Assembly: GCA_021154885.1 (NCBI GenBank) | Contig: JAJKHS010000001.1 | Coordinates: forward strand, 62,001-126,000 | DNA length: 64,000 bases | DNA from: Thermoanaerobaculum sp. | GTDB taxonomy: Bacteria > Acidobacteriota > Thermoanaerobaculia > Multivoradales > UBA5704 | Direction of reading: 5' to 3' | Shown here: piece after piece, positions 1 to 64,000 of the stretch | Numbering within the stretch: the stretch's first letter is position 1 | How the letters are laid out: each line of letters starts with the position of its first letter | Made by a program: the position numbers and the translations under genes | Notes under the pieces: model-generated | What the model saw: the letters and a program-made list of their open reading frames with translations, nothing else | What the model was told of the DNA's origin: nothing | Database searches by the model: none

Positions 1-19
1 TCAGGAGCCGCTGCTCGTC

Positions 20-1232
20 GTTTCAATCCACGCCCCCGCGCGGGGGGCGACCGCACGCCCCGAGCACCGACTGCCCCCTCTATCAGGTTTCAATCCACGC
101 CCCCGCGCGGGGGGCGACGACCGGGGTTCGGTTTCAGAGTCACCGGACCTACGACGGTTTCAATCCACGCCCCCGCGCGGGGGGCGACGACCGGGCACCG
201 GCCCACGCCGGAGGACACGGTATACAGTTTCAATCCACGCCCCCGCGCGGGGGGCGACGACGATCGGCGTAAGTCGCTGGGGTTTAATGGTGACAGTTTC
301 AATCCACGCCCCCGCGCGGGGGGCGACGACCTACGGCCCGTGCGATCCGGGCGACACGGAACAGTTTCAATCCACGCCCCCGCGCGGGGGGCGACGACCA
401 CTGGTAACACCGTAATCTGGCCCTCCTGCGATGGTTTCAATCCACGCCCCCGCGCGGGGGGCGACGACCCTTCGATGTCACCGTCAAGGACGGTGGGCTG
501 GACGTTTCAATCCACGCCCCCGCGCGGGGGGCGACGACCGGCTGGGCCCCAGGGCATCCGCACGCGGCGATCGGTTTCAATCCACGCCCCCGCGCGGGGG
601 GCGACGACTTGTTGATGCTCTGGGGCCGCTGGCTGATCAGCGTGTTTCAATCCACGCCCCCGCGCGGGGGGCGACGACGCGACGGCGTTTCTCCTGATCC
701 CCTTCGATCTGGTGTTTCAATCCACGCCCCCGCGCGGGGGGCGACGACCTCAGCCTCCAGGATGGCCTCGCCATTCAAAAAGTTTCAATCCACGCCCCCG
801 CGCGGGGGGCGACGACAGGGCGGCGTGCGGTCGGTGCGTGTTGGCGATCTGGTTTCAATCCACGCCCCCGCGCGGGGGGCGACGACATGTACGACCACGC
901 ATTCACCACGACGGAGCAGCCGTTTCAATCCACGCCCCCGCGCGGGGGGCGACGACGGCAACCGCAAGCCGCAGGTGTGGGGCATCCGGCGTTTCAATCC
1001 ACGCCCCCGCGCGGGGGGCGACGACCCGTGCCCTGCCATGTGTCGAGCATCCAGAAATCGTTTCAATCCACGCCCCCGCGCGGGGGGCGACGACGCGAGG
1101 ATGCCGTTGCCGGCCCCGTCCTTGGTCAGTTTCAATCCACGCCCCCGCGCGGGGGGCGACGACCTGGGCTGCCGCGATCGAGAGTCTTGTTCAACGGGTT
1201 TCAATCCACGCCCCCGCGCGGGGGGCGACGAC
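20..1232 (-). CRISPR. Type I-C CRISPR array, 18 repeats, 17 spacers
   Basis: Repeats begin at 20, 87, 157, 227, 296, 364, 434, 504, 574, 644, 714, 782, 852, 922, 991, 1060, 1129 and 1198. The 35-bp unit starts GTTTCAATCCACGC and ends GGGGGGCGACGAC on the plus strand. The crRNA is read from the minus strand, where the unit ends in the I-C-type handle GTGGATTGAAAC and carries a CGCCCCC/GGGGGCG stem. Spacers are 32-35 bp. By eye all copies agree except the leftmost (20), which lacks the final GAC and so looks like the usual 32-bp I-C repeat. The cas genes and leader lie at the high-coordinate end. Bases 1-19 are a spacer or trailer, so the array may continue outside the window. Confidence 0.98.
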
Positions 1233-1415
1233 CGCGCCATTCTAAGTCCTTTTCCTGCAAGAAGCTACGAGCAGGTTTCCGCGAACCTCCCCACAGTGAG
1301 GAGGTACTGTCGCGGCGAGAGTGAAGCCCTTCCACCGAAATGACTCTCTAGCAAGGAGTTGGAGGAAGCGCGAAGCCGTGGGGGAGAGGCTGGGCGCTCG
1401 AGGTTCGCGCCGGGA
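1233..1415 (-). promoter_or_regulatory. CRISPR leader region
   Basis: This 183-bp stretch separates the first leader-proximal repeat from the small ORF at 1416-1685 and lies where the leader should be for minus-strand transcription. It contains an imperfect palindrome at 1286-1304 (CCTCCCCACAGTGAGGAGG). Part of it, CCCACAGTGAG at 1290-1300, recurs with one change at the 5' end of cas3 (9644-9654). No clear -35/-10 pair was recognised. Confidence 0.6.
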
Positions 1416-1685
1416 TCATGGGACGTCCTCGCTACGGCCGAGGACGGTCACCAGGACGGGGAGGGCGGGGGCAGCCACGTCCTCTTGCAGGAAGAAGCGC
1501 AGCCGGCGCGGCTTGGGGCCACGGTAGAGCACCAGGCCCGTCGGCAAGGTCTTGACCCGGCGCGCCGCGACCGAGGCGCGGATCAACTCGCTCAGCGCCT
1601 CCTCGTAGGTGGAGCGCGGCGCGAAGCGCTTGATGTAGCGCCGCACCGCGTGCGGCGTAATGAACCAACGACCTGAAGCCGACAT
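1416..1685 (-). CDS. Small uncharacterised protein between cas2 and the array
   Basis: An 89-residue ORF that I do not recognise. The ATG at 1685 is chosen because AGGGAGGA precedes it at a normal distance; a longer frame reaches 1745 without a better ribosome site. The protein starts MSASGRWFITPHAVRRY, is basic, has a short helical middle (YEEALSELIRAS) and a strand-rich C-terminus (LVLYRG, LRFFLQED, LPVLVTVL). The frame looks coding because it has a ribosome site and protein-like composition. It is transcribed in the direction of the cas operon, about 107 bp after cas2, and is the last gene before the leader. It is not a standard I-C component. It could be an adaptation accessory factor or unrelated mobile cargo. 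Confidence 0.6.
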   Translation of the reverse strand: MSASGRWFITPHAVRRYIKRFAPRSTYEEALSELIRASVAARRVKTLPTGLVLYRGPKPRRLRFFLQEDVAAPALPVLVTVLGRSEDVP

Positions 1686-1792
1686 CTGCCAGTCCTCCCT
1701 GGAAACCGGCGCCGAGCGACTGCCGGTCGCCGTACGTCCAACCACTAACGTTGGTTAGACACGGTCCGCGGGAAAACGGGTGACTCCGCCGC

Positions 1793-2083
1793 TCAGACGA
1801 CCATGGGTCCGTCGAGGTCCAGCACCGTCTTGATCCCGAAGTGCTCGACGCGCCCTTTCCAGTTGCTGCCGAGCTGGTAGAAGCGCAGGCTGTCCTCTTC
1901 CGCATTGTACTCCTGGAGGAGACGGTGCCGGAGCTGCGCCCATTGGGTCGGGTCGACGGGGCACTCGAAGACGGAGTTCTGCACCCGCTGGCCAAAATCG
2001 AGACAGATCTTGGCCACACGGCGCAGACGCCGGCGGCCGGCGGCGTCGACCGTGGATACGTCGTAGCTGACCAGGACCATCAT
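1793..2083 (-). CDS. cas2: CRISPR adaptation protein Cas2
   Basis: A 96-residue Cas2, the usual family length. The N-terminus MVLVSYDVST is the first beta strand of the ferredoxin-like fold and carries the conserved Asp. FECPVDPTQW and the C-terminal strand VLDLDGPMVV fit the I-C subgroup. Two adjacent ATGs (2083 and 2080) are possible starts. Cas2 forms the dimeric core of the Cas1-Cas2 integrase that inserts new spacers at the leader end of the array. It is the last cas gene, 30 bp after cas1, and points toward the array. Confidence 0.96.
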   Translation of the reverse strand: MMVLVSYDVSTVDAAGRRRLRRVAKICLDFGQRVQNSVFECPVDPTQWAQLRHRLLQEYNAEEDSLRFYQLGSNWKGRVEHFGIKTVLDLDGPMVV

Positions 2084-2113
2084 GGCGTCGTCTCCGCAGC
2101 GTCCAAAAGGGCC

Positions 2114-3145
2114 TCATTTCCAGAGGAAGGGTGGATAGCCGTCCAGGTCGCCGCGCAGGTGGCGGGCGAGGAGTGCGGCCTGGAGGTGGGGGAGGAGCCC
2201 CACGGTCGTCTTGTCGCCGAGGAAGGGATGGACGATCTCTTCCTGCTTGCGTTTCTGATATGCCACCAGGACGGCTTTCCGCGTCGCGTCGTCCATGACC
2301 ACGCCTCCCGACTCTTCGGTGCGGAAGCCGTCGGCGCGGATCTGCTGCAGGTTGACGAGCGAGAGGGCCAGACGGTCGGCGAGAAAGGCGCGCAGCTCTT
2401 CCATGAGGTCGAGGGCCAGGCTGGCACGGCCGGGGCGGTCGCGGTGCAGGAAGCCCACCGCCGGGTCGAGCCCCACGGACTCCAGGGCGGCCTCGAAGTC
2501 GTGCCGCAGCAGGGTGTAGAGAAAGGAGAGGAGGGCGTTGACGTTGTCCAGGGGCGGCCGGCGGCTGCGCTCGCGGAAGGAGAAACCGTCCTTTTGCTGC
2601 GTGATCAGATCGTCGAAGACTTCGAAGTAGACGCGGGCGGCCGTGCCTTCGATCCCTCGCAGGGTGTCAAGGGGGACGCCCTCCTTGAGCGCGGCGAGGT
2701 GCTGGGCGAGCTGGGCCACGGCCGCTTTCAGGCGCTCGGCACCGGCCGATTCGGGGCGGTCGCGCAGGGCGCGCAGGATCACCGTCCGGCTGTTGGCGAC
2801 TTTGCCGGCGATGACGCTGCGGGCGAGGGCGGCCGAGGCGGTGGGATCGTCGGCCCGGCGATATTGCTCGCGCCGCAACAGGACGTTGCCCGAGACCGGC
2901 CCCTGGATGCGCGCCAGGAAACGGCCGTTCTCGCTCAGGAACGACACGGCCACGCCCCGCTGGCCGCACAGGCCGAGGAGGAACGGGCTGAATCCCACCT
3001 GGCCGAAGCAGACGATGCCGCCGAGGGTGTGAATGGGCACCCGCATCACGACCAGCGCGTCGAGGCGGACGATCACCGCTTCGCCCTCTTTCGCGAGATA
3101 GCAACCCTGGGTGGTGACGTATAAAGTGTTGAGATGGCGTTTCAT
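2114..3145 (-). CDS. cas1: CRISPR integrase Cas1
   Basis: A 343-residue Cas1, typical of subtype I-C. It starts MKRHLNTLYVTTQGCYL, a hallmark N-terminus. The catalytic region reads LDPAVGFLHRDRPG followed by SLALDLMEE, giving the conserved His and acidic residues of the metal-dependent integrase. The ATG at 3145 overlaps the cas4 stop (ATGA), so translation is probably coupled. A longer open frame upstream lies inside cas4 and is not used. Together with Cas2 it integrates protospacers; Cas4 next to it would trim them and set the PAM. Confidence 0.97.
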   Translation of the reverse strand: MKRHLNTLYVTTQGCYLAKEGEAVIVRLDALVVMRVPIHTLGGIVCFGQVGFSPFLLGLCGQRGVAVSFLSENGRFLARIQGPVSGNVLLRREQYRRADDPTASAALARSVIAGKVANSRTVILRALRDRPESAGAERLKAAVAQLAQHLAALKEGVPLDTLRGIEGTAARVYFEVFDDLITQQKDGFSFRERSRRPPLDNVNALLSFLYTLLRHDFEAALESVGLDPAVGFLHRDRPGRASLALDLMEELRAFLADRLALSLVNLQQIRADGFRTEESGGVVMDDATRKAVLVAYQKRKQEEIVHPFLGDKTTVGLLPHLQAALLARHLRGDLDGYPPFLWK

Positions 3146-3843
3146 GCGGGCTCCTGGCTCTCGTCGCGTTCGCCGTTGGCCGGCTGGAGCAGGCGGTCGA
3201 GAAAGCGGCGGGCGGAATGGGCGGGCGCGCCGGGCAGACAGAGATCGATCAGCGAGCATTGATCACATTTCGGCTCGCGGACGGGCTTGGGTGTGACGCC
3301 GGAGGCGAGCAGGCGGTGGAGGCGGGCGGCGGCCTCTTCGGTCTCGCGGCGCAGGTCGTCGCCGAAGGAGACGTCGAGCCGCCGGCGGGTCTGGCCATAG
3401 AAGAGGGCACCGGCGGGCACGGGCGTGCCGAGCATCTCTTCCAGGCACAGGCCTTGAGCGCAGAGCTGGACCTCGTCGGCGTGGTGGGGCTTGGGCCGGC
3501 CCCGCTTGTATTCGACGGGAAAGGGGCGCCAGACGCCGGGGATCCCCGGCAGGGAGGCCCCCGGCTCGCCGGCCTCGGTGTCGGCAGAGATCCGGTGGAG
3601 CTCGACGAGGTCCGCCCGTCCCACGAGGCCGAGCCGCAGGCTGCGCAGGGGGAGGGCGCGGGCGAAGCGCACGTCGCCACGGCTCTCCCCGGGCGCAGTG
3701 TCCACCCGTTCATGGAGATGCCGGCCTTGCACGGTGAGCGTGTTCTCGGCCCACAACTGCTCCAAGTGGATCAGCGCCGCCTGCCGCTCGCAGAACAACA
3801 GGTGCTGCAGGGCGGAGATCGGCAGGAGGTCGTCTTCGTCCAT
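3142..3843 (-). CDS. cas4: CRISPR nuclease Cas4
   Basis: A 233-residue Cas4 of the RecB-like nuclease family. An N-terminal Cys (residue 18, LLFCERQ) and the C-terminal CDQCSLIDLC cluster are the four Fe-S ligands. GRADLVE and EYKRGRPK supply the nuclease Asp and Glu-x-Lys. The start at 3843 shares one base with the cas7 stop, and the stop overlaps the cas1 start, so the gene is coupled on both sides. In type I-C, Cas4 associates with Cas1-Cas2 and processes prespacers with the correct PAM. Confidence 0.95.
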   Translation of the reverse strand: MDEDDLLPISALQHLLFCERQAALIHLEQLWAENTLTVQGRHLHERVDTAPGESRGDVRFARALPLRSLRLGLVGRADLVELHRISADTEAGEPGASLPGIPGVWRPFPVEYKRGRPKPHHADEVQLCAQGLCLEEMLGTPVPAGALFYGQTRRRLDVSFGDDLRRETEEAAARLHRLLASGVTPKPVREPKCDQCSLIDLCLPGAPAHSARRFLDRLLQPANGERDESQEPA

Positions 3844-4766
3844 CACAGCTTCTCGTGCAGCGTCACCCCCGCCGGCAGGCCGTCGCGGTCGAGGGTGATC
3901 TGATATTCGTCGAAGCTGCGGGGCGGCTTGGCGGCGTCCCGCAGGCCGGCGTGGACGCGGCCGAAGAGGGCGTGGGCGGGAGCGTTGCCCAGCGGACTCT
4001 CGTGCTCGAAGACGATCAGCTTGCGGGTGGCCATTTCGCCGCGGGCGGCCGAGCGGTCGTGCTCGAACATGTTGAGCAGGGCCTGCCAGACGAGCTCGAG
4101 GTCCTCTTCGCTGAAGCCGGTGTCCGCGGCGAGATGGGGAGAGACGAAGCCGTGGGCGCGGTAGAGGCCGTAGGGCACGATCTCCTTGCGGCCCATGGTC
4201 CCCACCACCTGGCCGCTCTTTTCGATCTGCGCGTCGGCCTCGCGCTGGGTGGCCACGGCCCTGCGAGTGATCGATTGCTCCAGTGGCATGATGGGATCGA
4301 GGGAGCGCGAAAAGGTGATCTGCACCGGCCCGCGCACCTGGCCGCAATTGATGTCGAGCGTCAGCACGGCGCCGAAGGTGCGGATGTCGAAGTAGGTCTG
4401 GCACATCCAGGCGCGGGCCTTCTCGACGTTCGAAGCCTTGATGTCTTTGGATTTCTCGTCCGTCTTGAGGCCGAGCGTCTCGTAGGCCTGACGATGCAGC
4501 TTCTCCAGCACGCCGTGCTGCTTGACGTAGATGTCGTAGCCGGGCGCCGGGCCGCCGCCCTGAAGGTCGGTCTTGGCGAGCGAGATGAAGTTGCGGACCT
4601 TCCGCTTCAGGGCGACGTCGCTGACCAGGCCGTGGCCGGTCTCGGGATCGACGCGCGGCGCGTTGCCGGCGTCGGGGTCGCCATTGGGATTGCCTTGGGC
4701 GACGTCGTAGAGGAGGACGAAGTCGTAGCGGTGGGCGACGACGGGGCTGGCGGTCGAAAGGGTCAT
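3843..4766 (-). CDS. cas7: Cascade backbone protein Cas7 (Csd2)
   Basis: A 307-residue Cas7/Csd2-type protein. The N-terminal segment YDFVLLYDVAQGNPNGDPD with GNAPRVDPETG is characteristic of I-C Cas7, as is the SDVALKRKVR motif after it. It polymerises along the crRNA spacer as the Cascade backbone. It lies 18 bp after cas8c and overlaps cas4 by one base. The C-terminal segment SFDEYQITLDRDGLPAG is also typical. Confidence 0.96.
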   Translation of the reverse strand: MTLSTASPVVAHRYDFVLLYDVAQGNPNGDPDAGNAPRVDPETGHGLVSDVALKRKVRNFISLAKTDLQGGGPAPGYDIYVKQHGVLEKLHRQAYETLGLKTDEKSKDIKASNVEKARAWMCQTYFDIRTFGAVLTLDINCGQVRGPVQITFSRSLDPIMPLEQSITRRAVATQREADAQIEKSGQVVGTMGRKEIVPYGLYRAHGFVSPHLAADTGFSEEDLELVWQALLNMFEHDRSAARGEMATRKLIVFEHESPLGNAPAHALFGRVHAGLRDAAKPPRSFDEYQITLDRDGLPAGVTLHEKL

Positions 4767-4784
4767 GGCACGGTTCTCCTGGGA

Positions 4785-6692
4785 TCAGTTCTGGGGTTCG
4801 GCCCCGGTCGTTTCAGCAAGAGTTTCTTCGGTCAGGGTTTCCTGCTCCCGGCGGCGGCGCGTACGCTCCTCCTTGTCGAGGAACAGCTCATGGCGCTGAT
4901 GGTGATAGCCGAGGATGAAGAGACCCTGCTCTTCGAGGGAGAGGGAGGACGGGAAATTCTCGGCACGATCGCCGAGGTCGTGGACGATGCGGTCCACCTG
5001 GCGCTCGACGAGCACCGCTCCCCCGGCCACGCGCGGATCGTCCTTGGCCTTGCGCACGTGGTGGCGGAAATTCTTGAGCAGGCGGATGAAGACGACGCGC
5101 GGCGTGGCCGAGGCGGCGCTGAAGAAGCGGTCCACGACGGAGGCGTTGACGTCGCCGCCGAGGGCGAGCTGCTGGGTGCGCTCCAGGAGCGCCATCAGCC
5201 GGCCCAGCAGGTAGCCGGGTTGAGCATTGTTCGGATCCATGGCTTCGGTGACCTCCGGATAGGGGGCGGTGGCCTGGTGGAAGCGCCGGCGCCGGTTGAG
5301 CACGGCTTTGATCAGGGCGGCGCGGGCATCGCGCCGTTCGAGGTCGGCCCATTCGCTGCGGCCGATTTCGGCGCGGGCGCGCTCCAGGGCGCGCTGCAGG
5401 ATGGAGATGGGATAGGCGATGCCGGTGAGCGCCGCGTTCACGAGCTGGCCGGCGAGCGCCGCGGGCACGCTCTTGTCGTCGCCGCGGATGGCGAGGGAGC
5501 GCAGCAGGACGCGGAAAGCGAGGGCCGGGGCGAGCGGCCGGCCCTTGGGCGGCGGAGTGTTGCGCACGATCGCCAAGTCGCGGAAGTGCTCGGCCAGATG
5601 CGTCGCCACGTCGCGGACGTGGGTCTCCAGCCAGTCGCGCAGGATCAGCCGCCCCTGGGAGCCCGAGAGGGTGAGGGCGTAGAAGGCCGCGGGGTCTTCG
5701 AGATCGATTTCCTTTCCCGTCCAAAGCGAGCGGTACAGCTCGCGGACGCTCTCGGGGTTGGCCTCCAGCAGAGCGATGATCTGGCTGGCGAAGTCGTCGC
5801 CGGCCGTGGGGGCCCAGAAGCAGACGGCGGTGTCGGCGCTGAGCCGCAGGTTGCGTGAAGGGAGTGTCTGGCCGGGCTGCGTGGGATCGGGGAACGCCGG
5901 GTGGAGCAGGCGGTTGAGGGCCGTGGAGCAAGCCTCCGCGGCCTCGCGGGAAATGTGGGCGTTGTCGTTTCCCGCCCAGCCATAGGATTCGAAGGCGTTG
6001 CTGTTGAACGAGACCAGGGCCACGCCGCTGGTGGAGCCGCCGGGGACGTTCTTGATCAACGGCACCGTGCCCGCCCGCGGCGCCAAGCGGCCCGAGACGA
6101 GACAGAGCTGGAGCTCATCGCTGCCCTCTGCCGGCAGGGCGCGCAGCGATCGCCAGTGCTCCCGGACCTTGGGGCGCGAGGTGACGAGCTGGTCGACGTC
6201 GGGAGCGTAGACGAAGCCGAAGAGGTCGTTGCCGGCGCACCCTTCGGGAAGGGAGATGGCGATCTCGCCCCGGCCGAGCCGGTCGAGGAAGCGGCAGACG
6301 GCGCGCACGCCCTCGTCGCCCGTCGCCGCCAGACACTCCTCGGCGCGCTGGCGGAAGAGGGCGAAGCGAGTGGCGAGCTTCTCGGGCTCGCGGCGCTTGC
6401 CGGGATCGGTCTCGGGATCGCGGCCGAGAGCGTACTCGGCTTTGTCGAAGAGGAAGAAAGCGCGGTCGCCGCTGGTGCGGCCGGGCTCGCGCGGCACGAG
6501 GAAGTTGGCCGGCCGGGGTCGCGGCTTCTTCTTTCCCTCCTCGGAGGAAGGAATCGTGTGGGTGCCGTGGACGCCGAGGAGCGAGCCGTCGTCGCCGACG
6601 GTGATCAGCCAGGCGAGCGGCTTCCACTCGAAGTCCGGATCCTCCATCAGGTGCTCGGTCTCGGCGAGCTGATAGAGCGCCTGAAGGATCAC
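4785..6692 (-). CDS. cas8c: Cascade large subunit Cas8c (Csd1)
   Basis: A 635-residue Csd1/Cas8c, near family length. The start is the GTG at 6692, which overlaps the cas5c stop (GTGA) and gives VILQALYQLAE, the typical Csd1 N-terminus; the longer open frame upstream is the shadow of cas5c. Csd1 features include WLITVGDDG near the N-terminus, FNSNAFESYGW in the middle and GYLLGRLMALLERTQ toward the C-terminus. In I-C, Cas8c recognises the PAM and internal translation of its 3' end supplies the small subunit Cas11. I did not locate that internal start. Confidence 0.95.
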   Translation of the reverse strand: MILQALYQLAETEHLMEDPDFEWKPLAWLITVGDDGSLLGVHGTHTIPSSEEGKKKPRPRPANFLVPREPGRTSGDRAFFLFDKAEYALGRDPETDPGKRREPEKLATRFALFRQRAEECLAATGDEGVRAVCRFLDRLGRGEIAISLPEGCAGNDLFGFVYAPDVDQLVTSRPKVREHWRSLRALPAEGSDELQLCLVSGRLAPRAGTVPLIKNVPGGSTSGVALVSFNSNAFESYGWAGNDNAHISREAAEACSTALNRLLHPAFPDPTQPGQTLPSRNLRLSADTAVCFWAPTAGDDFASQIIALLEANPESVRELYRSLWTGKEIDLEDPAAFYALTLSGSQGRLILRDWLETHVRDVATHLAEHFRDLAIVRNTPPPKGRPLAPALAFRVLLRSLAIRGDDKSVPAALAGQLVNAALTGIAYPISILQRALERARAEIGRSEWADLERRDARAALIKAVLNRRRRFHQATAPYPEVTEAMDPNNAQPGYLLGRLMALLERTQQLALGGDVNASVVDRFFSAASATPRVVFIRLLKNFRHHVRKAKDDPRVAGGAVLVERQVDRIVHDLGDRAENFPSSLSLEEQGLFILGYHHQRHELFLDKEERTRRRREQETLTEETLAETTGAEPQN

Positions 6693-7372
6693 GCCGCACC
6701 TTCCACGGTTTGAGCGGAGAGAGCGTGCGGCTCGTCGGGCACGGCGAGGACGCCGTGCTCCAGCCGGGCGTGGAAGAAGAGAGGACGGTTGCGCTTGGGG
6801 GCATACTCGACGTCCCAGAGCATCAGGCCGAGGTCCTGGGTGACCTCCTCGGCCGGCGGCGGGTCCGCAACGGGCAGCACCTCGGCGGCCAACTCGCGGC
6901 AGCCGAGATAGGGCTGGTGGAAACACTGCCCCTTGGCCAGCCGGCGCTCGAAGATCTCCACGAACTTGGTGAGGTTGTCGAGCGGCCCCGCCTGCGCGGT
7001 CATCTCGAAACGCGCCTCGATCAGATAGTCCACGTCGCGCAAGGCGAGCGTGTTGCGCTGGGCGCGGTCGTCGTCGGCGAAGTAGGGGGAGACGGGCCCC
7101 CCGTCGCGGACGACGGCGGCGGCCGGGGCCACGGCGCGATGGCCGACCTCATTGCGCCGGAAGGCGAGGAAGCGGATCGGCTTGAGCACGTGGATACGCT
7201 CGATCCGCCAGTGGATGGCCGGTTTCCACAGCACGGCCTCGAGCAGGCCGCGGGCGGCCGAGGGGGTCATCACCGGATAGGAGACCCGCTCGACCTTGAG
7301 CTCCGGCCGGGTGAAGCAGGCGAGCGGACCCCGGGCTCGCAGGCGCAGGGTGGGACTTCGGGGCAGTGACAT
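6689..7372 (-). CDS. cas5c: crRNA-processing protein Cas5c
   Basis: A 227-residue Cas5c (Cas5d). Subtype I-C has no Cas6; this protein cuts the repeat at the base of its stem and stays on the handle. The N-terminus RLRARGPLACFTRPELKVERVSYPVMTPSAARG is a Cas5 signature (positions about 9-42), followed by VLWKPAIHWRIERIHVL. The start at 7372 lies 23 bp after cas3. Its stop overlaps the cas8c GTG. Confidence 0.95.
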   Translation of the reverse strand: MSLPRSPTLRLRARGPLACFTRPELKVERVSYPVMTPSAARGLLEAVLWKPAIHWRIERIHVLKPIRFLAFRRNEVGHRAVAPAAAVVRDGGPVSPYFADDDRAQRNTLALRDVDYLIEARFEMTAQAGPLDNLTKFVEIFERRLAKGQCFHQPYLGCRELAAEVLPVADPPPAEEVTQDLGLMLWDVEYAPKRNRPLFFHARLEHGVLAVPDEPHALSAQTVEGAA

Positions 7373-7395
7373 CAGGTCGTCCTCCTGAAAAGTCT

Positions 7396-9648
7396 TCAGA
7401 CCACGTAGGTCGCCGGATCGGGGAGCGGATCGTCGTCGGCGATCAGCCCGAAACGGTCGTCGTAGTGATGCCGGAACGCCGGAGTGAGGGCGTTGACGCC
7501 GTCGACCACGGTCTCGAGCGCGCCGGCTTTCATCAATATAGACACGGTCGGTCGCCGAATGTTGATGGTAAATGGCTGCAAGGCGCGCAACCGGAGGCGG
7601 TCGGGGCCGTCCCGGCGCAGGGTGGCGAGCCGCTCCTCGGCCTCGCCGTAGGGTACGACGATGGCCTCGGTCGCATCCTCGATCAGGCGCAGCTCGCGAG
7701 CGACGCTGGCGAAGCGCAACTCCTGGCGCAGCGTTTGGATGCCGGCGGGGTCCTTCTCGCAGAGGACATACAGCTTGCGGAAATAGAGGTCGTACAGGGC
7801 CGGGTCGTCGAGGTCGATCTCGCCGCCCCGTTCGCGCAGCATCTCCTCCACCACGGCCAGCCCTTTCCGGAGAATGCCGGGCGGAGGCTGCGTCTCGGCG
7901 CGGAAGAAGACGACCTCGCCGAGCCGGGGAAGGAGCCGCCCCTCGCGATTGCACCGGCCCGCGGCCTGGGCCAGGCTGTCCAGCCCTCCGAGGCAGCGGT
8001 AGACGACGGGGAAGTCGACGTCCACACCCGCCTCGATGAGCTGCGTCGAGACAAGCCGGCAGGGGCCGTCGCTCTTCAGCCGCTCGCGGACCTCGGCCAG
8101 TTTTCTGGAGCGGTGGGCCGGGCACATCAGGGCGGAGAGGTGGAAGGTCCCCTCCTCCGGCAGGAGCTCGGCCAGCGTGCGGGCGTCCCGGCGCAGGTGG
8201 ACCACGGCGAGCGCCTTCTCGTAGCCGAGCAGCCGGCGCGCCAGCTCGGCGTAGGGGAGCGGGGACTCGCCCGCGGCCGGCCAGACGGGGCGCACGCGCT
8301 TGAGGTCCCGGGCGAGCCCGGCCGGCGCGGGGACGATCTCGTGCACGCCTTGGAGCCCCTGCGGCAGGCTCTCCCGCCGGGCGAGGGCCGGCTGGGTGGC
8401 GGTGGTGAGCACCACCGAGCAGCCATAGTGCTCGACCAGCTCGCGCAGCACGTCGAGAACGGTGAGCAGATAGGGGATGGGCAGCGTCTGCGCCTCGTCG
8501 AGCAGGATCACGCTGCGCGCGATGCGGTGCAGCTTGCGGCAGCGCGAGGGCGAGCTGGCGAAGAGCGACTCGAAGAGCTGGACGTTGGTGGTGACCACGA
8601 GGGGAGCGTCCCAATTCTCGGCGGCGAGCCGGCGGCGCAGCTCGGCCTCGCGGTTGCGCTCCTCTGCAGCCAGGGGATCGAGGGCCGAGTGGTGCTCCAG
8701 CACGTTGCGCTCGCCCAGGGCGTCGACGTAGACCTTCGCGTTCTGCTCGATGATGGTGGTGAACGGGATGGCCACGATCACCCGCCGCAGGTCCCAGCGC
8801 TCGGCGTGCCTCAGAGCGAAGGCCATGGCGGAGAGGGTCTTGCCGCCACCGGTGGGGACGGTGAGGCTGAAGAGGCCGGGCCGGAGCTCGGCCTTCTCCT
8901 GGCAAGCCGCCAGCACCTCGGCCCGTCGCCGGTTGATGGGTGAGGCGCGCCGCTCCGGGGCCAGCCCGGCCACGAAGCCTGCGAGATGCTCGTCGAGGCG
9001 GCGCCGGAGGGTGGGGACGTCGTCGTGCTCCGCGACGTGGGCGCGCCGCCCTGGCGAATAGAACTCCTCGGTGGCCAGGAAGTCCGCGTCCACCAGGGAG
9101 GAGAACAGGAATCGGGTCCACAGCTCCAGGCTGCGGGCCCGCGCGTTCCGGTCGGGATCGGCAGCGAAGCGTGAGGGCAGCGAGGGGACGGCCGGATCGA
9201 TGAGCGCCGTGGGAAGGGCCGCCTTCACCTCGCTCAGTAGAGGAGCGTTCTCTTTCAGGCGGACCTGGAGCGCCTTGGGGCCGCCTTCGGTCGAGGACAG
9301 GAGATCCGCCAGCCCCGCGTGATGGCCGGCGATGGCGAAGGCCAGGGGCAGCCCCGCCACCTGGCCCTTGGAGAGGCCCTTGGAGACGGCGAGCGCCGCT
9401 CCCACCCCTGCGTGCTCGACCGACTCGCGGCTGCCGCGCAGCCGTTCCTGGAACTTCTGTCGGGCCTTCCCCACGTCGTGCCACAACCCCGCGAGGCGTC
9501 CCCACTCTCCGGCTTCGAACGCCGCCGCGAACTCCTCGGCCCGTCCGGCGACGGCGCGGAGGTGAGCTTCCAGGTCCTCCCACTCCGATTCGGGGCGGCC
9601 TGGGAGGGTATGGGCGAAGAGAGGGGGCATTTGGGATTGCATTCCCAC
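7396..9648 (-). CDS. cas3: CRISPR helicase-nuclease Cas3
   Basis: A 750-residue Cas3 with an N-terminal HD nuclease domain (FAHT near residue 13, LWHDVGKA near 57) and an SF2 helicase: Walker A VPTGGGKT near 265, DEAQ in place of DExH as motif II, and STQLIEAGVDVDFP in the C-terminal half. Cascade recruits it to degrade target DNA. It is the first gene of the cas operon. The longest frame begins at GTG 9648; ATGs at 9642 and 9630 are alternatives and none has a strong ribosome site. The start overlaps the putative CRISPR-like RNA target described at 9642-9677. Confidence 0.95.
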   Translation of the reverse strand: MGMQSQMPPLFAHTLPGRPESEWEDLEAHLRAVAGRAEEFAAAFEAGEWGRLAGLWHDVGKARQKFQERLRGSRESVEHAGVGAALAVSKGLSKGQVAGLPLAFAIAGHHAGLADLLSSTEGGPKALQVRLKENAPLLSEVKAALPTALIDPAVPSLPSRFAADPDRNARARSLELWTRFLFSSLVDADFLATEEFYSPGRRAHVAEHDDVPTLRRRLDEHLAGFVAGLAPERRASPINRRRAEVLAACQEKAELRPGLFSLTVPTGGGKTLSAMAFALRHAERWDLRRVIVAIPFTTIIEQNAKVYVDALGERNVLEHHSALDPLAAEERNREAELRRRLAAENWDAPLVVTTNVQLFESLFASSPSRCRKLHRIARSVILLDEAQTLPIPYLLTVLDVLRELVEHYGCSVVLTTATQPALARRESLPQGLQGVHEIVPAPAGLARDLKRVRPVWPAAGESPLPYAELARRLLGYEKALAVVHLRRDARTLAELLPEEGTFHLSALMCPAHRSRKLAEVRERLKSDGPCRLVSTQLIEAGVDVDFPVVYRCLGGLDSLAQAAGRCNREGRLLPRLGEVVFFRAETQPPPGILRKGLAVVEEMLRERGGEIDLDDPALYDLYFRKLYVLCEKDPAGIQTLRQELRFASVARELRLIEDATEAIVVPYGEAEERLATLRRDGPDRLRLRALQPFTINIRRPTVSILMKAGALETVVDGVNALTPAFRHHYDDRFGLIADDDPLPDPATYVV

Positions 9649-9677
9649 AATGAGTAGATCTACTATATCATGGATGA
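9642..9677. promoter_or_regulatory. cas3 promoter/start region with PAM and palindrome
   Basis: TTC at 9642-9644, the canonical I-C PAM, is followed from 9645 by CCACAATGAGTAGATC. This agrees at 13 of 16 positions with the spacer-like sequence at 9749. The site also contains the perfect palindrome AGTAGATCTACT (9653-9664) and, on the minus strand, TATAGT (9663-9668) as a possible -10 for cas3. Binding here could therefore block cas transcription. The -10 call is tentative because no convincing -35 is visible. Confidence 0.5.
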
Positions 9678-9687
9678 GTCGGCGGAA

Positions 9688-9735
9688 GAGTTCCGGGAGT
9701 TCTCTTTTAGCGAGTTCCGGGAGTTCTCTTTTAGC
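9688..9735 (+). repeat. Two tandem 24-bp copies upstream of the crRNA-like element
   Basis: Two perfect 24-bp copies (9688-9711 and 9712-9735), each beginning GAGTTCCGGGAG and ending CTTTTAGC, sit immediately before the orphan CRISPR repeat end. They may contain promoter or protein-binding sequence for the plus-strand element, or be a local slippage duplication. Confidence 0.9.
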
Positions 9736-9795
9736 CGTGGATTGAAACCCACAGTGCGTTGATCACCAGACATCTAGGGGCGGTCATGCCGCCCC
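9736..9795 (+). ncRNA. Putative CRISPR-like (CreR-type) RNA
   Basis: Bases 9736-9748 (CGTGGATTGAAAC) are identical to the 13 bases at the 3' end of the array repeat, that is the crRNA handle, but on the plus strand and alone. The following 28 bases act like a spacer: their first 16 match the cas3 5' region behind a TTC PAM, with differences only at positions 6, 9 and 12. A hairpin GGGGCGG-TCATG-CCGCCCC follows at 9777-9795, in the place of the next repeat's stem. This resembles the solo CRISPR-like units (CreR/CreA) that guide Cascade to repress promoters without cleavage. A complete upstream stem is not present, so processing is uncertain. Confidence 0.5.
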
Positions 9796-9845
9796 GTTCC
9801 TCATGGACGATCACGCAACTCGATATCGCGTCCCGGGAGGGCTCA

Positions 9846-10103
9846 ATGAAGCGCCGTATCTTGCTCAAGAGGATCGCGAGCGGGGCATTCCAAAACGTTG
9901 ATTTCAGGGATATGATTAGCTTGGTGGAGGGTTTGGGCTTCAGGCTTTCCCGGGTGAGTGGCAGCCACCACGTCTTCAGTCACCCGGGAATCCCTGAGTT
10001 GGTCAACCTCCAAGAGGTAGGCGGACAAGTGAAGCCTTATCAGGTAAAGCAGGTGCTTCGCTTGGTGGAATGCTACAATCTGCGCCTTGAGGACGGATCG
10101 TGA
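9846..10103 (+). CDS. hicA: HicA-family mRNA interferase toxin
   Basis: An 85-residue HicA. It starts at ATG 9846, preceded by GGGAGG; an open frame upstream to 9759 crosses the CRISPR-like element and is not used. The double-stranded-RNA-binding-like fold is shown by FRDMISLVEGLGF, then SGSHHVFSHP with the catalytic His, then VNLQEVGGQVKPYQVKQVL. HicA cleaves mRNA unless bound by HicB. Its stop overlaps the hicB GTG start. The position between a crRNA-like element and the antitoxin, next to cas3, recalls toxin modules guarded by Cascade, but HicB already supplies protein control. Confidence 0.93.
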   Translation: MKRRILLKRIASGAFQNVDFRDMISLVEGLGFRLSRVSGSHHVFSHPGIPELVNLQEVGGQVKPYQVKQVLRLVECYNLRLEDGS

Positions 10104-10321
10104 CAGACTACCATATCAACATCTTCTACAGCGACGAGGATGGCGGGTATATCGCCGATATCCCTGATCTTGAGGCGTGCTCCGCGTTCGGTCTCACTCC
10201 GACGGAGGCACTGGCCGAGTTGGAACAGGCTAAGGAAGCCTGGCTGGCGGTCGCGCGGGAAACCGGGAAGCCCATCCCCGCACCACGCTATCGGCCGCTC
10301 ATCTACCAAGTGGCCGGTTGA
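10100..10321 (+). CDS. hicB: HicB-family antitoxin
   Basis: A 73-residue short HicB with the partial RNase H-like fold: YHINIFYSDEDGGYIADIPDLEACSAFG, then TPTEALAELEQAKEAWL, then PRYRP. It begins with GTG at 10100 in a GTGA overlap with hicA, so the pair is co-translated. It should bind HicA and block its active site. No C-terminal DNA-binding helix domain is present, so autoregulation may need another factor. Confidence 0.92.
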   Translation: MTDYHINIFYSDEDGGYIADIPDLEACSAFGLTPTEALAELEQAKEAWLAVARETGKPIPAPRYRPLIYQVAG

Positions 10322-10353
10322 CCTGGATGTCAGAAGGAGCGTGTCCACGACCG

Positions 10354-10526
10354 TGAGCCCGTAGGGCGGCAGACTCCTAGCCCAGCGCGTGAGCGCTGGG
10401 AAAACGTGCGCGATAAAACCGACTTGAGCCCTGCCAAGGGCGCCCTTGGCAGGGCTCGAATTGAATCTGCCGACGCCTCCCCAGGGCTCACGCCCTGGGC
10501 TAGGAGTCTGCCGCCCTACGGGCTCA
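10354..10526. repeat. 173-bp multi-hairpin inverted-repeat element
   Basis: The outer arms at 10354-10384 and 10496-10526 are 31-bp perfect inverted copies (TGAGCCCGTAGGGCGGCAGA at one end). Inside are CCCAGCGC-GTGA-GCGCTGGG followed by AAAA (10381-10404), a perfect 32-bp palindrome at 10426-10457 (GAGCCCTGCCAAGGGC and its complement), and CCCAGGGC-TCAC-GCCCTGGG. The whole folds into a branched structure. It looks like a REP/MITE-type mobile palindrome and could terminate hicAB transcription. Confidence 0.85.
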
Positions 10527-10590
10527 GGGCACCGCCCTGGGTCCTCGCTTCGAGCTCGTATATACTCCGCCTGCCTAAGGAGGAATGCCC

Positions 10591-10761
10591 ATGAACAAGC
10601 GAGTCAAGCGGCTGAGCCTTCACAAAGAAACCCTTCGTTCTCTGACGGACGAGCATCTCCACGGTGTCGCGGGAGGCTTCATAACCCAGGTATGCCCCTG
10701 TTCCAAGACGTGCGATTCCTGCAGCCCCTGCACCCTCGGACAAAGCTGCGTCGCTGGCTGA
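10591..10761 (+). CDS. Lanthipeptide-type precursor peptide 1
   Basis: A 56-residue peptide starting at ATG 10591 behind AAGGAGG (10577-10583). The leader contains LSLHKETLRSLTDEHL and ends VAGG, matching the class I lanthipeptide leader type known from Bacteroidota and Acidobacteriota (L.L.KETLR.L, then a GG site). The core has six Cys (VCPCSKTCDSCSPCTLGQSC) with several Ser and Thr. Its modification enzymes are not adjacent; the nearest LanC-type proteins lie at 42-50 kb. It belongs with the peptides at 23512-23679 and 48762-48968. The type of modification is inferred from the leader only. Confidence 0.8.
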   Translation: MNKRVKRLSLHKETLRSLTDEHLHGVAGGFITQVCPCSKTCDSCSPCTLGQSCVAG

Positions 10762-10851
10762 GGCGGATCGAGCCCGCCGCCGTCTGCCGATGCGGGGCGG
10801 GCGTGACGGCCTGCCGCTTCTTGGCAGGAGGCTTGCAACCCGGGGCCGTTC

Positions 10852-11694
10852 ATGAGCCGCCCTCTTTCCCGTCTCCAGTCCGGGTTGCTGCTGGCGTCCC
10901 TCGTGGCCGGCGGCGCACTGGTTCAGCCCCGTGGGGCGCGGGCGGAGCCGGTGGCGGTGCGGTACACGGAGGGCGTGGTCCACGGTTTCCTCGTCCTGCG
11001 CACGCTCGAGGGGAAGACGCTCGCACAGGGTGACCTCGCCCAGGTGGCCCACGGCGACCGGGTCACCAGCCGGCTCGTGTTTCACTTCCGGGACGGCTCG
11101 ATCCAGGACGAGACCGTCGTCTACTCCCAACGCCGCAACTTCCGGCTCGTCAGCGATCACCTGGTGCAGAAAGGCCCGGCCTTCCCGCAGCCGATGGAGG
11201 TCACGGTCGACGGCGCCAGCGGCCAGGCCACGGTCCGCTACACCGAGGACGGCAAGCCGAAGGTCGCGACCGAACGCTTCGACCTGCCTCCGGACGTCGC
11301 CAACGGTTTGGTCCTCACGCTGCTGAAGAACGTCCCGCGCAAGGCGCGGCAGATCACGCTGTCCATGGTGGCGCCGACGCCCAAGCCACGGCTGGTGAAG
11401 CTGGTGATCACGCCCGCGGGCAGGGAGCCGTTCTCGATCGCAGGCTCGACGCGCCAGGCCACGCACTACGTCGTGAAGGTGGAGCTCGGGGGAGTTGCCG
11501 GAGTGCTCGCGCCGCTGGTGGGCAAACAGCCCCCGGATTCTCATGTCTGGATCCTGGGCGGCGAGGCTCCGGCCTTCGTGAGGGCGGAGGTCACGCTGTA
11601 CCCAGGCGGCCCCTCCTGCCGGATCGAGCTGACGAGCCCGGTCTGGCCGAAACCTTCCAAGAGAGCCGCTCCGGCCGGCTCGCCCGGACATTGA
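10852..11694 (+). CDS. Secreted protein of unknown function
   Basis: A 280-residue protein with an N-terminal signal peptide (LLLASLVAGGALVQPRGARA). The mature part is beta-rich: AVRYTEGVVHGFLVLRTLEG, GDRVTSRLVFHFRDGSIQDET and RNFRLVSDHLVQKGPAFPQP. These resemble lipid- or polymer-binding DUF3108-like proteins, but I cannot assign the family firmly. No catalytic motif is visible. It follows precursor peptide 1 by 90 bp on the same strand. It probably acts in the periplasm. Confidence 0.8.
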   Translation: MSRPLSRLQSGLLLASLVAGGALVQPRGARAEPVAVRYTEGVVHGFLVLRTLEGKTLAQGDLAQVAHGDRVTSRLVFHFRDGSIQDETVVYSQRRNFRLVSDHLVQKGPAFPQPMEVTVDGASGQATVRYTEDGKPKVATERFDLPPDVANGLVLTLLKNVPRKARQITLSMVAPTPKPRLVKLVITPAGREPFSIAGSTRQATHYVVKVELGGVAGVLAPLVGKQPPDSHVWILGGEAPAFVRAEVTLYPGGPSCRIELTSPVWPKPSKRAAPAGSPGH

Positions 11695-11803
11695 CCCTTC
11701 CGCGTCCTGTTTCTCGCGTCTCCTCCTGAGAGCCTCTCTGCGTCAGCGGGTGTTCGCCGGCCTGGCCCTGGAGCCGCTCCATCTTGGGAGGAGGACGGTC
11801 GAC

Positions 11804-14800
11804 ATGGCCCTGAGCGAGGTCTTCGATTCCTGGCGCACGCGGATGACGGCAATCCGGATCGTGCTCTGCGCCTTCATACTGTGTTGCGTTGCCGGACCGG
11901 AGACGCTGGAGGCCCACGAGGCGAACCATACCCATCCGAGCCTCGCGGCGGCGTCTTTGGAGCTCCTGCAGGACCCGGCATTCTTTGGCCCCAACGAATC
12001 GAGCTGGATCCTCAAGGCCACGATCGCGGAGGACGATGGGAACTATCTTCTCAATCCCGTGGTCTGCCGTCATTTCTACAATCCCAGGACCCGGGGCAAC
12101 GGCGTCCTGGGCAGCGTCTGCCCGGCCCTCTTCACCAGCGCGATTCCGACGGCGAGGGACAGAGCCAACCTGTTGTGGATCTTTGCCACGACTTCGTATC
12201 CTGCCGCCAGGAGCGACGCTTTCGACAATCTGGGACGAGTGCTCCATCTGCTGCAGGACATGACGTCGCCCGCCCACATTCACGACGACGGCCATGCCGG
12301 GATTTTCACCGGCTGCGATTATTATGGGAGCGTCGACGATTTCGAAAGGTGGGGCTGGTGCGGCTCGAAGAGCAGAGGGATCACCGGTTACGTGGCTCCG
12401 GTCACCAATTCGAGCGATCAGGTCACCGGTGGGACGATGACCCCGGCGATGAATTCTCTCCTGACCGGCTTTCTTGGCCACGCTCCCGTGCTCCCCATCG
12501 ATCTGAGCCCCGGTGGATTCGTCCACGATCTTGCCAGTCGCGTCTATGACTTCACCACGTACTCCGGGGTGTTGCAAGTCGACACGAGCCAGCAGAGGAC
12601 CGATCTCCAGGAGATGTTTCCAAGCCTCTCCTACGACTTCACGGCGCGCGGCTGGTCGATCGCCGACGCCGGATGGTTCTTGGGCACGTGCGGCGGATTG
12701 CAGGTCGACGACTGGTGGGGCATGAAGGAAAATTGCTCCCGCGACAGCGCCTCCAGGATCTCGGGAGACTTCTACCTCGAAAACTCGGGAGGAGACAGCG
12801 GTAATCTCACTCCCGCCGTGTGGAAGAAGGCGGGCGCTCACCCCACGGGCGCGAACTCGCTGCCGCTGCTCAGGATCTACGGCGATACCCTCTATCCGCT
12901 CGCCACGGCCTACGGCGCCGGGCTGCTCAAGGTTTACGCAGAGGTCGTCCAGAAGCCGGCGCATTTCACCGACGTCCGGGAGGGCGCTCCAGCGACCGAC
13001 TGGTTCGCTCCCTACGTCCGCTATACGTTTCTCCAGGGGATCATCCAAGGCTATGCGGACGGCACGTTCCGGCCCAACAATACGACGACGCGCGCCGAGG
13101 CGCTCCAGATGGCCTACGCCGGCGGTGGTGAGACGATCTCCCTCACGGCCCCGGCCTCGGGGTTCGCCGACGTGCGGCCCGGCGACTGGTTCTACGGCCT
13201 GGTGGTGGACGCCATGGCCAAGGGCTTCGTGACCGGCGTGCCGTGCGGGACGCAGCAATGTTTCAATCCAAACGAGGCCGTCAGCCGCGCCGAAGCCGCG
13301 AAGCTGGTCAGCGTCCTCCTCCGGGTGGACGTCAACAATCCCGGTCACGTCATCAACTCGACGCCTGCCTCGTTTCCGGACGTCCGGACCTCCGACTGGT
13401 TCTACCCTTACGTCTACTGGTTGACGAGCTCGAAGCTCGAAAACGGCTTCTACGATCTGGGCCTGTATTCCGGTGCGGCCCTGCTGCACGGCTACCAGGA
13501 TAAGACGTTCCATCCCGAACGGCTGGTCACCCGAGCGGAAATGGCGAAGCTGCTCGCCAATGCCATGCTCTATTGCCGGGCCTCCACGCGCACGCACGAG
13601 TGCGGTCCCTCAAGCGGCGGCTCCCGGCCCGCGAAGCTCTCGGCTCCTCCTGCGGCGGTGACCCTCGGCGCCTTGTACGAGCAGGTGGCCGACCCCACGA
13701 ACCGGAACGCCCCCGCGCCTTTTCACCTCGCCGGCGGAGATCAACAGACCGTCACCGGCCCGTTCACCCTCGTCGGCGACACCCGGGACGCGGACGGTGA
13801 CAACCTTTTCTATTTCTGGTCGGCCGACGGCGGCAGCTTCACGACTTCCGATCCGGTGAGCTTCTCGCGCGTGACCTGGACCCCGCCCATCGTGGCCGCC
13901 GACACGGTGTTCACGATCAACGTCGTCCGCGGCGACGGTCGTGGGCTGGTGGGGACCGGGACGTTCGAGCTCCTCGTCCCCGGCACCGCCGCCAACAGTC
14001 CGGGCTCGGGCACGATCACCAGTCCGAACGGGACCCAGACCGGGACGGTGACCGTCGCCGCCACGGCGAGCGATCCGGATGGGCTGGCGCGGGTCAGCGT
14101 CACGTTCGTCTCCGGTGGCCCGGAGCTGGTGCTCTGCGGGCCGGACGGGCCGGCGTCGTGCAGTGGTACGAGCGGCACCTATTCACCAACCGGTGTCAAT
14201 CCCGCGGCCTTCGGCGCCACCGCCGGGGTGATCACTTTGAGCCTCTTCGTGCAGGACGTGCCGGGCGATCTCCGCGCCGTGGATGCTCACAGCTTCACTT
14301 TCAGCCCGCCTCCCGCCGGCCCGACTTTCAAGCTCACCGTGCTCAAGGAGGGGGACGGCTCCGGCACCGTTTCGGGCAACGGCATCGTTTGTGGTCCAAC
14401 CTGTCACAGCACCAGCGTCAACCTGCCCCAGGGATCGTCGGTGACCGTCACCGGCTCGGCCGCGGCGGGCTCGGTCTTCGTCGGCTTCGGGGGCGATCCC
14501 TGCTACGGTCCCGACCCTTGTGTCTTCACCCTGTTTTCCGACCGGACGCTGCGCGCCGCCTTCGGCCTTCCGGACGCCTTCGCGGTCCTCCTCACCACCC
14601 CGGCGAATGGCGACACGGGGGTGGCCACGACCGCGCAGGTCTACCTGACTTTCAACCGGGACATTCAGGCGGGTCCCAATATGGCAGGCCTGGTCCTGCG
14701 CGAGGCCGGCGGCACTCCGGTGCCGTTCACCTCCGTGGTCCGCTCGACCGACCGCCGGCTGTTCCTCATCCCCTCCTCGAACCTCGCCGCCGGGTTGACC

Positions 14801-17170
14801 TACGTCGTCCAGGTCCCCGCGGATGCCGTCACCGACACGCAGGGCAATCCGCTGACCGCGCCCCTGAGCCTCAGTTTTACCACGGCGGTTCCGGGCACGC
14901 CGAAAATGTACCTGGCCGCCCAGCCGGTGAAGGTGATGGAAGGGGATCAGACCCAGGTGAGCATCTGGTTCGAGTCTCCCATCAACCAGGACCGGATCAT
15001 CACGCTGACCTCGACGCCGGCCGGCGAGCTGATCCATCCCGGCCAGGTGACCCTGCCCGCGGGCGAGGTGCTGAAGGAGTTTCAGGTGATCACTCGCAAC
15101 AATCAGGGCAGCACCACCGCGACGACGGCGACCCTCTCGGCGGCGACAGCCGGCATCGGCCAGCAGAGCGTAGCGATCGAGATCGAGAACCAGACGCCGA
15201 TTTTCGGCTCCTCGCTCAAATTTCAGGCCGCGGGGGTAATCAACGAGACCAATCACAACGGGATCTTCGAATCGGGCGAGATCGCGGACGTCCGCATCGA
15301 CGTGGCGAATTTCGGCTCGTCGACGGTCAACAATGTGACGCTCGAGCTTGCCGTCCTCAACGCCTTCAACCTGCGCATCCTGGGCGGCACCCCCTTCGTC
15401 TGCAATCTGGGCTCCCTGGCTCCAGGGCACAACGGCAACTGCACCCGGTCGCTCCTGGCGGACCCGGCGTTGCCGACGGGCGACTACTTCCTCCAGGTCA
15501 AGGGCACGTCGAGCGGCAACTCCTTTCTCGACGTCGCCCGCCTCCACGTCGTCAACAATGCGGTGCCCGACTTCGTCCTCGCGGCGGGCTCTTTCCCCTC
15601 GGGAGACCTGCCGCCGGGCGCCACCGTGGAGCTGCGGTACACGGCGACCAACCTTGCTAACGGCTTCAGCCCGTCGCTGCCGGTCTTCGAGGTGACGATG
15701 GATCTCGACGGCTCCCAGCGCCTGCTCTACCGGACCTACGCGAACGTCCGGGGGGACCTCTCCACCGACCAGTCGTTCCGCCTGCCGATCGTCGTGCCCC
15801 CGAGCCCCGGCGCGCACGCCATCCATGCGCGGATCAACCCGCCCGGCACCGGCCGGCTGACCGAGAGCAACTATGCCAACAACGATGCGGCCGACGTGAT
15901 CCTCCACGTCGCCGCGCCCAATCAGCCGCCGGTGCTCAGTCCCATTCCGGCGCTCTCCGCCAAAGTCGGCCGAGCCCTGACCTTCACCGTCGCCGCCACC
16001 GATGCCAACGGTGATCCGATCACCTATTTGCTGGGGGCGGGCGCACCGGCCGGCGCCTCGATCGGCCCCTCGACCGGCATTTTCACCTGGACGCCCCAGT
16101 GCGGTCAGGGTCCTGCAAGCTATGGGATCACGGTGATCGCCCAGGACAGCAAGGGCGCGACGGATACGAAGACGGCCACGGTGGACGTCGGGCTGGAGGC
16201 CGACCTTGGAATCACCCAGGCGTTCGGCTCGCCTCTGGCGGTGCCCGGCGAGACCGTGAGATGGACCCTTCAGGTAGCCAACCACGGCCCGAGCTGCGTG
16301 ACCGGGGTGCTGGTGGCTGACGCCTTCCCGGCCAGCCTCGTGAATGTCCAGTGGACGTGCAGCGCCACCGCCGGCTCATCCTGCGCGGCCGGCCAGATGG
16401 GTGCCATCGGCGACGCTTCGGTGGCCCTGGCCGCGGGCGGGACCGCCACCTACACGGTGGCTGCCAAGGTGGCGGACACGGCCTCCGGTCTCCTCGTGAA
16501 CACGGCGACCGTGGCGCCACCGGCCGCGGCGATCGATCCGAATGGCACCGACAACAGTGCCTCCGCGACCCTCACCCTCCGCGGCCTGGATTTCGGCGAT
16601 GCCCCGAGCGCGACCCTGGGCGCGGTCTGGGCGTTCCCCACCCGGCTGGCGGAGAATGGAGCCCGGCACGGAATCCATCCTGAGCTGAGGCTGGGTGCGA
16701 CGATCGATGCCGAGCCCGATGGGCAGCCGAGCCTCGACGCCAGCGGCGACGACACCCATGGCGCCCGCGACGAGGACGGGGTGGTGCTGCCCGTTCAGCT
16801 CGTGCCCTGCCAGACGGCGCGGATCCAGGTCACGGCTTCCGCGCCGGGGTTCCTCGACGCCTGGATCGACTTCAACACCGATGGGCGGTGGACCGATCCC
16901 GGCGAGCGCATCGCGGCGAGCCAGGCCCTGACGGCCGGGGCCAGCCAGCTCGCGATCGTCGTGCCCTGCAGCGCCACGCCGGGCGGCACCGCCTTCGCAC
17001 GCTTCCGCTTCAGCAGCACGGGGGGCCTGTCGCCTTCGGGCCTGGCCCTGGATGGCGAGGTGGAGGACTACGCGGTTCTCATCGCCGCCTGCGTGGATGC
17101 CTCGTGCCGAGCGATCTTCAGCAATGGTTTCGAGTCCGGAGACCTGTCCGACTGGCAGAAGTATCCCTGA
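11804..17170 (+). CDS. Very large secreted multidomain protein with SLH domains
   Basis: 1788 residues. The ATG at 11804 is chosen for GGGAGGAGG at 11786-11794. A signal segment (IRIVLCAFILCCVAG) is followed by a zinc-phospholipase C/P1-nuclease-like region (LGRVLHLLQDMTSPAHIHDD). Three S-layer-homology repeats follow (about residues 387-590; FTDVRE..TDWFAPYV, FADVRPGDWFY, FPDVRTSDWFYPYV). After them come Ig-like segments, a Cys-containing InlB-type repeat, a Big_5-like domain (residues 920-1020), CARDB-like parts, a cadherin-like segment, a DUF11 domain, a GEVED domain (DAWIDFNTDGRW, DGEVEDYAVL) and the C-terminal IFSNGFESGDLSDWQ. It is probably a cell-surface hydrolase anchored to the envelope. 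Confidence 0.88.
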   Translation: MALSEVFDSWRTRMTAIRIVLCAFILCCVAGPETLEAHEANHTHPSLAAASLELLQDPAFFGPNESSWILKATIAEDDGNYLLNPVVCRHFYNPRTRGNGVLGSVCPALFTSAIPTARDRANLLWIFATTSYPAARSDAFDNLGRVLHLLQDMTSPAHIHDDGHAGIFTGCDYYGSVDDFERWGWCGSKSRGITGYVAPVTNSSDQVTGGTMTPAMNSLLTGFLGHAPVLPIDLSPGGFVHDLASRVYDFTTYSGVLQVDTSQQRTDLQEMFPSLSYDFTARGWSIADAGWFLGTCGGLQVDDWWGMKENCSRDSASRISGDFYLENSGGDSGNLTPAVWKKAGAHPTGANSLPLLRIYGDTLYPLATAYGAGLLKVYAEVVQKPAHFTDVREGAPATDWFAPYVRYTFLQGIIQGYADGTFRPNNTTTRAEALQMAYAGGGETISLTAPASGFADVRPGDWFYGLVVDAMAKGFVTGVPCGTQQCFNPNEAVSRAEAAKLVSVLLRVDVNNPGHVINSTPASFPDVRTSDWFYPYVYWLTSSKLENGFYDLGLYSGAALLHGYQDKTFHPERLVTRAEMAKLLANAMLYCRASTRTHECGPSSGGSRPAKLSAPPAAVTLGALYEQVADPTNRNAPAPFHLAGGDQQTVTGPFTLVGDTRDADGDNLFYFWSADGGSFTTSDPVSFSRVTWTPPIVAADTVFTINVVRGDGRGLVGTGTFELLVPGTAANSPGSGTITSPNGTQTGTVTVAATASDPDGLARVSVTFVSGGPELVLCGPDGPASCSGTSGTYSPTGVNPAAFGATAGVITLSLFVQDVPGDLRAVDAHSFTFSPPPAGPTFKLTVLKEGDGSGTVSGNGIVCGPTCHSTSVNLPQGSSVTVTGSAAAGSVFVGFGGDPCYGPDPCVFTLFSDRTLRAAFGLPDAFAVLLTTPANGDTGVATTAQVYLTFNRDIQAGPNMAGLVLREAGGTPVPFTSVVRSTDRRLFLIPSSNLAAGLTYVVQVPADAVTDTQGNPLTAPLSLSFTTAVPGTPKMYLAAQPVKVMEGDQTQVSIWFESPINQDRIITLTSTPAGELIHPGQVTLPAGEVLKEFQVITRNNQGSTTATTATLSAATAGIGQQSVAIEIENQTPIFGSSLKFQAAGVINETNHNGIFESGEIADVRIDVANFGSSTVNNVTLELAVLNAFNLRILGGTPFVCNLGSLAPGHNGNCTRSLLADPALPTGDYFLQVKGTSSGNSFLDVARLHVVNNAVPDFVLAAGSFPSGDLPPGATVELRYTATNLANGFSPSLPVFEVTMDLDGSQRLLYRTYANVRGDLSTDQSFRLPIVVPPSPGAHAIHARINPPGTGRLTESNYANNDAADVILHVAAPNQPPVLSPIPALSAKVGRALTFTVAATDANGDPITYLLGAGAPAGASIGPSTGIFTWTPQCGQGPASYGITVIAQDSKGATDTKTATVDVGLEADLGITQAFGSPLAVPGETVRWTLQVANHGPSCVTGVLVADAFPASLVNVQWTCSATAGSSCAAGQMGAIGDASVALAAGGTATYTVAAKVADTASGLLVNTATVAPPAAAIDPNGTDNSASATLTLRGLDFGDAPSATLGAVWAFPTRLAENGARHGIHPELRLGATIDAEPDGQPSLDASGDDTHGARDEDGVVLPVQLVPCQTARIQVTASAPGFLDAWIDFNTDGRWTDPGERIAASQALTAGASQLAIVVPCSATPGGTAFARFRFSSTGGLSPSGLALDGEVEDYAVLIAACVDASCRAIFSNGFESGDLSDWQKYP

Positions 17171-17206
17171 CGAAAGGTCGCCGGCCCGGGCGCGCAGGGG
17201 TCAGGC

Positions 17207-17845
17207 ATGCCAGAATCAGGCATGCCGAAATCAACCGACTGGGTCCCGTTCTACCTGTACCCTTACCTCGACGCTCGCCAACGGGGGGTGAAGGGGATTC
17301 AGGCGCTCCTCTGGCCCGACGGCGAGGCGCAGCGCATCCGTTTCGAGGCCCTGGCGCGAAACTGTCCGCTGGCGGGGTTGAGGATCCTCGACGCCGGGTG
17401 CGGACGGGCGGACCTGCTGGGATATCTCCTGGAGCGCGGGATCGTTCCGGCCCACTACACCGGGCTGGAGATGCTCCCCGCGACAATCCGGGAGGCCCGT
17501 CGCAAGAAGTACGAGCGGTGCAAGATCGTCGCGGCGGATTTCGTGCAGCAGCCGAAGAAGCTCCAGGCGGGAGCCGACGTGGTGATCTTCTGTGGCTCGC
17601 TGAACACGCTCTCGCGTCCGCAGTTCTATCACACCCTGGGCGCGGCCTGGGCAGCCACGGAACAGTGGCTGGCGTTCAATTTCCTCAGCTCGCCTTTCTG
17701 GAGCGGCGAGGAATGGCTCTTCTGGCACAGCCGCGAATCCGTGCTCGCCTTCTGCCGGTCTCTCGGGGGCGAGCCGCGCTTCGACGAGAGTTACATGCAC
17801 GGCGACTGCACGGTCGTGGTGCGGAAGCCCGGCGACCCGGAATAG
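17207..17845 (+). CDS. SAM-dependent methyltransferase, copy 1
   Basis: 212 residues. Class I Rossmann methyltransferase: motif I ILDAGCGRADLLG (near 65), GLEMLPATIREAR as the acidic-loop region, and ADVVIFCGSLNTL as motif IV. ATG 17207 has AGGGG upstream; ATG 17222 is a second in-frame start. The protein is a close paralogue of the one at 19866-20507, and the two flank the glycosidase-like gene. Substrate unknown. The FNFLSSPFWSGEEWLFWH segment suggests a lineage-specific subgroup. Confidence 0.85.
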   Translation: MPESGMPKSTDWVPFYLYPYLDARQRGVKGIQALLWPDGEAQRIRFEALARNCPLAGLRILDAGCGRADLLGYLLERGIVPAHYTGLEMLPATIREARRKKYERCKIVAADFVQQPKKLQAGADVVIFCGSLNTLSRPQFYHTLGAAWAATEQWLAFNFLSSPFWSGEEWLFWHSRESVLAFCRSLGGEPRFDESYMHGDCTVVVRKPGDPE

Positions 17846-17962
17846 GAGAGCTCCGGGCGGCTGTCACGCGAGCGTTGCACTCATGCTGTATCGTCTATGT
17901 GTCTGAGCCTTCCCCGGTCCGATGGACGGGCCGGGCGCTCGGAGACGGCAAGGAGAAACAGC

Positions 17963-19807
17963 ATGCGACGTATCGGACTCACCGTTCCCCTCTTCCTCCT
18001 GATCCTCGGCGCCGGATGGGCCGCACGGCCGGCGAGCGCCTGTGAAAAGGCCGGGCAGCCGTTCGTGCTCGTGCTCGACCGCACGGTCCAGGTCGGCGTC
18101 TCCTCGACCTACGCGGTGGGCGATCTCACCACCTACTCGATCAACTGTGCGCCCGCCAACAGCCCGATCTACTGGTCGAGCACCCTCAACGGCGTGTCGA
18201 CCGGCGAGGTCAACGCCTTCTATGGCCAGTCCACGGACGCCAACGGCCATTGGTCGGCCACCGCTTCCAGCCCCTGGCAGGTGGCCCACCTCGGACGGTG
18301 GACCAAGACGGCCAACGTCGGCGGCCTGGTCGTCACGGTGCCCTTCGTGATCACGCCCAGGCTGACGGTGGACAACTCCGTGGATGGCGCGCCGTGGTAC
18401 ACGGTCGGCAGCTCGAGCACCTACAGGATCAGCGGCGCGCCGGCGAACACCCCGATCTACTGGTCGAGCACCCTCAACGGCCAGCCGACGGGCGAGAACC
18501 ATGCGTTCTACAACCAGTTCACGGACGCCAACGGGAACTGGTCGGCCGTGGCCGGCGCCTGGCAGCCCCAGCACGTGGGCGGCTGGACCAAGACGGCGTC
18601 GATCGGCAGCGCTCCGGACACCACCGTCTCCTTCCAGGTGATCCCGTCTCTCGACCCGGTCCCGCCCTTCGCCGGCACCACCGTGTTCAACGACTTCTCC
18701 AACCGCGTCGGCGTCTATGACTGGACCACCGCGAGCCTGATCGACGACGGCGCCGACCAGGTCGCCACGCTCGGCGGCCATGCTCTGCACCTGCTCTTCT
18801 CCGTCGGCTGCAACCCGCAGGGATCGCTGGTGGGCCTGCTGACCTCCGCCCCGATGCAGGAGGCGATCAACAACGCCAATCTCAAGAGTTTCGTCCTCAC
18901 CGCCTTCGACAAGACGGCCTGCGGCAACAACGCCAAGATCTACGTCGATCCGACGCTTTACAACGACCCGAACGTCTACAACGCCGTGGTGGCGGACTAT
19001 CGCGACCTGACCACCAACCTCTACCAGCTCTACCACGGCACGGGGAAAAAGTTCATCCTCTCGAACTGGGAGGGGGACAACGCGGTCTATTGCAGCGGCG
19101 CTTATGCCTATGCCACGGACGCCACCTTCCGCGCCGCCTGCGACGCCAACTTCCCCGTGCTCTACAAGGGCGTGCCGGACCCGGCGACGGCCCTCAGCGG
19201 CTTCAAGCGCTGGCTCCAGGCCCGGCGGCAGGGAGTGCAGGACGGCCGGAGCTGGGCCGTGGCGAACGGCTTCGCCTCCGGCGTCGACGTCTCCTTCGCC
19301 ATCGAATTCAACATCGTCAGCTCGCTCAAGCAGCCGAGCTGCACCGTCTCCTTCAACAACGCCACCTGCCTGTCGCAGCTCAACTGCACCCCGAACGCCA
19401 ATATCTGCCAGGCCGGCACCTACCAGAGCGTATTGTGCGACGTGATCCCCCAGGTGGGCTACGACTACGTCTCCTACTCCGCTTACGAGAGCACCAACGT
19501 CAGCTCCGCGCAGCTCACCAGCGACCTCAACCGCGTCCGCAACTTCCTGGGCACGTCGAACGTCCTCATCGGCGAATTCGGCTACAACCAGGCCGACTCG
19601 TGCGCGACGCCGCAGAACGTCCGCCAGCGCACCCACAACGTCCTCAACGCCGCGCTCTCCTGGGGCGTGCCCTACATTTTCCAGTGGGTGCTCTTCGACA
19701 ACAACCAGTTCGGCGTTTACAACTACGCCCTCCAGCCCCAGGCCATGGCCTGCTACTACCAGAACCGCTTCGCCGGCGGCGGCTACCCTGCGGGGAGCTG
19801 CAACTGA
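17963..19807 (+). CDS. Secreted glycosidase-like protein
   Basis: 614 residues starting at ATG 17963 (AAGGAGA upstream), with signal peptide LTVPLFLLILGAGWAARPASA. Two N-terminal repeats of about 100 residues share IYWSSTLNG..TGE and TDANG.WSA. The larger C-terminal part resembles a TIM-barrel hydrolase: FILSNWEGDNAVYC could carry the acid/base and NVLIGEFGYNQAD the nucleophile Glu of a clan-A glycoside hydrolase, ending SWGVPYIFQWVLFDNN. The family assignment is inference from these motifs. It probably acts on extracellular polysaccharide. Confidence 0.75.
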   Translation: MRRIGLTVPLFLLILGAGWAARPASACEKAGQPFVLVLDRTVQVGVSSTYAVGDLTTYSINCAPANSPIYWSSTLNGVSTGEVNAFYGQSTDANGHWSATASSPWQVAHLGRWTKTANVGGLVVTVPFVITPRLTVDNSVDGAPWYTVGSSSTYRISGAPANTPIYWSSTLNGQPTGENHAFYNQFTDANGNWSAVAGAWQPQHVGGWTKTASIGSAPDTTVSFQVIPSLDPVPPFAGTTVFNDFSNRVGVYDWTTASLIDDGADQVATLGGHALHLLFSVGCNPQGSLVGLLTSAPMQEAINNANLKSFVLTAFDKTACGNNAKIYVDPTLYNDPNVYNAVVADYRDLTTNLYQLYHGTGKKFILSNWEGDNAVYCSGAYAYATDATFRAACDANFPVLYKGVPDPATALSGFKRWLQARRQGVQDGRSWAVANGFASGVDVSFAIEFNIVSSLKQPSCTVSFNNATCLSQLNCTPNANICQAGTYQSVLCDVIPQVGYDYVSYSAYESTNVSSAQLTSDLNRVRNFLGTSNVLIGEFGYNQADSCATPQNVRQRTHNVLNAALSWGVPYIFQWVLFDNNQFGVYNYALQPQAMACYYQNRFAGGGYPAGSCN

Positions 19808-19865
19808 AGATCGGATGAGCGCCGGGAGCCGCCCTCGGGCTCCCGGCCCTCCGCGGGCGCCAGGC

Positions 19866-20507
19866 GTGCCAGAATCAGGCATGCCCAAAGCCTCCTCCGA
19901 GCCTGTCCCCACCTACCTGTATCCCTACCATGAAGCCCGCCAACAGGGGGCGAAGGGGTTTCATGCGCTCCTCTGGACCGACCGCGAGGCGCAGCGGATC
20001 CGTTTCGACGCCATCGTGCGGAGCTGTCCGCTGGCGGCGAGGAGGATCCTCGACGCCGGCTGCGGGCGGGCGGACCTGCTGGGGCATCTCCTGGAGCGCG
20101 GCATCGTCCCGGCCCACTACACGGGGCTGGAGATGATCCCCGCGACGGTCCGGGCGGCCCGCCGCAAGAGATACGAGCGATGCGAGATCATGGCGGCGGA
20201 TTTCGTGCGCGAGCCGGAGAAGCTCGCGGTGGGAGCCGACGTGGTGATCTTCAGCGGCTCGCTCAACACGCTCTCGCGCCCGCGGTTCTATCGCACCCTG
20301 CGCGCGGCCTGGGCGGCCGCGGGCCGGTCGCTGGTATTCAATTTCCTCAGCTCGCAGTTCTGGTGCGGCGAGGACTGGCTCTACTGGCACCGCCGCCAAT
20401 CCGTGCTCGCCTTCTGCCGCTCTCTCGGCGGGGAGCCTCGATTCGACGACAGTTACCTGGAGGGGGACTGTACGATCGTGGTGACGAGGCCCGGCGGGGA
20501 GGAATGA
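19866..20507 (+). CDS. SAM-dependent methyltransferase, copy 2
   Basis: 213 residues if read from GTG 19866, which aligns with the start of copy 1; ATG 19881 and ATG 19815 are alternatives and no ribosome site decides between them. It contains ILDAGCGRADLLGHLLERGIVPAHYTGLEM and FSGSLNTLSRP, nearly identical to copy 1. The shared 5' sequence (CCAGAATCAGGCATGCC) shows that the duplication included the translation start. Substrate unknown. Confidence 0.85.
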   Translation: MPESGMPKASSEPVPTYLYPYHEARQQGAKGFHALLWTDREAQRIRFDAIVRSCPLAARRILDAGCGRADLLGHLLERGIVPAHYTGLEMIPATVRAARRKRYERCEIMAADFVREPEKLAVGADVVIFSGSLNTLSRPRFYRTLRAAWAAAGRSLVFNFLSSQFWCGEDWLYWHRRQSVLAFCRSLGGEPRFDDSYLEGDCTIVVTRPGGEE

Positions 20508-20673
20508 CCGCTCGGCCGCTGAGCCCTCATCACCCCGGTCCTCCTCTCTCAGCCAGGTAGGCTCCCCCGTTTGGCGCCGGATGGGGTCTTTGGATTATCA
20601 TGGCATTGGGACAAGAATCTCAAATGCTTATGGTAATGCGTCGAATTGGCGCAAGGAAAAAAGGAGCACGACG

Positions 20674-23466
20674 ATGGCAACTTCGGCCCTTTTCGTGGCG
20701 AACCGCTGCTGTGCGGCGCAGGTGTGGATCAGGAGCGCGGCGTTTCTCTGCGCCCTGGCCACGGGGGCCCCGCTGCTGGCCCAGAGCAATAGCCTGAGCT
20801 TCTGCGATGTCCCCACGGTGGTGCCCCGGAACATGCCGCTCGCCAGCTATTCGCCGGCGCTGTGTTTTCAGTACAGCGGATTGTCAGCCGGAGTTTACAC
20901 GCTCAGGGCATGGCTCTTGGAGACGGGCAACTTCTTCTGTGCCAGCGATCAGTGGTGTGAGCGGACCTTCACGATCGACAACAGCGGCGGGACGAACGCG
21001 TCCGGCCAGATCCTGGTCGTCCAGAACATGGACGTCTTTGACTATGCCGGCTTACTTTGGGTGGCCCGTCTATTCAACTCCGGGGGTCTTCAGGTCGGAG
21101 CCGGCACCCAGGATGCAAGCTCGACCACGAACCGGCCTCCTGTCCTCAATCCCATTGGAGACCGGAATGGAACGGTTGGCCAGCCGCTTGAATTCTTCGT
21201 TTCCGCTTCCGATCCGGACGGCGATGCCTTCGCTCTCAGCGTTCAGAACCTGCCGCCGGGCGCCAGCTTCGACAGCGCTCTCGGCAGGTTCTCCTGGCCC
21301 TCTCCCGTCGCCGGCACCTATGGCCTCATCGTCTTCAAGGCGGTGCAGGCCGGGGCGACCGCGCTCAGCGACGCGGAGGTCATCACGATTCAGATCGGTC
21401 AGCCGGCGCAGGTTCTGGCCTTGAGCTCCAGCTCCTATGCGACGGGCGAGGCCGGGCCTGCCGTGGTGGCGGTCACCCGCAGCGGCGGCAGCACCGGCAC
21501 CGTGACGGTGCAGTACTCCACGGCCGATGGGACTGCCCGGGCTGGCTCCGATTACACCGCGACCTCCGGGACGCTCACCTTCGCCGCCGGCGAAACCCGG
21601 AAGGTGCTGAGCGTGCCGATCCTCAACGATGCCGTCCAGGAGCCCGACGAAAGCTTTACGGTAACGCTGAGCAATCCCACGGGGGGAGCCAGCCTGGGGA
21701 GCCCGCAGACGGCGACGGTCACCATCGTCGACGACGACAACCCCGCGGTGAGCGGACAGTGGGGTCCGGTCATCGCCTTGCCCACCGTACCCATCCACAT
21801 GCATGTTCTACCGACGGGCAAGGTGATGTTCTGGGATCGTCATGACCATGTGAACGGTTGGGATGGCGACCCGCGCCTCTGGGACCCCGCGACGCAGACC
21901 GTGACCACCCTGGCGCTCCCGGGTTACGATCTTTTCTGCAGCGGCCACTCCTTCCTGGACGATGGCAAATTGCTGGTCACCGGTGGGCACATCAATGACG
22001 GCGTGGGCGAGATCAAGGCCAGCCTTTACAATCCTGTGACCAATTCCTGGAGCCAGCTCGGCAACATGAACGCCGGCCGCTGGTACCCCACGAACACCAC
22101 GCTGGCCAGCGGCGACGCCCTGGTGTTGGCGGGTACGTCGATGGGCTTCGGCAACGTGAATACCCTGCCGCAAGTGTGGCAGACGGCGAGCGGCACCTGG
22201 CGGAATCTCAGCACGGCCTTGCAGGGCAACTATCCGGATTGGGCGGATTTCTATCCGTTCCTCTACCAGGCGCCGAACGGCAAGGTTTTCGCCGCGGGTC
22301 CGCAGCAGACCTCGCGCTATCTCGATACCTCGGGGACCGGAGCCTGGACCGATGTGGCCCGGAGCAGTCTGACCTATCGCGATTACGGTTCGTCGGTGAT
22401 GTACGCCGACGGCAAGGTCCTCCTCGTGGGCGGGAACCCGCGGGAGCCGGATCCCAATGCCACTCCGACCATCCTTCCCAGCGCCACGGCCGAGGTCATC
22501 GATCTCAATGCTCCCACCCCGTCCTGGCGCTCCGTGGCCCCGATGTCCGTCGGGCGGCGACAACTCAACGCCACGCTCCTGCCGGACGGCAAGGTGCTGG
22601 TGACCGGCGGCAGCAGCTTCCCCGGGTTCGACAACCCGGCGGGGTCCGTGCTGTATGCGGAGATGTGGGATCCCGCCGCCGAGACCTGGTCCATCACGGC
22701 CGGCTACAGTCGGTATCGGGGCTATCATTCGAATGCTTTGCTCTTGTCGGACGGGCGCGTTCTCATCGCCGGCGGCGGGCATCCCGATCCTCCGGGCGGC
22801 CCGCAGGCCAACCTCGAAATCTACTCGCCGCCTTACCTTTTCAAGGGCGCGCGTCCGACGATCACCTCGGCTCCGCAGCAGGTCCTCTATGGGGAGACCT
22901 TCTTCGTCGGGACGCCGACGCCCCAGAGCATCGCCAGCGTGAGCTGGATTCGGCTTTCGTCGACGACGCACGCGTTCAACCAGAACCAGCGGATCAATCG
23001 CCTCAGCTTCTCGCAGACCGCGGGGGGCCTGTCCGTGACGGCGCCCGCGAGCGCCAACCTGGCTCCGCCGGGCCACTACATGCTGTTCATCCTGAACGGC
23101 AGCGGCGTGCCCTCAGTCGCCCAGGTCATCCGCGTGGGGCTGACCGATCTGCCGGCCCTTTCCGTGAACCTCGCGGGGAATGGTGCGGGAACGGTCACGA
23201 GCTCCCCAACGGGAATCACCTGCGGAAACGACTGCACGGAAGTCTATCCCCAGGGGACCATGGTGACGCTGACGGCGACGCCGAGCACAGGCTCGGTGTT
23301 TGCGGGTTGGTCGGGAGATCCGGACTGCTCGGATGGCGTGGTGACGATGCAGTCAGCGAGGACCTGCGTAGCGACCTTCAATATTCAAGTCAACCTCATC
23401 TTCCAGGACGGCTTCGAGAGCGGTGACACCAGCGCCTGGCAGCGATTCCCGGCAGCCTCCCAGTGA
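20674..23466 (+). CDS. Secreted radical-copper (galactose-oxidase-like) oxidase
   Basis: 930 residues from ATG 20674 (AAGGAG at 20659-20664). A signal peptide is followed by an Ig/cadherin-like segment (PPVLNPIGDRNGTVGQPL) and a Calx-beta domain (residues 250-350, DYTATSGTLTFAAGE). A kelch propeller with a DUF1929 C-terminal domain follows. All copper-site positions of galactose oxidase seem present: Cys in FCSGHSFLDDG (near 421), Tyr in RWYPTNTTL (near 470), Tyr-His in RGYHSNALL (near 682) and the late His in THAFNQNQR (near 765). An InlB-like repeat and the tail FQDGFESGDTSAWQ end the protein. It likely oxidises a primary alcohol, perhaps of a glycan, outside the cell. Confidence 0.88.
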   Translation: MATSALFVANRCCAAQVWIRSAAFLCALATGAPLLAQSNSLSFCDVPTVVPRNMPLASYSPALCFQYSGLSAGVYTLRAWLLETGNFFCASDQWCERTFTIDNSGGTNASGQILVVQNMDVFDYAGLLWVARLFNSGGLQVGAGTQDASSTTNRPPVLNPIGDRNGTVGQPLEFFVSASDPDGDAFALSVQNLPPGASFDSALGRFSWPSPVAGTYGLIVFKAVQAGATALSDAEVITIQIGQPAQVLALSSSSYATGEAGPAVVAVTRSGGSTGTVTVQYSTADGTARAGSDYTATSGTLTFAAGETRKVLSVPILNDAVQEPDESFTVTLSNPTGGASLGSPQTATVTIVDDDNPAVSGQWGPVIALPTVPIHMHVLPTGKVMFWDRHDHVNGWDGDPRLWDPATQTVTTLALPGYDLFCSGHSFLDDGKLLVTGGHINDGVGEIKASLYNPVTNSWSQLGNMNAGRWYPTNTTLASGDALVLAGTSMGFGNVNTLPQVWQTASGTWRNLSTALQGNYPDWADFYPFLYQAPNGKVFAAGPQQTSRYLDTSGTGAWTDVARSSLTYRDYGSSVMYADGKVLLVGGNPREPDPNATPTILPSATAEVIDLNAPTPSWRSVAPMSVGRRQLNATLLPDGKVLVTGGSSFPGFDNPAGSVLYAEMWDPAAETWSITAGYSRYRGYHSNALLLSDGRVLIAGGGHPDPPGGPQANLEIYSPPYLFKGARPTITSAPQQVLYGETFFVGTPTPQSIASVSWIRLSSTTHAFNQNQRINRLSFSQTAGGLSVTAPASANLAPPGHYMLFILNGSGVPSVAQVIRVGLTDLPALSVNLAGNGAGTVTSSPTGITCGNDCTEVYPQGTMVTLTATPSTGSVFAGWSGDPDCSDGVVTMQSARTCVATFNIQVNLIFQDGFESGDTSAWQRFPAASQ

Positions 23467-23511
23467 CGGCGGCGGAGCCGTGCCACCGGGAGGCTCCGGC
23501 AGTCGTTGCGA

Positions 23512-23679
23512 TCAACAGGGACGGCACTCCGTGCGGCCGGTGGGACAATCCAGCCGGGTAGTGCAGTGGGAGTCAGGGCCCGTGAGTCCTCCCACCACCG
23601 GTTTGATCTCATGCAAGTCGAGGAGACGGAGCGTCTCACGGTGCAATGTCAGCTTCGAGAGTTTGATCGATTTCTTCAC
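23512..23679 (-). CDS. Lanthipeptide-type precursor peptide 2
   Basis: A 55-residue peptide read from GTG 23679, with AAGGAG about 8 bases upstream. The leader contains KLSKLTLHRETLRLLDLHEI and ends VVGG, the same box as the peptides at 10591 and 48762. The core has four Cys (DSHCTTRLDCPTGRTECRPC) and several Thr/Ser. No modification gene is adjacent. The longer frame to 23730 has no ribosome site. Confidence 0.75.
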   Translation of the reverse strand: MKKSIKLSKLTLHRETLRLLDLHEIKPVVGGLTGPDSHCTTRLDCPTGRTECRPC

Positions 23680-23814
23680 GATTTGAGCTCCTTCAGGCCA
23701 GATGCCGGCGTTCGGGATTGAGGCCGGCATGCCTTCCCTCTAGAAGGGTGCTGGCCAGTGCCTGAAGAGAGCCTCCGGGCTCTTCGTGTGCCCCGGCATG
23801 CGATAATCCCCCCG

Positions 23815-24321
23815 ATGGCTCTGGCTAGCTCCATGTCCCTCCGGCAAAACCGCGAGCAAATCTTCTCTGCCCTCCTCCGCTCCTGTGAGGAGGTCTACGG
23901 CGAGCGGCTGATGACGGTGGCGGTCTTCGGCTCGGCCGGCCGTGACACGGCCCGGCCCGATTCCGACCTTGACCTCCTCCTCGTCGCCGATCCTCTGCCC
24001 AACGGCCGGATGCGCCGGGTCGATGAGTTCGCAGCGGTCGAAAAGCGCCTCAACGACCTGCTTGCGCCGGAGGCCGGGGCCGCTCCTCTCCTCTCGCCGG
24101 TTCTCAAGACACCCGAGGAAGTTGGCCACGGCAGTCCGCTCTTCCTCGACATGACCGAGGATGCTCGGATTCTCTTTGACCGCAGTAGCTTCTTCGCCCG
24201 GGAGCTCGACCGGCTCCGAGAGCGTCTCGCACACCTCGGCGCCCGGCGGGTCTGGCTCGGCAACGCCTGGTATTGGGACCTCAAGCCCGACTACCGCCCG
24301 GGTGAGGTGTTCGAGCTGTGA
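23815..24321 (+). CDS. MNT-type nucleotidyltransferase
   Basis: About 168 residues. Minimal nucleotidyltransferase fold: VAVFGSAGRDTARPDSDLDLLLV holds the GS and DxD metal-binding residues of the DNA-polymerase-beta superfamily. The start is uncertain: ATGs at 23815 and 23833 are both possible, and GTG 23758 gives the longest frame. In MNT-HEPN toxin-antitoxin pairs the MNT protein AMPylates and neutralises the HEPN RNase. Its stop overlaps the HEPN start (GTGA). Confidence 0.82.
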   Translation: MALASSMSLRQNREQIFSALLRSCEEVYGERLMTVAVFGSAGRDTARPDSDLDLLLVADPLPNGRMRRVDEFAAVEKRLNDLLAPEAGAAPLLSPVLKTPEEVGHGSPLFLDMTEDARILFDRSSFFARELDRLRERLAHLGARRVWLGNAWYWDLKPDYRPGEVFEL

Positions 24322-24674
24322 CCAACGTCTCGCTGGCTCAGAGCTATCTTCTCAAGGCGCGGTCACGCCTCAAGATCCTCCAGGTCCTCCTCGACGAAGG
24401 AGCCTACTCCGACGTGGTCCGGGAAGCGCAGGAGATCGTTGAGCTGGCGCTCAAAGGCATGCTGCGACAGGTCGGAGTCGAGCCCCCCAAGTGGCACGAC
24501 GTCGGTGGCTTTCTATTGCAGTTCGACTACCGCTTCCCGGCCTTCGAGCGCGACCGGCTGGAGCGCCTCGCCGAGATCTCCGCCCGCCTGCGCAAGGAGC
24601 GGGAGTTCTTGCTGGTGTGGGTGGTCAGTCTGCGCTTCCATCAAGTACCCGTCAAGTGCCACCGACCAGTCTAA
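24318..24674 (+). pseudogene. HEPN-domain protein, 3' end replaced
   Basis: A 118-codon frame starting GTG 24318 in overlap with the MNT gene. Residues 1-95 look like HEPN: AQSYLLKARSRLKILQVLLDEGAYSDVVREAQEIVELALKGML and VEPPKWHDVGGFL. The usual C-terminal helix with the R-x4-6-H RNase motif is not recognisable. After REFLLVW the frame runs into a 22-bp sequence that recurs 90 bp downstream, giving an unrelated tail. The gene was probably truncated by a recombination or insertion event. Loss of toxin activity is inferred. Confidence 0.65.
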
Positions 24675-24747
24675 GTCATTGAATCGACTGACACTGTGGC
24701 TCTGGCATTCGTGTCTGGCACCCCGTTCCATCAAGTACCCGTCAAGT
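24636..24747. repeat. 22-bp direct repeats at the HEPN break
   Basis: TTCCATCAAGTACCCGTCAA occurs at 24636 and again at 24726, each extending to 22 bp with GT. The first copy lies in the aberrant HEPN tail and the second overlaps the 3' end of the next minus-strand gene. The spacing and position suggest a footprint of a deleted element or a recombination junction. Confidence 0.85.
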
Positions 24748-26232
24748 ACGGCGGTTGCGATGAGGGACAGCCCAAACCGGCACGTACCGCATGAGCTTGG
24801 GCGCCGCATCGGGGTCGTAGGGCACGATACTCCCGGCTTCGACCGCCTCCCGGATCAGGCGTGAGGCGGCGGCGATATTCTGTGGCTCGATCCCGAACCT
24901 CTGCCTCACCGAAGTGTTGGTCAGGTGCTCCCGGTTCACGTAGCGCAGGCACGCGTGGAGATAGATGGCCCGCACCCGGTCGGCCTTGTCCATCCGCGAA
25001 AGCGGTCGCGGCGCGAACAGTACCACTCGCGTGTGATCGTCGGTGGCCTCAGGTAGCGGGGCAGGCAGCTGGTACAGCTCGGTCTGGAACACCACTTTGT
25101 CCCAGCCGCTGCCGCGTTCCTCGCAGATACCGATGCGGCGCATCAGCGAAGCCAAGCCCTCGTTACGCGACTTGGGCGGTGTATCCACGAAGCGCTGCGT
25201 ATCCACCAGCGGCACGCCCGGATTGGTGATTTCGATTCGGTCCTCGAAGATCTCCACCATCGGCCCGGCACCGGCGACGAAGAAGTCCTGGTGAATGAGC
25301 GCATTGACGACCAACTCGCGCACCGCCAGCTCCGGAAACATCGGTATCATCTTGCGCAAGGCCTGCTCGATCATCTCATTGGACGGCAACAGGCCGTTGA
25401 TGAAGCCGATCAATCCCTCGAAGGCGCAGGCGTAGCCCTTGGCGCCGACCTGCTCCTTCAGTGTCTCGACACGGCTCGTGCCGTGGTATTGAATGACGCG
25501 TATTGCCTTGCGCCGTAACGAGCGAAAGTCCTCCAGCCGCTTCGCGAACAGGATCGCTCCCAGGTTCGTGACGTTCCAGCCGCCCGCCTCGCAAGGACGG
25601 ATCAGGCTGTCATCGGCCAGCGCCTTGAGGATGCCGTCGCGGTTCTCCGGCAGGGGGCGTTTCAGCAGATCGAAGTAGGCCGGATAATCCAGCAGCCGCA
25701 GCACCTCGTCGTCGTGTACCCGCTCGTTGGCAATGCCGTCCTCGAAAGGCATGCGGTCGAAGATACGCCATAGCGCCCGCTCCTTCTCTGGGAAGTCCTT
25801 CAGCTTCTTCTTGTAGGAACCGACGCGGATGAATTCCAGTCCCTGGAACTGCACAGGGTGGCGAAACGCCCGCTCGATCTCCAGCAGCACTACCGGCTGC
25901 TCGTCCACCTTCACCTCGAAGAAGCGGAAATGGATCTTGGGCGCCAAGAGGCGCAGCAACCAGTTCTCCAACTCCTCGTTACCCACCTTGGCCGCGCGAG
26001 GCGCGAAACGCGTGCCCGTGATCGCATGGTCGCCATCCGCCACGCCCCACACCAGATAGGCAAAGGCCTTGCCCGCCAGTGCCGCCGAATTGGCCAGCGC
26101 TGAGACGTACTCGCCCATCTCCTGCGGCTCGGCGTCATTCACCTTGAACTCGGTCCACTCCGTCTCCTGTGGCAGCTTGCAGAGCTCCCGCACCAGGCTG
26201 ATCAGATAATCGGTAGGGCGGTCGGTGGGCAC
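24742..26232 (-). CDS. AlbA_2 (Schlafen-like) domain / ATPase-type regulator
   Basis: 496 residues. The N-terminal AlbA_2/SLFN-like domain contains ETEWTEFKVNDAEPQEMGEYVSALAN and YLVWGVADGDHAITGTRF. The middle has the GHKL-like region VRELVVNALIHQDF, VEIFEDRIEITNPG and GICEERGSGWDKVV. A C-terminal winged-helix-like part follows. Such proteins are usually called ATP-binding or RNA-binding-domain regulators and are frequent near defence and toxin modules. The coding end overlaps one of the 22-bp repeats, so the last residues may be altered. Confidence 0.85.
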   Translation of the reverse strand: MPTDRPTDYLISLVRELCKLPQETEWTEFKVNDAEPQEMGEYVSALANSAALAGKAFAYLVWGVADGDHAITGTRFAPRAAKVGNEELENWLLRLLAPKIHFRFFEVKVDEQPVVLLEIERAFRHPVQFQGLEFIRVGSYKKKLKDFPEKERALWRIFDRMPFEDGIANERVHDDEVLRLLDYPAYFDLLKRPLPENRDGILKALADDSLIRPCEAGGWNVTNLGAILFAKRLEDFRSLRRKAIRVIQYHGTSRVETLKEQVGAKGYACAFEGLIGFINGLLPSNEMIEQALRKMIPMFPELAVRELVVNALIHQDFFVAGAGPMVEIFEDRIEITNPGVPLVDTQRFVDTPPKSRNEGLASLMRRIGICEERGSGWDKVVFQTELYQLPAPLPEATDDHTRVVLFAPRPLSRMDKADRVRAIYLHACLRYVNREHLTNTSVRQRFGIEPQNIAAASRLIREAVEAGSIVPYDPDAAPKLMRYVPVWAVPHRNRRT

Positions 26233-26436
26233 GCCTTGGTCTCCTCGCAGGACTCCGTTGGGATCAGTTCGAGGTCTCTGTAATCCAGCGCTACTGGAAG
26301 TACACGCCTTTTGCTCGGAATCGAAGACGATTACGGCCCGAACTCTAGCACGCCCGCGCTCGCCGGAAGCTCAAGGATGCGGCTATGATCTCCGCCGCTG
26401 AGCCTGACCGGGCCGTTCCTGCACGGAGGAGAGTCC

Positions 26437-29400
26437 ATGCCCCTGCGCCGTCTGTTCGCCGTCGTCCTCTTGCTGGCCGCCTCCAGCGCCTTCATCGCGA
26501 GCGCGGGCGCCCAGGTCGATCCGTCGCTGTTCCAGGGCCTGCGCTGGCGGCTGATCGGGCCGTTCCGCGGCGGCCGCGTGCTGGCGGTCGCCGGCGTGCC
26601 GGGCCAGCCGGAACACTTCTACTTCGGCGCCGTCAACGGCGGCGTCTGGGAGACCCGCGACGCCGGCCGCACCTGGCAGCCGATCTTCGATAGCCAGCCC
26701 ATCGGCTCGATCGGCGCGCTGGCCGTGGCGCCTTCGGACCCGCGCGTGATCTACGTGGGCTCGGGCGAGGCTGACATGCGCTCGGACATCGCCCAGGGGG
26801 ACGGCATGTACAAGTCCGCCGACGGCGGCAAGAGCTGGACGCACATCGGCCTCACCGATTCGCAGCAGATCGGGCGCGTGCTGGTCGATCCGCGGAACCC
26901 GGACGTCGTCTTTGCCGCGGCGCTGGGCCACCCCTACGGCCCCAACGCCGAGCGCGGCGTGTTCCGCTCGAAGGACGGCGGCCGGAGTTGGCAGAAGGTG
27001 CTGGGGAAAAATGACGACACGGGCGCCATCGACCTCGCCTTCGAGCCCGGGAGGCCGGAGGTGATCTACGCCGCCCTCTGGCAGACGCGGCGCACGCCCT
27101 GGCACATCTACCCGCCGTCCAACGGGCCCGGCAGCGGCCTCTACAAGTCGACCGACGGCGGAGATCACTGGACACCGATCAGCGGGCACGGCCTGCCCGC
27201 GAACCCGGGGCGCATCGGCCTGGCCGTGGCGCCGAGCCAGCCGCAGCGCGTCTACGCCATGGTGGATGCGGCCGAGGGCGGCCTCTACCGCTCGGACGAC
27301 GGCGGCGCGACCTGGGCGAAGGCGAGCGGCGACTCCCGCATCTGGGGTCGCGGCTGGTACTTCGGCGGCATCGCGGTCGAGCCCCGCAATCCCGACGTGG
27401 TCTACGCCTGCAACACCGCGCTCTATCGCTCGGAGGATGGCGGCAAGACCTTCGTGCCGATCAAGGGCGCGCCCGGCGGCGACGACTACCATGAGCTCTG
27501 GATCGATCCGCGGGCACCGGAGCGGCGCATCCTCGGCGTGGACCAGGGCGCGGTGGTCTCGGTCGACGGCGCCGAGACGTGGAGCTCCTGGTACAACCAG
27601 CCGACCGGGCAGTTCTACCACGTGGTCACCGACAACCGCTTTCCCTATTGGGTCTACGGCTCGCAGCAGGACTCCGGCGCCGCCGGCGTCCCCAGCCGCA
27701 CCAACACCTACGACGGCATCAACCTCACCGTTTTCCGCGAGGTGACGGCCGGCGGCGAGAGCGATGACATCGCCCCCGACCCGCGCGACCCGGACGTGCT
27801 CTTCGGCGGCCGGGTGGAGAAGCTCGACCTGCGCACTATGCAGACCCGCTCCGTCGATCCCACGCTGGCCTATCCCAACCGCTACCGCGAAACGTGGACA
27901 TTGCCGCTCGTCTTCTCGCCGCGCGATCCGCGGGTGCTCTATTTCGCGCGCCAGCGACTGTTCCGCACCGACGACGGCGGCGAGCACTGGCTGATGATCA
28001 GCCCGGACCTGACGCGCGAGGATCCGGGCACGCCCGCCAACCTCGACCCGACGACCGCGGCGAACAATCTGCAGACCGGCCCCCGGCGTGGCGTAATCTA
28101 TGCCATCGCGCCGTCCCGCTTGGCCGATCACGACCTCTGGGTGGGCACCGACGACGGCCTCATCTGGCGCACCAAAGACGAGGGCGCGCACTGGGCGAAC
28201 GTCACACCGGCGGCGATCACGCCGTGGTCCAAGGTCGGCATCCTCGACACCTCGCATTTCGACCTCGAGACCGCCTACGCCGCCGTCGACCGCCACCGGC
28301 TGGACGATTTCAAGCCTTATATTTTCCGCACGCACGACGGCGGCCAGCACTGGGACCTGATCGCGAGCGGCATTCCGGCCGGCAGCTTCGTCAACGCCGT
28401 GCGCGAGGACCCGGTGCGCAAGGGGCTGCTCTACGCCGGCACGGAGAAGGGGGTCTACGTCTCCTTTGACGATGGCGATCACTGGCAGCCGTTGCAGGCC
28501 AACCTGCCGGTGACCTCGGTGCGCGACCTCGAGGTGCACGGCGAGGACCTGGTGATCGCTACTCACGGCCGCGCCTTCTGGGTGCTGGACGACGTGACGC
28601 CCCTGCGCCAGCTCGACGCCAAGGTGGCGGGCGCCTCGTCGTGGCTGTTCGCGCCGGCTACGGCCATCCGGCTGCGGCCGGCGGGCTTCACCGGCAGTCC
28701 CATGCCGAAAGACGAGGCGACCGCGGCCAACCGGCCGGCGGGAGCGTTGATCGACTACGTGCTGAAGACGGCCGCCAAACAGCCGGTGACGCTGGAGATC
28801 CGCGATGAGCGGGGCGAGTTGGCGCGGCGCTACAGCAGCGCGGACCCGGCGCCGAAGCCGGACCTCGCCAAGCTGAGCATCGCGCCGCAATGGGTGCCGC
28901 CGCCCGTGCAGCTCTCCACCGAGCCCGGCCATCACCGCTTCGTCTGGCCGCTGCGATATTCGCGGAATGTGGCTTCGTCCAACCCTCGGGCCGACGGCGC
29001 GTGGGCGCCTCCCGGCCGCTACACCCTGGTGCTCGAAGTTGACGGCGCGCGCCTCACCCAGCCGCTCACGGTGGCGCCGGACCCGCGCGTGTCGCTGCCG
29101 GCGGCGGGCTATGCCGCCCAGTTCGCCCTGGCGCGCCGGATCGAGGCGGAGCAGGCCCGGCTGGAAGCGGCGTCCCACGAGGTCGAGGCGTTGACGACGG
29201 CGCTCGCCGAGCGGCGCAAGAGCGCCAGTCAGAAAATCGCCAGCCCGAAGATCGCCTCGGCGATTGATGCCCTGGAGGCGCGGGTGCGCGATCTCTCCGG
29301 AGCGGCGCCTCCGGGCCAGTGGTGGGTGCCGCCGAAATCGCTCACCACCCTGCGCGCCGTGGGCACCGCGCTGGACGGGCTCGCCACGGCCGTGGACAAC

Positions 29401-29589
29401 GCGGACAACGCGCCGTCGCCCGACGCCGTGGCCGGCTTCGAGCAGACTCAGAAGATGCTCGCGACCACCCTGGCGACCTGGGACGCGCTGAAGACGAAGG
29501 ATCTGGCGGCGCTCAATGCCGCGCTGAAGAAGGCGGGCCAGGCGGGAATCGAGGTGAAGCCTCCGCCCGGCGATAAATCACCGGGCTGA
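26437..29589 (+). CDS. Secreted BNR-repeat (sortilin/Vps10-like) protein
   Basis: 1050 residues, start at ATG 26437 behind GGAGGAG. A signal peptide (FAVVLLLAASSAFIASAGAQ) is followed by FQGLRWRLIGPFRGGRVLAVAG. Many Asp-box/BNR repeats follow (WETRDAGRTWQP, YKSADGGKSWTHIG, FRSKDGGRSWQKV, YRSDDGGATWAKA and others), forming one or two beta propellers over about 750 residues. The C-terminal 300 residues hold a beta domain and a helical segment. This protein type is abundant in Acidobacteriota and related phyla; its substrate is unknown. It may be a peptidase- or glycosidase-like exoprotein. Confidence 0.9.
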   Translation: MPLRRLFAVVLLLAASSAFIASAGAQVDPSLFQGLRWRLIGPFRGGRVLAVAGVPGQPEHFYFGAVNGGVWETRDAGRTWQPIFDSQPIGSIGALAVAPSDPRVIYVGSGEADMRSDIAQGDGMYKSADGGKSWTHIGLTDSQQIGRVLVDPRNPDVVFAAALGHPYGPNAERGVFRSKDGGRSWQKVLGKNDDTGAIDLAFEPGRPEVIYAALWQTRRTPWHIYPPSNGPGSGLYKSTDGGDHWTPISGHGLPANPGRIGLAVAPSQPQRVYAMVDAAEGGLYRSDDGGATWAKASGDSRIWGRGWYFGGIAVEPRNPDVVYACNTALYRSEDGGKTFVPIKGAPGGDDYHELWIDPRAPERRILGVDQGAVVSVDGAETWSSWYNQPTGQFYHVVTDNRFPYWVYGSQQDSGAAGVPSRTNTYDGINLTVFREVTAGGESDDIAPDPRDPDVLFGGRVEKLDLRTMQTRSVDPTLAYPNRYRETWTLPLVFSPRDPRVLYFARQRLFRTDDGGEHWLMISPDLTREDPGTPANLDPTTAANNLQTGPRRGVIYAIAPSRLADHDLWVGTDDGLIWRTKDEGAHWANVTPAAITPWSKVGILDTSHFDLETAYAAVDRHRLDDFKPYIFRTHDGGQHWDLIASGIPAGSFVNAVREDPVRKGLLYAGTEKGVYVSFDDGDHWQPLQANLPVTSVRDLEVHGEDLVIATHGRAFWVLDDVTPLRQLDAKVAGASSWLFAPATAIRLRPAGFTGSPMPKDEATAANRPAGALIDYVLKTAAKQPVTLEIRDERGELARRYSSADPAPKPDLAKLSIAPQWVPPPVQLSTEPGHHRFVWPLRYSRNVASSNPRADGAWAPPGRYTLVLEVDGARLTQPLTVAPDPRVSLPAAGYAAQFALARRIEAEQARLEAASHEVEALTTALAERRKSASQKIASPKIASAIDALEARVRDLSGAAPPGQWWVPPKSLTTLRAVGTALDGLATAVDNADNAPSPDAVAGFEQTQKMLATTLATWDALKTKDLAALNAALKKAGQAGIEVKPPPGDKSPG

Positions 29590-29590
29590 A

Positions 29591-29691
29591 GACAAGGACA
29601 CCAGAGACACCAGAGACATCAGAGACACCAGAGACAACAGAGGCGAGAAAAGCTCCTGCAGTCCCTGCTGTCCTTGCAGTCCCTGTTGTTT
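29591..29691. repeat. Inverted 9-bp-period repeat, locus 1
   Basis: The left part repeats units such as GACACCAGA about six times (29591-29640). The right part carries the complementary GTCCCTGCTGTCCTTGCAGT pattern (29657-29691). A transcript would fold into a long imperfect hairpin. It lies between two plus-strand genes. Related loci are at 41414-41493, 56929-56993 and 58723-58833. Confidence 0.75.
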
Positions 29692-29750
29692 CGACGCCAG
29701 TCCCCGGCGAGGGCGGCCACGACCGAGCGCACCTGCTCGTCAGACAATTA

Positions 29751-30389
29751 ATGAAGACTGCCTCCAAGGGACACGCGACAAGAGTCCGCGCCACCTACGA
29801 CCGCCTCGCGGCGGTCTACGACCGGCGGTGGTCCCGGTACGTCACGGCCACCACCCGCGCGACTCTCGAACGCCTCGCTCTGGAGCCCGGCGACCGGTTG
29901 CTCGACCTCGGCTGTGGCACCGGTGCCTTGCTCCGCGAGCTCGTCCTGCACGGGGCGCCGGCTCGGCTGTGGGGGATCGATCTGTCGCCCGCGATGCTGG
30001 CCCAGGCCCGCGCGACCCTCCCGGACGCCGTCCGTCTGCTGGCAGGTGATGCCACGGCGCTACCGCTGGCCGCGAATTCGCTCGACGTCGTCGTCTCCAA
30101 CAGCTCCTTTCACTACTGGGCGCAACCGGATCGCGCCTTGAGGGAGCTGCGCCGCGTGCTCCGCTCCGGCGGGCGCCTGGTGATCACCGACTGGTGCGAT
30201 GACTTTCTGGCCTGCCGGCTGTGTGACCGGATCCTGCGTCTGCTCGATCCGGCACACCAACGGACGTACGGCAGGGCCGAGTGCGGTGGCTTCCTGGAAA
30301 CGATGGGCTTTCTCGACGTGCGGGTCGAGCGGTACCGCTCGACCTGGCCCTGGGGCATGATGACCGCGACCGCCCGTGCCCCGGCCTGA
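29751..30389 (+). CDS. SAM-dependent methyltransferase (UbiE-like)
   Basis: 212 residues. RATYDRLAAVYDRRW at the N-terminus, motif I LLDLGCGTGALLREL (near 47), GIDLSPAMLAQARATLPDA and LDVVVSNSSFHYWAQPDRALRE are classical for UbiE/Methyltransf_11 proteins. The substrate cannot be read from sequence. It ends 29 bp from the convergent TIR operon and is monocistronic on the plus strand. Confidence 0.88.
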   Translation: MKTASKGHATRVRATYDRLAAVYDRRWSRYVTATTRATLERLALEPGDRLLDLGCGTGALLRELVLHGAPARLWGIDLSPAMLAQARATLPDAVRLLAGDATALPLAANSLDVVVSNSSFHYWAQPDRALRELRRVLRSGGRLVITDWCDDFLACRLCDRILRLLDPAHQRTYGRAECGGFLETMGFLDVRVERYRSTWPWGMMTATARAPA

Positions 30390-30418
30390 GCTTGCCCTTC
30401 CGGTTTCGAGAAGAACGA

Positions 30419-32230
30419 TCATTGGTGTTCGGGAGCAACCTCGGCAGGGAGAAAGCCTTCAATTTGCAGATCTTTCTCGGCGAGGCAGAAGATGGTCTCC
30501 CAGTAGTCGAGATACCCTTCGATCAGGATCACGTTGCGATCGACGTTGGAATCCCAGAACACTCCCCCGGCGCGCACCACGATCCGGGATCTCCTGATTC
30601 TTCGTAGGCAGCCGGTCACGTCTCGCGCCAGCTCGGCGGCCTCTTCGATTCCGAGGTGCAGGCCCAGTGCCAGGCTGGTGAGATTGGTGCGGGCGCTATA
30701 GGTCAGATAGGTTTTCTGGACGTCCGTGCTCTCCCGTTTCAACTCCCGAACGAGCGTGCGGACGGCCTCGGACAGGAAGTCGTTGCAAGCGGAGGAGAGA
30801 TCTTTGCCCATCAGCCGGTGGCGCAGAAAGCCAGCGAGAATGTAGCGATAGACTTCGAAACGATCGATGTTGGCGTACCTCATCCAGCTCAGATAGAAGC
30901 CGCGGCTGTCCAGCTCGTCGGGGACGAAGAACTCGGCAAGAACGGACGCGATGATCCCATCGTCCCTCCCCGCGACTGTGGTGAAATCCAACAAGCCCTG
31001 CAGCACCGTCGCCGCATAATGCAGCGAGTGCTCTCCGGCAGCAAAGTCTTCGGAGAGTGGACTCATGTGGCAGTAGCGGTCACCGCGGAGAGACTCAAGC
31101 CAGTCGACGGTGACTTCCGCATCCTTTTGCCGTGCAAGCGAGAGGCAGGAAACCACGGTGCCTGTGCAGAGGCTACACCCGCCATCGACCGATTTCCCCT
31201 CTTCTTTCTCCAATTCTTCCCGGATCCGCCGGAGACGCGCGCTGATCCTTGGTTCCGAAGGAGCGAAACCGAAGCGCAGGAGCAGACGACACAACTGCAG
31301 CGTCGACAAGCCGGCGGGAGTGTTGACGAAAAGCTCCTCCATGAGCTCGAGCTGCACGAACATGCGCTCGAAGTCCTGCAGGAGCCAGGCAAGCCATTTA
31401 CGATCTTGTCCGAAGGTGGCAGCAATCTCCTCTCCCTCCAGCGTCTGCTCCAGCTTGTCGGGGGGACGACGGAAGAGATCCGGTCGCGCTTGGAGGAGCT
31501 CCTGCCAGGCGGAGAAGACCTGGTGAAACACACGTGGATAGTAGATTGCCCGGCACTCGTCCTCGGCGAGCGCCGCCAGGCCAAAAGCGAGGCATTTGAG
31601 GGCTTGATCGATTTCGGGTGGCGCTTGGCGCAGGTGAAGTCGAAACGCCCGATAACACCAGTTCAGCGCGAAGACCCCTTCGCCGGCCAGCCGGTGCCGG
31701 TCCGCCTCGTGCCTGGCGTAGATCCTGTGCAGGGGCTCGATGCCGCGAATGACGCCGCTTTTCACCAATTTTCTGTAGAGCGCCTCGAGGTCCCACACCT
31801 CGGTCCGTTCGCCGAGATCGCTGTCCAGATCCACCCCCTGCCGAAAAGCTTCCCGCGTCTCCTCGGACAAGGAAACCGGCAGGATCCAAATGTATTTGAG
31901 GAGAGGGACTGGATCGGGATCGTTCTCGGGGTAGCGGTGAGCCAGCCCGCTCTTCGATTCAACCTGGATGCGGGGTAGAAGAGAGATCGGATCTTGAGCT
32001 CCTCTGACCTCTTCCAGCCGGACCCGCATGGCGAATCGCTGACCGATGCCGAAGGTGGTCAACAGCAGGTCCCTATGGCGCTCGCGCTCTACTTCCCAGC
32101 GTTGGGCTTTGAAAAAGGGCTTGACGACCTTGTCATACAACTCATCGGGAGTGAGTTGCCCCAGGATCCTGAGGGCTTCTCTCCGGACTTCTTCCTGAAG
32201 AAGGTAGGTATCCTGCGGAGGCATGGTCAT
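30419..32230 (-). CDS. Large TIR-operon protein B (nuclease-like N-domain, CSLCTG domain)
   Basis: 603 residues, unrecognised family. Residues 1-165 resemble the N-domain of the TIR protein upstream: ILGQLTPDELYDKVVKPFF, RDLLLTTFGIGQ, then IQVESKSG and TEVWDLEALYRKL. DLLL plus ExK about 35 residues later suggests a PD-(D/E)xK nuclease-like core. The rest is helical and matches protein A, with SVDGGCSLCTGTVVSCLSLAR near residue 345 and HSLHYAATVLQGLLD. CxxC could bind metal. The ATG overlaps the stop of protein A by four bases. It is the last gene of the operon. A defence or sensing role is inferred only from the TIR partner. Confidence 0.85.
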   Translation of the reverse strand: MTMPPQDTYLLQEEVRREALRILGQLTPDELYDKVVKPFFKAQRWEVERERHRDLLLTTFGIGQRFAMRVRLEEVRGAQDPISLLPRIQVESKSGLAHRYPENDPDPVPLLKYIWILPVSLSEETREAFRQGVDLDSDLGERTEVWDLEALYRKLVKSGVIRGIEPLHRIYARHEADRHRLAGEGVFALNWCYRAFRLHLRQAPPEIDQALKCLAFGLAALAEDECRAIYYPRVFHQVFSAWQELLQARPDLFRRPPDKLEQTLEGEEIAATFGQDRKWLAWLLQDFERMFVQLELMEELFVNTPAGLSTLQLCRLLLRFGFAPSEPRISARLRRIREELEKEEGKSVDGGCSLCTGTVVSCLSLARQKDAEVTVDWLESLRGDRYCHMSPLSEDFAAGEHSLHYAATVLQGLLDFTTVAGRDDGIIASVLAEFFVPDELDSRGFYLSWMRYANIDRFEVYRYILAGFLRHRLMGKDLSSACNDFLSEAVRTLVRELKRESTDVQKTYLTYSARTNLTSLALGLHLGIEEAAELARDVTGCLRRIRRSRIVVRAGGVFWDSNVDRNVILIEGYLDYWETIFCLAEKDLQIEGFLPAEVAPEHQ

Positions 32231-34050
32231 GAATCCAGGTTGGCGAGAGAGGCTGCCGCCTCAACAGGTAGGATGGGGCCGATCGGTCGTCCCTGTTCGG
32301 CGAGGAAAAGGACGGTTTCCCAGAAGTCGAGATACCCGCGCAGGAACATCGCCGTTCGCTCGGCGCTGGAGTCCCAGAGATCCGTGTTCCCCTCCTGGGT
32401 CGCCATCCTCGCGCGGGCGTGCAGCACCTTGGAGACCTCACAGGCGAAACGGTCGGCTTCGGGTACATGGAGGAGACAGCCGAGCATGAACGACGACAGG
32501 TTGCATCTCCCCGCGTAGAGCAGATACGGCTGCTGGACTTCCCGGTTGACAGAGTCGTTCTCCAACCCGGCGATGAGATCAGCGACGGCCGCCGCCAGGA
32601 ATTCTTCCTGCGCCTGAATCAAGGTCTTGCCAACCAGGTAGTAGCGCAGGAAGGCGGCCAGTATCTTGCTGTAGATCTCGAAGACGTCGCCATTCCGGTA
32701 CCGGAGCCACTCAAGATAGAGACCGTGACTCTCCCGCTCCGGGGAAACGAAGAAGACCTCCACGACGTCGCGGAGGCGGCCCTCGCGGTTCTCCGGGTCG
32801 TAATCGAGCCGTGCCTGGAGCACGGAGGCGGCATAGTGAAGGGAATGGTTCGCAGGCGGAGCCTGAACGTACCTTGGAAGCAGGTGAGAGAAGCGGTCCT
32901 TACCCAGGCTGGCAAGCCACGCCGCCGCCCTTTTCACAAAATTGGGTTTGCGGCGAGCCAGCGAAAAACAGGACACGACGGCTCCCGTGCAAAGGCTGCA
33001 CTGCCCATCGACCGAGCAGTTCTCGTTCTTTTCTTGTCTTATCTCGTCGGGAACCCGCTCAAGCCGGGATTTGATCCTGGGCTCGGTCGGAGGGAATCCG
33101 AAGCGCAATAGAAGACGGCAGAAGTCGAGTGTGGATGCCTCGGCCGGACCGTCGGTGTAGAATTGTTCGAGTTGTTCCATCTGTTGGAAGACGGGCTCGT
33201 AATCTTCGAGCAGCCAGAGAAACCCGGAGAGCTCGGGGTGGGTCTCCTGGAGGAGGCGCCTCACATCTCCGGCAGCCAGGACCTCGAAAAGGAGGCGGTC
33301 CTGGCTCAGCATTTCGAGCTGCTGCCCCTGCTGCAACACCACCTCCCACATCTCCAGGACTTTTGCCAGCACGCGGTGGTAATAGAGGTGCCGCAGGGGA
33401 TCTGCCCGCAGCGCCGAGATTCCTTGCGCCAGGCATTCGCGCGCCTGTTCGACCCTGAGGGGGCGCTGCCGGGCATACAACCGCAGGGCCCGATAACTCC
33501 AATGGGCGGCGAACACGCCTCTTTTCTTCGCATGGTAGCGGATCTGACTTCGCGCGAAGACGATACCGAGCGGACCGATGTGCCTCAAGGTGTCATGCTT
33601 CAACAACTGGGTATAAAGCTCCTCGGCGTCCCAGACGTCGACCGGGCAACCCGTACTTTTGGGTTGGTCAAGCAGCTCTTGGATTGCCCTGCGGTCACGT
33701 CCTCGGATGGTGCCCGTGGTGATCCAATAATAGCGGTGCAGCGGCACTCGCGAGCTCCCATAAGGGTGGTCGAACGTAGCTGTGACAATCCGCTGGATCT
33801 GATTCCTGATGAAGTCCTCGCTGTCTCTGCCTTCACCAGTGAGCAGCCTGACAGCCGTCAGGAACTGTTCTCCAACTGTCTCTGATGAAAGGAGGAGATC
33901 GTAGAAGTCGCTCTCGCCCTCTTCGACAACGTGCCCCCCCAGTGCGGTGAAGTGAGGCTTGACGACGTTCTCGCGAAGCTCCTCGGCTGGGAGATCGCGC
34001 AGGATCTTGATCGCCTCGTTCCTCAGCAGATGATCTTTGTTTTCATGCAT
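32227..34050 (-). CDS. Large TIR-operon protein A (paralogue of B)
   Basis: 607 residues and alignable with protein B over its whole length. N-domain: ILRDLPAEELRENVVKPHFTALG, YDLLLSSETVGEQ, HRYYWITTGTIRGRDRRAIQELL and VDVWDAEELYTQLL. The ExK position of B and the TIR protein is not conserved here (IQRIVTATF), so this copy may be a non-catalytic binder. The C-terminal domain repeats SVDGQCSLCTGAVVSCFSLAR and HSLHYAASVLQARLD. The start lies 7 bp after the TIR gene and the stop overlaps gene B. Confidence 0.85.
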   Translation of the reverse strand: MHENKDHLLRNEAIKILRDLPAEELRENVVKPHFTALGGHVVEEGESDFYDLLLSSETVGEQFLTAVRLLTGEGRDSEDFIRNQIQRIVTATFDHPYGSSRVPLHRYYWITTGTIRGRDRRAIQELLDQPKSTGCPVDVWDAEELYTQLLKHDTLRHIGPLGIVFARSQIRYHAKKRGVFAAHWSYRALRLYARQRPLRVEQARECLAQGISALRADPLRHLYYHRVLAKVLEMWEVVLQQGQQLEMLSQDRLLFEVLAAGDVRRLLQETHPELSGFLWLLEDYEPVFQQMEQLEQFYTDGPAEASTLDFCRLLLRFGFPPTEPRIKSRLERVPDEIRQEKNENCSVDGQCSLCTGAVVSCFSLARRKPNFVKRAAAWLASLGKDRFSHLLPRYVQAPPANHSLHYAASVLQARLDYDPENREGRLRDVVEVFFVSPERESHGLYLEWLRYRNGDVFEIYSKILAAFLRYYLVGKTLIQAQEEFLAAAVADLIAGLENDSVNREVQQPYLLYAGRCNLSSFMLGCLLHVPEADRFACEVSKVLHARARMATQEGNTDLWDSSAERTAMFLRGYLDFWETVLFLAEQGRPIGPILPVEAAASLANLDS

Positions 34051-34057
34051 ATGTAGA

Positions 34058-34999
34058 TCAGAGTTTCCCAGCTTTCTGGAGCTCTCCCTCGCATTTTTTC
34101 AAGGCGCGTACTACACTCTCGTAGCCATCTTTTTCGTAAAGCGAGGCCCAATGCAGATTGCAGAGCTTGGCGGGAGACTCTACCTCCTCAAGCTTGACAG
34201 GCACCAGATAGATGTCCCCTTCCGGTTGCTCTTCGAGTAGACCGATCGCCTGCTCGAGCTCCTTCTGGAAGTATCCCTTCTTGCGAACAGCGGTCTTGGA
34301 AAGACAGACGATGATCGCATCACAACTGAGCATGGCCTGGGGGATTTCGAACTTCCAGTCCTGGCCGGGCAAAAGCTTTTCCTTGTCCAGCCAGAGATCG
34401 AAACCGTCTTCCTTCAGTCGCCGGCAGAAGTCGCCGACCTGCGTCTTGTCCTCTTGGGCATAGCTGACGAAAACCTTCAGCGGGCGACTTTCCCGCGAGG
34501 AAGAGGTTCGGCCGTCGGCCGGGCCAGGCGATTCAAGCCGCTGCAGGATGTCGGTCTTTCCGAGCCGGTCATAGAAAGTGTCAAGATCCCAGACCTCCAC
34601 GCGCCCCACGCCGCTGGAAGAGTCGAGCTCGTCACGAATCGCTGCTTCTCCCGTTGGGCTGCTGATGACTCCGGTGGTGATCCAGTAGTATTTGTAGAGC
34701 CGGCCCCGGCCATCCGCTCCATAGCGGTAGGTCAGCGCCGAATCGGCATAGAGCTTGATCTCGCGCAGCACGTCGAGGCGGTTCGAGATGTCCACCCCCT
34801 CTGCGATGTGGGCTCCGGCGAGCACAGGCTCGCTGAGCACGGAAGAGACGAGGAGCAGGTCGCAGCCGTGGGTGATGTCCCCCTCGCTCTGGACGTCCGT
34901 GACCTTCCAGCCAAGGTGAGAGAAGTAGGGTATGGCCACCTGGCGCTTGAGCTCGTCCTTGCTCAGCTTCCTGAGAAGGGCCTTCGGGTCGGAGCTCAT
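34058..34999 (-). CDS. TIR-domain effector with nuclease-like N-terminal domain
   Basis: 313 residues from ATG 34999, which shares one base with the upstream gene's stop. Residues 1-155 are the module shared with proteins A and B: LRKLSKDELKRQVAIPYFSHLGW, CDLLLVSSVLSEP, VLREIKLYADSA (ExK), YKYYWITTGVIS and VEVWDLDTFYDRLG. Residues 172-300 are a TIR domain: LKVFVSYAQEDKTQVGDFC, DGFDLWLDKEKLLPGQDW, CDAIIVCLSKTAV, then KGYFQKELEQAI with the Glu in the position used by NADase TIR proteins. Bacterial TIR proteins deplete NAD+ or make cyclic ADP-ribose signals during phage defence. That role fits but is inferred. Confidence 0.9.
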   Translation of the reverse strand: MSSDPKALLRKLSKDELKRQVAIPYFSHLGWKVTDVQSEGDITHGCDLLLVSSVLSEPVLAGAHIAEGVDISNRLDVLREIKLYADSALTYRYGADGRGRLYKYYWITTGVISSPTGEAAIRDELDSSSGVGRVEVWDLDTFYDRLGKTDILQRLESPGPADGRTSSSRESRPLKVFVSYAQEDKTQVGDFCRRLKEDGFDLWLDKEKLLPGQDWKFEIPQAMLSCDAIIVCLSKTAVRKKGYFQKELEQAIGLLEEQPEGDIYLVPVKLEEVESPAKLCNLHWASLYEKDGYESVVRALKKCEGELQKAGKL

Positions 35000-35670
35000 C
35001 AGGGGCCGGACCCTTCGACTCGGGCGACGACCACGACCGCGTCGCCGGCGCTGCGCGAAAAGCCCCATTGCGCGAGCCGGTCCTCAAAAGCCTCGGTTCC
35101 TGCAACCGCGTGCGGATGCCGGCCGAGGGTCCTGCCGTACTGTCCGGCGCAAATGCCTGTCGTGCGATCGAGCGCCTTGGCTTCCCGGACCTCGGCAATA
35201 TGCTGAAGCATGAAATCCATGAGCTCCATGCCCTCCTCGTCCGTGTACGGACGATCGAATGGGAAGAGAGGGCCGAGCCTGGAATAGCGCCTCATGACGA
35301 TTGGACTCTGCGTCCTGCCCCCGATCCACCCGAAATCCCGGCCGGAGTAGAGGGCTCGGACCTGGGCCAGGGCTTTGGCTGCCAGTCCGAATCGCTGCGC
35401 CTCCCGTCTCAGGCAGATGGCGTCCTCCCAGAGGAACCAGCGGCCCTGTAGCGGTAGGGGCGCGATACAGTAGAGGGCGTAGCCGTAGACTTCCTGATTG
35501 GAGCCCAGAACCAAGCCCAGGGCGTCACACCGGCCCAAGGAGGTCTCGACTTTCTCCAGACTCCAGCCGCTTTCCAAGTCAAATCCGTCGAGGTATACGT
35601 CATGGATCCGCTGGGGGATGTCAGTATCCAGTTTCGCTGAGCCGGGGAGAGTGCGAAAGGTCCATTCCAC
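34999..35670 (-). CDS. GNAT-like acetyltransferase-type protein
   Basis: 223 residues if started at GTG 35670, preceded by GGAGGAGG; the frame is open to 35874. Fold features fit GNAT: GLVLGSNQEVYGYALYCIAPL as the central beta hairpin and AICLRREAQRFGLAAKALAQVRALY as the acetyl-CoA P-loop region, although the Q/RxxGxG motif is imperfect (RFGLAAK). It is the first gene of the four-gene operon and coupled to the TIR gene. It might be a modifier, a sensor or a passenger. No substrate can be proposed. Confidence 0.7.
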   Translation of the reverse strand: MEWTFRTLPGSAKLDTDIPQRIHDVYLDGFDLESGWSLEKVETSLGRCDALGLVLGSNQEVYGYALYCIAPLPLQGRWFLWEDAICLRREAQRFGLAAKALAQVRALYSGRDFGWIGGRTQSPIVMRRYSRLGPLFPFDRPYTDEEGMELMDFMLQHIAEVREAKALDRTTGICAGQYGRTLGRHPHAVAGTEAFEDRLAQWGFSRSAGDAVVVVARVEGSGP

Positions 35671-36049
35671 TCCGGTGCCTCCTCCGCCGTGGGACAGATT
35701 CAGCTCCTCATCCGCGGACTTGCGGCACGAGGAGAGCCGTGTCGCAGGCTTGACCGGGGGATTATAACCGCAGGAGCGGAGAAGATTCCGCCATGAGGGG
35801 CGCGTCTCGGCGGCCCTGGGGCTTGCCGACTGTGCAAGACTGCTGGAGGAGTAGGCGGAGAGCCGTCTCCTCAACCATGAGACAGTGTGCCACTGAAGGA
35901 GAGCCTCGGCAGACGCTCGCCGACTCCAGGCGGGGGGATGGGGCGCGCTGGCCGCCGCGCCGTGACGATTTGCGGCGCGGGCCGGAGCGGGCTAGCATCT
36001 GACGAGCTTTCGCCGGATCCTCCAAGCGCCTGCTCGAAGGGAGACCGAT
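35671..36049. other. Divergent intergenic region, no gene recognised
   Basis: 379 bp between the minus-strand TIR operon and the plus-strand gene at 36050. It must hold the promoters of both. I see short frames only, none with a ribosome site and plausible composition, and no strong palindrome. Confidence 0.6.
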
Positions 36050-36460
36050 ATGGCTGACGTCCGTTCCCGCTCCATCTTTTTTCAGTCGGGTATCGCGGTC
36101 CTCGCGGTCCTCGCGATCTCCATGGCCGCCGCTCCGGCCCTGGCAGCACCGCCGCCCAGCGGCGAAGTCGACGGCCAGGTCCAGGACGCCGCGGGTAAGC
36201 CGCTGGCGGGGGTGGCGATCACCCTGCTCAAGGCCGGCGAGAGCGCCCCCAAGAAACAGACGTCGGGCGCCGACGGCGGCTTCAAGTTCAATGACCTCCC
36301 CTCGGGCGTCTACATTGCCACGGCCGCGCTGGAGGGCTACGGCCCGGTCACCTGCCGGGGCATCCGCCTCGTCGCGGGCCAGAGCCGGCGTCTGGAGGTC
36401 AAGCTGCTGCCCGCCGGCGGCGAGCCTTCGACCTGCGCCTCCGTCGAGCCCGGCGCCTAG
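36050..36460 (+). CDS. Secreted CarboxypepD_reg-like protein
   Basis: 136 residues. A signal peptide (GIAVLAVLAISMAAAPALA) is followed by one prealbumin-like beta sandwich: GEVDGQVQDAAGKPLAGVAITLLKAGE, GGFKFNDLPSGVYIATA and RGIRLVAGQSRRLEVKL. This is the carboxypeptidase-regulatory fold, common as an accessory domain in exported proteins. It stands alone here. GAAGGGAGA before the ATG is a weak ribosome site. Function unknown. Confidence 0.82.
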   Translation: MADVRSRSIFFQSGIAVLAVLAISMAAAPALAAPPPSGEVDGQVQDAAGKPLAGVAITLLKAGESAPKKQTSGADGGFKFNDLPSGVYIATAALEGYGPVTCRGIRLVAGQSRRLEVKLLPAGGEPSTCASVEPGA

Positions 36461-36469
36461 TCCGTCGCA

Positions 36470-36533
36470 CCAGGCTCCAGGTTGCTGTATAATGGGAGCA
36501 CTCTTACCGGTAGCACCCTGGAGCCTGGAGGAG
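36470..36533 (+). promoter_or_regulatory. Promoter -10 inside an inverted repeat that reaches the RBS
   Basis: CCAGGCTCCAGG (36470-36481) and its complement CCTGGAGCCTGG (36517-36528) flank TATAAT at 36488-36493. The right arm overlaps the ribosome site GGAGGAG (36527-36533) of the methyltransferase at 36537. Transcripts reading in from the upstream gene would hide the ribosome site in a hairpin; those from the local promoter would lack the left arm. A plain operator is equally possible. Confidence 0.5.
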
Positions 36534-36536
36534 CCG

Positions 36537-37313
36537 ATGGACACGTCCGTGAGCTCATTGAAAGAGACGATCGCCGTCTATTGGGATGGCCGGAGCGCCG
36601 GCTTCGAGCGGATGCAGGGCATCCACACCCGGCAGCAGAGGGAGAAGTGGACGGAGTTCCTCCTCCAGACGGTGGGGGAGCCGCCGAAGAGGGTGCTGGA
36701 CGTCGGCACCGGCACCGGCTTCCTGGCCCTGCTCCTCGCCGGGCTGGGCCACAGCGTCAAGGGGCTGGACCTCTCGCCGGGCATGGTCGAGCAGGCGCGG
36801 CGCTACGCGGCGGAGCGGGGCCTTGCGGCCGAGTTCGCGGTCGGCGATGCCGAGTCGCTGCCGGAGCCGGACGCGGCCTTCGACGTCGTCGTCAATCGCA
36901 ACGTCCTCTGGACCCTCCCCCGTCCGGAGGAGGCCGTCGCGGACTGGAAGCGGGTGCTCAAGCCCGGCGGCCGCATCGTGGTGATCGACGGCGACTGGTT
37001 CGACACTCGCTTCTCCTACCGCGCCAAGCGGCTCGTGGGACATCTGCTCGTGGCCGGGACCCGGTTCGAGAACCTCTGGGCGATCGAGAGGAAGCTGCGC
37101 CAAGGCTACGACGGCGGGTTCGGCGAGAAGCTCCCCCTGAAGCGCCCCGGCAACCGGCAGAAGTTTCCGCGTCTCCTCGCCCAGGCCGGCTTCGTGGACG
37201 TCGAGCTCCGGCCGATGCCGCAGGTCGACCGCGCGGAGAAGGCGGGACGGGCCCTGGCGATGCGCCTCAACCAGCCACACCAGTTCTTCGCCGTGGTGGC
37301 CCGCAAGCCCTGA
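36537..37313 (+). CDS. SAM-dependent methyltransferase
   Basis: 258 residues, ATG 36537 behind GGAGGAG. Motif I is RVLDVGTGTGFLALLLAGLGH, followed by GLDLSPGMVEQARRYA, AEFAVGDAESLPEPD and FDVVVNRNVLWTLPRPEEA, then VLKPGGRIVVIDGDWFD. This is the Methyltransf_11/25 pattern. It precedes the halogenase gene by 143 bp, so the two could act on one metabolite, but there is no direct evidence. Confidence 0.88.
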   Translation: MDTSVSSLKETIAVYWDGRSAGFERMQGIHTRQQREKWTEFLLQTVGEPPKRVLDVGTGTGFLALLLAGLGHSVKGLDLSPGMVEQARRYAAERGLAAEFAVGDAESLPEPDAAFDVVVNRNVLWTLPRPEEAVADWKRVLKPGGRIVVIDGDWFDTRFSYRAKRLVGHLLVAGTRFENLWAIERKLRQGYDGGFGEKLPLKRPGNRQKFPRLLAQAGFVDVELRPMPQVDRAEKAGRALAMRLNQPHQFFAVVARKP

Positions 37314-37456
37314 GCTGTCCCCAATTCGCCGACTTCGAGCACCTCTGGAGAATAACCCCTCCGCCGTGCTGGCGGGGCGAAACGCCGGGCCGGCGCGAAA
37401 AAGTCGCGCCAGGATACCTATCTATTGACGGTCTATCTATCGGGGGAGTCAAGACA

Positions 37457-39037
37457 ATGGCTAAGAGCATCGTGATCGTGGGGGGCGGGACGGCGGGGTG
37501 GATGACGGCGTCGCACCTGAAGAAGGCGCTGCCGGGAATGGACATCACTCTGATCGAGTCGGCCAACATCAAGACGGTCGGCGTCGGCGAAGCGACCTTC
37601 AGCACCGTCAAGCTCTTCTTCGACTTCCTCGGCCTCGACGAGTCCGACTGGATGCCGAGCTGCAACGCCACCTATAAGCTGGCCATCAAGTTCGTCAACT
37701 GGCGGGCGGAGGGAGGCCACTTCTACCACCCGTTCCAGCGCTATGAGGTGGTCGACGGCTTCAACATGGGCGAGTGGTGGCTCAAGCTCAAGCGGCACGA
37801 GGAGGCCTTCGACTACGCCTGCTTCACCATTCCGGCCATGTGCGACGCCCAGCGCTCGCCCCGCTTCTTCGACGGCCGCGTCTTCGACGACAAGGTCCAG
37901 GACTACTTCTCCCTCGACGTCCGCGGCAAGAAGAACATCCTCGCCGAGCACAAGGTGCAATACCCATACGCCTATCAGTTCGACGCCAGCCTGCTGGCCG
38001 AGTTCCTCAAGGGCTATGCCACGAAGCGCGGCGTCCAGCAGGTCGTGGACGACGTCGCCGAGGTCAAGCTGCGCGAGGACGGCAGCATCGACCATCTGGT
38101 CACCAACGATCACGGCATCGTCCAGGGCGACCTCTACGTCGACTGCACCGGCTTCCGGGGCCTGCTGATCAACCAGGCCCTCAAAGAGCCGTTCATTTCC
38201 TTCTCCGAGTCGCTGCTGTGCGACCGCGCCATCGCGCTGCAGATCCCGCGCGACATCAAGACCCACGGCATCAACCCCTATACGCAGGCCACGGCGCTGA
38301 CCAACGGCTGGGTGTGGAACATTCCGCTCTATGGCCGGGAAGGCACGGGTTACGTCTACTCGAGCCGGTTCACCACCCCCGAGGACGCGGAGGCGGAGTT
38401 CCGCCGCTACCTGGGCCCCAAGGCAGACGGCATCAAGCCCAACCACATCAAGATGCGGATCGGCCGCTGCCGCAACTCATGGGTGAAGAACTGCGTTGCC
38501 ATCGGCCTGTCGAGCGGCTTCGTCGAGCCCCTGGAGTCGACGGGCATCTTCTTCATTCAGAACGGCATCGAAGAGCTGGTGAACCATCTCCCCGGCGACG
38601 ACTTCGAGGAGGAGACGGCGAAGAGCTACAACCGGGTGGTCGGCGATGCCATCGACGGCGTCCGCGACTTCCTCATCCTCCACTACCGCACGACCGACCG
38701 CAACGACACCGAGTTCTGGCGCGCGACCAAGAGCCTCAAGCTCCCCGAGTCGCTCGAAGACCGCTTCGCGCTGTGGAAAAAGCGGCTGCCGAACGCGCGC
38801 AGCATCAATCCGGCCTTCCACGGCTTCGAGGCCTACTCGTACTCCGTGATGCTGCTCGGGCTCAACTACCAGCCCGAGAAGAGCCTGCCGGCTCTCGACC
38901 ACATCGATCCGGCCGGCGCCCACCGTGCCTTCCGCGCCATGAAGGAGAAGACCGAGCGGCTGGTCTCGACCCTGCCCTCGCAGCTCGAGTACCTGTCGCA
39001 CGTGCGTGTCCAGACGGGCGCGCCGGTCGTCGTCTGA
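37457..39037 (+). CDS. FAD-dependent tryptophan-type halogenase
   Basis: 526 residues from ATG 37457 (GGGGGAG upstream). FAD-binding GGGTAGWMTASHL near residue 9, GVGEATFSTVKLFFDFLGL, the catalytic Lys in CNATYKLAIKFVNWR (residue 74), the halogenase-specific WxWxIP motif (GWVWNIPLYG, near 284) and the active-site Glu in EPLESTGIFFIQ (near 360) are all present. Such enzymes chlorinate or brominate free or peptide-bound tryptophan using FADH2 from a partner reductase, which is not seen here. The substrate is unknown. A RiPP cluster lies 2.5 kb downstream. Confidence 0.93.
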   Translation: MAKSIVIVGGGTAGWMTASHLKKALPGMDITLIESANIKTVGVGEATFSTVKLFFDFLGLDESDWMPSCNATYKLAIKFVNWRAEGGHFYHPFQRYEVVDGFNMGEWWLKLKRHEEAFDYACFTIPAMCDAQRSPRFFDGRVFDDKVQDYFSLDVRGKKNILAEHKVQYPYAYQFDASLLAEFLKGYATKRGVQQVVDDVAEVKLREDGSIDHLVTNDHGIVQGDLYVDCTGFRGLLINQALKEPFISFSESLLCDRAIALQIPRDIKTHGINPYTQATALTNGWVWNIPLYGREGTGYVYSSRFTTPEDAEAEFRRYLGPKADGIKPNHIKMRIGRCRNSWVKNCVAIGLSSGFVEPLESTGIFFIQNGIEELVNHLPGDDFEEETAKSYNRVVGDAIDGVRDFLILHYRTTDRNDTEFWRATKSLKLPESLEDRFALWKKRLPNARSINPAFHGFEAYSYSVMLLGLNYQPEKSLPALDHIDPAGAHRAFRAMKEKTERLVSTLPSQLEYLSHVRVQTGAPVVV

Positions 39038-39045
39038 GCACTTCC

Positions 39046-39111
39046 CCTGGGACCGCCGGCGTCCCGCCGGCCCCTTTCTTTTCTTAGAAAGCAGCGGGAC
39101 GCCGGCGGTCC
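39046..39111. repeat. GC-rich palindromic element, copy A (shortened)
   Basis: Left arm CCTGGGACCGCCGGCGTCCC and right arm GGGACGCCGGCGGTCC around a short AT-rich centre. It shares its arms with 50972-51060 and 63745-63835, but the right arm stops early. It sits between the convergent halogenase and small secreted protein genes and could terminate both. Confidence 0.85.
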
Positions 39112-39117
39112 TGACGG

Positions 39118-39327
39118 CTAATTGCACACCCAGGACCTGTTCTCGCAAAAACAGGTCCCCAGTGTGCCGTCGCCGTTGACGCACCGCACGGGCTTCGACA
39201 GGTTGGAGCAGTGGCCGCCGTTCATGGATTGGCAACTGCCCAGGGCATGGGCCGGCTTAGGGGAGGGGAGAACGAAAGCCGAGGCCAGGACGCCGAGCAA
39301 CAGGATGAAACGCAGTCCCTTGTTCAT
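39118..39327 (-). CDS. Small secreted Cys-rich protein
   Basis: 69 residues. A lipid-facing signal peptide (RFILLLGVLASAFVLPSPKPAHA) is followed by about 41 residues with six Cys (SCQSMNGGHCSNL, VRCVNGDGTLGTCFCENRSWVCN). The start has AGGAGG upstream on the minus strand. Similar in design to the protein at 54972-55181. Disulphide-bonded peptide or small binding protein; no family recognised. It lacks the KETLR leader, so it is not grouped with the precursor peptides. Confidence 0.75.
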   Translation of the reverse strand: MNKGLRFILLLGVLASAFVLPSPKPAHALGSCQSMNGGHCSNLSKPVRCVNGDGTLGTCFCENRSWVCN

Positions 39328-39395
39328 GAAACCTCCTTGAGTTGAAGGGATGTTAGCAGAGACGCCGGCCCTCCCAGGGTTATAATCTCCTCCTC

Positions 39396-41393
39396 GTGCC
39401 CGCCTCCCAGGACCACGTCGCTCCGGACGCTCCGACGGGGGTGGACCTCGTCGCCGGCGGTGCCACGTTCAAGGTCTGGGCGCCGACCGCGGACGCCGTC
39501 TATCTCGCGTGGCGCACCGCTGGCCAGCCGAAGCCGGAAGCGCGGCGGCCCGGGGAGGAGAGCCGGCTCGTCCGCGACGCGAATGGACATTGGACCGGCT
39601 TCTTTCCCGGCGTGACCGATGGCTCGCTCTACCAGTTCTGGACCGTCGGTCCGGCGGGGGAGGGGTACAAGCGCGACCCCCGTGCCCGCGAGTTGGAGAG
39701 GAACGGCTACCCCGAGGTCGACTGCGTCGTCCGCGGACCCGGCGACTACCCCTGGCACGACGACGGCTTCAGGCCGCCGGTTCCCAACAATCTGATCCTC
39801 TATCAGCTCCACATCGGCGTCTTCTACGCCAGCCGGGACGGGCAGGACATCCGCCATGGGCGGGTCAGCAAGTTCCTCGACGTGCTCGGCCGGCTGGAGT
39901 ACCTGGCGGAGCTCGGCGTCAACGCCATTCAGCCCCTGCCGGTGGTGGAGTGGCAGGGGATGCTCAGCCGCGGCTACAACAACACGGATTTCTTTTCACC
40001 GGAGACCGATTACACCCTCTCGCCCACCGAGCTGGGGCCCTACGTCGAGCAGGTCAACGAGCTGCTGCGCAGGAAAGGCTGCTCCGAGCTGAAAGCTGAG
40101 GTGCTGCACAGCCAGGTCCACCAGCTCAAGGCGCTGATCGACCTGTGCCACGTCTACGGCCTGGCGGTGATCCTCGACGTGGTCTACAACCACGCCGGCG
40201 GCCCGTTCGACGGGGAGAGCCTGCGCTTCTTCGACCGGCCGCTGAACCACGAGTGGTGGGACCCGGACACCTACTTCATCGGCGGCGACGGCTGGGCCGG
40301 CGGGCGAATCTTCGATTATCACAATTCCGAGGTGCGCCAATTCCTCGTCGACAACGCCCGGCTATTCCTCGACGAATTCCACGCCGACGGTTTCCGCTAT
40401 GACGAGGTGAGCGTCATCCGCAACAACGACGGCAGCGGCTTCTGCCGCGAGCTGACGACGGCGCTCCGCGCGCAGAAGCCCGGCGCCCTTCACGTCGCCG
40501 AGTATTGGAACGACGACCGCGCCACGGCCGTCCTCCCCGTGCCGTGGGGCCTGGGCTTCGACGCCGCGTTGCACGACGGCCTGCGCAAGACCGTGCGCGG
40601 CGCCCTCGCCGCGGCTGCGGGCGGCCAGTCCGCCTTCGTCGATCTCGACCCGGTGCGCGGCGCTCTGCAACGCCCCGCCGGTTTCCCGGCCTCCTGGCAG
40701 GCCGTCGTCCACCTTGAAAATCACGATCTGGTGGACGGCGACCGCGACGACCCGAGCAAGATCGAGCCCCGCATCCCGGCCCTGGCCCACTGGGACGACC
40801 GCCGCGACTGGCTGGCGCGCAGCCGCTCGCGAGTGGCGACCGGCCTGCTGCTGACCGCGCCAGGAATCCCCATGCTGTTCATGGGCGAGGAGTTTCTCGA
40901 GGACAAGCCGTGGCACAACGACCCGCACCGCGACGACCTGCTGATCCACTGGGCGGGCCTCGACGCCCCCGGTCCCATGCGGGACTTCCTGCGCTTCACC
41001 CGCGAGCTCTGCCGGCTGCGCCGTCACCACCCGGCGTTGCGGGGGGAGGGGCTCAACGCCTATTTCAACCACAACGCCGACCGAGTCCTCGCCTTCCAGC
41101 GCTGGGCCGAGGGGGTCGGGCGGGACGTGATCGTCGTCGCCTCGCTGCACGAGACGACGCACTGGAGCTATCCGCTGCCCTTCCCCGTGGGCGGCTTCTG
41201 GCACGAGGTCTTCAACAGCGACGCCTATGACAGTTTGCCTGAGGACGGCAGCTACAATCCGAATACGGCAGGTAACACCGGAGGGGTGACTGTCGACGGC
41301 CCGCCGCTCCAGGGCTGCGTGGCGTCGGCGCGCATCGTGATCCCGGCGAATGGGCTGCTGGTGTTCGCGCGGGACCTCGGTGATCCGGGGTAG
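39396..41393 (+). CDS. GH13 alpha-glucan-active enzyme
   Basis: 665 residues, start GTG 39396 (uncertain, no clear ribosome site). An N-terminal CBM48-like domain (GGATFKVWAPTADAVYLAWR, LYQFWTVGP) precedes a GH13 barrel: VILDVVYNHAGG (region I), ADGFRYDEVSVI with the nucleophile Asp (region II), LHVAEYWND with the acid Glu (region III) and VHLENHDLVDGD (region IV). The architecture is that of branching enzymes or maltooligosyltrehalose trehalohydrolase; I cannot decide between them. No trehalose or glycogen genes are adjacent. Confidence 0.88.
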   Translation: MPASQDHVAPDAPTGVDLVAGGATFKVWAPTADAVYLAWRTAGQPKPEARRPGEESRLVRDANGHWTGFFPGVTDGSLYQFWTVGPAGEGYKRDPRARELERNGYPEVDCVVRGPGDYPWHDDGFRPPVPNNLILYQLHIGVFYASRDGQDIRHGRVSKFLDVLGRLEYLAELGVNAIQPLPVVEWQGMLSRGYNNTDFFSPETDYTLSPTELGPYVEQVNELLRRKGCSELKAEVLHSQVHQLKALIDLCHVYGLAVILDVVYNHAGGPFDGESLRFFDRPLNHEWWDPDTYFIGGDGWAGGRIFDYHNSEVRQFLVDNARLFLDEFHADGFRYDEVSVIRNNDGSGFCRELTTALRAQKPGALHVAEYWNDDRATAVLPVPWGLGFDAALHDGLRKTVRGALAAAAGGQSAFVDLDPVRGALQRPAGFPASWQAVVHLENHDLVDGDRDDPSKIEPRIPALAHWDDRRDWLARSRSRVATGLLLTAPGIPMLFMGEEFLEDKPWHNDPHRDDLLIHWAGLDAPGPMRDFLRFTRELCRLRRHHPALRGEGLNAYFNHNADRVLAFQRWAEGVGRDVIVVASLHETTHWSYPLPFPVGGFWHEVFNSDAYDSLPEDGSYNPNTAGNTGGVTVDGPPLQGCVASARIVIPANGLLVFARDLGDPG

Positions 41394-41413
41394 GAGCCTG
41401 CGCCGCAGACAGC

Positions 41414-41493
41414 CGAAGCAGGGACAGCAGGGACGACAGGGACAACAGGCACGAGGAAAGCTCGATCTCGGTGTTCGTCCCTGCTGTCCCTCC
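41414..41493. repeat. Inverted 9-bp-period repeat, locus 2
   Basis: Units GCAGGGACA, GCAGGGACG and ACAGGGACA (41417-41446) face the complementary GTCCCTGCTGTCCCTCC (41477-41493) across a short loop. It lies just upstream of the HopA1-like gene, so it may form a structured 5' leader or a terminator of the GH13 gene. Confidence 0.75.
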
Positions 41494-41510
41494 TTCGCTA
41501 TCATGCGCCA

Positions 41511-42674
41511 ATGCGCCCCCTCCGCGACCAGCAGCTCCTCACGCGCGACCTGCGCGCCAATCCCCGGTACGAGCTGGTGCCGTTCGACCGGTTGGAGCCG
41601 GAGCTACGTCGGACGTTGACGAATCTGGAGCAGGACCCCGGCTTCTATGGCGTCCTGCGTCCCGCTGGCCCTGCGCCGCTGAGCCTCAAGTCCGTGGACC
41701 GCGACACGGCCCTCCTCTTCCTCACCCTGCGCGAGCCGGGGCCGCTGCCCGCTTACGTCCGCCGCATGTCCGGCGAGGCCGCACGCGTGGCAGCCCAGCT
41801 CGTGGCGGACGGCATCCTGGAGATCGCGACCGGCGAGGACGGGTTCGTCTCCGGCGCTGCTGCCTTCGGCCTGCTGTGGGAGGAGGGTGTCGAGGGGCGC
41901 GGCGGCCGGCTGGCGGAGCTCTCGCTCGCCGCCCTGCGCTACGGCCAGGCGCTCGCCATCGCCGATCCCCTGCGGCTGTCGCTGCGCCTCTATGGCTTCA
42001 ACCGCCGGCCCCTCACCCCGGCCTGGAAGCGGCTGCTTCCCGACGCCGCGGCCGTCGAGCGGCATCTGGGGATCGGCCCGGGTGGCCCCCATCGCCGGCT
42101 GCTGGAACAGGGATGGTCGCGGCTGTCCGGGACCTCCGACGCCTGGCTGAGCTGGCGCCGGCGGGGGAGCAACGGCTCCGGCAGCCTCTCGGGCAAGGGC
42201 GCCACCTGGAAGCTCTTCATCAGTCCCGCGCCCGAGGCCCTCGCGGACGGCTTCGGCCGCATCCTCGAAGCCCTGGCCGCAGCGCGCGTTCCCCAGTTCA
42301 AGGTCGGCACGGATGCCGCCGGCCTGCTGCGGCCGGACAAGATCGTCGCCTACTTCGACAGCTTCGAGCGGCTCGCCGCGGCGGCGGACGCGGTGACGGA
42401 GCGCCTCGCCGGCACGCCGGCCCAGGGCGTCCCCTTCACTTCGGAGATCGGCGGCGACGGCCTCCTCTCCTGGGGCGTCGATCCGCCCACGGACCCGTCG
42501 GGCGAGAGCTGGCGCCTGTGGCTCACCCACCGGCTGGCAGTGGCCCTGCTCGCTGGCAAGAACGCGGAGGGCTCCGGCGTCGAGCCCTGGCGTTTCGCCC
42601 TCGAGCGCCTCCGCCTGGAGGGCGTGGACACCGACACCTGGACGCCGGGCGGCCGGCTCTTTCGCGAGGACTGA
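41511..42674 (+). CDS. HopA1-like protein, candidate lanthipeptide lyase
   Basis: 387 residues. The N-terminal half is a helical/winged segment (DTALLFLTLREPGPLPAYVRR, ARVAAQLVADGILEI). The C-terminal half reads ATWKLFISPAPEALADGFGRI, VPQFKVGTDAAGLLRPDKIVAYFDS, GVPFTSEIGGDGLLSWGVDPP and GESWRLWLTHRLAVALL. This order of K-x-YI.P, FK, R-x-DK-V-YF and VPFT resembles the HopA1 effector family, which includes the LxmY-type lyases of class V lanthipeptide pathways. It ends 3 bp before the kinase-LanC gene and is probably coupled to it. Alternative: another RiPP partner of unknown activity. The HopA1 match is from memory. Confidence 0.6.
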   Translation: MRPLRDQQLLTRDLRANPRYELVPFDRLEPELRRTLTNLEQDPGFYGVLRPAGPAPLSLKSVDRDTALLFLTLREPGPLPAYVRRMSGEAARVAAQLVADGILEIATGEDGFVSGAAAFGLLWEEGVEGRGGRLAELSLAALRYGQALAIADPLRLSLRLYGFNRRPLTPAWKRLLPDAAAVERHLGIGPGGPHRRLLEQGWSRLSGTSDAWLSWRRRGSNGSGSLSGKGATWKLFISPAPEALADGFGRILEALAAARVPQFKVGTDAAGLLRPDKIVAYFDSFERLAAAADAVTERLAGTPAQGVPFTSEIGGDGLLSWGVDPPTDPSGESWRLWLTHRLAVALLAGKNAEGSGVEPWRFALERLRLEGVDTDTWTPGGRLFRED

Positions 42675-42677
42675 CCC

Positions 42678-45053
42678 ATGGCCATCACCGATGCCCTGGT
42701 CCTCCCTGCTGACGTCCTCCTGATTCCCGTCGCCGAGCTGCCGGATGAGCTGCGCGGCCAGCTCCACTGCGAAACCGGGGACTATGCCGTCACCCGCCCC
42801 CGTTCGCGCACGCCCTCGCGCGTCGTCGACGCCCAGGCCGCCGAGCTGCTCGCCGAGTTCAAATCGCCGCGCACCATCGTCGAAGCCGTCCTGCGCTACA
42901 GCCTGGCGCGCAAGGTCGATCCCGAGGAGACCCTGGAGCAGGCCTATCCGCTGCTGCAAGGACTCGTGGGCTCCGGCTTCCTGGTGCCCGAAGGGGAAGC
43001 CGGCGCCGAGGGCATCCACCCCTCGCTCAATCCGGGCGACGAGATCGCCGGCTTCGAGGTGCTGGAGTGCATCCAGGGGCTGGAGGACACGGAGCTGTAT
43101 CAGGTCCGGGGAGTGGCTGGCGTGGCCGCCCTCAAGATCGAGCGCCCCGCCGCGGCCGGCAAGACCGGCCTCTTCGAGCGTGAGGCCGCCATCCTGGAGC
43201 ATCTGAACGGCGACGGCACGCCGCGCCTGCTGGCCGCGGGCGAGACCGGCGGCCGGCGGTATCTGGCCATCGAGTGGCTGCCGGGAGTGGACGCCGCCAC
43301 CGCCGCGGACGGGCTGCGGCGCGCCGGCGACCGCGCCGGCCTGCTCGCGCTCTGCCGCGCCATCGCCCGCGCCTACGCCGGCCTCCACGGCCGCGGCGTG
43401 ATTCACGGCGACATCCACCCGCGCAACGTGCTGATGGCCGCCGGCGGCGCCGTCCGCCTGATCGATTTCGGCATCGCACGCTGGGACGCCGCCCCCGCGG
43501 CCCACGCCCGCATCTGGCGCGGCGGCGTCGCCTTCTACTTCGAGCCCGAGTACGCCGCCGCTGCCCGCGCCGGGGCCGCGCCGCCCGAAGCCTCGGCGCC
43601 CGGCGAGCAGTACGGCCTGGCCGTGCTGATCTATCAATTGGCGGCCGGCATCCACTATCGCGATTTCTCCCTGGAAAAAAACGAGATGTTGCGCCAGATC
43701 GCCGAGGAGCCGCCGCTCTCCTTCGCGGAGCGGGGGATCGCTCCCTGGCCGGACCTCGAAGCCGTTCTCGCGCGATCTTTGAGCAAGGCTCCCGGCGATC
43801 GTTTCGCCTCGCTGGCCGAGCTCGCGGCGGCGCTCGATCAGGTGGGGCTGGACGGCGAGCGGCCGGCCGGCAAGGACCGCGCGGCGCCGCTCGAGGCCCT
43901 GCTCGCCCGCGTGCTCCAGCGCATCGGCTCCGAGAGCCCGCTGCTCGCCACCGGCCTTCCCGAAGCTCCCCGCGGCTCGGTCACCTACGGGTCCGCCGGC
44001 ATCTCCTATGCCTGCTATCGCATCGCCCAGACGCGCGAGGACGCGGGTCTCCTCTCCCTCGCCGATCTCTGGGCCACGCGAGCCCTGCGCGACGTCGACC
44101 GGGAAAACTCTTTCTACAACCCCGAAATCGGCATCACTCCGGAGGTCGTGGGCCGCGTCTCCCCGTACCACACCGCCAGCGGCCTCTTCTGCGTCCAAGC
44201 CCTGGTCTCCCACGCTCAAGGGGACGGGGGATCGCAGCGCGAGGCCGTCGCCGCCTTCCTCGCCGGAGCCCAGTGCGATCATTGCGACAATCCCGACCTG
44301 ACGCTCGGCCGCTCGGGGGTCCTGCTCACCGCCTCCATGCTCCTCGACACCCTGACGGGTGAAGCGAGCGCCGGCCTCCGGCGCGAGTTGACCGCCGTCG
44401 GCGACGAGCTCCTCGCGGGGCTCTGGAGCGAGCTCGACGCCCAGCCGCCCATCGCCCGCTGCGACCGGCTGGCCAACCTGGGGATCGCTCACGGCTGGGC
44501 CGGCTACCTCTACGCCACCCTTCGCTGGTGCCGTTCCGCCGGAACCGACCGGCCGGGCCGGCTGGAGGAGCGGCTCGCGGAGCTGGCGGCGATTGCCCAG
44601 CCCTGGGGACGCGGCCTGCGCTGGCGCTGGTACGGAGTGGAGGCGGGTCACCGCCGCCACGCGGGCACCATGCCCGGCTGGTGCAACGGCAGCGCCGGCT
44701 TCGTCTTCCTCTGGACCCTGGCCCACCGCGAGTTGGGGGACCCCGCCTTCCGTGGTCTCGCCGAAGGCGCCGCCTGGAACGCCTGGGAGTCTCCCGAAGG
44801 GGGAGGCAGCCTCTGCTGCGGCCTCGGCGGTCGCGCCTACGCCCTGCTCAACCTCCACCGCCACGGCGGCGGCCCGGAGTGGCTCGCCCGCGCCCGCGAC
44901 CTCGCCAACCGCGCGGCCCTGGAGATCGAAAGGGCCGCCGAGCGGGAGGACAGCCTTTATAAAGGAACGATCGGCGTCGCCCTCCTCGCCGCCGACCTCG
45001 CCCGGCCGGAGACGGCGGCGATGCCCTTCTTCGAGGACGAGGGGTGGTGCTAG
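42678..45053 (+). CDS. PqqD-like / protein kinase / LanC fusion synthetase
   Basis: 791 residues with three parts. Residues 25-105 resemble a PqqD/RRE leader-binding domain (DYAVTRPRSRTPSRVVDAQA, TIVEAVLRYSL). Residues 115-395 are a Ser/Thr-kinase-like domain: VAALKIERP, VIHGDIHPRNVLM (near 243) and LIDFGIARW (near 261). Residues 410-790 are a LanC barrel with Cys in PGWCNGSAGF (near 669) and SLCCGLGGRA (near 712), where the usual CHG is CCG. Class III/IV synthetases have lyase-kinase-LanC; here the lyase domain is missing, which the upstream HopA1-like protein may supply. It likely phosphorylates Ser/Thr and cyclises to lanthionine. Confidence 0.85.
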   Translation: MAITDALVLPADVLLIPVAELPDELRGQLHCETGDYAVTRPRSRTPSRVVDAQAAELLAEFKSPRTIVEAVLRYSLARKVDPEETLEQAYPLLQGLVGSGFLVPEGEAGAEGIHPSLNPGDEIAGFEVLECIQGLEDTELYQVRGVAGVAALKIERPAAAGKTGLFEREAAILEHLNGDGTPRLLAAGETGGRRYLAIEWLPGVDAATAADGLRRAGDRAGLLALCRAIARAYAGLHGRGVIHGDIHPRNVLMAAGGAVRLIDFGIARWDAAPAAHARIWRGGVAFYFEPEYAAAARAGAAPPEASAPGEQYGLAVLIYQLAAGIHYRDFSLEKNEMLRQIAEEPPLSFAERGIAPWPDLEAVLARSLSKAPGDRFASLAELAAALDQVGLDGERPAGKDRAAPLEALLARVLQRIGSESPLLATGLPEAPRGSVTYGSAGISYACYRIAQTREDAGLLSLADLWATRALRDVDRENSFYNPEIGITPEVVGRVSPYHTASGLFCVQALVSHAQGDGGSQREAVAAFLAGAQCDHCDNPDLTLGRSGVLLTASMLLDTLTGEASAGLRRELTAVGDELLAGLWSELDAQPPIARCDRLANLGIAHGWAGYLYATLRWCRSAGTDRPGRLEERLAELAAIAQPWGRGLRWRWYGVEAGHRRHAGTMPGWCNGSAGFVFLWTLAHRELGDPAFRGLAEGAAWNAWESPEGGGSLCCGLGGRAYALLNLHRHGGGPEWLARARDLANRAALEIERAAEREDSLYKGTIGVALLAADLARPETAAMPFFEDEGWC

Positions 45054-45080
45054 ACTCTCCCCTGGGAGGAAGGACCCACC

Positions 45081-45368
45081 ATGTGCAGAAGCATCAAGCC
45101 CCTGTTCAACTTCGAGCCGCCCGTCACCGACGACGAGATCCGCAAGGCCTCCCTGCAGTTCGTGCGGAAGATCAGCGGCTTCACCAAACCCTCCAAGGCC
45201 AATGAAGCCGCTTTCGAGACGGCGGTCGAGCAGATCTCCGACGCCGCCCATACCCTGCTCGCCTCGCTGGTCTCCAACGGCACGCCGCGCAATCGTGAGG
45301 TCGAGGCGGTCAAGGCTCGGGCTCGGGCAGCGCGCCGGTTTGCGGACGACACCGCCCGAGCGACCTAG
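45081..45368 (+). CDS. DUF2277 family protein
   Basis: 95 residues, ATG 45081 behind GGGAGGA. The sequence MCRSIKPLFNFEPPVTDDEI followed by SLQFVRKISGFTKPS and NEAAFETAVEQI is the strongly conserved DUF2277 pattern. Function is not known. The family is widespread and housekeeping-like, so its place 27 bp after the synthetase may be chance. Confidence 0.93.
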   Translation: MCRSIKPLFNFEPPVTDDEIRKASLQFVRKISGFTKPSKANEAAFETAVEQISDAAHTLLASLVSNGTPRNREVEAVKARARAARRFADDTARAT

Positions 45369-45588
45369 CTGGGCGAGAGGCCCTGGACGGCGGCCGCGGC
45401 GCCGATCGGGCCGATCAGCACACGCAATGCTGGCCGTCGTCGTCGGCGAGATGGCAATCCGTCGCGTCTAATTCTTGCCGCAAACAGTATAGCTTGGATC
45501 GGCGCATCTGACCGACGCCAAAATTGGAGGTGCCGGGCAGGTAGGTGTCCGGGACGCCGTCACCGTCGGTGTCGACGAGCAGGAAGCC

Positions 45589-46203
45589 CTAGACCTTGTT
45601 GCCGCTCTGCGCCGGCACGCTCTCCCAACGCTGGTTCGGAAGCGGCGGGAACCGCACGATCTTCCGGACTTCCAGCGGCTCGGTCGCGGGCCGGCCGACC
45701 GGTGTGAACGAGATCTTTATGTTGACGGAGATGGGAGCTAGGAACCGGCCGCCGGCGGCGTTCTCGCGGATGATCCGCATGCGGGTGACGGGCTGCTCGC
45801 CGTCGAGATTGACCTTGGCGATGAACTGGCCGCAGGCCGTCTGGACCGGTGCGATGCTCTGGAAGTTGAGCGAGCGGACCTGCAGGCGGGTCTGGGCCAC
45901 CCCGTTCTTGTTGAACACGGCGTCGTCGAGGCGCTGGACGATGGTGTCGGTCTTCTCCAGCTTTCCGGGAACGTTGGTGGCGACGGGAACCCCCTTGAAG
46001 CCGATCCGACCGGTGAACGGCTCCGACTTGTTGCAGAAGAATCCGGCGGGAATCGGGGTCTTCGAGAAATCGGCGTAGGTGGCTCCGTTTGCCACCGTAC
46101 GCCACAGGTCGACCCCGTTGTAGATCACGTGGTCTGCGGCAAACGCCGGGACCGCAAGCAGGGCGGTCAGCACGACCACCAGACACAGTGGGAGCTTCTT
46201 CAT
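45589..46203 (-). CDS. Secreted protein, with in-frame downstream extension
   Basis: 204 residues from ATG 46203 (GAGGAGG upstream). Signal peptide KLPLCLVVVLTALLAVPAFA, then a beta-rich domain: VDLWRTVANGATYADFS, NVPGKLEKTDTIVQRLDDAVF, VRSLNFQSIAPVQTACGQF and VRKIVRFPPLPNQRW. It ends at TAG 45591-45589. The same frame then stays open for 57 codons, including VDTDGDGVPDTY and CHLADDDGQHCVC, to TGA 45417-45415. The gene may have lost its C-terminus by a point mutation or a sequencing error. Family not recognised. Confidence 0.75.
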   Translation of the reverse strand: MKKLPLCLVVVLTALLAVPAFAADHVIYNGVDLWRTVANGATYADFSKTPIPAGFFCNKSEPFTGRIGFKGVPVATNVPGKLEKTDTIVQRLDDAVFNKNGVAQTRLQVRSLNFQSIAPVQTACGQFIAKVNLDGEQPVTRMRIIRENAAGGRFLAPISVNIKISFTPVGRPATEPLEVRKIVRFPPLPNQRWESVPAQSGNKV

Positions 46204-46518
46204 AGACTTGTCCTCCTCAAAGGGAGTCGCGAAGAGTTTCGGATCTCCTAATACACTGGTGCGCCGCGGCGCCGTTCCCGAGCCGGGCCGGAACCGGACT
46301 CCTGTTCCGGAGCCCGGCGGCCCTGGGGTCTCTTTGCCATGATTCAGGTCCGAATACCATGATCTGAAGGCCGCCCACCTCACCGCTCCCAATCCCTGTC
46401 GGTGCGATGAAATCCCTGAGGAATCGGGGTTTACCTGGTTTCGCCGTCGCCCGTCTTCGCCTGTTTTGGTGTGGCACCCGGATTGCGCTATGGGTCTGGC
46501 ATCAAAAAGGAGAATTCC

Positions 46519-48333
46519 ATGAGACGAGAGACTTTGAGAGCAGGGTTAGGATGGCGAGCCGCTGCGATGGGCAGCCTTCTCTGTCTTGTAGCGGCGCCGC
46601 AACTCCTCGCTGGAAAGTTGCCTCCGCCCCCACCTCCCGGGTTAGGCGCCAGGATCTTTGGCACGGGAGGTCCAGTGACCCTCTCGTTTGTGCCGGCCGA
46701 TGCAGAGATCACTTGGAACGTTGACGTTATCTCATGCGGCTCGAAGGGCTGTTTGGTAAAAATTGGCGACAATCGCGTCAGCACCACCGTCACTTTGGGA
46801 ACGATTGACAAGGGACAGGAAATCCGGGTCTTCATACACTCCAGTCAACCTGGAACTCACGGTTTTGAGAGTGGCCCGGCGTCTCGGAACATCTACGATC
46901 AACTGGCCCATGCCATCGTGATCCAGAAGATGGATAAGCTTTCGGTCGCGTTCGAGGACACGGATGGTTGGGGTGACCACGACTTCAACGACGTCGTCCT
47001 GGAGCTCGAAGGCGCCAGGATGGAAGCTCCCTTCACAGGAGTGCCGATCAGTCCCTCCGCGGGCTCCAATTTCGCTTTCAACCCGAGCGGGGGAGTCGAC
47101 GTCACCCCCATCCTCGTAGGAGATCGCAGCGGAGCTTCGATCACGCTCGGTGAAGCGGACGGGTGGCAGGGCACGGTCGATTTCGACGGCCATGCGCCGA
47201 GCGCCCAACTCACCTACGCCGTGCAGAGCGCTTCCGGGCTGCCGGACCTCGTCGCTTCGCACACCACCTCCGCCGACGGGTGGACCGATCTCGCGCTGAG
47301 CTTTCCCCGCGCCACCGGGAGAGCTACGCTTCAGGTCGATGCCTTCCTTGCCGGCCAGAAAGTGGCCTCCTCGCAGGTGCAGCCCGGGCCGGATCATTCA
47401 CTGACCTTCGCTCCCCTGCGGTTCCTGGACGCCCGGAAGGCCAAGACGATCACGGTCCGGAAGAGCACGCTCGCCACGACCGCCGGGCCCATCTCTCAGG
47501 AGCGGGTCGGGATCGCGACGGGCGCGACGCAGGGAGAGATCACAGGATTCGGCAACGTCTCCTTCGACGCTCTCGAGCTGACGTTCAGCGACGGCGGATT
47601 CCCAACCTCCGGCTTCTCTGAGGTGAGCTTCAGCGCATCCCCTGGGGCCTCGCTGACCGTGGAAGACGATCAGAGCCTGTCCGTCTTCCACCAGCTTCAT
47701 CGCGCGCTCGACGGCGGCGTATTCGAGGCTGGCGGTGGGACTCTGACGTTGCAACACGGCGTGGCCGCGGATGAGGACCCCGGCGTTGCCATCGCCCTCG
47801 CCGACGTCGAAGCCTTCGATCTCACCTGGTCGCCTTTCCTTCCGCTCGGCCTCACCGCGAGCGGCTCCTCCGTGGAGGTCAATACCCGCGGCACGGTGAA
47901 GGGAGTTACCGATCAGGACCTCGGCACCCTGCGCGTCACGCAGTTGACGATGGCCGACACCGACGCCGAGATCACTGCGGATTACTCCGCGATCGGCTCG
48001 CCGACTCAACGCATTCTTCTCTACGATCAGGGGCATCTCGTCGCGGACGTGACCGGTCATACCGGAGCCGCGGCGCGCGCGCTGGCTTGGCCGACCGGCA
48101 TCGGTAAAGGTAATGTGATCCTCGGCTCACGGGTGCTTTACTACAGCCTTCCCTTTCCCGAAGATACGTGGATCCGCATCCCGGGAGGGCCATGGATGCG
48201 CGGCGACCGGTTGCTCGTTCTCGCCGAAAATCCGCAGGCAGACGTCGACTCGCTGTCGCAGCTCTCCCTGCGGACCACGAGCCTGCCGCCCATCACGTTG
48301 ACCGGCGAGGCTGTCACGCCCGTTACGCCCTGA
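46519..48333 (+). CDS. Secreted DUF4114-type protein
   Basis: 604 residues from ATG 46519 (AAGGAG upstream). A signal peptide (MGSLLCLVAAPQLLAG) is followed by a beta domain ending in VAFEDTDGWGDHDFNDVVLE, the Ca-binding DUF4114 signature (near residue 150). The C-terminal 400 residues are beta-rich with no recognised family. Probably extracellular or outer-surface. It is monocistronic. Confidence 0.82.
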   Translation: MRRETLRAGLGWRAAAMGSLLCLVAAPQLLAGKLPPPPPPGLGARIFGTGGPVTLSFVPADAEITWNVDVISCGSKGCLVKIGDNRVSTTVTLGTIDKGQEIRVFIHSSQPGTHGFESGPASRNIYDQLAHAIVIQKMDKLSVAFEDTDGWGDHDFNDVVLELEGARMEAPFTGVPISPSAGSNFAFNPSGGVDVTPILVGDRSGASITLGEADGWQGTVDFDGHAPSAQLTYAVQSASGLPDLVASHTTSADGWTDLALSFPRATGRATLQVDAFLAGQKVASSQVQPGPDHSLTFAPLRFLDARKAKTITVRKSTLATTAGPISQERVGIATGATQGEITGFGNVSFDALELTFSDGGFPTSGFSEVSFSASPGASLTVEDDQSLSVFHQLHRALDGGVFEAGGGTLTLQHGVAADEDPGVAIALADVEAFDLTWSPFLPLGLTASGSSVEVNTRGTVKGVTDQDLGTLRVTQLTMADTDAEITADYSAIGSPTQRILLYDQGHLVADVTGHTGAAARALAWPTGIGKGNVILGSRVLYYSLPFPEDTWIRIPGGPWMRGDRLLVLAENPQADVDSLSQLSLRTTSLPPITLTGEAVTPVTP

Positions 48334-48761
48334 TGGCTTGGCGAGAGCGACAGGAGTAAGATTGAGCGGATATTTCGGAGTATCCGTTCCAGGCCAAGTG
48401 GCCCGGAGCATTTATGGAAACCGTTACTGAACATGTCCCACCCGCAGCTTCTGCTACCCCTTCAACGCTCGCTGCGCCTGCCTCCCCTTCTGACGGGACG
48501 AGCGACTCCGGCCGGCCCGCGCAGACGGCCGGAGTCGCTCCGCCACGCGTGTGAACACCCCAAGGTAGCACCTCGAGATCCTCCCGCGATCCTTTTTGAA
48601 TAATCTTGCTGACCTTTGCCATTCGGGAAACTTTCCCCCCCGCGCAACGTTCTCCTCTCCGTGACTGAAAACCTGAGCACTTCGAGCACCAGGACGCGTT
48701 TTCCCTGACGGCCGTGGTGGCCGTCGGACGTCAAACCAACGGATCTGAGGAGGTCCACGAC
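48334..48761 (+). other. Intergenic region with a strong hairpin upstream of precursor 3
   Basis: 428 bp without a convincing gene. A perfect 14-bp inverted repeat, GAGCGACTCCGGCC (48500-48513) and its complement (48527-48540), forms a stable hairpin that may end the upstream transcript. The last part must hold the promoter of the precursor gene; GAGGAGG precedes its ATG. A 99-codon minus-strand frame at 48323-48622 lacks a ribosome site and was not accepted. Confidence 0.6.
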
Positions 48762-48968
48762 ATGAAGAAGAAGCTGAACGACAAGCTGGCCCTGCGTAAA
48801 GAAACCGTGCGTATGCTCACCGGGCTCGATCTGGCCGGCGCCTACGGTGGTGGCACCACGTCCAACACCAACACGAGCAACGTCACGGACACCTGCCAGA
48901 CCTGCATCGGGATTAGCTGCCGGCACGCTCCCCCGACCACCGGCGACACGACCTCCGTCTGCTGCTAG
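48762..48968 (+). CDS. Lanthipeptide-type precursor peptide 3
   Basis: 68 residues from ATG 48762 behind GAGGAGG. Leader KLNDKLALRKETVRMLTGLD, then AYGGG. The core is rich in Thr/Ser (GTTSNTNTSNVTDTCQTC) and has five Cys ending TTSVCC. This is the best lanthipeptide-like core of the three in the window. A LanC gene starts 74 bp downstream on the same strand, which supports lanthionine formation. No LanB dehydratase is near; dehydration would need an enzyme from elsewhere. Confidence 0.85.
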   Translation: MKKKLNDKLALRKETVRMLTGLDLAGAYGGGTTSNTNTSNVTDTCQTCIGISCRHAPPTTGDTTSVCC

Positions 48969-49042
48969 TCTTGACCTAGGCCACCCGGCGGAGCTCCTCG
49001 CGTTCGAGGAGCTCCGCCGGAGCTCATAGGAGGGCCAAACCT

Positions 49043-50332
49043 CTGAGCAGCAGGAATTCACAATCCCAGGAAGCGGGCCGCGAGCCGCTGCTGAGCGGTG
49101 CCGCCGCAGAGGCGGCGCGCGACGCCGTCGAGGCGATCGTCGCCGATCTCTCCCAATGGATGACGGCGGACCGGCTCCGGGGGGCGGAGGCGCCCGTCGT
49201 CTCGCCGCTCGCCGCCGGCCCGGCCGGCATCGCCCTGTTCTTCGCGTACGCACATCTCGCCTTTCCCGACCGCGGCTTGGACGACCTCTGTCTGCAGGGG
49301 CTTCAGGAGGCGCTGGCCACGGTCTCTGCGATCACCCTGGGGCCGTCACTGTTTTCCGGCTTCACCGGCGTGGGCTGGCTGCTCCGGCACCTCGAGGACC
49401 GGATCTTCGAGGCCGAGGAGGACCTGGGAGCGGAGGTGGAGAGCACTCTCCTGCAAGGCTTGGCCCTGTATGGAAAGGTCTGGCCTGTCGAGCTGGTCGC
49501 GGGGCTGGCCGGGTTCGGCCTTTACTTCCTGGAGCGACTCCCCGGCGAGGCGGCCCGCCAGGGGGCCGCGCAGGTGATCGATCTCCTGGCGGCGAAGGCC
49601 GAGGAGGAGGACGGCGCGATCACCTGGTTCACGCCGCCCGCGGGCGTGCCGCGATCCCAGCGGGAGATGGCCCCGAATGGTTATTACAATCTGGGGCTTT
49701 CGCACGGCATTCCCGGAGTGATCGGTTTTCTCGCTGCGGCTCATCACCGGGGCGTGGCGGCTGCCGAGGCGCGTCGCCTGGCCACGGGCGCGGTGCGCTG
49801 GCTTCTCGACCAGCGCCTGCCGGCAGGCTCCTCCGGTGTCTTTCCAGGCTACGCCGGCCCCGGCATCGAGCCGGCTCCGACGCGGCTGGCCTGGTGCTAT
49901 GGCGACCCGGGCGTCGCGGCGGCGCTGATGCTGGCCGGCCGCAGCTTCGGCCGCGAGGATTGGGAGCGGGAGGCCCTCGTCACGGCCCGCCTGGCGGCCG
50001 GGCACAGGGAGGGGGTGACCGGCGTGGACGACGCGGGCCTGTGCCATGGGGCCGCCGGTCTCGGCCACATCTTCCACCGTCTCTTCCGAGCGACCGGCGA
50101 CGAGTCGTGCCGCGAGGCGGCGGTCTTCTGGCTGGAGCGCACCCTCGCCTTGCGGCAGCCGGGTCTCGGGGTGGGAGGTTTCCGGGGAGCCGAGTACGAC
50201 GACGCCGGGGAGCGGATCTGGGTGGACGATCCCGGTCTGCTGACCGGCGCCGCCGGCATCGGCCTGGCGCTGCTGGCAGCCCTCTCGCCGGTCGAGCCGG
50301 AGTGGGACCGCTTCTTGTTGTTGTCGGCCTGA
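49043..50332 (+). CDS. Stand-alone LanC-family cyclase
   Basis: 429 residues if read from CTG 49043, which has AGGAGG at 49028-49033. The first ATG (49160) has no ribosome site and cuts into a helix that looks real (AAAEAARDAVEAIVADLSQW). LanC zinc ligands are Cys in LAWCYGDPG (near 284) and Cys-His in AGLCHGAAG (near 334). Conserved helices include GPAGIALFFAYAHL, GLSHGIPGVIGFLAAAHH and LLTGAAGIGLALLAAL. It adds Cys thiols to dehydrated Ser/Thr, most likely of the peptide encoded just upstream. Confidence 0.92.
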   Translation: MSSRNSQSQEAGREPLLSGAAAEAARDAVEAIVADLSQWMTADRLRGAEAPVVSPLAAGPAGIALFFAYAHLAFPDRGLDDLCLQGLQEALATVSAITLGPSLFSGFTGVGWLLRHLEDRIFEAEEDLGAEVESTLLQGLALYGKVWPVELVAGLAGFGLYFLERLPGEAARQGAAQVIDLLAAKAEEEDGAITWFTPPAGVPRSQREMAPNGYYNLGLSHGIPGVIGFLAAAHHRGVAAAEARRLATGAVRWLLDQRLPAGSSGVFPGYAGPGIEPAPTRLAWCYGDPGVAAALMLAGRSFGREDWEREALVTARLAAGHREGVTGVDDAGLCHGAAGLGHIFHRLFRATGDESCREAAVFWLERTLALRQPGLGVGGFRGAEYDDAGERIWVDDPGLLTGAAGIGLALLAALSPVEPEWDRFLLLSA

Positions 50333-50600
50333 ACCCTCTCGCGAGTGACTCGCCCCGCGAATGAGATGAGCTGATTCGCGAATGAGGTGAGCTGCCCCGC
50401 GAATCAGGTGAGCGGCCCGTGAGTGAGGCGAGCTGACTCGCGGATGAAGTGACCCAATTCTCGAATTGGGTGGTTCGCCCCGCGTGAGGTGAGCCAATTC
50501 GCGGATGAGGTGAGCCGCTTCGCGAGTGAGGCCAACGGACCCGTGAGTGAGGAGAGCTGCACCGCGAGTGAGGTGAGCTGCTTCGCGAATCAGGTGGGGC
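50333..50600. repeat. 21-bp minisatellite, about 12 imperfect units
   Basis: Units resemble GAGCTGNNNCGCGAATGAGG followed by T, repeated nearly head to tail from the LanC stop onward, with variants such as GTGAGTGAGG and CGCGGATGAAG. The 21-bp period keeps all frames open on the minus strand, which creates spurious Ser-Pro-His-Ser-Arg-rich ORFs. It probably varies in copy number between strains. Confidence 0.85.
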
Positions 50601-50733
50601 GAATCTCAAGAGTCGCCAACTAATCGTAGCGCCGGGTTCAGGCGCAATCTCAAGGAACCACAGGAAATCAACTTCGCCTTCGAGCCGGATCTAAGGAAGT
50701 GATGTCGCGGCGGTTCTCGAACGCAACATCAGA

Positions 50734-50863
50734 CAGCCCCGAAGGGGCGGCAGCATAAAGCCTGGGGCGTCAGCCCCAGGTGGGTGGACGAAAGAAATTT
50801 CCAGCCCCGAAGGGGCGGCAGCAGACCGGCTCGATGAAAGCTGCTTTCGCCCCTTCGGGGCTG
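50734..50863. repeat. REP-like element with three GCCCCGAAGGGGC cores
   Basis: CAGCCCCGAAGGGGCGGCAG occurs directly at 50734 and 50802 and inverted at 50840-50863. Between the first two is GCCTGGGGCGTCAGCCCCAG. Palindromes of this kind are dispersed in several GC-rich phyla. Confidence 0.85.
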
Positions 50864-50892
50864 AGGCCTGACGAGCTAGAATCGGCGACGCC

Positions 50893-50961
50893 ATGAAACC
50901 AAAGCCCCTCAGCTTCCTCGTCCCTCTGCTCGTCCTCTGCCTACGGACGCCGGTGCGATGA
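50893..50961 (+). pseudogene. Possible signal-peptide remnant
   Basis: A 22-codon frame (MKPKPLSFLVPLLVLCLRTP) looks like a truncated secretion signal and stops just before palindromic element copy B at 50972. It may be the 5' end of a lost exported-protein gene. The frame is very short and the call is weak. Confidence 0.3.
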
Positions 50962-50971
50962 TCCCCGTAGT

Positions 50972-51060
50972 CCTGGGACCGCCGGCGTCCCGCCGGCTTC
51001 TAACTCCTGTCTTTAAAAAAAGCGGAGTAAGTAGCCGGCGGGACGCCGGCGGTCCCAGGG
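50972..51060. repeat. GC-rich palindromic element, copy B
   Basis: 26-bp perfect inverted arms (CCTGGGACCGCCGGCGTCCC at the left) around an AT-rich centre with CTTTAAAAAAAG. It lies just downstream of the minus-strand metalloprotease gene. Confidence 0.92.
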
Positions 51061-51066
51061 GTCGTC

Positions 51067-52383
51067 CTACGGACAGGTGAAAGCCGACGTATCGGCAAAG
51101 GTCCTGGAGAGCTGGCCGAGCGTATTCGAGTAGGTCTGGGTGGCTCCCGTCTGCGTGTCGCGGATGTGGACGGTCCAGCCCTGGTCGGTGAGGCCGCTCA
51201 GGAAGACCCAGAACTTGCTGTTGACGGTGCAGGCGTTCAGCACCTTGACGCCCATCTCGAAGTTGGTGGGGCTGAAGAACCACCAGAACACGGACTCGTC
51301 GCTCTCGGCCTGCTGGCCGCCGAAGCTCATCACCTGGCCCGCGCCGTTGGTGGTGGTGCTCTGCCAGTCGACCTTGACCTCGAACCGGCCCGCCTGCAGG
51401 CAGGCGGTGGTAGCGTCGCCGATGCAGGCGCCGGTGGTCTGCTGGAGGCTCCAGCCGATGTCCTGGAGGAGCTGGGTGGTGACGAGGTCCGCCGGGTGAG
51501 GGGTGGCGTTGGGCTCCATGAGCTCGTCCGGAGTCAGCGCGGTGTCCCAGTGGGAGACGGACGACCCCTGTTGCAGGACGGCCGGGGCATACATCTGCAC
51601 GTGTCCGGAAGGGTGCCTCCCGGCGGCCAGGATCGAGCTCGCCGTGACGACGTGGGGACCGACCCAGTGGAGGTCGCCGGGGTCCTTGGCCGAAACCACT
51701 CTTTCGACGTCGCTCATCTGACCCCAGGTCTTGCCGGTACTATGGTCTTCGAGGAAGAGCATGAACGCGTCGTCCTGTCCCAGAGCCCGGGCGCCGGTGG
51801 CCGGGTTGACGATGGTGAGGAAGCCGAGGCCATGGGCCAGCTCGTGACGGATGATCTCGTAGAATGGGATGGTATTCGCCGGCTGGGTGACGCCGATGCC
51901 GTACCACCAGTTGAGGCCGGTCAGGCAGGTCGAGTTGCCGACGCTGCTGTTGAACTGGGCGTTGATCTCGGGTGTGGACGAATCGAGGTCGAAGCCCGCG
52001 AGCTTGTTGGCGAGGGCGGATGCGTACCAGGTGCCGGCCAGGGGGGCGCTGGGGAAGTCGGAGAAGAAGTCCGCGGCGCCGGCGGAACCGATGACGCCGG
52101 AGGTCGGCGAGCAGGACAGGGGATTCATCTGGGCGTGGACCGTGATGGCGACGGAGGACGAGAGCCGGTTGGCCCAGTAGGCCGCCGCCGCGGCGAAGGC
52201 GTTGAGGCGTTGCTGGCCAACGGTGGTTCCGGTATTGCCGGTGACCGCCGCCACGGGAGTCGGATCGTTGAAGCCCTCGCCCGGTCCGTCGGCGTTGACG
52301 ATCGTGATGGTGGTGGCGCTGCCAGGGATCGCCGTCAGCAGGAGCACCGCGATGGACAGGCCGAGGAGCGCTGCCCGCCTCAT
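51067..52383 (-). CDS. Secreted zinc-metalloprotease-like protein
   Basis: 438 residues from ATG 52383, overlapping the stop of the upstream gene (ATGA). Signal peptide LLGLSIAVLLLTAIPGSA. The zinc site HELAHGLGF (near residue 180) is the HExxH-x-x-G type, with a likely third ligand downstream. WWYGIGVTQPANTIPFYEII precedes it. SSVSHWDTALTPDELMEP fits the Met-turn region of metzincin-like proteins. The C-terminal domain (FEVKVDWQSTTTNGAGQVMS, FWWFFSPTNFEMGVKVLNAC) is a beta sandwich often found at the end of acidobacterial exoproteins. Confidence 0.85.
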   Translation of the reverse strand: MRRAALLGLSIAVLLLTAIPGSATTITIVNADGPGEGFNDPTPVAAVTGNTGTTVGQQRLNAFAAAAAYWANRLSSSVAITVHAQMNPLSCSPTSGVIGSAGAADFFSDFPSAPLAGTWYASALANKLAGFDLDSSTPEINAQFNSSVGNSTCLTGLNWWYGIGVTQPANTIPFYEIIRHELAHGLGFLTIVNPATGARALGQDDAFMLFLEDHSTGKTWGQMSDVERVVSAKDPGDLHWVGPHVVTASSILAAGRHPSGHVQMYAPAVLQQGSSVSHWDTALTPDELMEPNATPHPADLVTTQLLQDIGWSLQQTTGACIGDATTACLQAGRFEVKVDWQSTTTNGAGQVMSFGGQQAESDESVFWWFFSPTNFEMGVKVLNACTVNSKFWVFLSGLTDQGWTVHIRDTQTGATQTYSNTLGQLSRTFADTSAFTCP

Positions 52384-52784
52384 GGCTTCTTCTCCTGGTT
52401 CTCGATGACCACCCGGCTGTTGACGACGAAGCTCCCGCCCGGCAGCCGCAAGGTGCCGTCTTTCAGGGTTTGGACTTTGACGTCCTCCTGCCGGTCCATG
52501 GACTCGGAGAGGATCACGGAGAGCGCCTTGAGCTGGTCCTGGTTCGGCTGGACCAGGCTTTTCGTCCTGGGATCGACGAAAGCGCGCTGGCCGGCGGCGG
52601 TGCCGGCCGGGGCGCCCGGGGCCATGGCGGCCGGCTCGAGGAGCTTCGCGTCGAGGTCCTGGCAGCCGGTGCCGGAGGCGAGCGAGCAGATACGCACGAC
52701 GTTCTGACTGTGAGCTGGTGAGGGAGTCGTGCTGGCCGGTGACCGGACCAGCATCCACAAGGTGAACAAAACCAGAGAGCTCAT
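52380..52784 (-). CDS. Small membrane-anchored or exported protein
   Basis: 134 residues from ATG 52784. A single N-terminal hydrophobic segment (SSLVLFTLWMLVRSPAS) serves as signal or anchor. The rest is polar, with RTKSLVQPNQDQLKALSVIL and DGTLRLPGGSFVVNSRVVIE. It is coupled to the metalloprotease gene by a four-base overlap, so it may be a chaperone, inhibitor or secretion partner of it. Family not recognised. Confidence 0.7.
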   Translation of the reverse strand: MSSLVLFTLWMLVRSPASTTPSPAHSQNVVRICSLASGTGCQDLDAKLLEPAAMAPGAPAGTAAGQRAFVDPRTKSLVQPNQDQLKALSVILSESMDRQEDVKVQTLKDGTLRLPGGSFVVNSRVVIENQEKKP

Positions 52785-52914
52785 TTCTGTCTCCTGCGAT
52801 AGACGGCGGCGGGTACCATCCTTGAAAGAGGGCCCTCGATTGGGCCACTCGACCGCTCGGTTCGATCCGTGGCCGTAATTATACGCCCCCGCAACGGAGT
52901 AGACTCCTCCTCCC

Positions 52915-53964
52915 ATGAAGCTGCTCCTCCTCGGGTTCGGCAACATCGGCCGGCGGCTGGCCGAGATCCTCGCGGACCGGGCGTCGTATCCCGGCCTCGA
53001 CGGGTTGGGCGTGTCGGTGGTGGGCATCACGACGGGCTCGCGGGGGGCCGCCGTCGATCCTGCCGGCCTCGATCTCGGGCGAGTGCTGGCGGAGCTCGGC
53101 GCCAGGGGCCGCTTCGGCGAGGGGTATCCCGCGGCCGCGACGCTGACGAGCGAGGAGGCGCTGCGCGACCTGGACTACGACGTGGCCGTGGAGATGACGC
53201 CGCTCGACATCGCGGGCCGGGGCGCGGCGGCCATCGGGCACGTCCGTACGGCGCTGGAGCGGGGGCGGCACGTCGTCACCTGCAACAAGGGGCCCCTGGC
53301 CTGGGCGTGGCGGCCACTGCGCGACCTGGCGCGGGAGAAGGGCGTCGCCTTCCTCTACGAGACCACGGTGATGGACGGCGCTCCGGTCTTCAACCTGGCG
53401 CAGCGCTGTCTGCGCGGCAACACCCTCCTGCGGATCGAGGGCATCCTCAACTCGACGACCAACTTCGTCCTCTGTGAGATGGAGCGCGGCCTCTCCCTGG
53501 CGGCGGCGGTGGCCGGGGCGCAGCGCCTGGGAGTGGCGGAGGCCGATCCGGCGACCGACCTCGACGGCTGGGACGCGGCCGTGAAGGTCTCGGCCCTGGC
53601 CAACGTCCTGCTCGACGCCGAGCTGCCGCCCGAGGCCGTGGAGAGGGAGAGCCTGTCGGCGGTGACGCCGCAGCGCATCGAGGACGCCCTCACCCGGGAG
53701 CACCGCCTCAAGGTGGTCTGCGAAGCGTTCCGCACCGCCTCCCAGGGGGGAACCCAAGTGATCGGCCGGGTGCGGGTCCGGGAGGTCCCGGTCTCCGATC
53801 CGTTCGCCCTGGTGGAGGGGACCGGCTCGATCCTCCGCCTCACCATGGACATCCTGGGGAGCATCGTCCTCACCGAGGAGGACCCCGACCTGTCGACCAC
53901 GGCCTACGGGGTGGTTTCGGACCTGTTCCGGCTGCAGGAGGAGCTCGATTCACCGGGTCAATGA
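52915..53964 (+). CDS. Stand-alone homoserine dehydrogenase-family protein
   Basis: 349 residues. NAD(P)-binding LLGFGNIGRRLAEIL at the N-terminus, VVTCNKGPLAWAWRPL, the substrate loop GILNSTTNFVL and the catalytic region EADPATDLDGWDAAVKVSALAN are those of homoserine dehydrogenase. No C-terminal ACT domain. A bifunctional aspartokinase-homoserine dehydrogenase is encoded at 61147-63606, so this is a second, unregulated copy or a relative with another substrate. It is 26 bp upstream of the DUF5996 gene on the same strand. Confidence 0.88.
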   Translation: MKLLLLGFGNIGRRLAEILADRASYPGLDGLGVSVVGITTGSRGAAVDPAGLDLGRVLAELGARGRFGEGYPAAATLTSEEALRDLDYDVAVEMTPLDIAGRGAAAIGHVRTALERGRHVVTCNKGPLAWAWRPLRDLAREKGVAFLYETTVMDGAPVFNLAQRCLRGNTLLRIEGILNSTTNFVLCEMERGLSLAAAVAGAQRLGVAEADPATDLDGWDAAVKVSALANVLLDAELPPEAVERESLSAVTPQRIEDALTREHRLKVVCEAFRTASQGGTQVIGRVRVREVPVSDPFALVEGTGSILRLTMDILGSIVLTEEDPDLSTTAYGVVSDLFRLQEELDSPGQ

Positions 53965-53990
53965 ACGAGGAGAACGAGGAGGAGATTGCG

Positions 53991-54923
53991 ATGTCACCGG
54001 TCCTGTTCCCGGAGGGTCCCTGGCCTGCTCTGCCCTATGACGCGTGGCGGGAAACCTGCGAAACGCTCCACCGCTGGTCTCAGATCGTCGGCAAGACGCG
54101 CCTTTCCCTCGAGCCGCTGGTGAACCACTGGTGGCAGGTGGCGCTCTATCTGAGCGCCCGCGGCCTCACCACCTCGGCCATGCCCTACGGCGACGCCGGG
54201 CTCGTCGAGATCGAATTCGATTTCATCGCTCACCAGCTCGTCTTCCGCACCAGCGAGGGCGCACGCCAGGCCATGCCGCTCGTCGCCCGCAGCGTCGCCG
54301 ACTTCTACGCGGAGTACCGGCAGGTCCTCAGCACCCTGGGCATCGGCGCCAAGATCTGGCCGGTGCCGAGCGAGTTGCCGGATACGCTGCCCTTCGCAGA
54401 GGACCACGTGCACGCGTCGTACGATCCCGAGATGGCGCAGCGGTTCTGGCGGGTGCTGATCCTGGTGGATCGCGTTTTCAAGTCCTTTCGCGGGCGGTAC
54501 GTCGGCAAGTCGAGCCCGGTGCACCTTTTCTGGGGAGGCCTGGACCTCGCCGTCTCGCGCTTTTCGGGCCGGCCGGCGCCGCCCCACCCGGGGGGAATAC
54601 CAAACGTCGCCGACTGGGTGATGCGCGAGGGCTACTCGCACGAGGTGTCGAGTGCGGGTTTCTGGCCGGGTAGCGAGGCGCTGCCGGAGCCGGCTTTCTA
54701 TGCCTATGTCTACCCGACGCCACCGGGCTTCGGGGACGCCCCCGTCCGGCCAGAGGCGGCGTATTTCCACCAGGGGATGGGGGAGTTCCTCCTCCCCTAC
54801 GAGACGGTACGGGTCGCTCCGAGCCCCGGGGCGGCGATCCTCGACTTCCTGCAGAGCACCTACGAGGCTGCCGCGGGCTCGGCCGGGTGGGATCGGAAGG
54901 CGCTGGAGCGAGGTTCAAGATAA
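53991..54923 (+). CDS. DUF5996 family protein
   Basis: 310 residues from ATG 53991 (GAGGAG upstream). WPALPYDAWRETCETLHRWS, QIVGKTRLSLEPLVNHWWQV and LYLSARGLTTSAMPYG are the conserved opening of DUF5996. DLAVSRFSGRPAPPHPGG and FAYVYP-like YAYVYPTPPGF follow. Function unknown; the conserved His and Trp residues could form an active site. It forms a short operon with the homoserine dehydrogenase-like gene. Confidence 0.88.
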   Translation: MSPVLFPEGPWPALPYDAWRETCETLHRWSQIVGKTRLSLEPLVNHWWQVALYLSARGLTTSAMPYGDAGLVEIEFDFIAHQLVFRTSEGARQAMPLVARSVADFYAEYRQVLSTLGIGAKIWPVPSELPDTLPFAEDHVHASYDPEMAQRFWRVLILVDRVFKSFRGRYVGKSSPVHLFWGGLDLAVSRFSGRPAPPHPGGIPNVADWVMREGYSHEVSSAGFWPGSEALPEPAFYAYVYPTPPGFGDAPVRPEAAYFHQGMGEFLLPYETVRVAPSPGAAILDFLQSTYEAAAGSAGWDRKALERGSR

Positions 54924-54971
54924 ACCAGAAACCCCTCTCCCTCTGGGAGAGGGGCAGGGTGAGGGCGTCCT

Positions 54972-55181
54972 CTACACGCCGCAGATCGGCGGACAGTTCT
55001 TGCCGTCCTGGTCAACGTACTGGCAGCAGCCGTTCACGTTGCCGACGTAGGTGCAGGTCCGGTTGCCGTGCATGTAACTGAAGACGCAGAGGCCGGCGGC
55101 CTGAGAGGATTTCGCACCCAGCATCGTGGCAGTGGCGATCAGCGCCGCGAATCCAAGCTTGAGGAGGGACTTTCTATTCAT
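54972..55181 (-). CDS. Small secreted Cys-rich protein
   Basis: 69 residues. Signal peptide LLKLGFAALIATATMLGAKSSQA, then about 40 residues with six Cys (LCVFSYMHGNRTCTYVGN, GCCQYVDQDGKNCPPICGV). AAGGAG precedes the ATG on the minus strand. Same length and layout as the protein at 39118-39327, but with little sequence identity. Family not recognised. Confidence 0.75.
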   Translation of the reverse strand: MNRKSLLKLGFAALIATATMLGAKSSQAAGLCVFSYMHGNRTCTYVGNVNGCCQYVDQDGKNCPPICGV

Positions 55182-55309
55182 GATGGGACTCCTTTCACGG
55201 TAAGCCGCGTATAGTACAGCAGCTATATATTGAGGTGCAAGCCTGCGATCCGGTCCTTCCCTGTGCTAACCTTTCAGGGCCAAGCTCGTCCCGAGGAGAT
55301 CCCAACGCC

Positions 55310-56800
55310 ATGATCCATCGACTCCGTCCTCTCGCGCTCGTCGTCGTCCTGCTCTCGCTGGTGGCCCTGCCGGCCGCCGCTACCTGTGGAGGAGGCGGGG
55401 GCGGCGGCACCGGCGGCGTGATGCCGGGCGGGATGGACGACCAGGCCCCGGTCTATCGCGTGTCCTGGAAGGTGCTCGGCCCGGGCGCCGCCGCGCCCAA
55501 GGCGCCGGATGCGGCCCTCGTGCTTTACTGGTTCCCGACCTCCCCCCGTGAGGCGCAGGGCTCGCCCCTCCAGACCTCGCGCCCCCTCTCTCTGGCCGGC
55601 TCCCGCTGTGTGGCGACGTCGCTGGTGACGCCGGACAACCAGGAGGTCCGGAGCACCTTCAAGGCTCCCGCCGGCGACCAGCTCGCCGTGCTCGCGGGGC
55701 CTGACGGCTCGGAGATCGGGCGTGTGGCGGCCAGCAACGGCAAGCTCGACGTGCGCGCTGTCGAGAAGCTCCTGTACGGCGAGCTGGACAAGCGCGAGGA
55801 GAGCCTGCAGTCCCTGATCGACGGCGCCGGGAAGAAGGAGTCGGCCGACCGCGACGGCGCCATCGCCGACTACAAGAAGGTCTGGGAGCAGCGCTGCCTC
55901 GTCCCCAGCCTCGGCCGCAAGGCGGCCAAGGCGCTCAAGAAGCTGGGGGTGGACGTCGACAAGTCGGCCCTCCTCCGCCTGGGCCCGGACGGTCTCGCCG
56001 ATCCCGGGCGCGGCTCGCGGGGCGGCTTGGTGAACGAGATGGACGAGGTCGAGAAGACCCTGCGCGCCGGGCTCGACGCCGAGATCGCCGCGCGCTATCG
56101 CGACGCCGAGCGGCTCTACGCCAAGGCGGTCGAGCTCGATCCGTCCGATCCCACGGCGCTGCGTTTCCTCGGCGAGCTGTACCGCCACCAGACCGGCGAC
56201 TGGGACAAGTCGCGCGCCGTCTTCGAGCGCGTCCTCGCCCAGCCCGCCGACCCCATCGCCCGCGCCGTGGCATTGCACGGCCTCGGCAAGATGACCATCC
56301 ACGCCGGCCGCAACGCCGACGGGCTGGCGTTGTTCGAGAGCTCGCTGGCCGAATATCCGCTGCCCATCACCTACCGCAACCTCGCTGTCTACTGGTTTTC
56401 CGAGAAGCAGGCCGAGAAGGCCGCCGGCTTCATGCGGCAGGCCCTCGCCCTGGCGCCGGAGGACGGCTACAACCAGATCTTCGCCGCCGTCTACCTCGCC
56501 GCCGCCGGTCACAAGGACGAGGCGTTGAAGGCCGCGAAAGCGAACCACGGCGTGCTCGAGGCCAGCTACAACCTGGCCGCCATCTATGCCCAGGCCGGCG
56601 ACCGCAAGAAGGCGATGGAGCTGCTGCGCCGGCACTTCTACCAGTACGAGCGCTTCGACGCCGTGCGGGCCATGGAGATGCAGGAGGCCCGCGACGACTA
56701 CATGTTTGCCAGCCTCCACCAGGACCCCGAGTTCGTGGAGCTGACGAAGCTGGCGCCCGGGCACGGGATGATGATGAGCGGAGCGAAGAAGGACCGGTAG
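55310..56800 (+). CDS. Exported TPR protein
   Basis: 496 residues from ATG 55310 (GAGGAG upstream). Signal peptide PLALVVVLLSLVALPAAA followed by a Gly-rich stretch. The middle has a beta domain (VYRVSWKVLGPGAAAPKAPD). The C-terminal half has tetratricopeptide-like helices: RYRDAERLYAKAVELDPSDP, ALRFLGELYRHQTGDWDKSR, ITYRNLAVYWFSEKQAEKAA and YNLAAIYAQAGDRKKAMELL. Probably a periplasmic scaffold. Partner unknown. Confidence 0.85.
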   Translation: MIHRLRPLALVVVLLSLVALPAAATCGGGGGGGTGGVMPGGMDDQAPVYRVSWKVLGPGAAAPKAPDAALVLYWFPTSPREAQGSPLQTSRPLSLAGSRCVATSLVTPDNQEVRSTFKAPAGDQLAVLAGPDGSEIGRVAASNGKLDVRAVEKLLYGELDKREESLQSLIDGAGKKESADRDGAIADYKKVWEQRCLVPSLGRKAAKALKKLGVDVDKSALLRLGPDGLADPGRGSRGGLVNEMDEVEKTLRAGLDAEIAARYRDAERLYAKAVELDPSDPTALRFLGELYRHQTGDWDKSRAVFERVLAQPADPIARAVALHGLGKMTIHAGRNADGLALFESSLAEYPLPITYRNLAVYWFSEKQAEKAAGFMRQALALAPEDGYNQIFAAVYLAAAGHKDEALKAAKANHGVLEASYNLAAIYAQAGDRKKAMELLRRHFYQYERFDAVRAMEMQEARDDYMFASLHQDPEFVELTKLAPGHGMMMSGAKKDR

Positions 56801-56887
56801 AGGAGGGGTGTAAGCGCTAACCTGGGCTCGGGAACGCCCCCCGCCCGGGCCCTCACCCCCTACCCCCTCTCCCGCCCCCTCGCCACC

Positions 56888-57020
56888 CCCCTCACCGGGA
56901 GAGGGGGACCCGGTTGGAGCGGCCTTGCTGGCCTCTTCTCGTCCTTTTTGTCCTTGCTGTCCTTGTCGTCCTTTCTTGCTTTTCTCCCTCTTCTCCCGGT
57001 GAGGGGGGTTGGGAGGGGGC
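56888..57020. repeat. Inverted repeat region with 9-bp-period locus 3
   Basis: CCCCTCACCGGGAGAGGGGG near 56888 faces CTCTTCTCCCGGTGAGGGGG near 56988. Between them lie GTCCTT-type units (GTCCTTTTTGTCCTTGCTGT, GTCCTTGTCGTCC) like those at 29657 and 58790. It sits between the convergent TPR and oxidoreductase genes, so it may terminate both. Confidence 0.7.
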
Positions 57021-57070
57021 GGGAGAAGAGGGCCGGGGTGATGAGGGTCTTGGGAGGGGGCGCGCTCCCT

Positions 57071-58447
57071 TCAGAGCTGGCCCGACGTCATCGCCTCCAT
57101 CTTCGCCAGGTACGCGGGGTCCTGATAACGGCTGAGGGCGAATTCGGGAGCGTAGTCCGGCAGGGCGGCGCCGGCGATATAGGCGGCGAGCAACTCGGCC
57201 GCGGCCTGTGAGGCCATGATGCCGTAGCCCGACATGCCGCAGAGGAGGTAGTTGCCCGCGACCGGCGTGGGACCGATCAGCAGCCGGTTCTCCTTCGTCT
57301 TGCAGTAGTAGCCGCCGTCGACGTAGGGCCGGCGCATGCGGGGGCCCAGGTACTCGGCCAGCGCCGGCACCATGCGGGCGAGGCCGCGCACCACGACCTC
57401 CGGATAGAACGGATCGAATTTCGGCGGGAAGACCGGCTCCATCGGCTCCAGGTGATAGGTCCAGAGCAGCAGGTGCCAGCGGCTGTCCCGGCCCCCCTCG
57501 GGGCGGAAGTGGACTCCCGCCGGCAGGGTGCCCAGGAGCCAGCGCAGCTGGGGCTCCTGCGCGAGCTGCTCCCGCTCCTCGTCGCTCCAGGCGAGGGCCA
57601 CGGGATCGGTCCAGATCATCAGCGGCAGGTCGCGGGGGATCAGCCCCAGGTAGTCCTCGAACATCACCTTGCCGTGCAGCTCGTTGAACAGCGGCAGCTC
57701 GACGCCGCTCATGCGGCCCACGGCGGGGGAGAGCGGGCCGGCGGCGTTGACGAAGCGGCGGGTGGCGATCGCGTCCTCGCCGGAGCCGGGCGCCAAGCGG
57801 ACCCCCTCGATCCGGCCGTCGCGCACGGTCACCTCCTCGATCCGCCCCTTGACGAAGCGCAACCCATGCTCGCGCGCCTTCTCCAGGAGGTACATGCCGA
57901 GTTGCTGGGCGGAGAGCCAGCCACAGCGGCGGACGTGGAGGAGGGCCAGGGTGTCCGGCGTGAGGAAGGGGAAGCGGCGAAGGATGCGCTCGCGGTCCAG
58001 CACCAGGTCGGCGCCCGTGAGGTCGGGGGCGAGCTCCTCGGCCCGCTCCGCGGGGAATGGCGGATCGTCCGGCCCGCCGCGATGAATGCGCAGCTCGCCG
58101 GCCCCCAGCGCCGAGACCTCGCGGGCGCCGCGCTCCAGCGCCGCGGCCTGGACCGGATCCGCCGTGAGGTAGGCGTAGCCCCGGCGGTTCATCACGAAGA
58201 GATTGCCGCTCTCCGCCGCCAGCTCCTCCAGCAGGTCGATGCTGCGGTTCATGAACCGGATCATCGTATCCCCCGGCCCCGGCCACCAGTTGCGATAGCA
58301 CTCGGTGGACTTGTCGCTGGTCACGGAGAGCGGCGGCTGATCGTCCACCAGCACCACGTCCCGCAGGCCGTGGCGCACGGTGAGATGATAGGCGGCGGAG
58401 ATGCCGGCGATCCCGGCGCCGCAGATGACGACCTCGGCGGTGCGCAT
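57071..58447 (-). CDS. DAO-type FAD-dependent oxidoreductase
   Basis: 458 residues. The N-terminal FAD motif VVICGAGIAGISAAYHL, then VVLVDDQPPLSVTSDKSTE, GWLSAQQLGMYLLEKAREHG, RRFVNAAGPLSPAVG and the C-terminal GNYLLCGMSGYGIMASQAAAE are those of D-amino-acid/sarcosine/glycine oxidase-family enzymes. The substrate amine is not predictable. It is not linked to an operon. Confidence 0.9.
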   Translation of the reverse strand: MRTAEVVICGAGIAGISAAYHLTVRHGLRDVVLVDDQPPLSVTSDKSTECYRNWWPGPGDTMIRFMNRSIDLLEELAAESGNLFVMNRRGYAYLTADPVQAAALERGAREVSALGAGELRIHRGGPDDPPFPAERAEELAPDLTGADLVLDRERILRRFPFLTPDTLALLHVRRCGWLSAQQLGMYLLEKAREHGLRFVKGRIEEVTVRDGRIEGVRLAPGSGEDAIATRRFVNAAGPLSPAVGRMSGVELPLFNELHGKVMFEDYLGLIPRDLPLMIWTDPVALAWSDEEREQLAQEPQLRWLLGTLPAGVHFRPEGGRDSRWHLLLWTYHLEPMEPVFPPKFDPFYPEVVVRGLARMVPALAEYLGPRMRRPYVDGGYYCKTKENRLLIGPTPVAGNYLLCGMSGYGIMASQAAAELLAAYIAGAALPDYAPEFALSRYQDPAYLAKMEAMTSGQL

Positions 58448-58462
58448 GCGGCTAGCTTATCG

Positions 58463-58683
58463 TCAATCGGTGAGGGGCCGCACCGCCGTGTACTCCGACA
58501 ACATCCCCATCTCCACCCGCCGCTCCACCGAGGAGAACCCGGCGTCCTGGAGCGCGCCGAGGATGACCTCCGGCGGAACGCCATCCGCCGCCGGTGCTCC
58601 GCCTCGTCGGCGTAATAGCGCGTGAGCGGCGGATGCGGGCGGAGGGGATCAGCTTCGACGACCTGGGAGCTCACCTCGGTCAT
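58463..58683 (-). pseudogene. Internally deleted UbiE-like methyltransferase
   Basis: From ATG 58683 the frame gives HPPLTRYYADEAEHRR, a typical start of a UbiE-like methyltransferase. Just after it, in another frame, follows VPPEVILGALQDAGFSSVER and GMLSEYTAVRPLTD to TGA 58463, a typical end of the same family. Motif I and the whole middle (roughly 150-200 residues) are missing, and the two ends are out of frame. An internal deletion is the simplest explanation. Confidence 0.65.
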
Positions 58684-58722
58684 GGCGGGGAAGATATCGC
58701 AGGCCACGGGGACCGGGAAAGC

Positions 58723-58833
58723 GAAGGACACCAAGGGCAACAAGGACATCAGGGACACGAAGAATATCGCCGCGACTAGAGCTTTCCTCGTCCTTGGCGT
58801 CCTTGGTGTCCTTGACGTCCTTGTCTTCGGCTT
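58723..58833. repeat. Inverted 9-bp-period repeat, locus 4
   Basis: AAGGACACCAAGGGCAACAA and GGACATCAGGGACACGAAG on the left face TCCTTGGCGTCCTTGGTGTC and CTTGACGTCCTTGTC on the right, around GAATATCGCCGCGACT. It is downstream of thrC (minus) and could act as its terminator. Confidence 0.75.
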
Positions 58834-58849
58834 TCTGCCGCGCAGGCTC

Positions 58850-60160
58850 CTATGAAGACTCGATTTCGCGCTGCTTGTCCAGCACCTCCCGCAACGCACC
58901 GACCTCATTCGGAATCTCCCGCCCCAGGAACGGTCTTCCCAGGAGATCCGACAGCGCCGGGGGGATTGCGACCTCGATCCCCAGCCGCTCGTAGACGGGC
59001 AGGAACTTGGCGGGGTGGGCGGTGCCCAGGAAGACGCCGGTCTCTCCGGGTTGCAGGCGGGCGCGCAGGACGCCCCAGGCCACGGCGGCGTGCGGGTCCG
59101 CCAGGTAGCCGTGGGTGCTCAGCTCGCGGATCGACCTCTCGGTCTCCGCGTCGCTCTGGGAGCCCCAGCGCAGGACGCGGCGCAGGGCCTCCAGATCCCC
59201 TTTGAAAAGGTTTTCGATGCGTTCCCAGTTGTTGGGAGCGCCCACGTCCATGGCGTTCGAGAGGGTGGCGACCGACGGCCGCGGCCGATAATCCCCCGTC
59301 TCCAGGTAGTCAGGCACCGTGGTGTTGGCGTTGGTGGCGGCGATGAAGGCTTTGACCGGCAGGCCCATGGCGCGGGCCAGCAGGCCGGCGCAGAGATTGC
59401 CGAAATTGCCGCTGGGCACGGCGATCACGGGCGGCTCGGAGATCCCCAGCCGGCGCAGCGCGGCGACCGCCTCGGCGTAGTAGAGGGTCTGCGGCAGCAG
59501 CCGCGCGACGTTGATCGAGTTGGCCGAGGTCAGACCGTGGCGGGCTGTCAGACCGGCGTCGGCGAAGGCGGTTTTCACCAGCGTCTGGCAGTCGTCGAAG
59601 GCGCCGTCCACGGCGAGGGCCGTGACGTTCTCCCCGAGAGTGGCGAACTGCAGCTCCTGGAGGGCCGAGACGCGGCCTTGTGGGTAGAGCACCACGGCCC
59701 GCACTCCCGGCCGCCGCCAGAAGGCCCGGGCCACGGCCGCGCCCGTGTCGCCGCTGGTGGCAGTCAGGATGGTCACCGGCCGGCCGGGCTCGCGCGGCTC
59801 CCGCACATCGTCCAGCACGGCGGCGAAGAAGCGGGCGCCGAAGTCCTTGAAGGCCAGGGTGGGACCATGGAACAGCTCGAGGGCGAAGACGCCGGGGCGC
59901 ACCGGCACCAGGGGGACGGGGAAGTCCAGGGCCTCACGCACCGCCTGCGCTACGGGTTCGCGCCCCAGCTCGTCCGCCAGCAGACGGTCGAGGACCACGG
60001 CGCAACGCTCGCTCCAGGCGAGGTCCAGCAGCTCGGGCCAATCTGGAAAGACGGGCAGGGGATCGGGCATCCACAGACCGCCGCCCGGGGCGATCCCTGC
60101 TAGCACGGCCTGGCGAAAATTCGCGTGGCGCTGCGGGTCGCGCGTGCTCACCAGCCTCAT
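58850..60160 (-). CDS. thrC: Threonine synthase
   Basis: 436 residues from ATG 60160, overlapping the thrB stop (ATGA). MRLVSTRDPQRHANFRQAVL is the usual N-terminus. The PLP lysine lies in HGPTLAFKDFGARFF. TATSGDTGAAVARAF and VPSGNFGNLCAGLLA are phosphate/PLP-binding motifs. It converts O-phosphohomoserine to threonine, the last step of the pathway encoded by this operon. Confidence 0.95.
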   Translation of the reverse strand: MRLVSTRDPQRHANFRQAVLAGIAPGGGLWMPDPLPVFPDWPELLDLAWSERCAVVLDRLLADELGREPVAQAVREALDFPVPLVPVRPGVFALELFHGPTLAFKDFGARFFAAVLDDVREPREPGRPVTILTATSGDTGAAVARAFWRRPGVRAVVLYPQGRVSALQELQFATLGENVTALAVDGAFDDCQTLVKTAFADAGLTARHGLTSANSINVARLLPQTLYYAEAVAALRRLGISEPPVIAVPSGNFGNLCAGLLARAMGLPVKAFIAATNANTTVPDYLETGDYRPRPSVATLSNAMDVGAPNNWERIENLFKGDLEALRRVLRWGSQSDAETERSIRELSTHGYLADPHAAVAWGVLRARLQPGETGVFLGTAHPAKFLPVYERLGIEVAIPPALSDLLGRPFLGREIPNEVGALREVLDKQREIESS

Positions 60161-61125
60161 GCGAGCATTCCTGGTGGCAAAACGCGTGCGCCGCGGTGGT
60201 CGAGGCGGCAGAGGCGGGCTGCGGAGGCGAGGCCGGCGCTTCCCAGGGCCTGCTGGAGGGCATCCGCCACGGCCACGGCCTGCGCGCGGCTCTCGGCCAC
60301 GGCGAAGATCGCCGGGCCCGCGCCCGAGAGACTGCAGCCCAGCGCCCCGGCGGCCAGCGCCGCGGCCTGGGCGGCACGGAAGCCCGGCACCAGCGGCGCG
60401 CGCCAGGGCTCGGCCAGCACGTCCCGCAGACAGCGGCGGAGGAGGTCGCGGTCGCCAGACTCCAGGGCGTGGACGAACCCCGCCAGATTCTGAGCGAAGG
60501 CCAGCGTGGCTGCCAGGGAAAACTCCCGGGGGAGGACCTTGCGGCTGCGCTCGGTGGCCAGCTCCAGGGCGGGAGAGACCACCACCAGCACCAGTTCGTC
60601 GAACCACGGCAGGGCCCGGGCCTCGGGCGCGCCGCCGGGGCCGGGGACGAGGAGCTGAAGGCCGCCGGCGAGCGAGGGGACGACGTTGTCCAGGTGCACG
60701 GACCCCGAGACCAGGGCCTCGGCGCGGCCGGCCACGGCGAACAGCTCGGACGCCGGGAGCGGCGCGTCCAGCAGGGCCTGGCAGGCGGCGAGGGTGGCGG
60801 CCACCGAGCTGGCGCTGGAGCCCAGGCCGCTGCAGCGGGGGAGGCGCTTCTCCAAGTGGAAGGCCAGGGTCGGGCACTCGATCCCCTTCACCCGCAGCGC
60901 CTCGCGATAGAGGGCGTAGGTGCGCAGCACCAGGTTCTGCCAGGGGTCCGCCGGGAGGTCCGCGGCGTGGGAGCCTGAGGTGGTGAGGCCCACCTCCGCC
61001 GCCGGCTCGGCGGTCACCACGTCCCCCCAGAGGTTGTCGTCCAGGGGAGCGAGGGCGGCGCCCATGAGATCAAAGCCGGCGGCGAAGTTGCCGATGCTGG
61101 CGGGGGCGTAGGCGCGGATTCCCAT
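60157..61125 (-). CDS. thrB: Homoserine kinase
   Basis: 322 residues. GHMP kinase: APASIGNFAAGFDLMGAAL at the N-terminus, the ATP loop LPRCSGLGSSASSVAA (near 95), and the C-terminal CSLSGAGPAIFAVAES. It phosphorylates homoserine. The start is 21 bp after thrA, and the stop overlaps thrC. Confidence 0.95.
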   Translation of the reverse strand: MGIRAYAPASIGNFAAGFDLMGAALAPLDDNLWGDVVTAEPAAEVGLTTSGSHAADLPADPWQNLVLRTYALYREALRVKGIECPTLAFHLEKRLPRCSGLGSSASSVAATLAACQALLDAPLPASELFAVAGRAEALVSGSVHLDNVVPSLAGGLQLLVPGPGGAPEARALPWFDELVLVVVSPALELATERSRKVLPREFSLAATLAFAQNLAGFVHALESGDRDLLRRCLRDVLAEPWRAPLVPGFRAAQAAALAAGALGCSLSGAGPAIFAVAESRAQAVAVADALQQALGSAGLASAARLCRLDHRGARVLPPGMLA

Positions 61126-61146
61126 GTCGTCTCTCTCCCCGGACCT

Positions 61147-63606
61147 TCACGCCACGATCTTGAGCAGGTCCGCGAGCGCGCCCGCGGCCGTCACCTCGCC
61201 GCCGGCGCCATAGCCACGGACCACCAGCGGCGTCGGCTGGTAGTGCTCGGTCAGGAAGGAGAAGGCGTTCTCGCCGCCGCGCACGGCGAACAGCGGATGC
61301 TCCGGCCCCACCGCCTCCAGGCCCACCCGGCAATGGTAGCCGCCGTCCCCGGCCTCGATGACGCCGGCGTGGCGCAGCACCCGCCCTGCGGCGACGAGGG
61401 CGTCGCGGCGGACCGCGAAGATCGGATCGAGCCGCGGCAGGCCGGCCAGGAAATCCTCGACGGAACCCGAGGCGTCGTAGTCCGGCGGCAGCACGCCCAG
61501 CACCTGGACGTCGGCGAGCTCGATGCCGGCTCCCAGCTCGCGAGCCAGGATGAGGAGCTTGCGGGCCACGTCGAGCCCGGACAGGTCGTCCCGCGGGTCG
61601 GGCTCGGTGAAGCCCCGGTCGCGGGCCGTGCGCACGGCCTGCGAGAAGGGCACCCCCTCCTCCAGGGCGCCGAGCAGGAAGGAGAGGGAGCCCGAGAGCA
61701 CGGCCTCCAGGCGCAGCACCCGGTCGCCCCCCTCCAGCAGGCTGCGCAGTGTACCGATGACCGGCAGGCCCGCCCCCACGTTGGTCTCGTAGAAGAACCG
61801 GCGCTTCAGGCGCGCGCTCGTCTGGTGCAGCCGCCGGTAGTCCGCGAAGGGGGCGCTGTTGGCCTTCTTGTTCACCGTCACCACGTGCAGGCCGGCGGCG
61901 AAGAGGCGGCCGTAGGCGGCGGCCACCCCGTCGTCCGAGGTGCAGTCGATGAACACGGGGTTGACCAGCCGGGCGCGGGCGACCTCGGCGAGCAGGGCGT
62001 CGAGCGAGGAGGGGAGAGCGGCGGCGGCGAGGCTGGGGACCCACGTCGCCGGGTCCAGCCCTTCAGCCTCGAAGGCGCAGCGCTGCGAGTTGGCCACGGC
62101 GCAGAGCCGCAGGTCCACCCGGCGCTCCCGAGACTGATGCTCGGCCACCTTGCGCAGCAGCCTGGCGCCCACGTTGCCCACCCCCCAGACCACGAGTTGC
62201 AGCTCGCTCCGGCGCTCGAAGAGCTGGGCGTGGAGGTGGCGCACGGCCCGCGGCGCGTCGGTCGCCGCCACCACCGCCGAGATGTTGCGCTCGCTCGATC
62301 CTTGAGCGATGGCGACGACGCTCACGCCCACGTCCGCCAGGGCGCCGAAGAAGGCGCCCGCGACGCCCAGGCGGTGGCGCATGCCGTCGCCCACCAGGGA
62401 GAGGATGGAGCCGCCGGGGCGGAGCTGGACGGGGTCGAGCAGCCCCGCGGCGAGCTCGGCGGCGAAGGTCTCGCCCAGCGCCTGAACCGCCCGCGGGCCG
62501 TCGGCCTCGGCCACCGCGTACGAGATGGCCATCTCGCTGGAGCCCTGGGTGATGAGGATGACGGAGATCCCGGCCCCCGCCATGGCCTGGAAAACCCGGG
62601 CGGCGACGCCGGGCACGCCAGCCATCCCTGAGCCGGTGACGTCCACCAGGGCGATGCCCGGCAGGTAGGTGATCCCCCGGGCGCCGGCCTCCGCGGGGTC
62701 GGCCGGGGCGGCGGCGCCATGCACGAGGCTGCCGGGGTGGTCCGGGGCGAAGCTGTTGCGCACCCGCACCGGAATCCCCTTCTCCCGCGCCGGCTGGATG
62801 GTCTTGGGATGGAGCACCTTGGCGCCAAAGAAGGAGAGCTCCATGGCCTCCTCGTAGCTCACCTCGGGGAGCACGGCGGCCTGACGCACGAGCCGCGGAT
62901 CGGCCGTGAAGATGCCGTCGACGTCGGTCCAGATCTCCAGCCGCTCGGCGTCCAGGGCCCAGGCGGCGATGGCGGCCGAGTAGTCCGAGCCGCCGCGGCC
63001 GAGGAGGTTGACGCGGCCCGAGGCGTCGCCGCCGAAGAAGCCCGGCAGCAGAGCCACGGCCGGCGGATCCGAGCGCAGGGGCGCGAAGGCCTGGCGGGTG
63101 GCCTCCCAGTCGGGCGACGCCGAGAGAGGCGAGCCGCTGGTGCGGATCAGGACCTTGGGATCGAGCAGGCGGACGGCGAGGCCGCGGGCCGCGAGCAGCC
63201 GGTGGAGGAGAGCGCAGGCGGCCCGTTCGCCCAGCGAGGAGAGGACGGCGAGGGCCCCGGGCGGGCGCTCCAGGAGCAGGGCGAAGCCGCGCAGCAGGTT
63301 CTCCATCTCCCGCTCCAGCGCTCCCAGGTCGGCCTCGGCCGCGGCGGCGGGCTCAGCTCCGAGCTCGCTGCGCAGATCGGCCAGGATCTCCCGGTGCAGC
63401 GAGTGGAAGCGGGCCAGGGCCGGCGCCGCCGAGCCGCCTCCCGCCGCCTCCTCCGAGCCGCGCAGCAGGCCGTCGGTGACGCCCCCCACGGCCGAGGCCA
63501 CCACCAGCAGAGGGGCTTCGCCGGCTTGGCCTGCGACGATCTCCGCCACGCCACGCATCCGCTCCGCGCTGCCCACCGATGTCCCGCCGAACTTCAAGAC
63601 GCGCAT
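61147..63606 (-). CDS. thrA: Bifunctional aspartokinase / homoserine dehydrogenase
   Basis: 819 residues, the normal length for ThrA/MetL. Aspartokinase: [15 protein letters not shown] at the start, [19 protein letters not shown] and [17 protein letters not shown] regions follow ([36 protein letters not shown]). The homoserine dehydrogenase part has [36 protein letters not shown] and [23 protein letters not shown] 63606 is preceded by AAAGGAAA. It catalyses the first and third steps to threonine and is probably feedback-controlled through the ACT domains. Confidence 0.96.
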
Positions 63607-63642
63607 CACCGAATTTCCTTTCCACTGATCTCTGCCGAAATT

Positions 63643-63673
63643 GAAAAGCCCCGCACCCTCCAAGGTGCGGGGC
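63643..63673 (-). promoter_or_regulatory. Attenuator-like hairpin upstream of thrA
   Basis: On the minus strand GCCCCGCACC-TTGGAG-GGTGCGGGGC is followed by TTTTC, a Rho-independent-terminator-like structure 40 bp before the thrA ATG. Its position in the leader of the thr operon suggests attenuation. No leader peptide with a Thr/Ile run was found, so the sensing mechanism is unknown. It may instead end transcription from upstream. Confidence 0.55.
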
Positions 63674-63744
63674 CTGAGGTTTCCGGGGACTCGGAACCGA
63701 GGCGGGAGTATGGCGAAGGCAGGGAGCCCGGGTCAAGGCCCCCT

Positions 63745-63835
63745 CCTGGGACCGCCGGCGTCCCGCCGGCTACTAACTTCTGTTTTTTAAAAAAGAAGCG
63801 GAGTTAGCTGCCGGCGGGACGCCGGCGGTCCCAGG
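63745..63835. repeat. GC-rich palindromic element, copy C
   Basis: The same 26-bp inverted arms as copy B (CCTGGGACCGCCGGCGTCCC at the left) around TACTAACTTCTG-TTTTTTAAAAAA-GAAGCGGAGTTAG. It lies 7 bp beyond the stop of the partial methyltransferase gene at the window end. Confidence 0.92.
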
Positions 63836-63841
63836 GATTGT

Positions 63842-64000
63842 TCAGGATGCCCCCTCCCCTTCGAGGATCCGCCGCTTCCGCTCCTCCCCCCACCGATACC
63901 CGCCGGTTTCGCCGTTCCCCCGCACCACGCGGTGACAGGGGACGACGAGCGCCACCCGGTTGCTGGCGCAGGCGCGGGCCACGGCGCGGGCGGCTCCGGG
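63842..64000 (-). CDS. ogt: O6-methylguanine-DNA methyltransferase, 3' end only
   Basis: The C-terminal 52 residues of a gene cut by the window edge. ARACASNRVALVVPCHRVVR contains the PCHRV active site, whose Cys takes the alkyl group from O6-methylguanine. GETGGYRWGEERKRRIL is the conserved sequence after it. Whether the protein is Ogt-, Ada- or MGMT-type cannot be told from this part. Confidence 0.92.
   Translation of the reverse strand, partial: PGAARAVARACASNRVALVVPCHRVVRGNGETGGYRWGEERKRRILEGEGAS

Follow-up and report, generated by a model that had tools for sequence, protein, structure and literature searches.

We identified, in a 64,000-nucleotide stretch of a Thermoanaerobaculum sp. 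contig (hereafter the window), an element at positions 9736–9795 that most likely represents a type I-C CreR, an RNA-guided autorepressor of the cas operon; judging from its sequence and that of its counterparts in other genomes, we assign this reading a probability of about 0.84. CreR as a kind is already known, and the novelty lies in a type I-C member with variant features, namely the lack of a 5′ repeat hairpin and one mismatch in the seed. A computational survey by Shmakov et al. in NAR in 2023 reportedly described standalone-repeat crRNA-like elements, mostly from type I systems, that match cas promoters, and it may include type I-C. Autorepression of cas promoters by CreRs has been established for types I-B, I-E, and V-A (PMC13131331), and this repression is sensitive to both crRNA load and anti-CRISPRs (PMC13131331; PMC12737573). 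Type I-C is not among the experimentally shown CreR subtypes listed in the review (PMC13131331).

The window contains a complete I-C set on the minus strand with cas3 as the first gene (cas3-cas5c-cas8c-cas7-cas4-cas1-cas2), and the repeat of the associated array is also of the I-C type (Table 1). The 3′ end of this repeat, CGTGGATTGAAAC, is present in 18 minus-strand copies in the array at 1–1230. A single plus-strand copy, where 0 were expected by chance, is found at 9736–9748, in agreement with the first-pass annotation, which had reported a lone repeat end at this site. Mature I-C crRNAs start with an 11-nt handle, and the sequence at 9736–9748 consists of the 11-nt I-C handle TGGATTGAAAC followed by CG. 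Outside the array, it is the only copy of the array-repeat 3′ end that occupies a meaningful position; a second lone TGGATTGAAAC, on contig C4, was judged to be a chance match.

Table 1. Features of the type I-C locus and the putative CreR in the window. The candidate −10, the palindrome, and the tandem duplication were read directly from the sequence.
Feature	Position	Strand	Remarks
End of CRISPR array, about 140 repeats	1..1230	-	continues beyond the window
cas2	1793..2083	-	TIGR01573
cas1c	2114..3259	-	TIGR03640
cas4	3142..3825	-	start approximate
cas7c (Csd2)	3843..4766	-	
cas8c (Csd1)	4785..6713	-	
cas5c	6689..7369	-	TIGR01876
cas3 (I-C), at the head of the presumably repressed operon	7396..9642	-	start at 9642 or 9631
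PAM of target, TTC	9642..9644	+	TTC also precedes targets in relatives
Promoter-like site TTCCCA-18-TATCAT, beneath target	9642..9671	+	directed toward element and hicAB; 9/12, 0.1 expected in shuffles
Target (protospacer strand)	9645..9680	+	pairing expected only over about 9645–9660
Palindrome AGTAGATCTACT	9653..9664	.	
Candidate extended −10 of cas promoter, TGATATAGT	9662..9670	-	putative; within target footprint
Perfect tandem duplication, 24-bp unit GAGTTCCGGGAGTTCTCTTTTAGC	9688..9735	.	abuts handle
Repeat-derived 5′ handle of putative CreR	9736..9748	+	exact copy of array repeat 3′ end
Spacer-like guide, 28 nt, seed CCACAGTGCGT	9749..9776	+	13/16 match to TTC-adjoining 9645–9660
GC hairpin at the 3′ end of the putative RNA	9777..9795	+	from fold; candidate stand-in for 3′ repeat stem or terminator
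hicA toxin gene, neighbour	9846..10103	+	PF07927
hicB-like antitoxin gene, neighbour	10100..10321	+	PF21748/PF15919

The guide bases at 9749–9764 (CCACAGTGCGTTGATC) are identical to 9645–9660 (CCACAATGAGTAGATC) at 13 of 16 positions, with mismatches at positions 6, 9, and 12 and the I-C PAM, TTC, preceding the matched site, exactly as had been reported. Since the mismatch at position 9, a C facing a T, falls within the seed formed by positions 1–5 and 7–11, the window seed is matched at 9 of 10 positions and is not perfect. Beyond the minimal seed, pairing of the guide reaches position 16. The GC hairpin noted earlier is likewise present (GGGGCGG-TCATG-CCGCCCC, a 7 bp stem with a 5-nt loop), though without a T-run. 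A fold search identified no stem abutting the handle on its 5′ side, and the tandem duplication at 9688–9735 occupies the site of the repeat hairpin in relatives. Within the element region, a sigma-70 consensus scan yielded neither a minus-strand promoter nor a terminator, and no clear promoter of the element's own was found at this locus. An Rfam search of 9500–10000 gave no match, and a DNA similarity search of 99 related genomes gave two weak matches only, both in the hicAB half. The target had been described as overlapping the cas3 start, a palindrome, and a possible −10, and this description holds; the candidate −10 at 9662–9670 was not recovered by a consensus scan.

The masked pattern TTCCCACANTGNGTNGATC is matched in full only once in the 8.2-Mb genome, at the target. 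When the 141 array spacers were treated as guides against TTC sites in 2.6 kb around the 5′ end of cas3, none (0/141) reached 12 of 14 informative matches and the best reached 11, versus 13/14 for the element. Among random 16-mers from the window, 1 in 3000 scored 13. Taken from the window genome alone, these chance statistics constitute good but not overwhelming evidence, and relatives were therefore needed.

Type I-C cas3 loci were drawn from species genomes, from the phylum, order, and class of the window genome, from viral contigs, and from plasmids, resulting in a sample that is biased toward Cas3 proteins resembling the query. Loci were searched for a handle-like 11-mer followed by a guide that matched a site close by with TTC in front of it, with only positions 1–5 and 7–11 being scored. 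The strict threshold was passed by 20 of 129 I-C loci, versus 0 loci in each of 12 decoy trials with shuffled handles, and a looser threshold added L085 and L134 for 22 loci in all (of about 125). The comparison thus supports the earlier reading of the element as an autorepressor of the I-C cas operon. About 100 of the 125 sampled I-C loci had no detectable element, and loose handle searches of L034–L038, L115, and L126–L130 returned nothing. As named in their records, the element-bearing loci are from Acidobacteriota, Planctomycetes, Verrucomicrobia, Kiritimatiellae, Desulfobacterota-type bacteria, Desulfosporosinus, several Proteobacteria, and Entotheonella, and they also include one plasmid and two viral contigs; cultured carriers include Azotobacter vinelandii CA (L085) and Tistrella mobilis (L163). 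L132 and L134 are IMG/VR contigs that are classed as viral and carry an I-C cas3 and guide/target pairs. A likely further pair, with TTT rather than TTC as the PAM, a 10/10 seed, and an A at position 6, is located at about 3720–3770 of the Poribacteria locus L109.

In the 22 guide-target pairs, each of positions 1–5, 7–11, and 13 is matched in 19–22 pairs, positions 6 and 12 are matched in 4 and 3 pairs, respectively, and matching declines after about 15–16. The proposal that the differences at 6 and 12 fit a Cascade guide is thereby upheld, as mismatches concentrate at these positions, and because neither was scored in the search, the low matching there provides an independent signature of such a guide. 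The mean seed match is 9.68/10 for own pairs versus 3.28/10 for cross pairs among the 22 loci. Each locus thus has a guide of its own that fits its own target and not those of the others, indicating that guide and target changed together. One seed mismatch is present in 7 of the 22 loci, the sequences are unrelated between loci, and all four strand combinations occur.

The layout of the element also recurs. A hairpin starts 16–37 nt past the handle in 22/22 loci (weak in L058), and several of the relatives' hairpins end in T-runs, like intrinsic terminators. In most loci the guide is preceded on its 5′ side by a repeat that is degenerate but can still fold, of the form GTC-stem-loop-stem-TGGATTGAAAC. 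Position 6 of the target, read on the protospacer strand, is an A in 20/22 pairs against a background of 27% (binomial P about 5e-10), with examples at window position 9650 and in L054, L125, L132, and L163. This bias lies outside the scored seed, the guide base at this position is rarely an A, and no comparable bias is seen at position 12. The occurrence of the element varies with the gap between cas3 and cas5c: it was found in 8/8 loci with a gap of 300–500 bp, 3/6 with more than 500 bp, 2/3 with 200–300 bp, 3/8 with 120–200 bp, 0/11 with 60–120 bp, and 5/76 with less than 60 bp. If the two genes are tightly joined, as in the window (about 27 nt), the element is ahead of cas3; if they are far apart, it is between them. 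In general, the element is located ahead of the Cascade genes.

The first-pass annotation had been staked on conservation of the seed-target pairing in relatives, and the pairing is conserved, with covariation, including in a genome of the same family (G003), whose cas3 is 67% identical to that of the window genome. The element at this locus (L125, 4630–4700) consists of TGGATTGAAAC and the guide AGTGTCTGAGC, which differs from that of the window and matches its target, TTC-AGTGTATGAGC on the opposite strand, at 10/10 seed positions. The hairpins of the two family members share the stem core GGGGCGG/CCGCCCC. As both lack the 5′ repeat stem, the 5′ end of the RNA is probably set by the transcription start or by trimming. 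Between the guide target and cas3, L125 contains a gene for an NYN-domain (PIN-like nuclease) protein at 3724–4338, apparently the first gene of the putatively repressed operon.

In the mechanism that we propose, 9736–9795 would encode a minimal crRNA-like RNA comprising the repeat-derived 5′ handle, the 28-nt guide, and the 3′ hairpin. This RNA is predicted to start at or close to UGGAUUGAAAC and to end with the hairpin. Given that no stem lies beside the handle, Cas5c could not make this 5′ end in the usual way. The RNA is expected to load into I-C Cascade, competing with the crRNAs of the large array, and the complex would bind beside the TTC PAM at 9642–9644 through seed-only pairing (positions 1–5, 7–8, 10–11, and 13–16), so that the cas3 start and the candidate −10 would both be covered. 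Since such pairing is too short for cleavage by Cas3, the predicted outcome is repression of the entire operon from cas3 to cas2 with no cleavage. If crRNAs or anti-CRISPR proteins occupied Cascade, repression would be relieved; I-C expression is thus predicted to sense crRNA load and anti-CRISPRs, which is relevant to the use of native I-C systems.

The element resembles the CreRs of types I-B, I-E, and V-A in that a crRNA-like RNA is predicted beside the cas genes, with a partial, PAM-adjoining match to the cas promoter and presumed autorepression. Unlike these CreRs, the window element belongs to type I-C, its repeat is cut to a 13-nt handle, its seed contains one mismatch, and its 3′ end is a hairpin with no recognizable second repeat. 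It also resembles the CreA of the haloarchaeal I-B CreTA system, for which the rule is a TTC PAM, a seed at 1–5 and 7–11, and free positions 6 and 12 (PMC8501985), whereas its target is the cas operon and not an RNA toxin. A one-repeat form of CreA ending in a terminator is known, and any single seed change abolished the function of haloarchaeal CreA (PMC8501985). The weak points of the CreR reading are the seed mismatch at position 9, the missing 5′ stem, and the lack of a clear promoter of its own or a T-run terminator.

Several other explanations were weighed against this reading. The annotation had suggested that the element might also control hicAB, and a toxin-linked variant, similar to CreTA or CrePA, would make the plus-strand promoter to hicAB the main target, such that loss of Cascade would release HicA. 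The promoter-like site beneath the target does point toward hicAB, and in an analogous I-C locus, L091, a VapC-like PIN gene is flanked by the target, just ahead of it, and by the guide, behind it. However, no second target is found near hicAB, L125 shows no hicAB next to its element, HicA and HicB are encoded together, and the target lies on the cas3 start. Control of hicAB is thus unsupported and the toxin-linked variant unlikely; on the strength of the promoter-like site, joint control of hicAB with the cas operon is possible, at most. The element could instead be a decayed remnant, namely a CreR or solo repeat that has lost its function, as the 9/10 seed, the absence of a psiR1 stem, and the absence of a clear promoter would suggest. 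We consider decay quite unlikely, as pairing runs to position 16, past the minimal seed, the 3′ hairpin is intact, and L125, from the same family, combines a missing repeat stem with a 10/10 seed.

A protein-based explanation treats 9645–9660 and 9749–9764 as a direct-repeat operator, two binding sites for a cas or hicAB regulator, with the adjoining handle a coincidence or relic. The two copies share the same orientation at a distance of 104 bp, one contains a palindrome, and hicAB is adjacent. An operator would account for neither the TTC PAM, the exact adjacency of the handle, and the mismatches at 6 and 12, nor the presence of this arrangement at 22 loci whose sequences are unrelated and among which every one of the four strand combinations occurs, and is very improbable. 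An anti-CRISPR RNA (Racr), in which a solo repeat would block Cas proteins without acting as a guide, is hardly credible: the window element is a solitary repeat unit and Racrs are known for type I-C (PMC10651486), but a Racr resides in a viral genome away from cas genes, whereas this element is within the cas locus, at the 5′ end of an intact set of I-C cas genes, and its guide matches the cas promoter. The operator, the Racr, and chance were all rejected.

Read as a type I-C CreR, the element brings type I-C into the range of RNA-guided cas autorepression on comparative evidence from many phyla, and it provides a simple genomic rule for finding such elements, namely a solo handle ahead of the Cascade operon. 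More tentatively, type I-C systems may broadly carry a CreR class of their own, a generalization that we regard as possible rather than probable. Such CreRs would precede whichever gene opens the Cascade operon (cas3, or cas5c where a gap of about 300–500 bp sets it apart from cas3) and have a hairpin as their 3′ end. They would also show an I-C-specific A at protospacer position 6, suggestive of base-specific reading of the flipped-out target base, and some copies would be tied to toxins (VapC in L091, perhaps HicA in the window). The position-6 bias poses a testable structural question on Cascade.

A number of small open frames and genes near these elements were also observed. In the window, a short gene at 10591–10761 encodes a product that looks like a RiPP leader peptide carrying a Cys-rich core and has no Pfam match. 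A search for a conserved small protein between target and guide in gammaproteobacterial loci turned up small open frames (L085, 6251–6460; L084, 6299–6484), and neither of these two scanned frames has a Pfam match; in the Azotobacter locus, L085, the frame terminates inside the handle region and its product may be a membrane peptide. At 2790–3650 of L091, from Opitutaceae, the VapC-like PIN gene follows a likely antitoxin gene in the cas3-cas5c gap, and the guide just behind it has a perfect-seed target just ahead of it, making this gene a candidate CRISPR-controlled toxin in type I-C.
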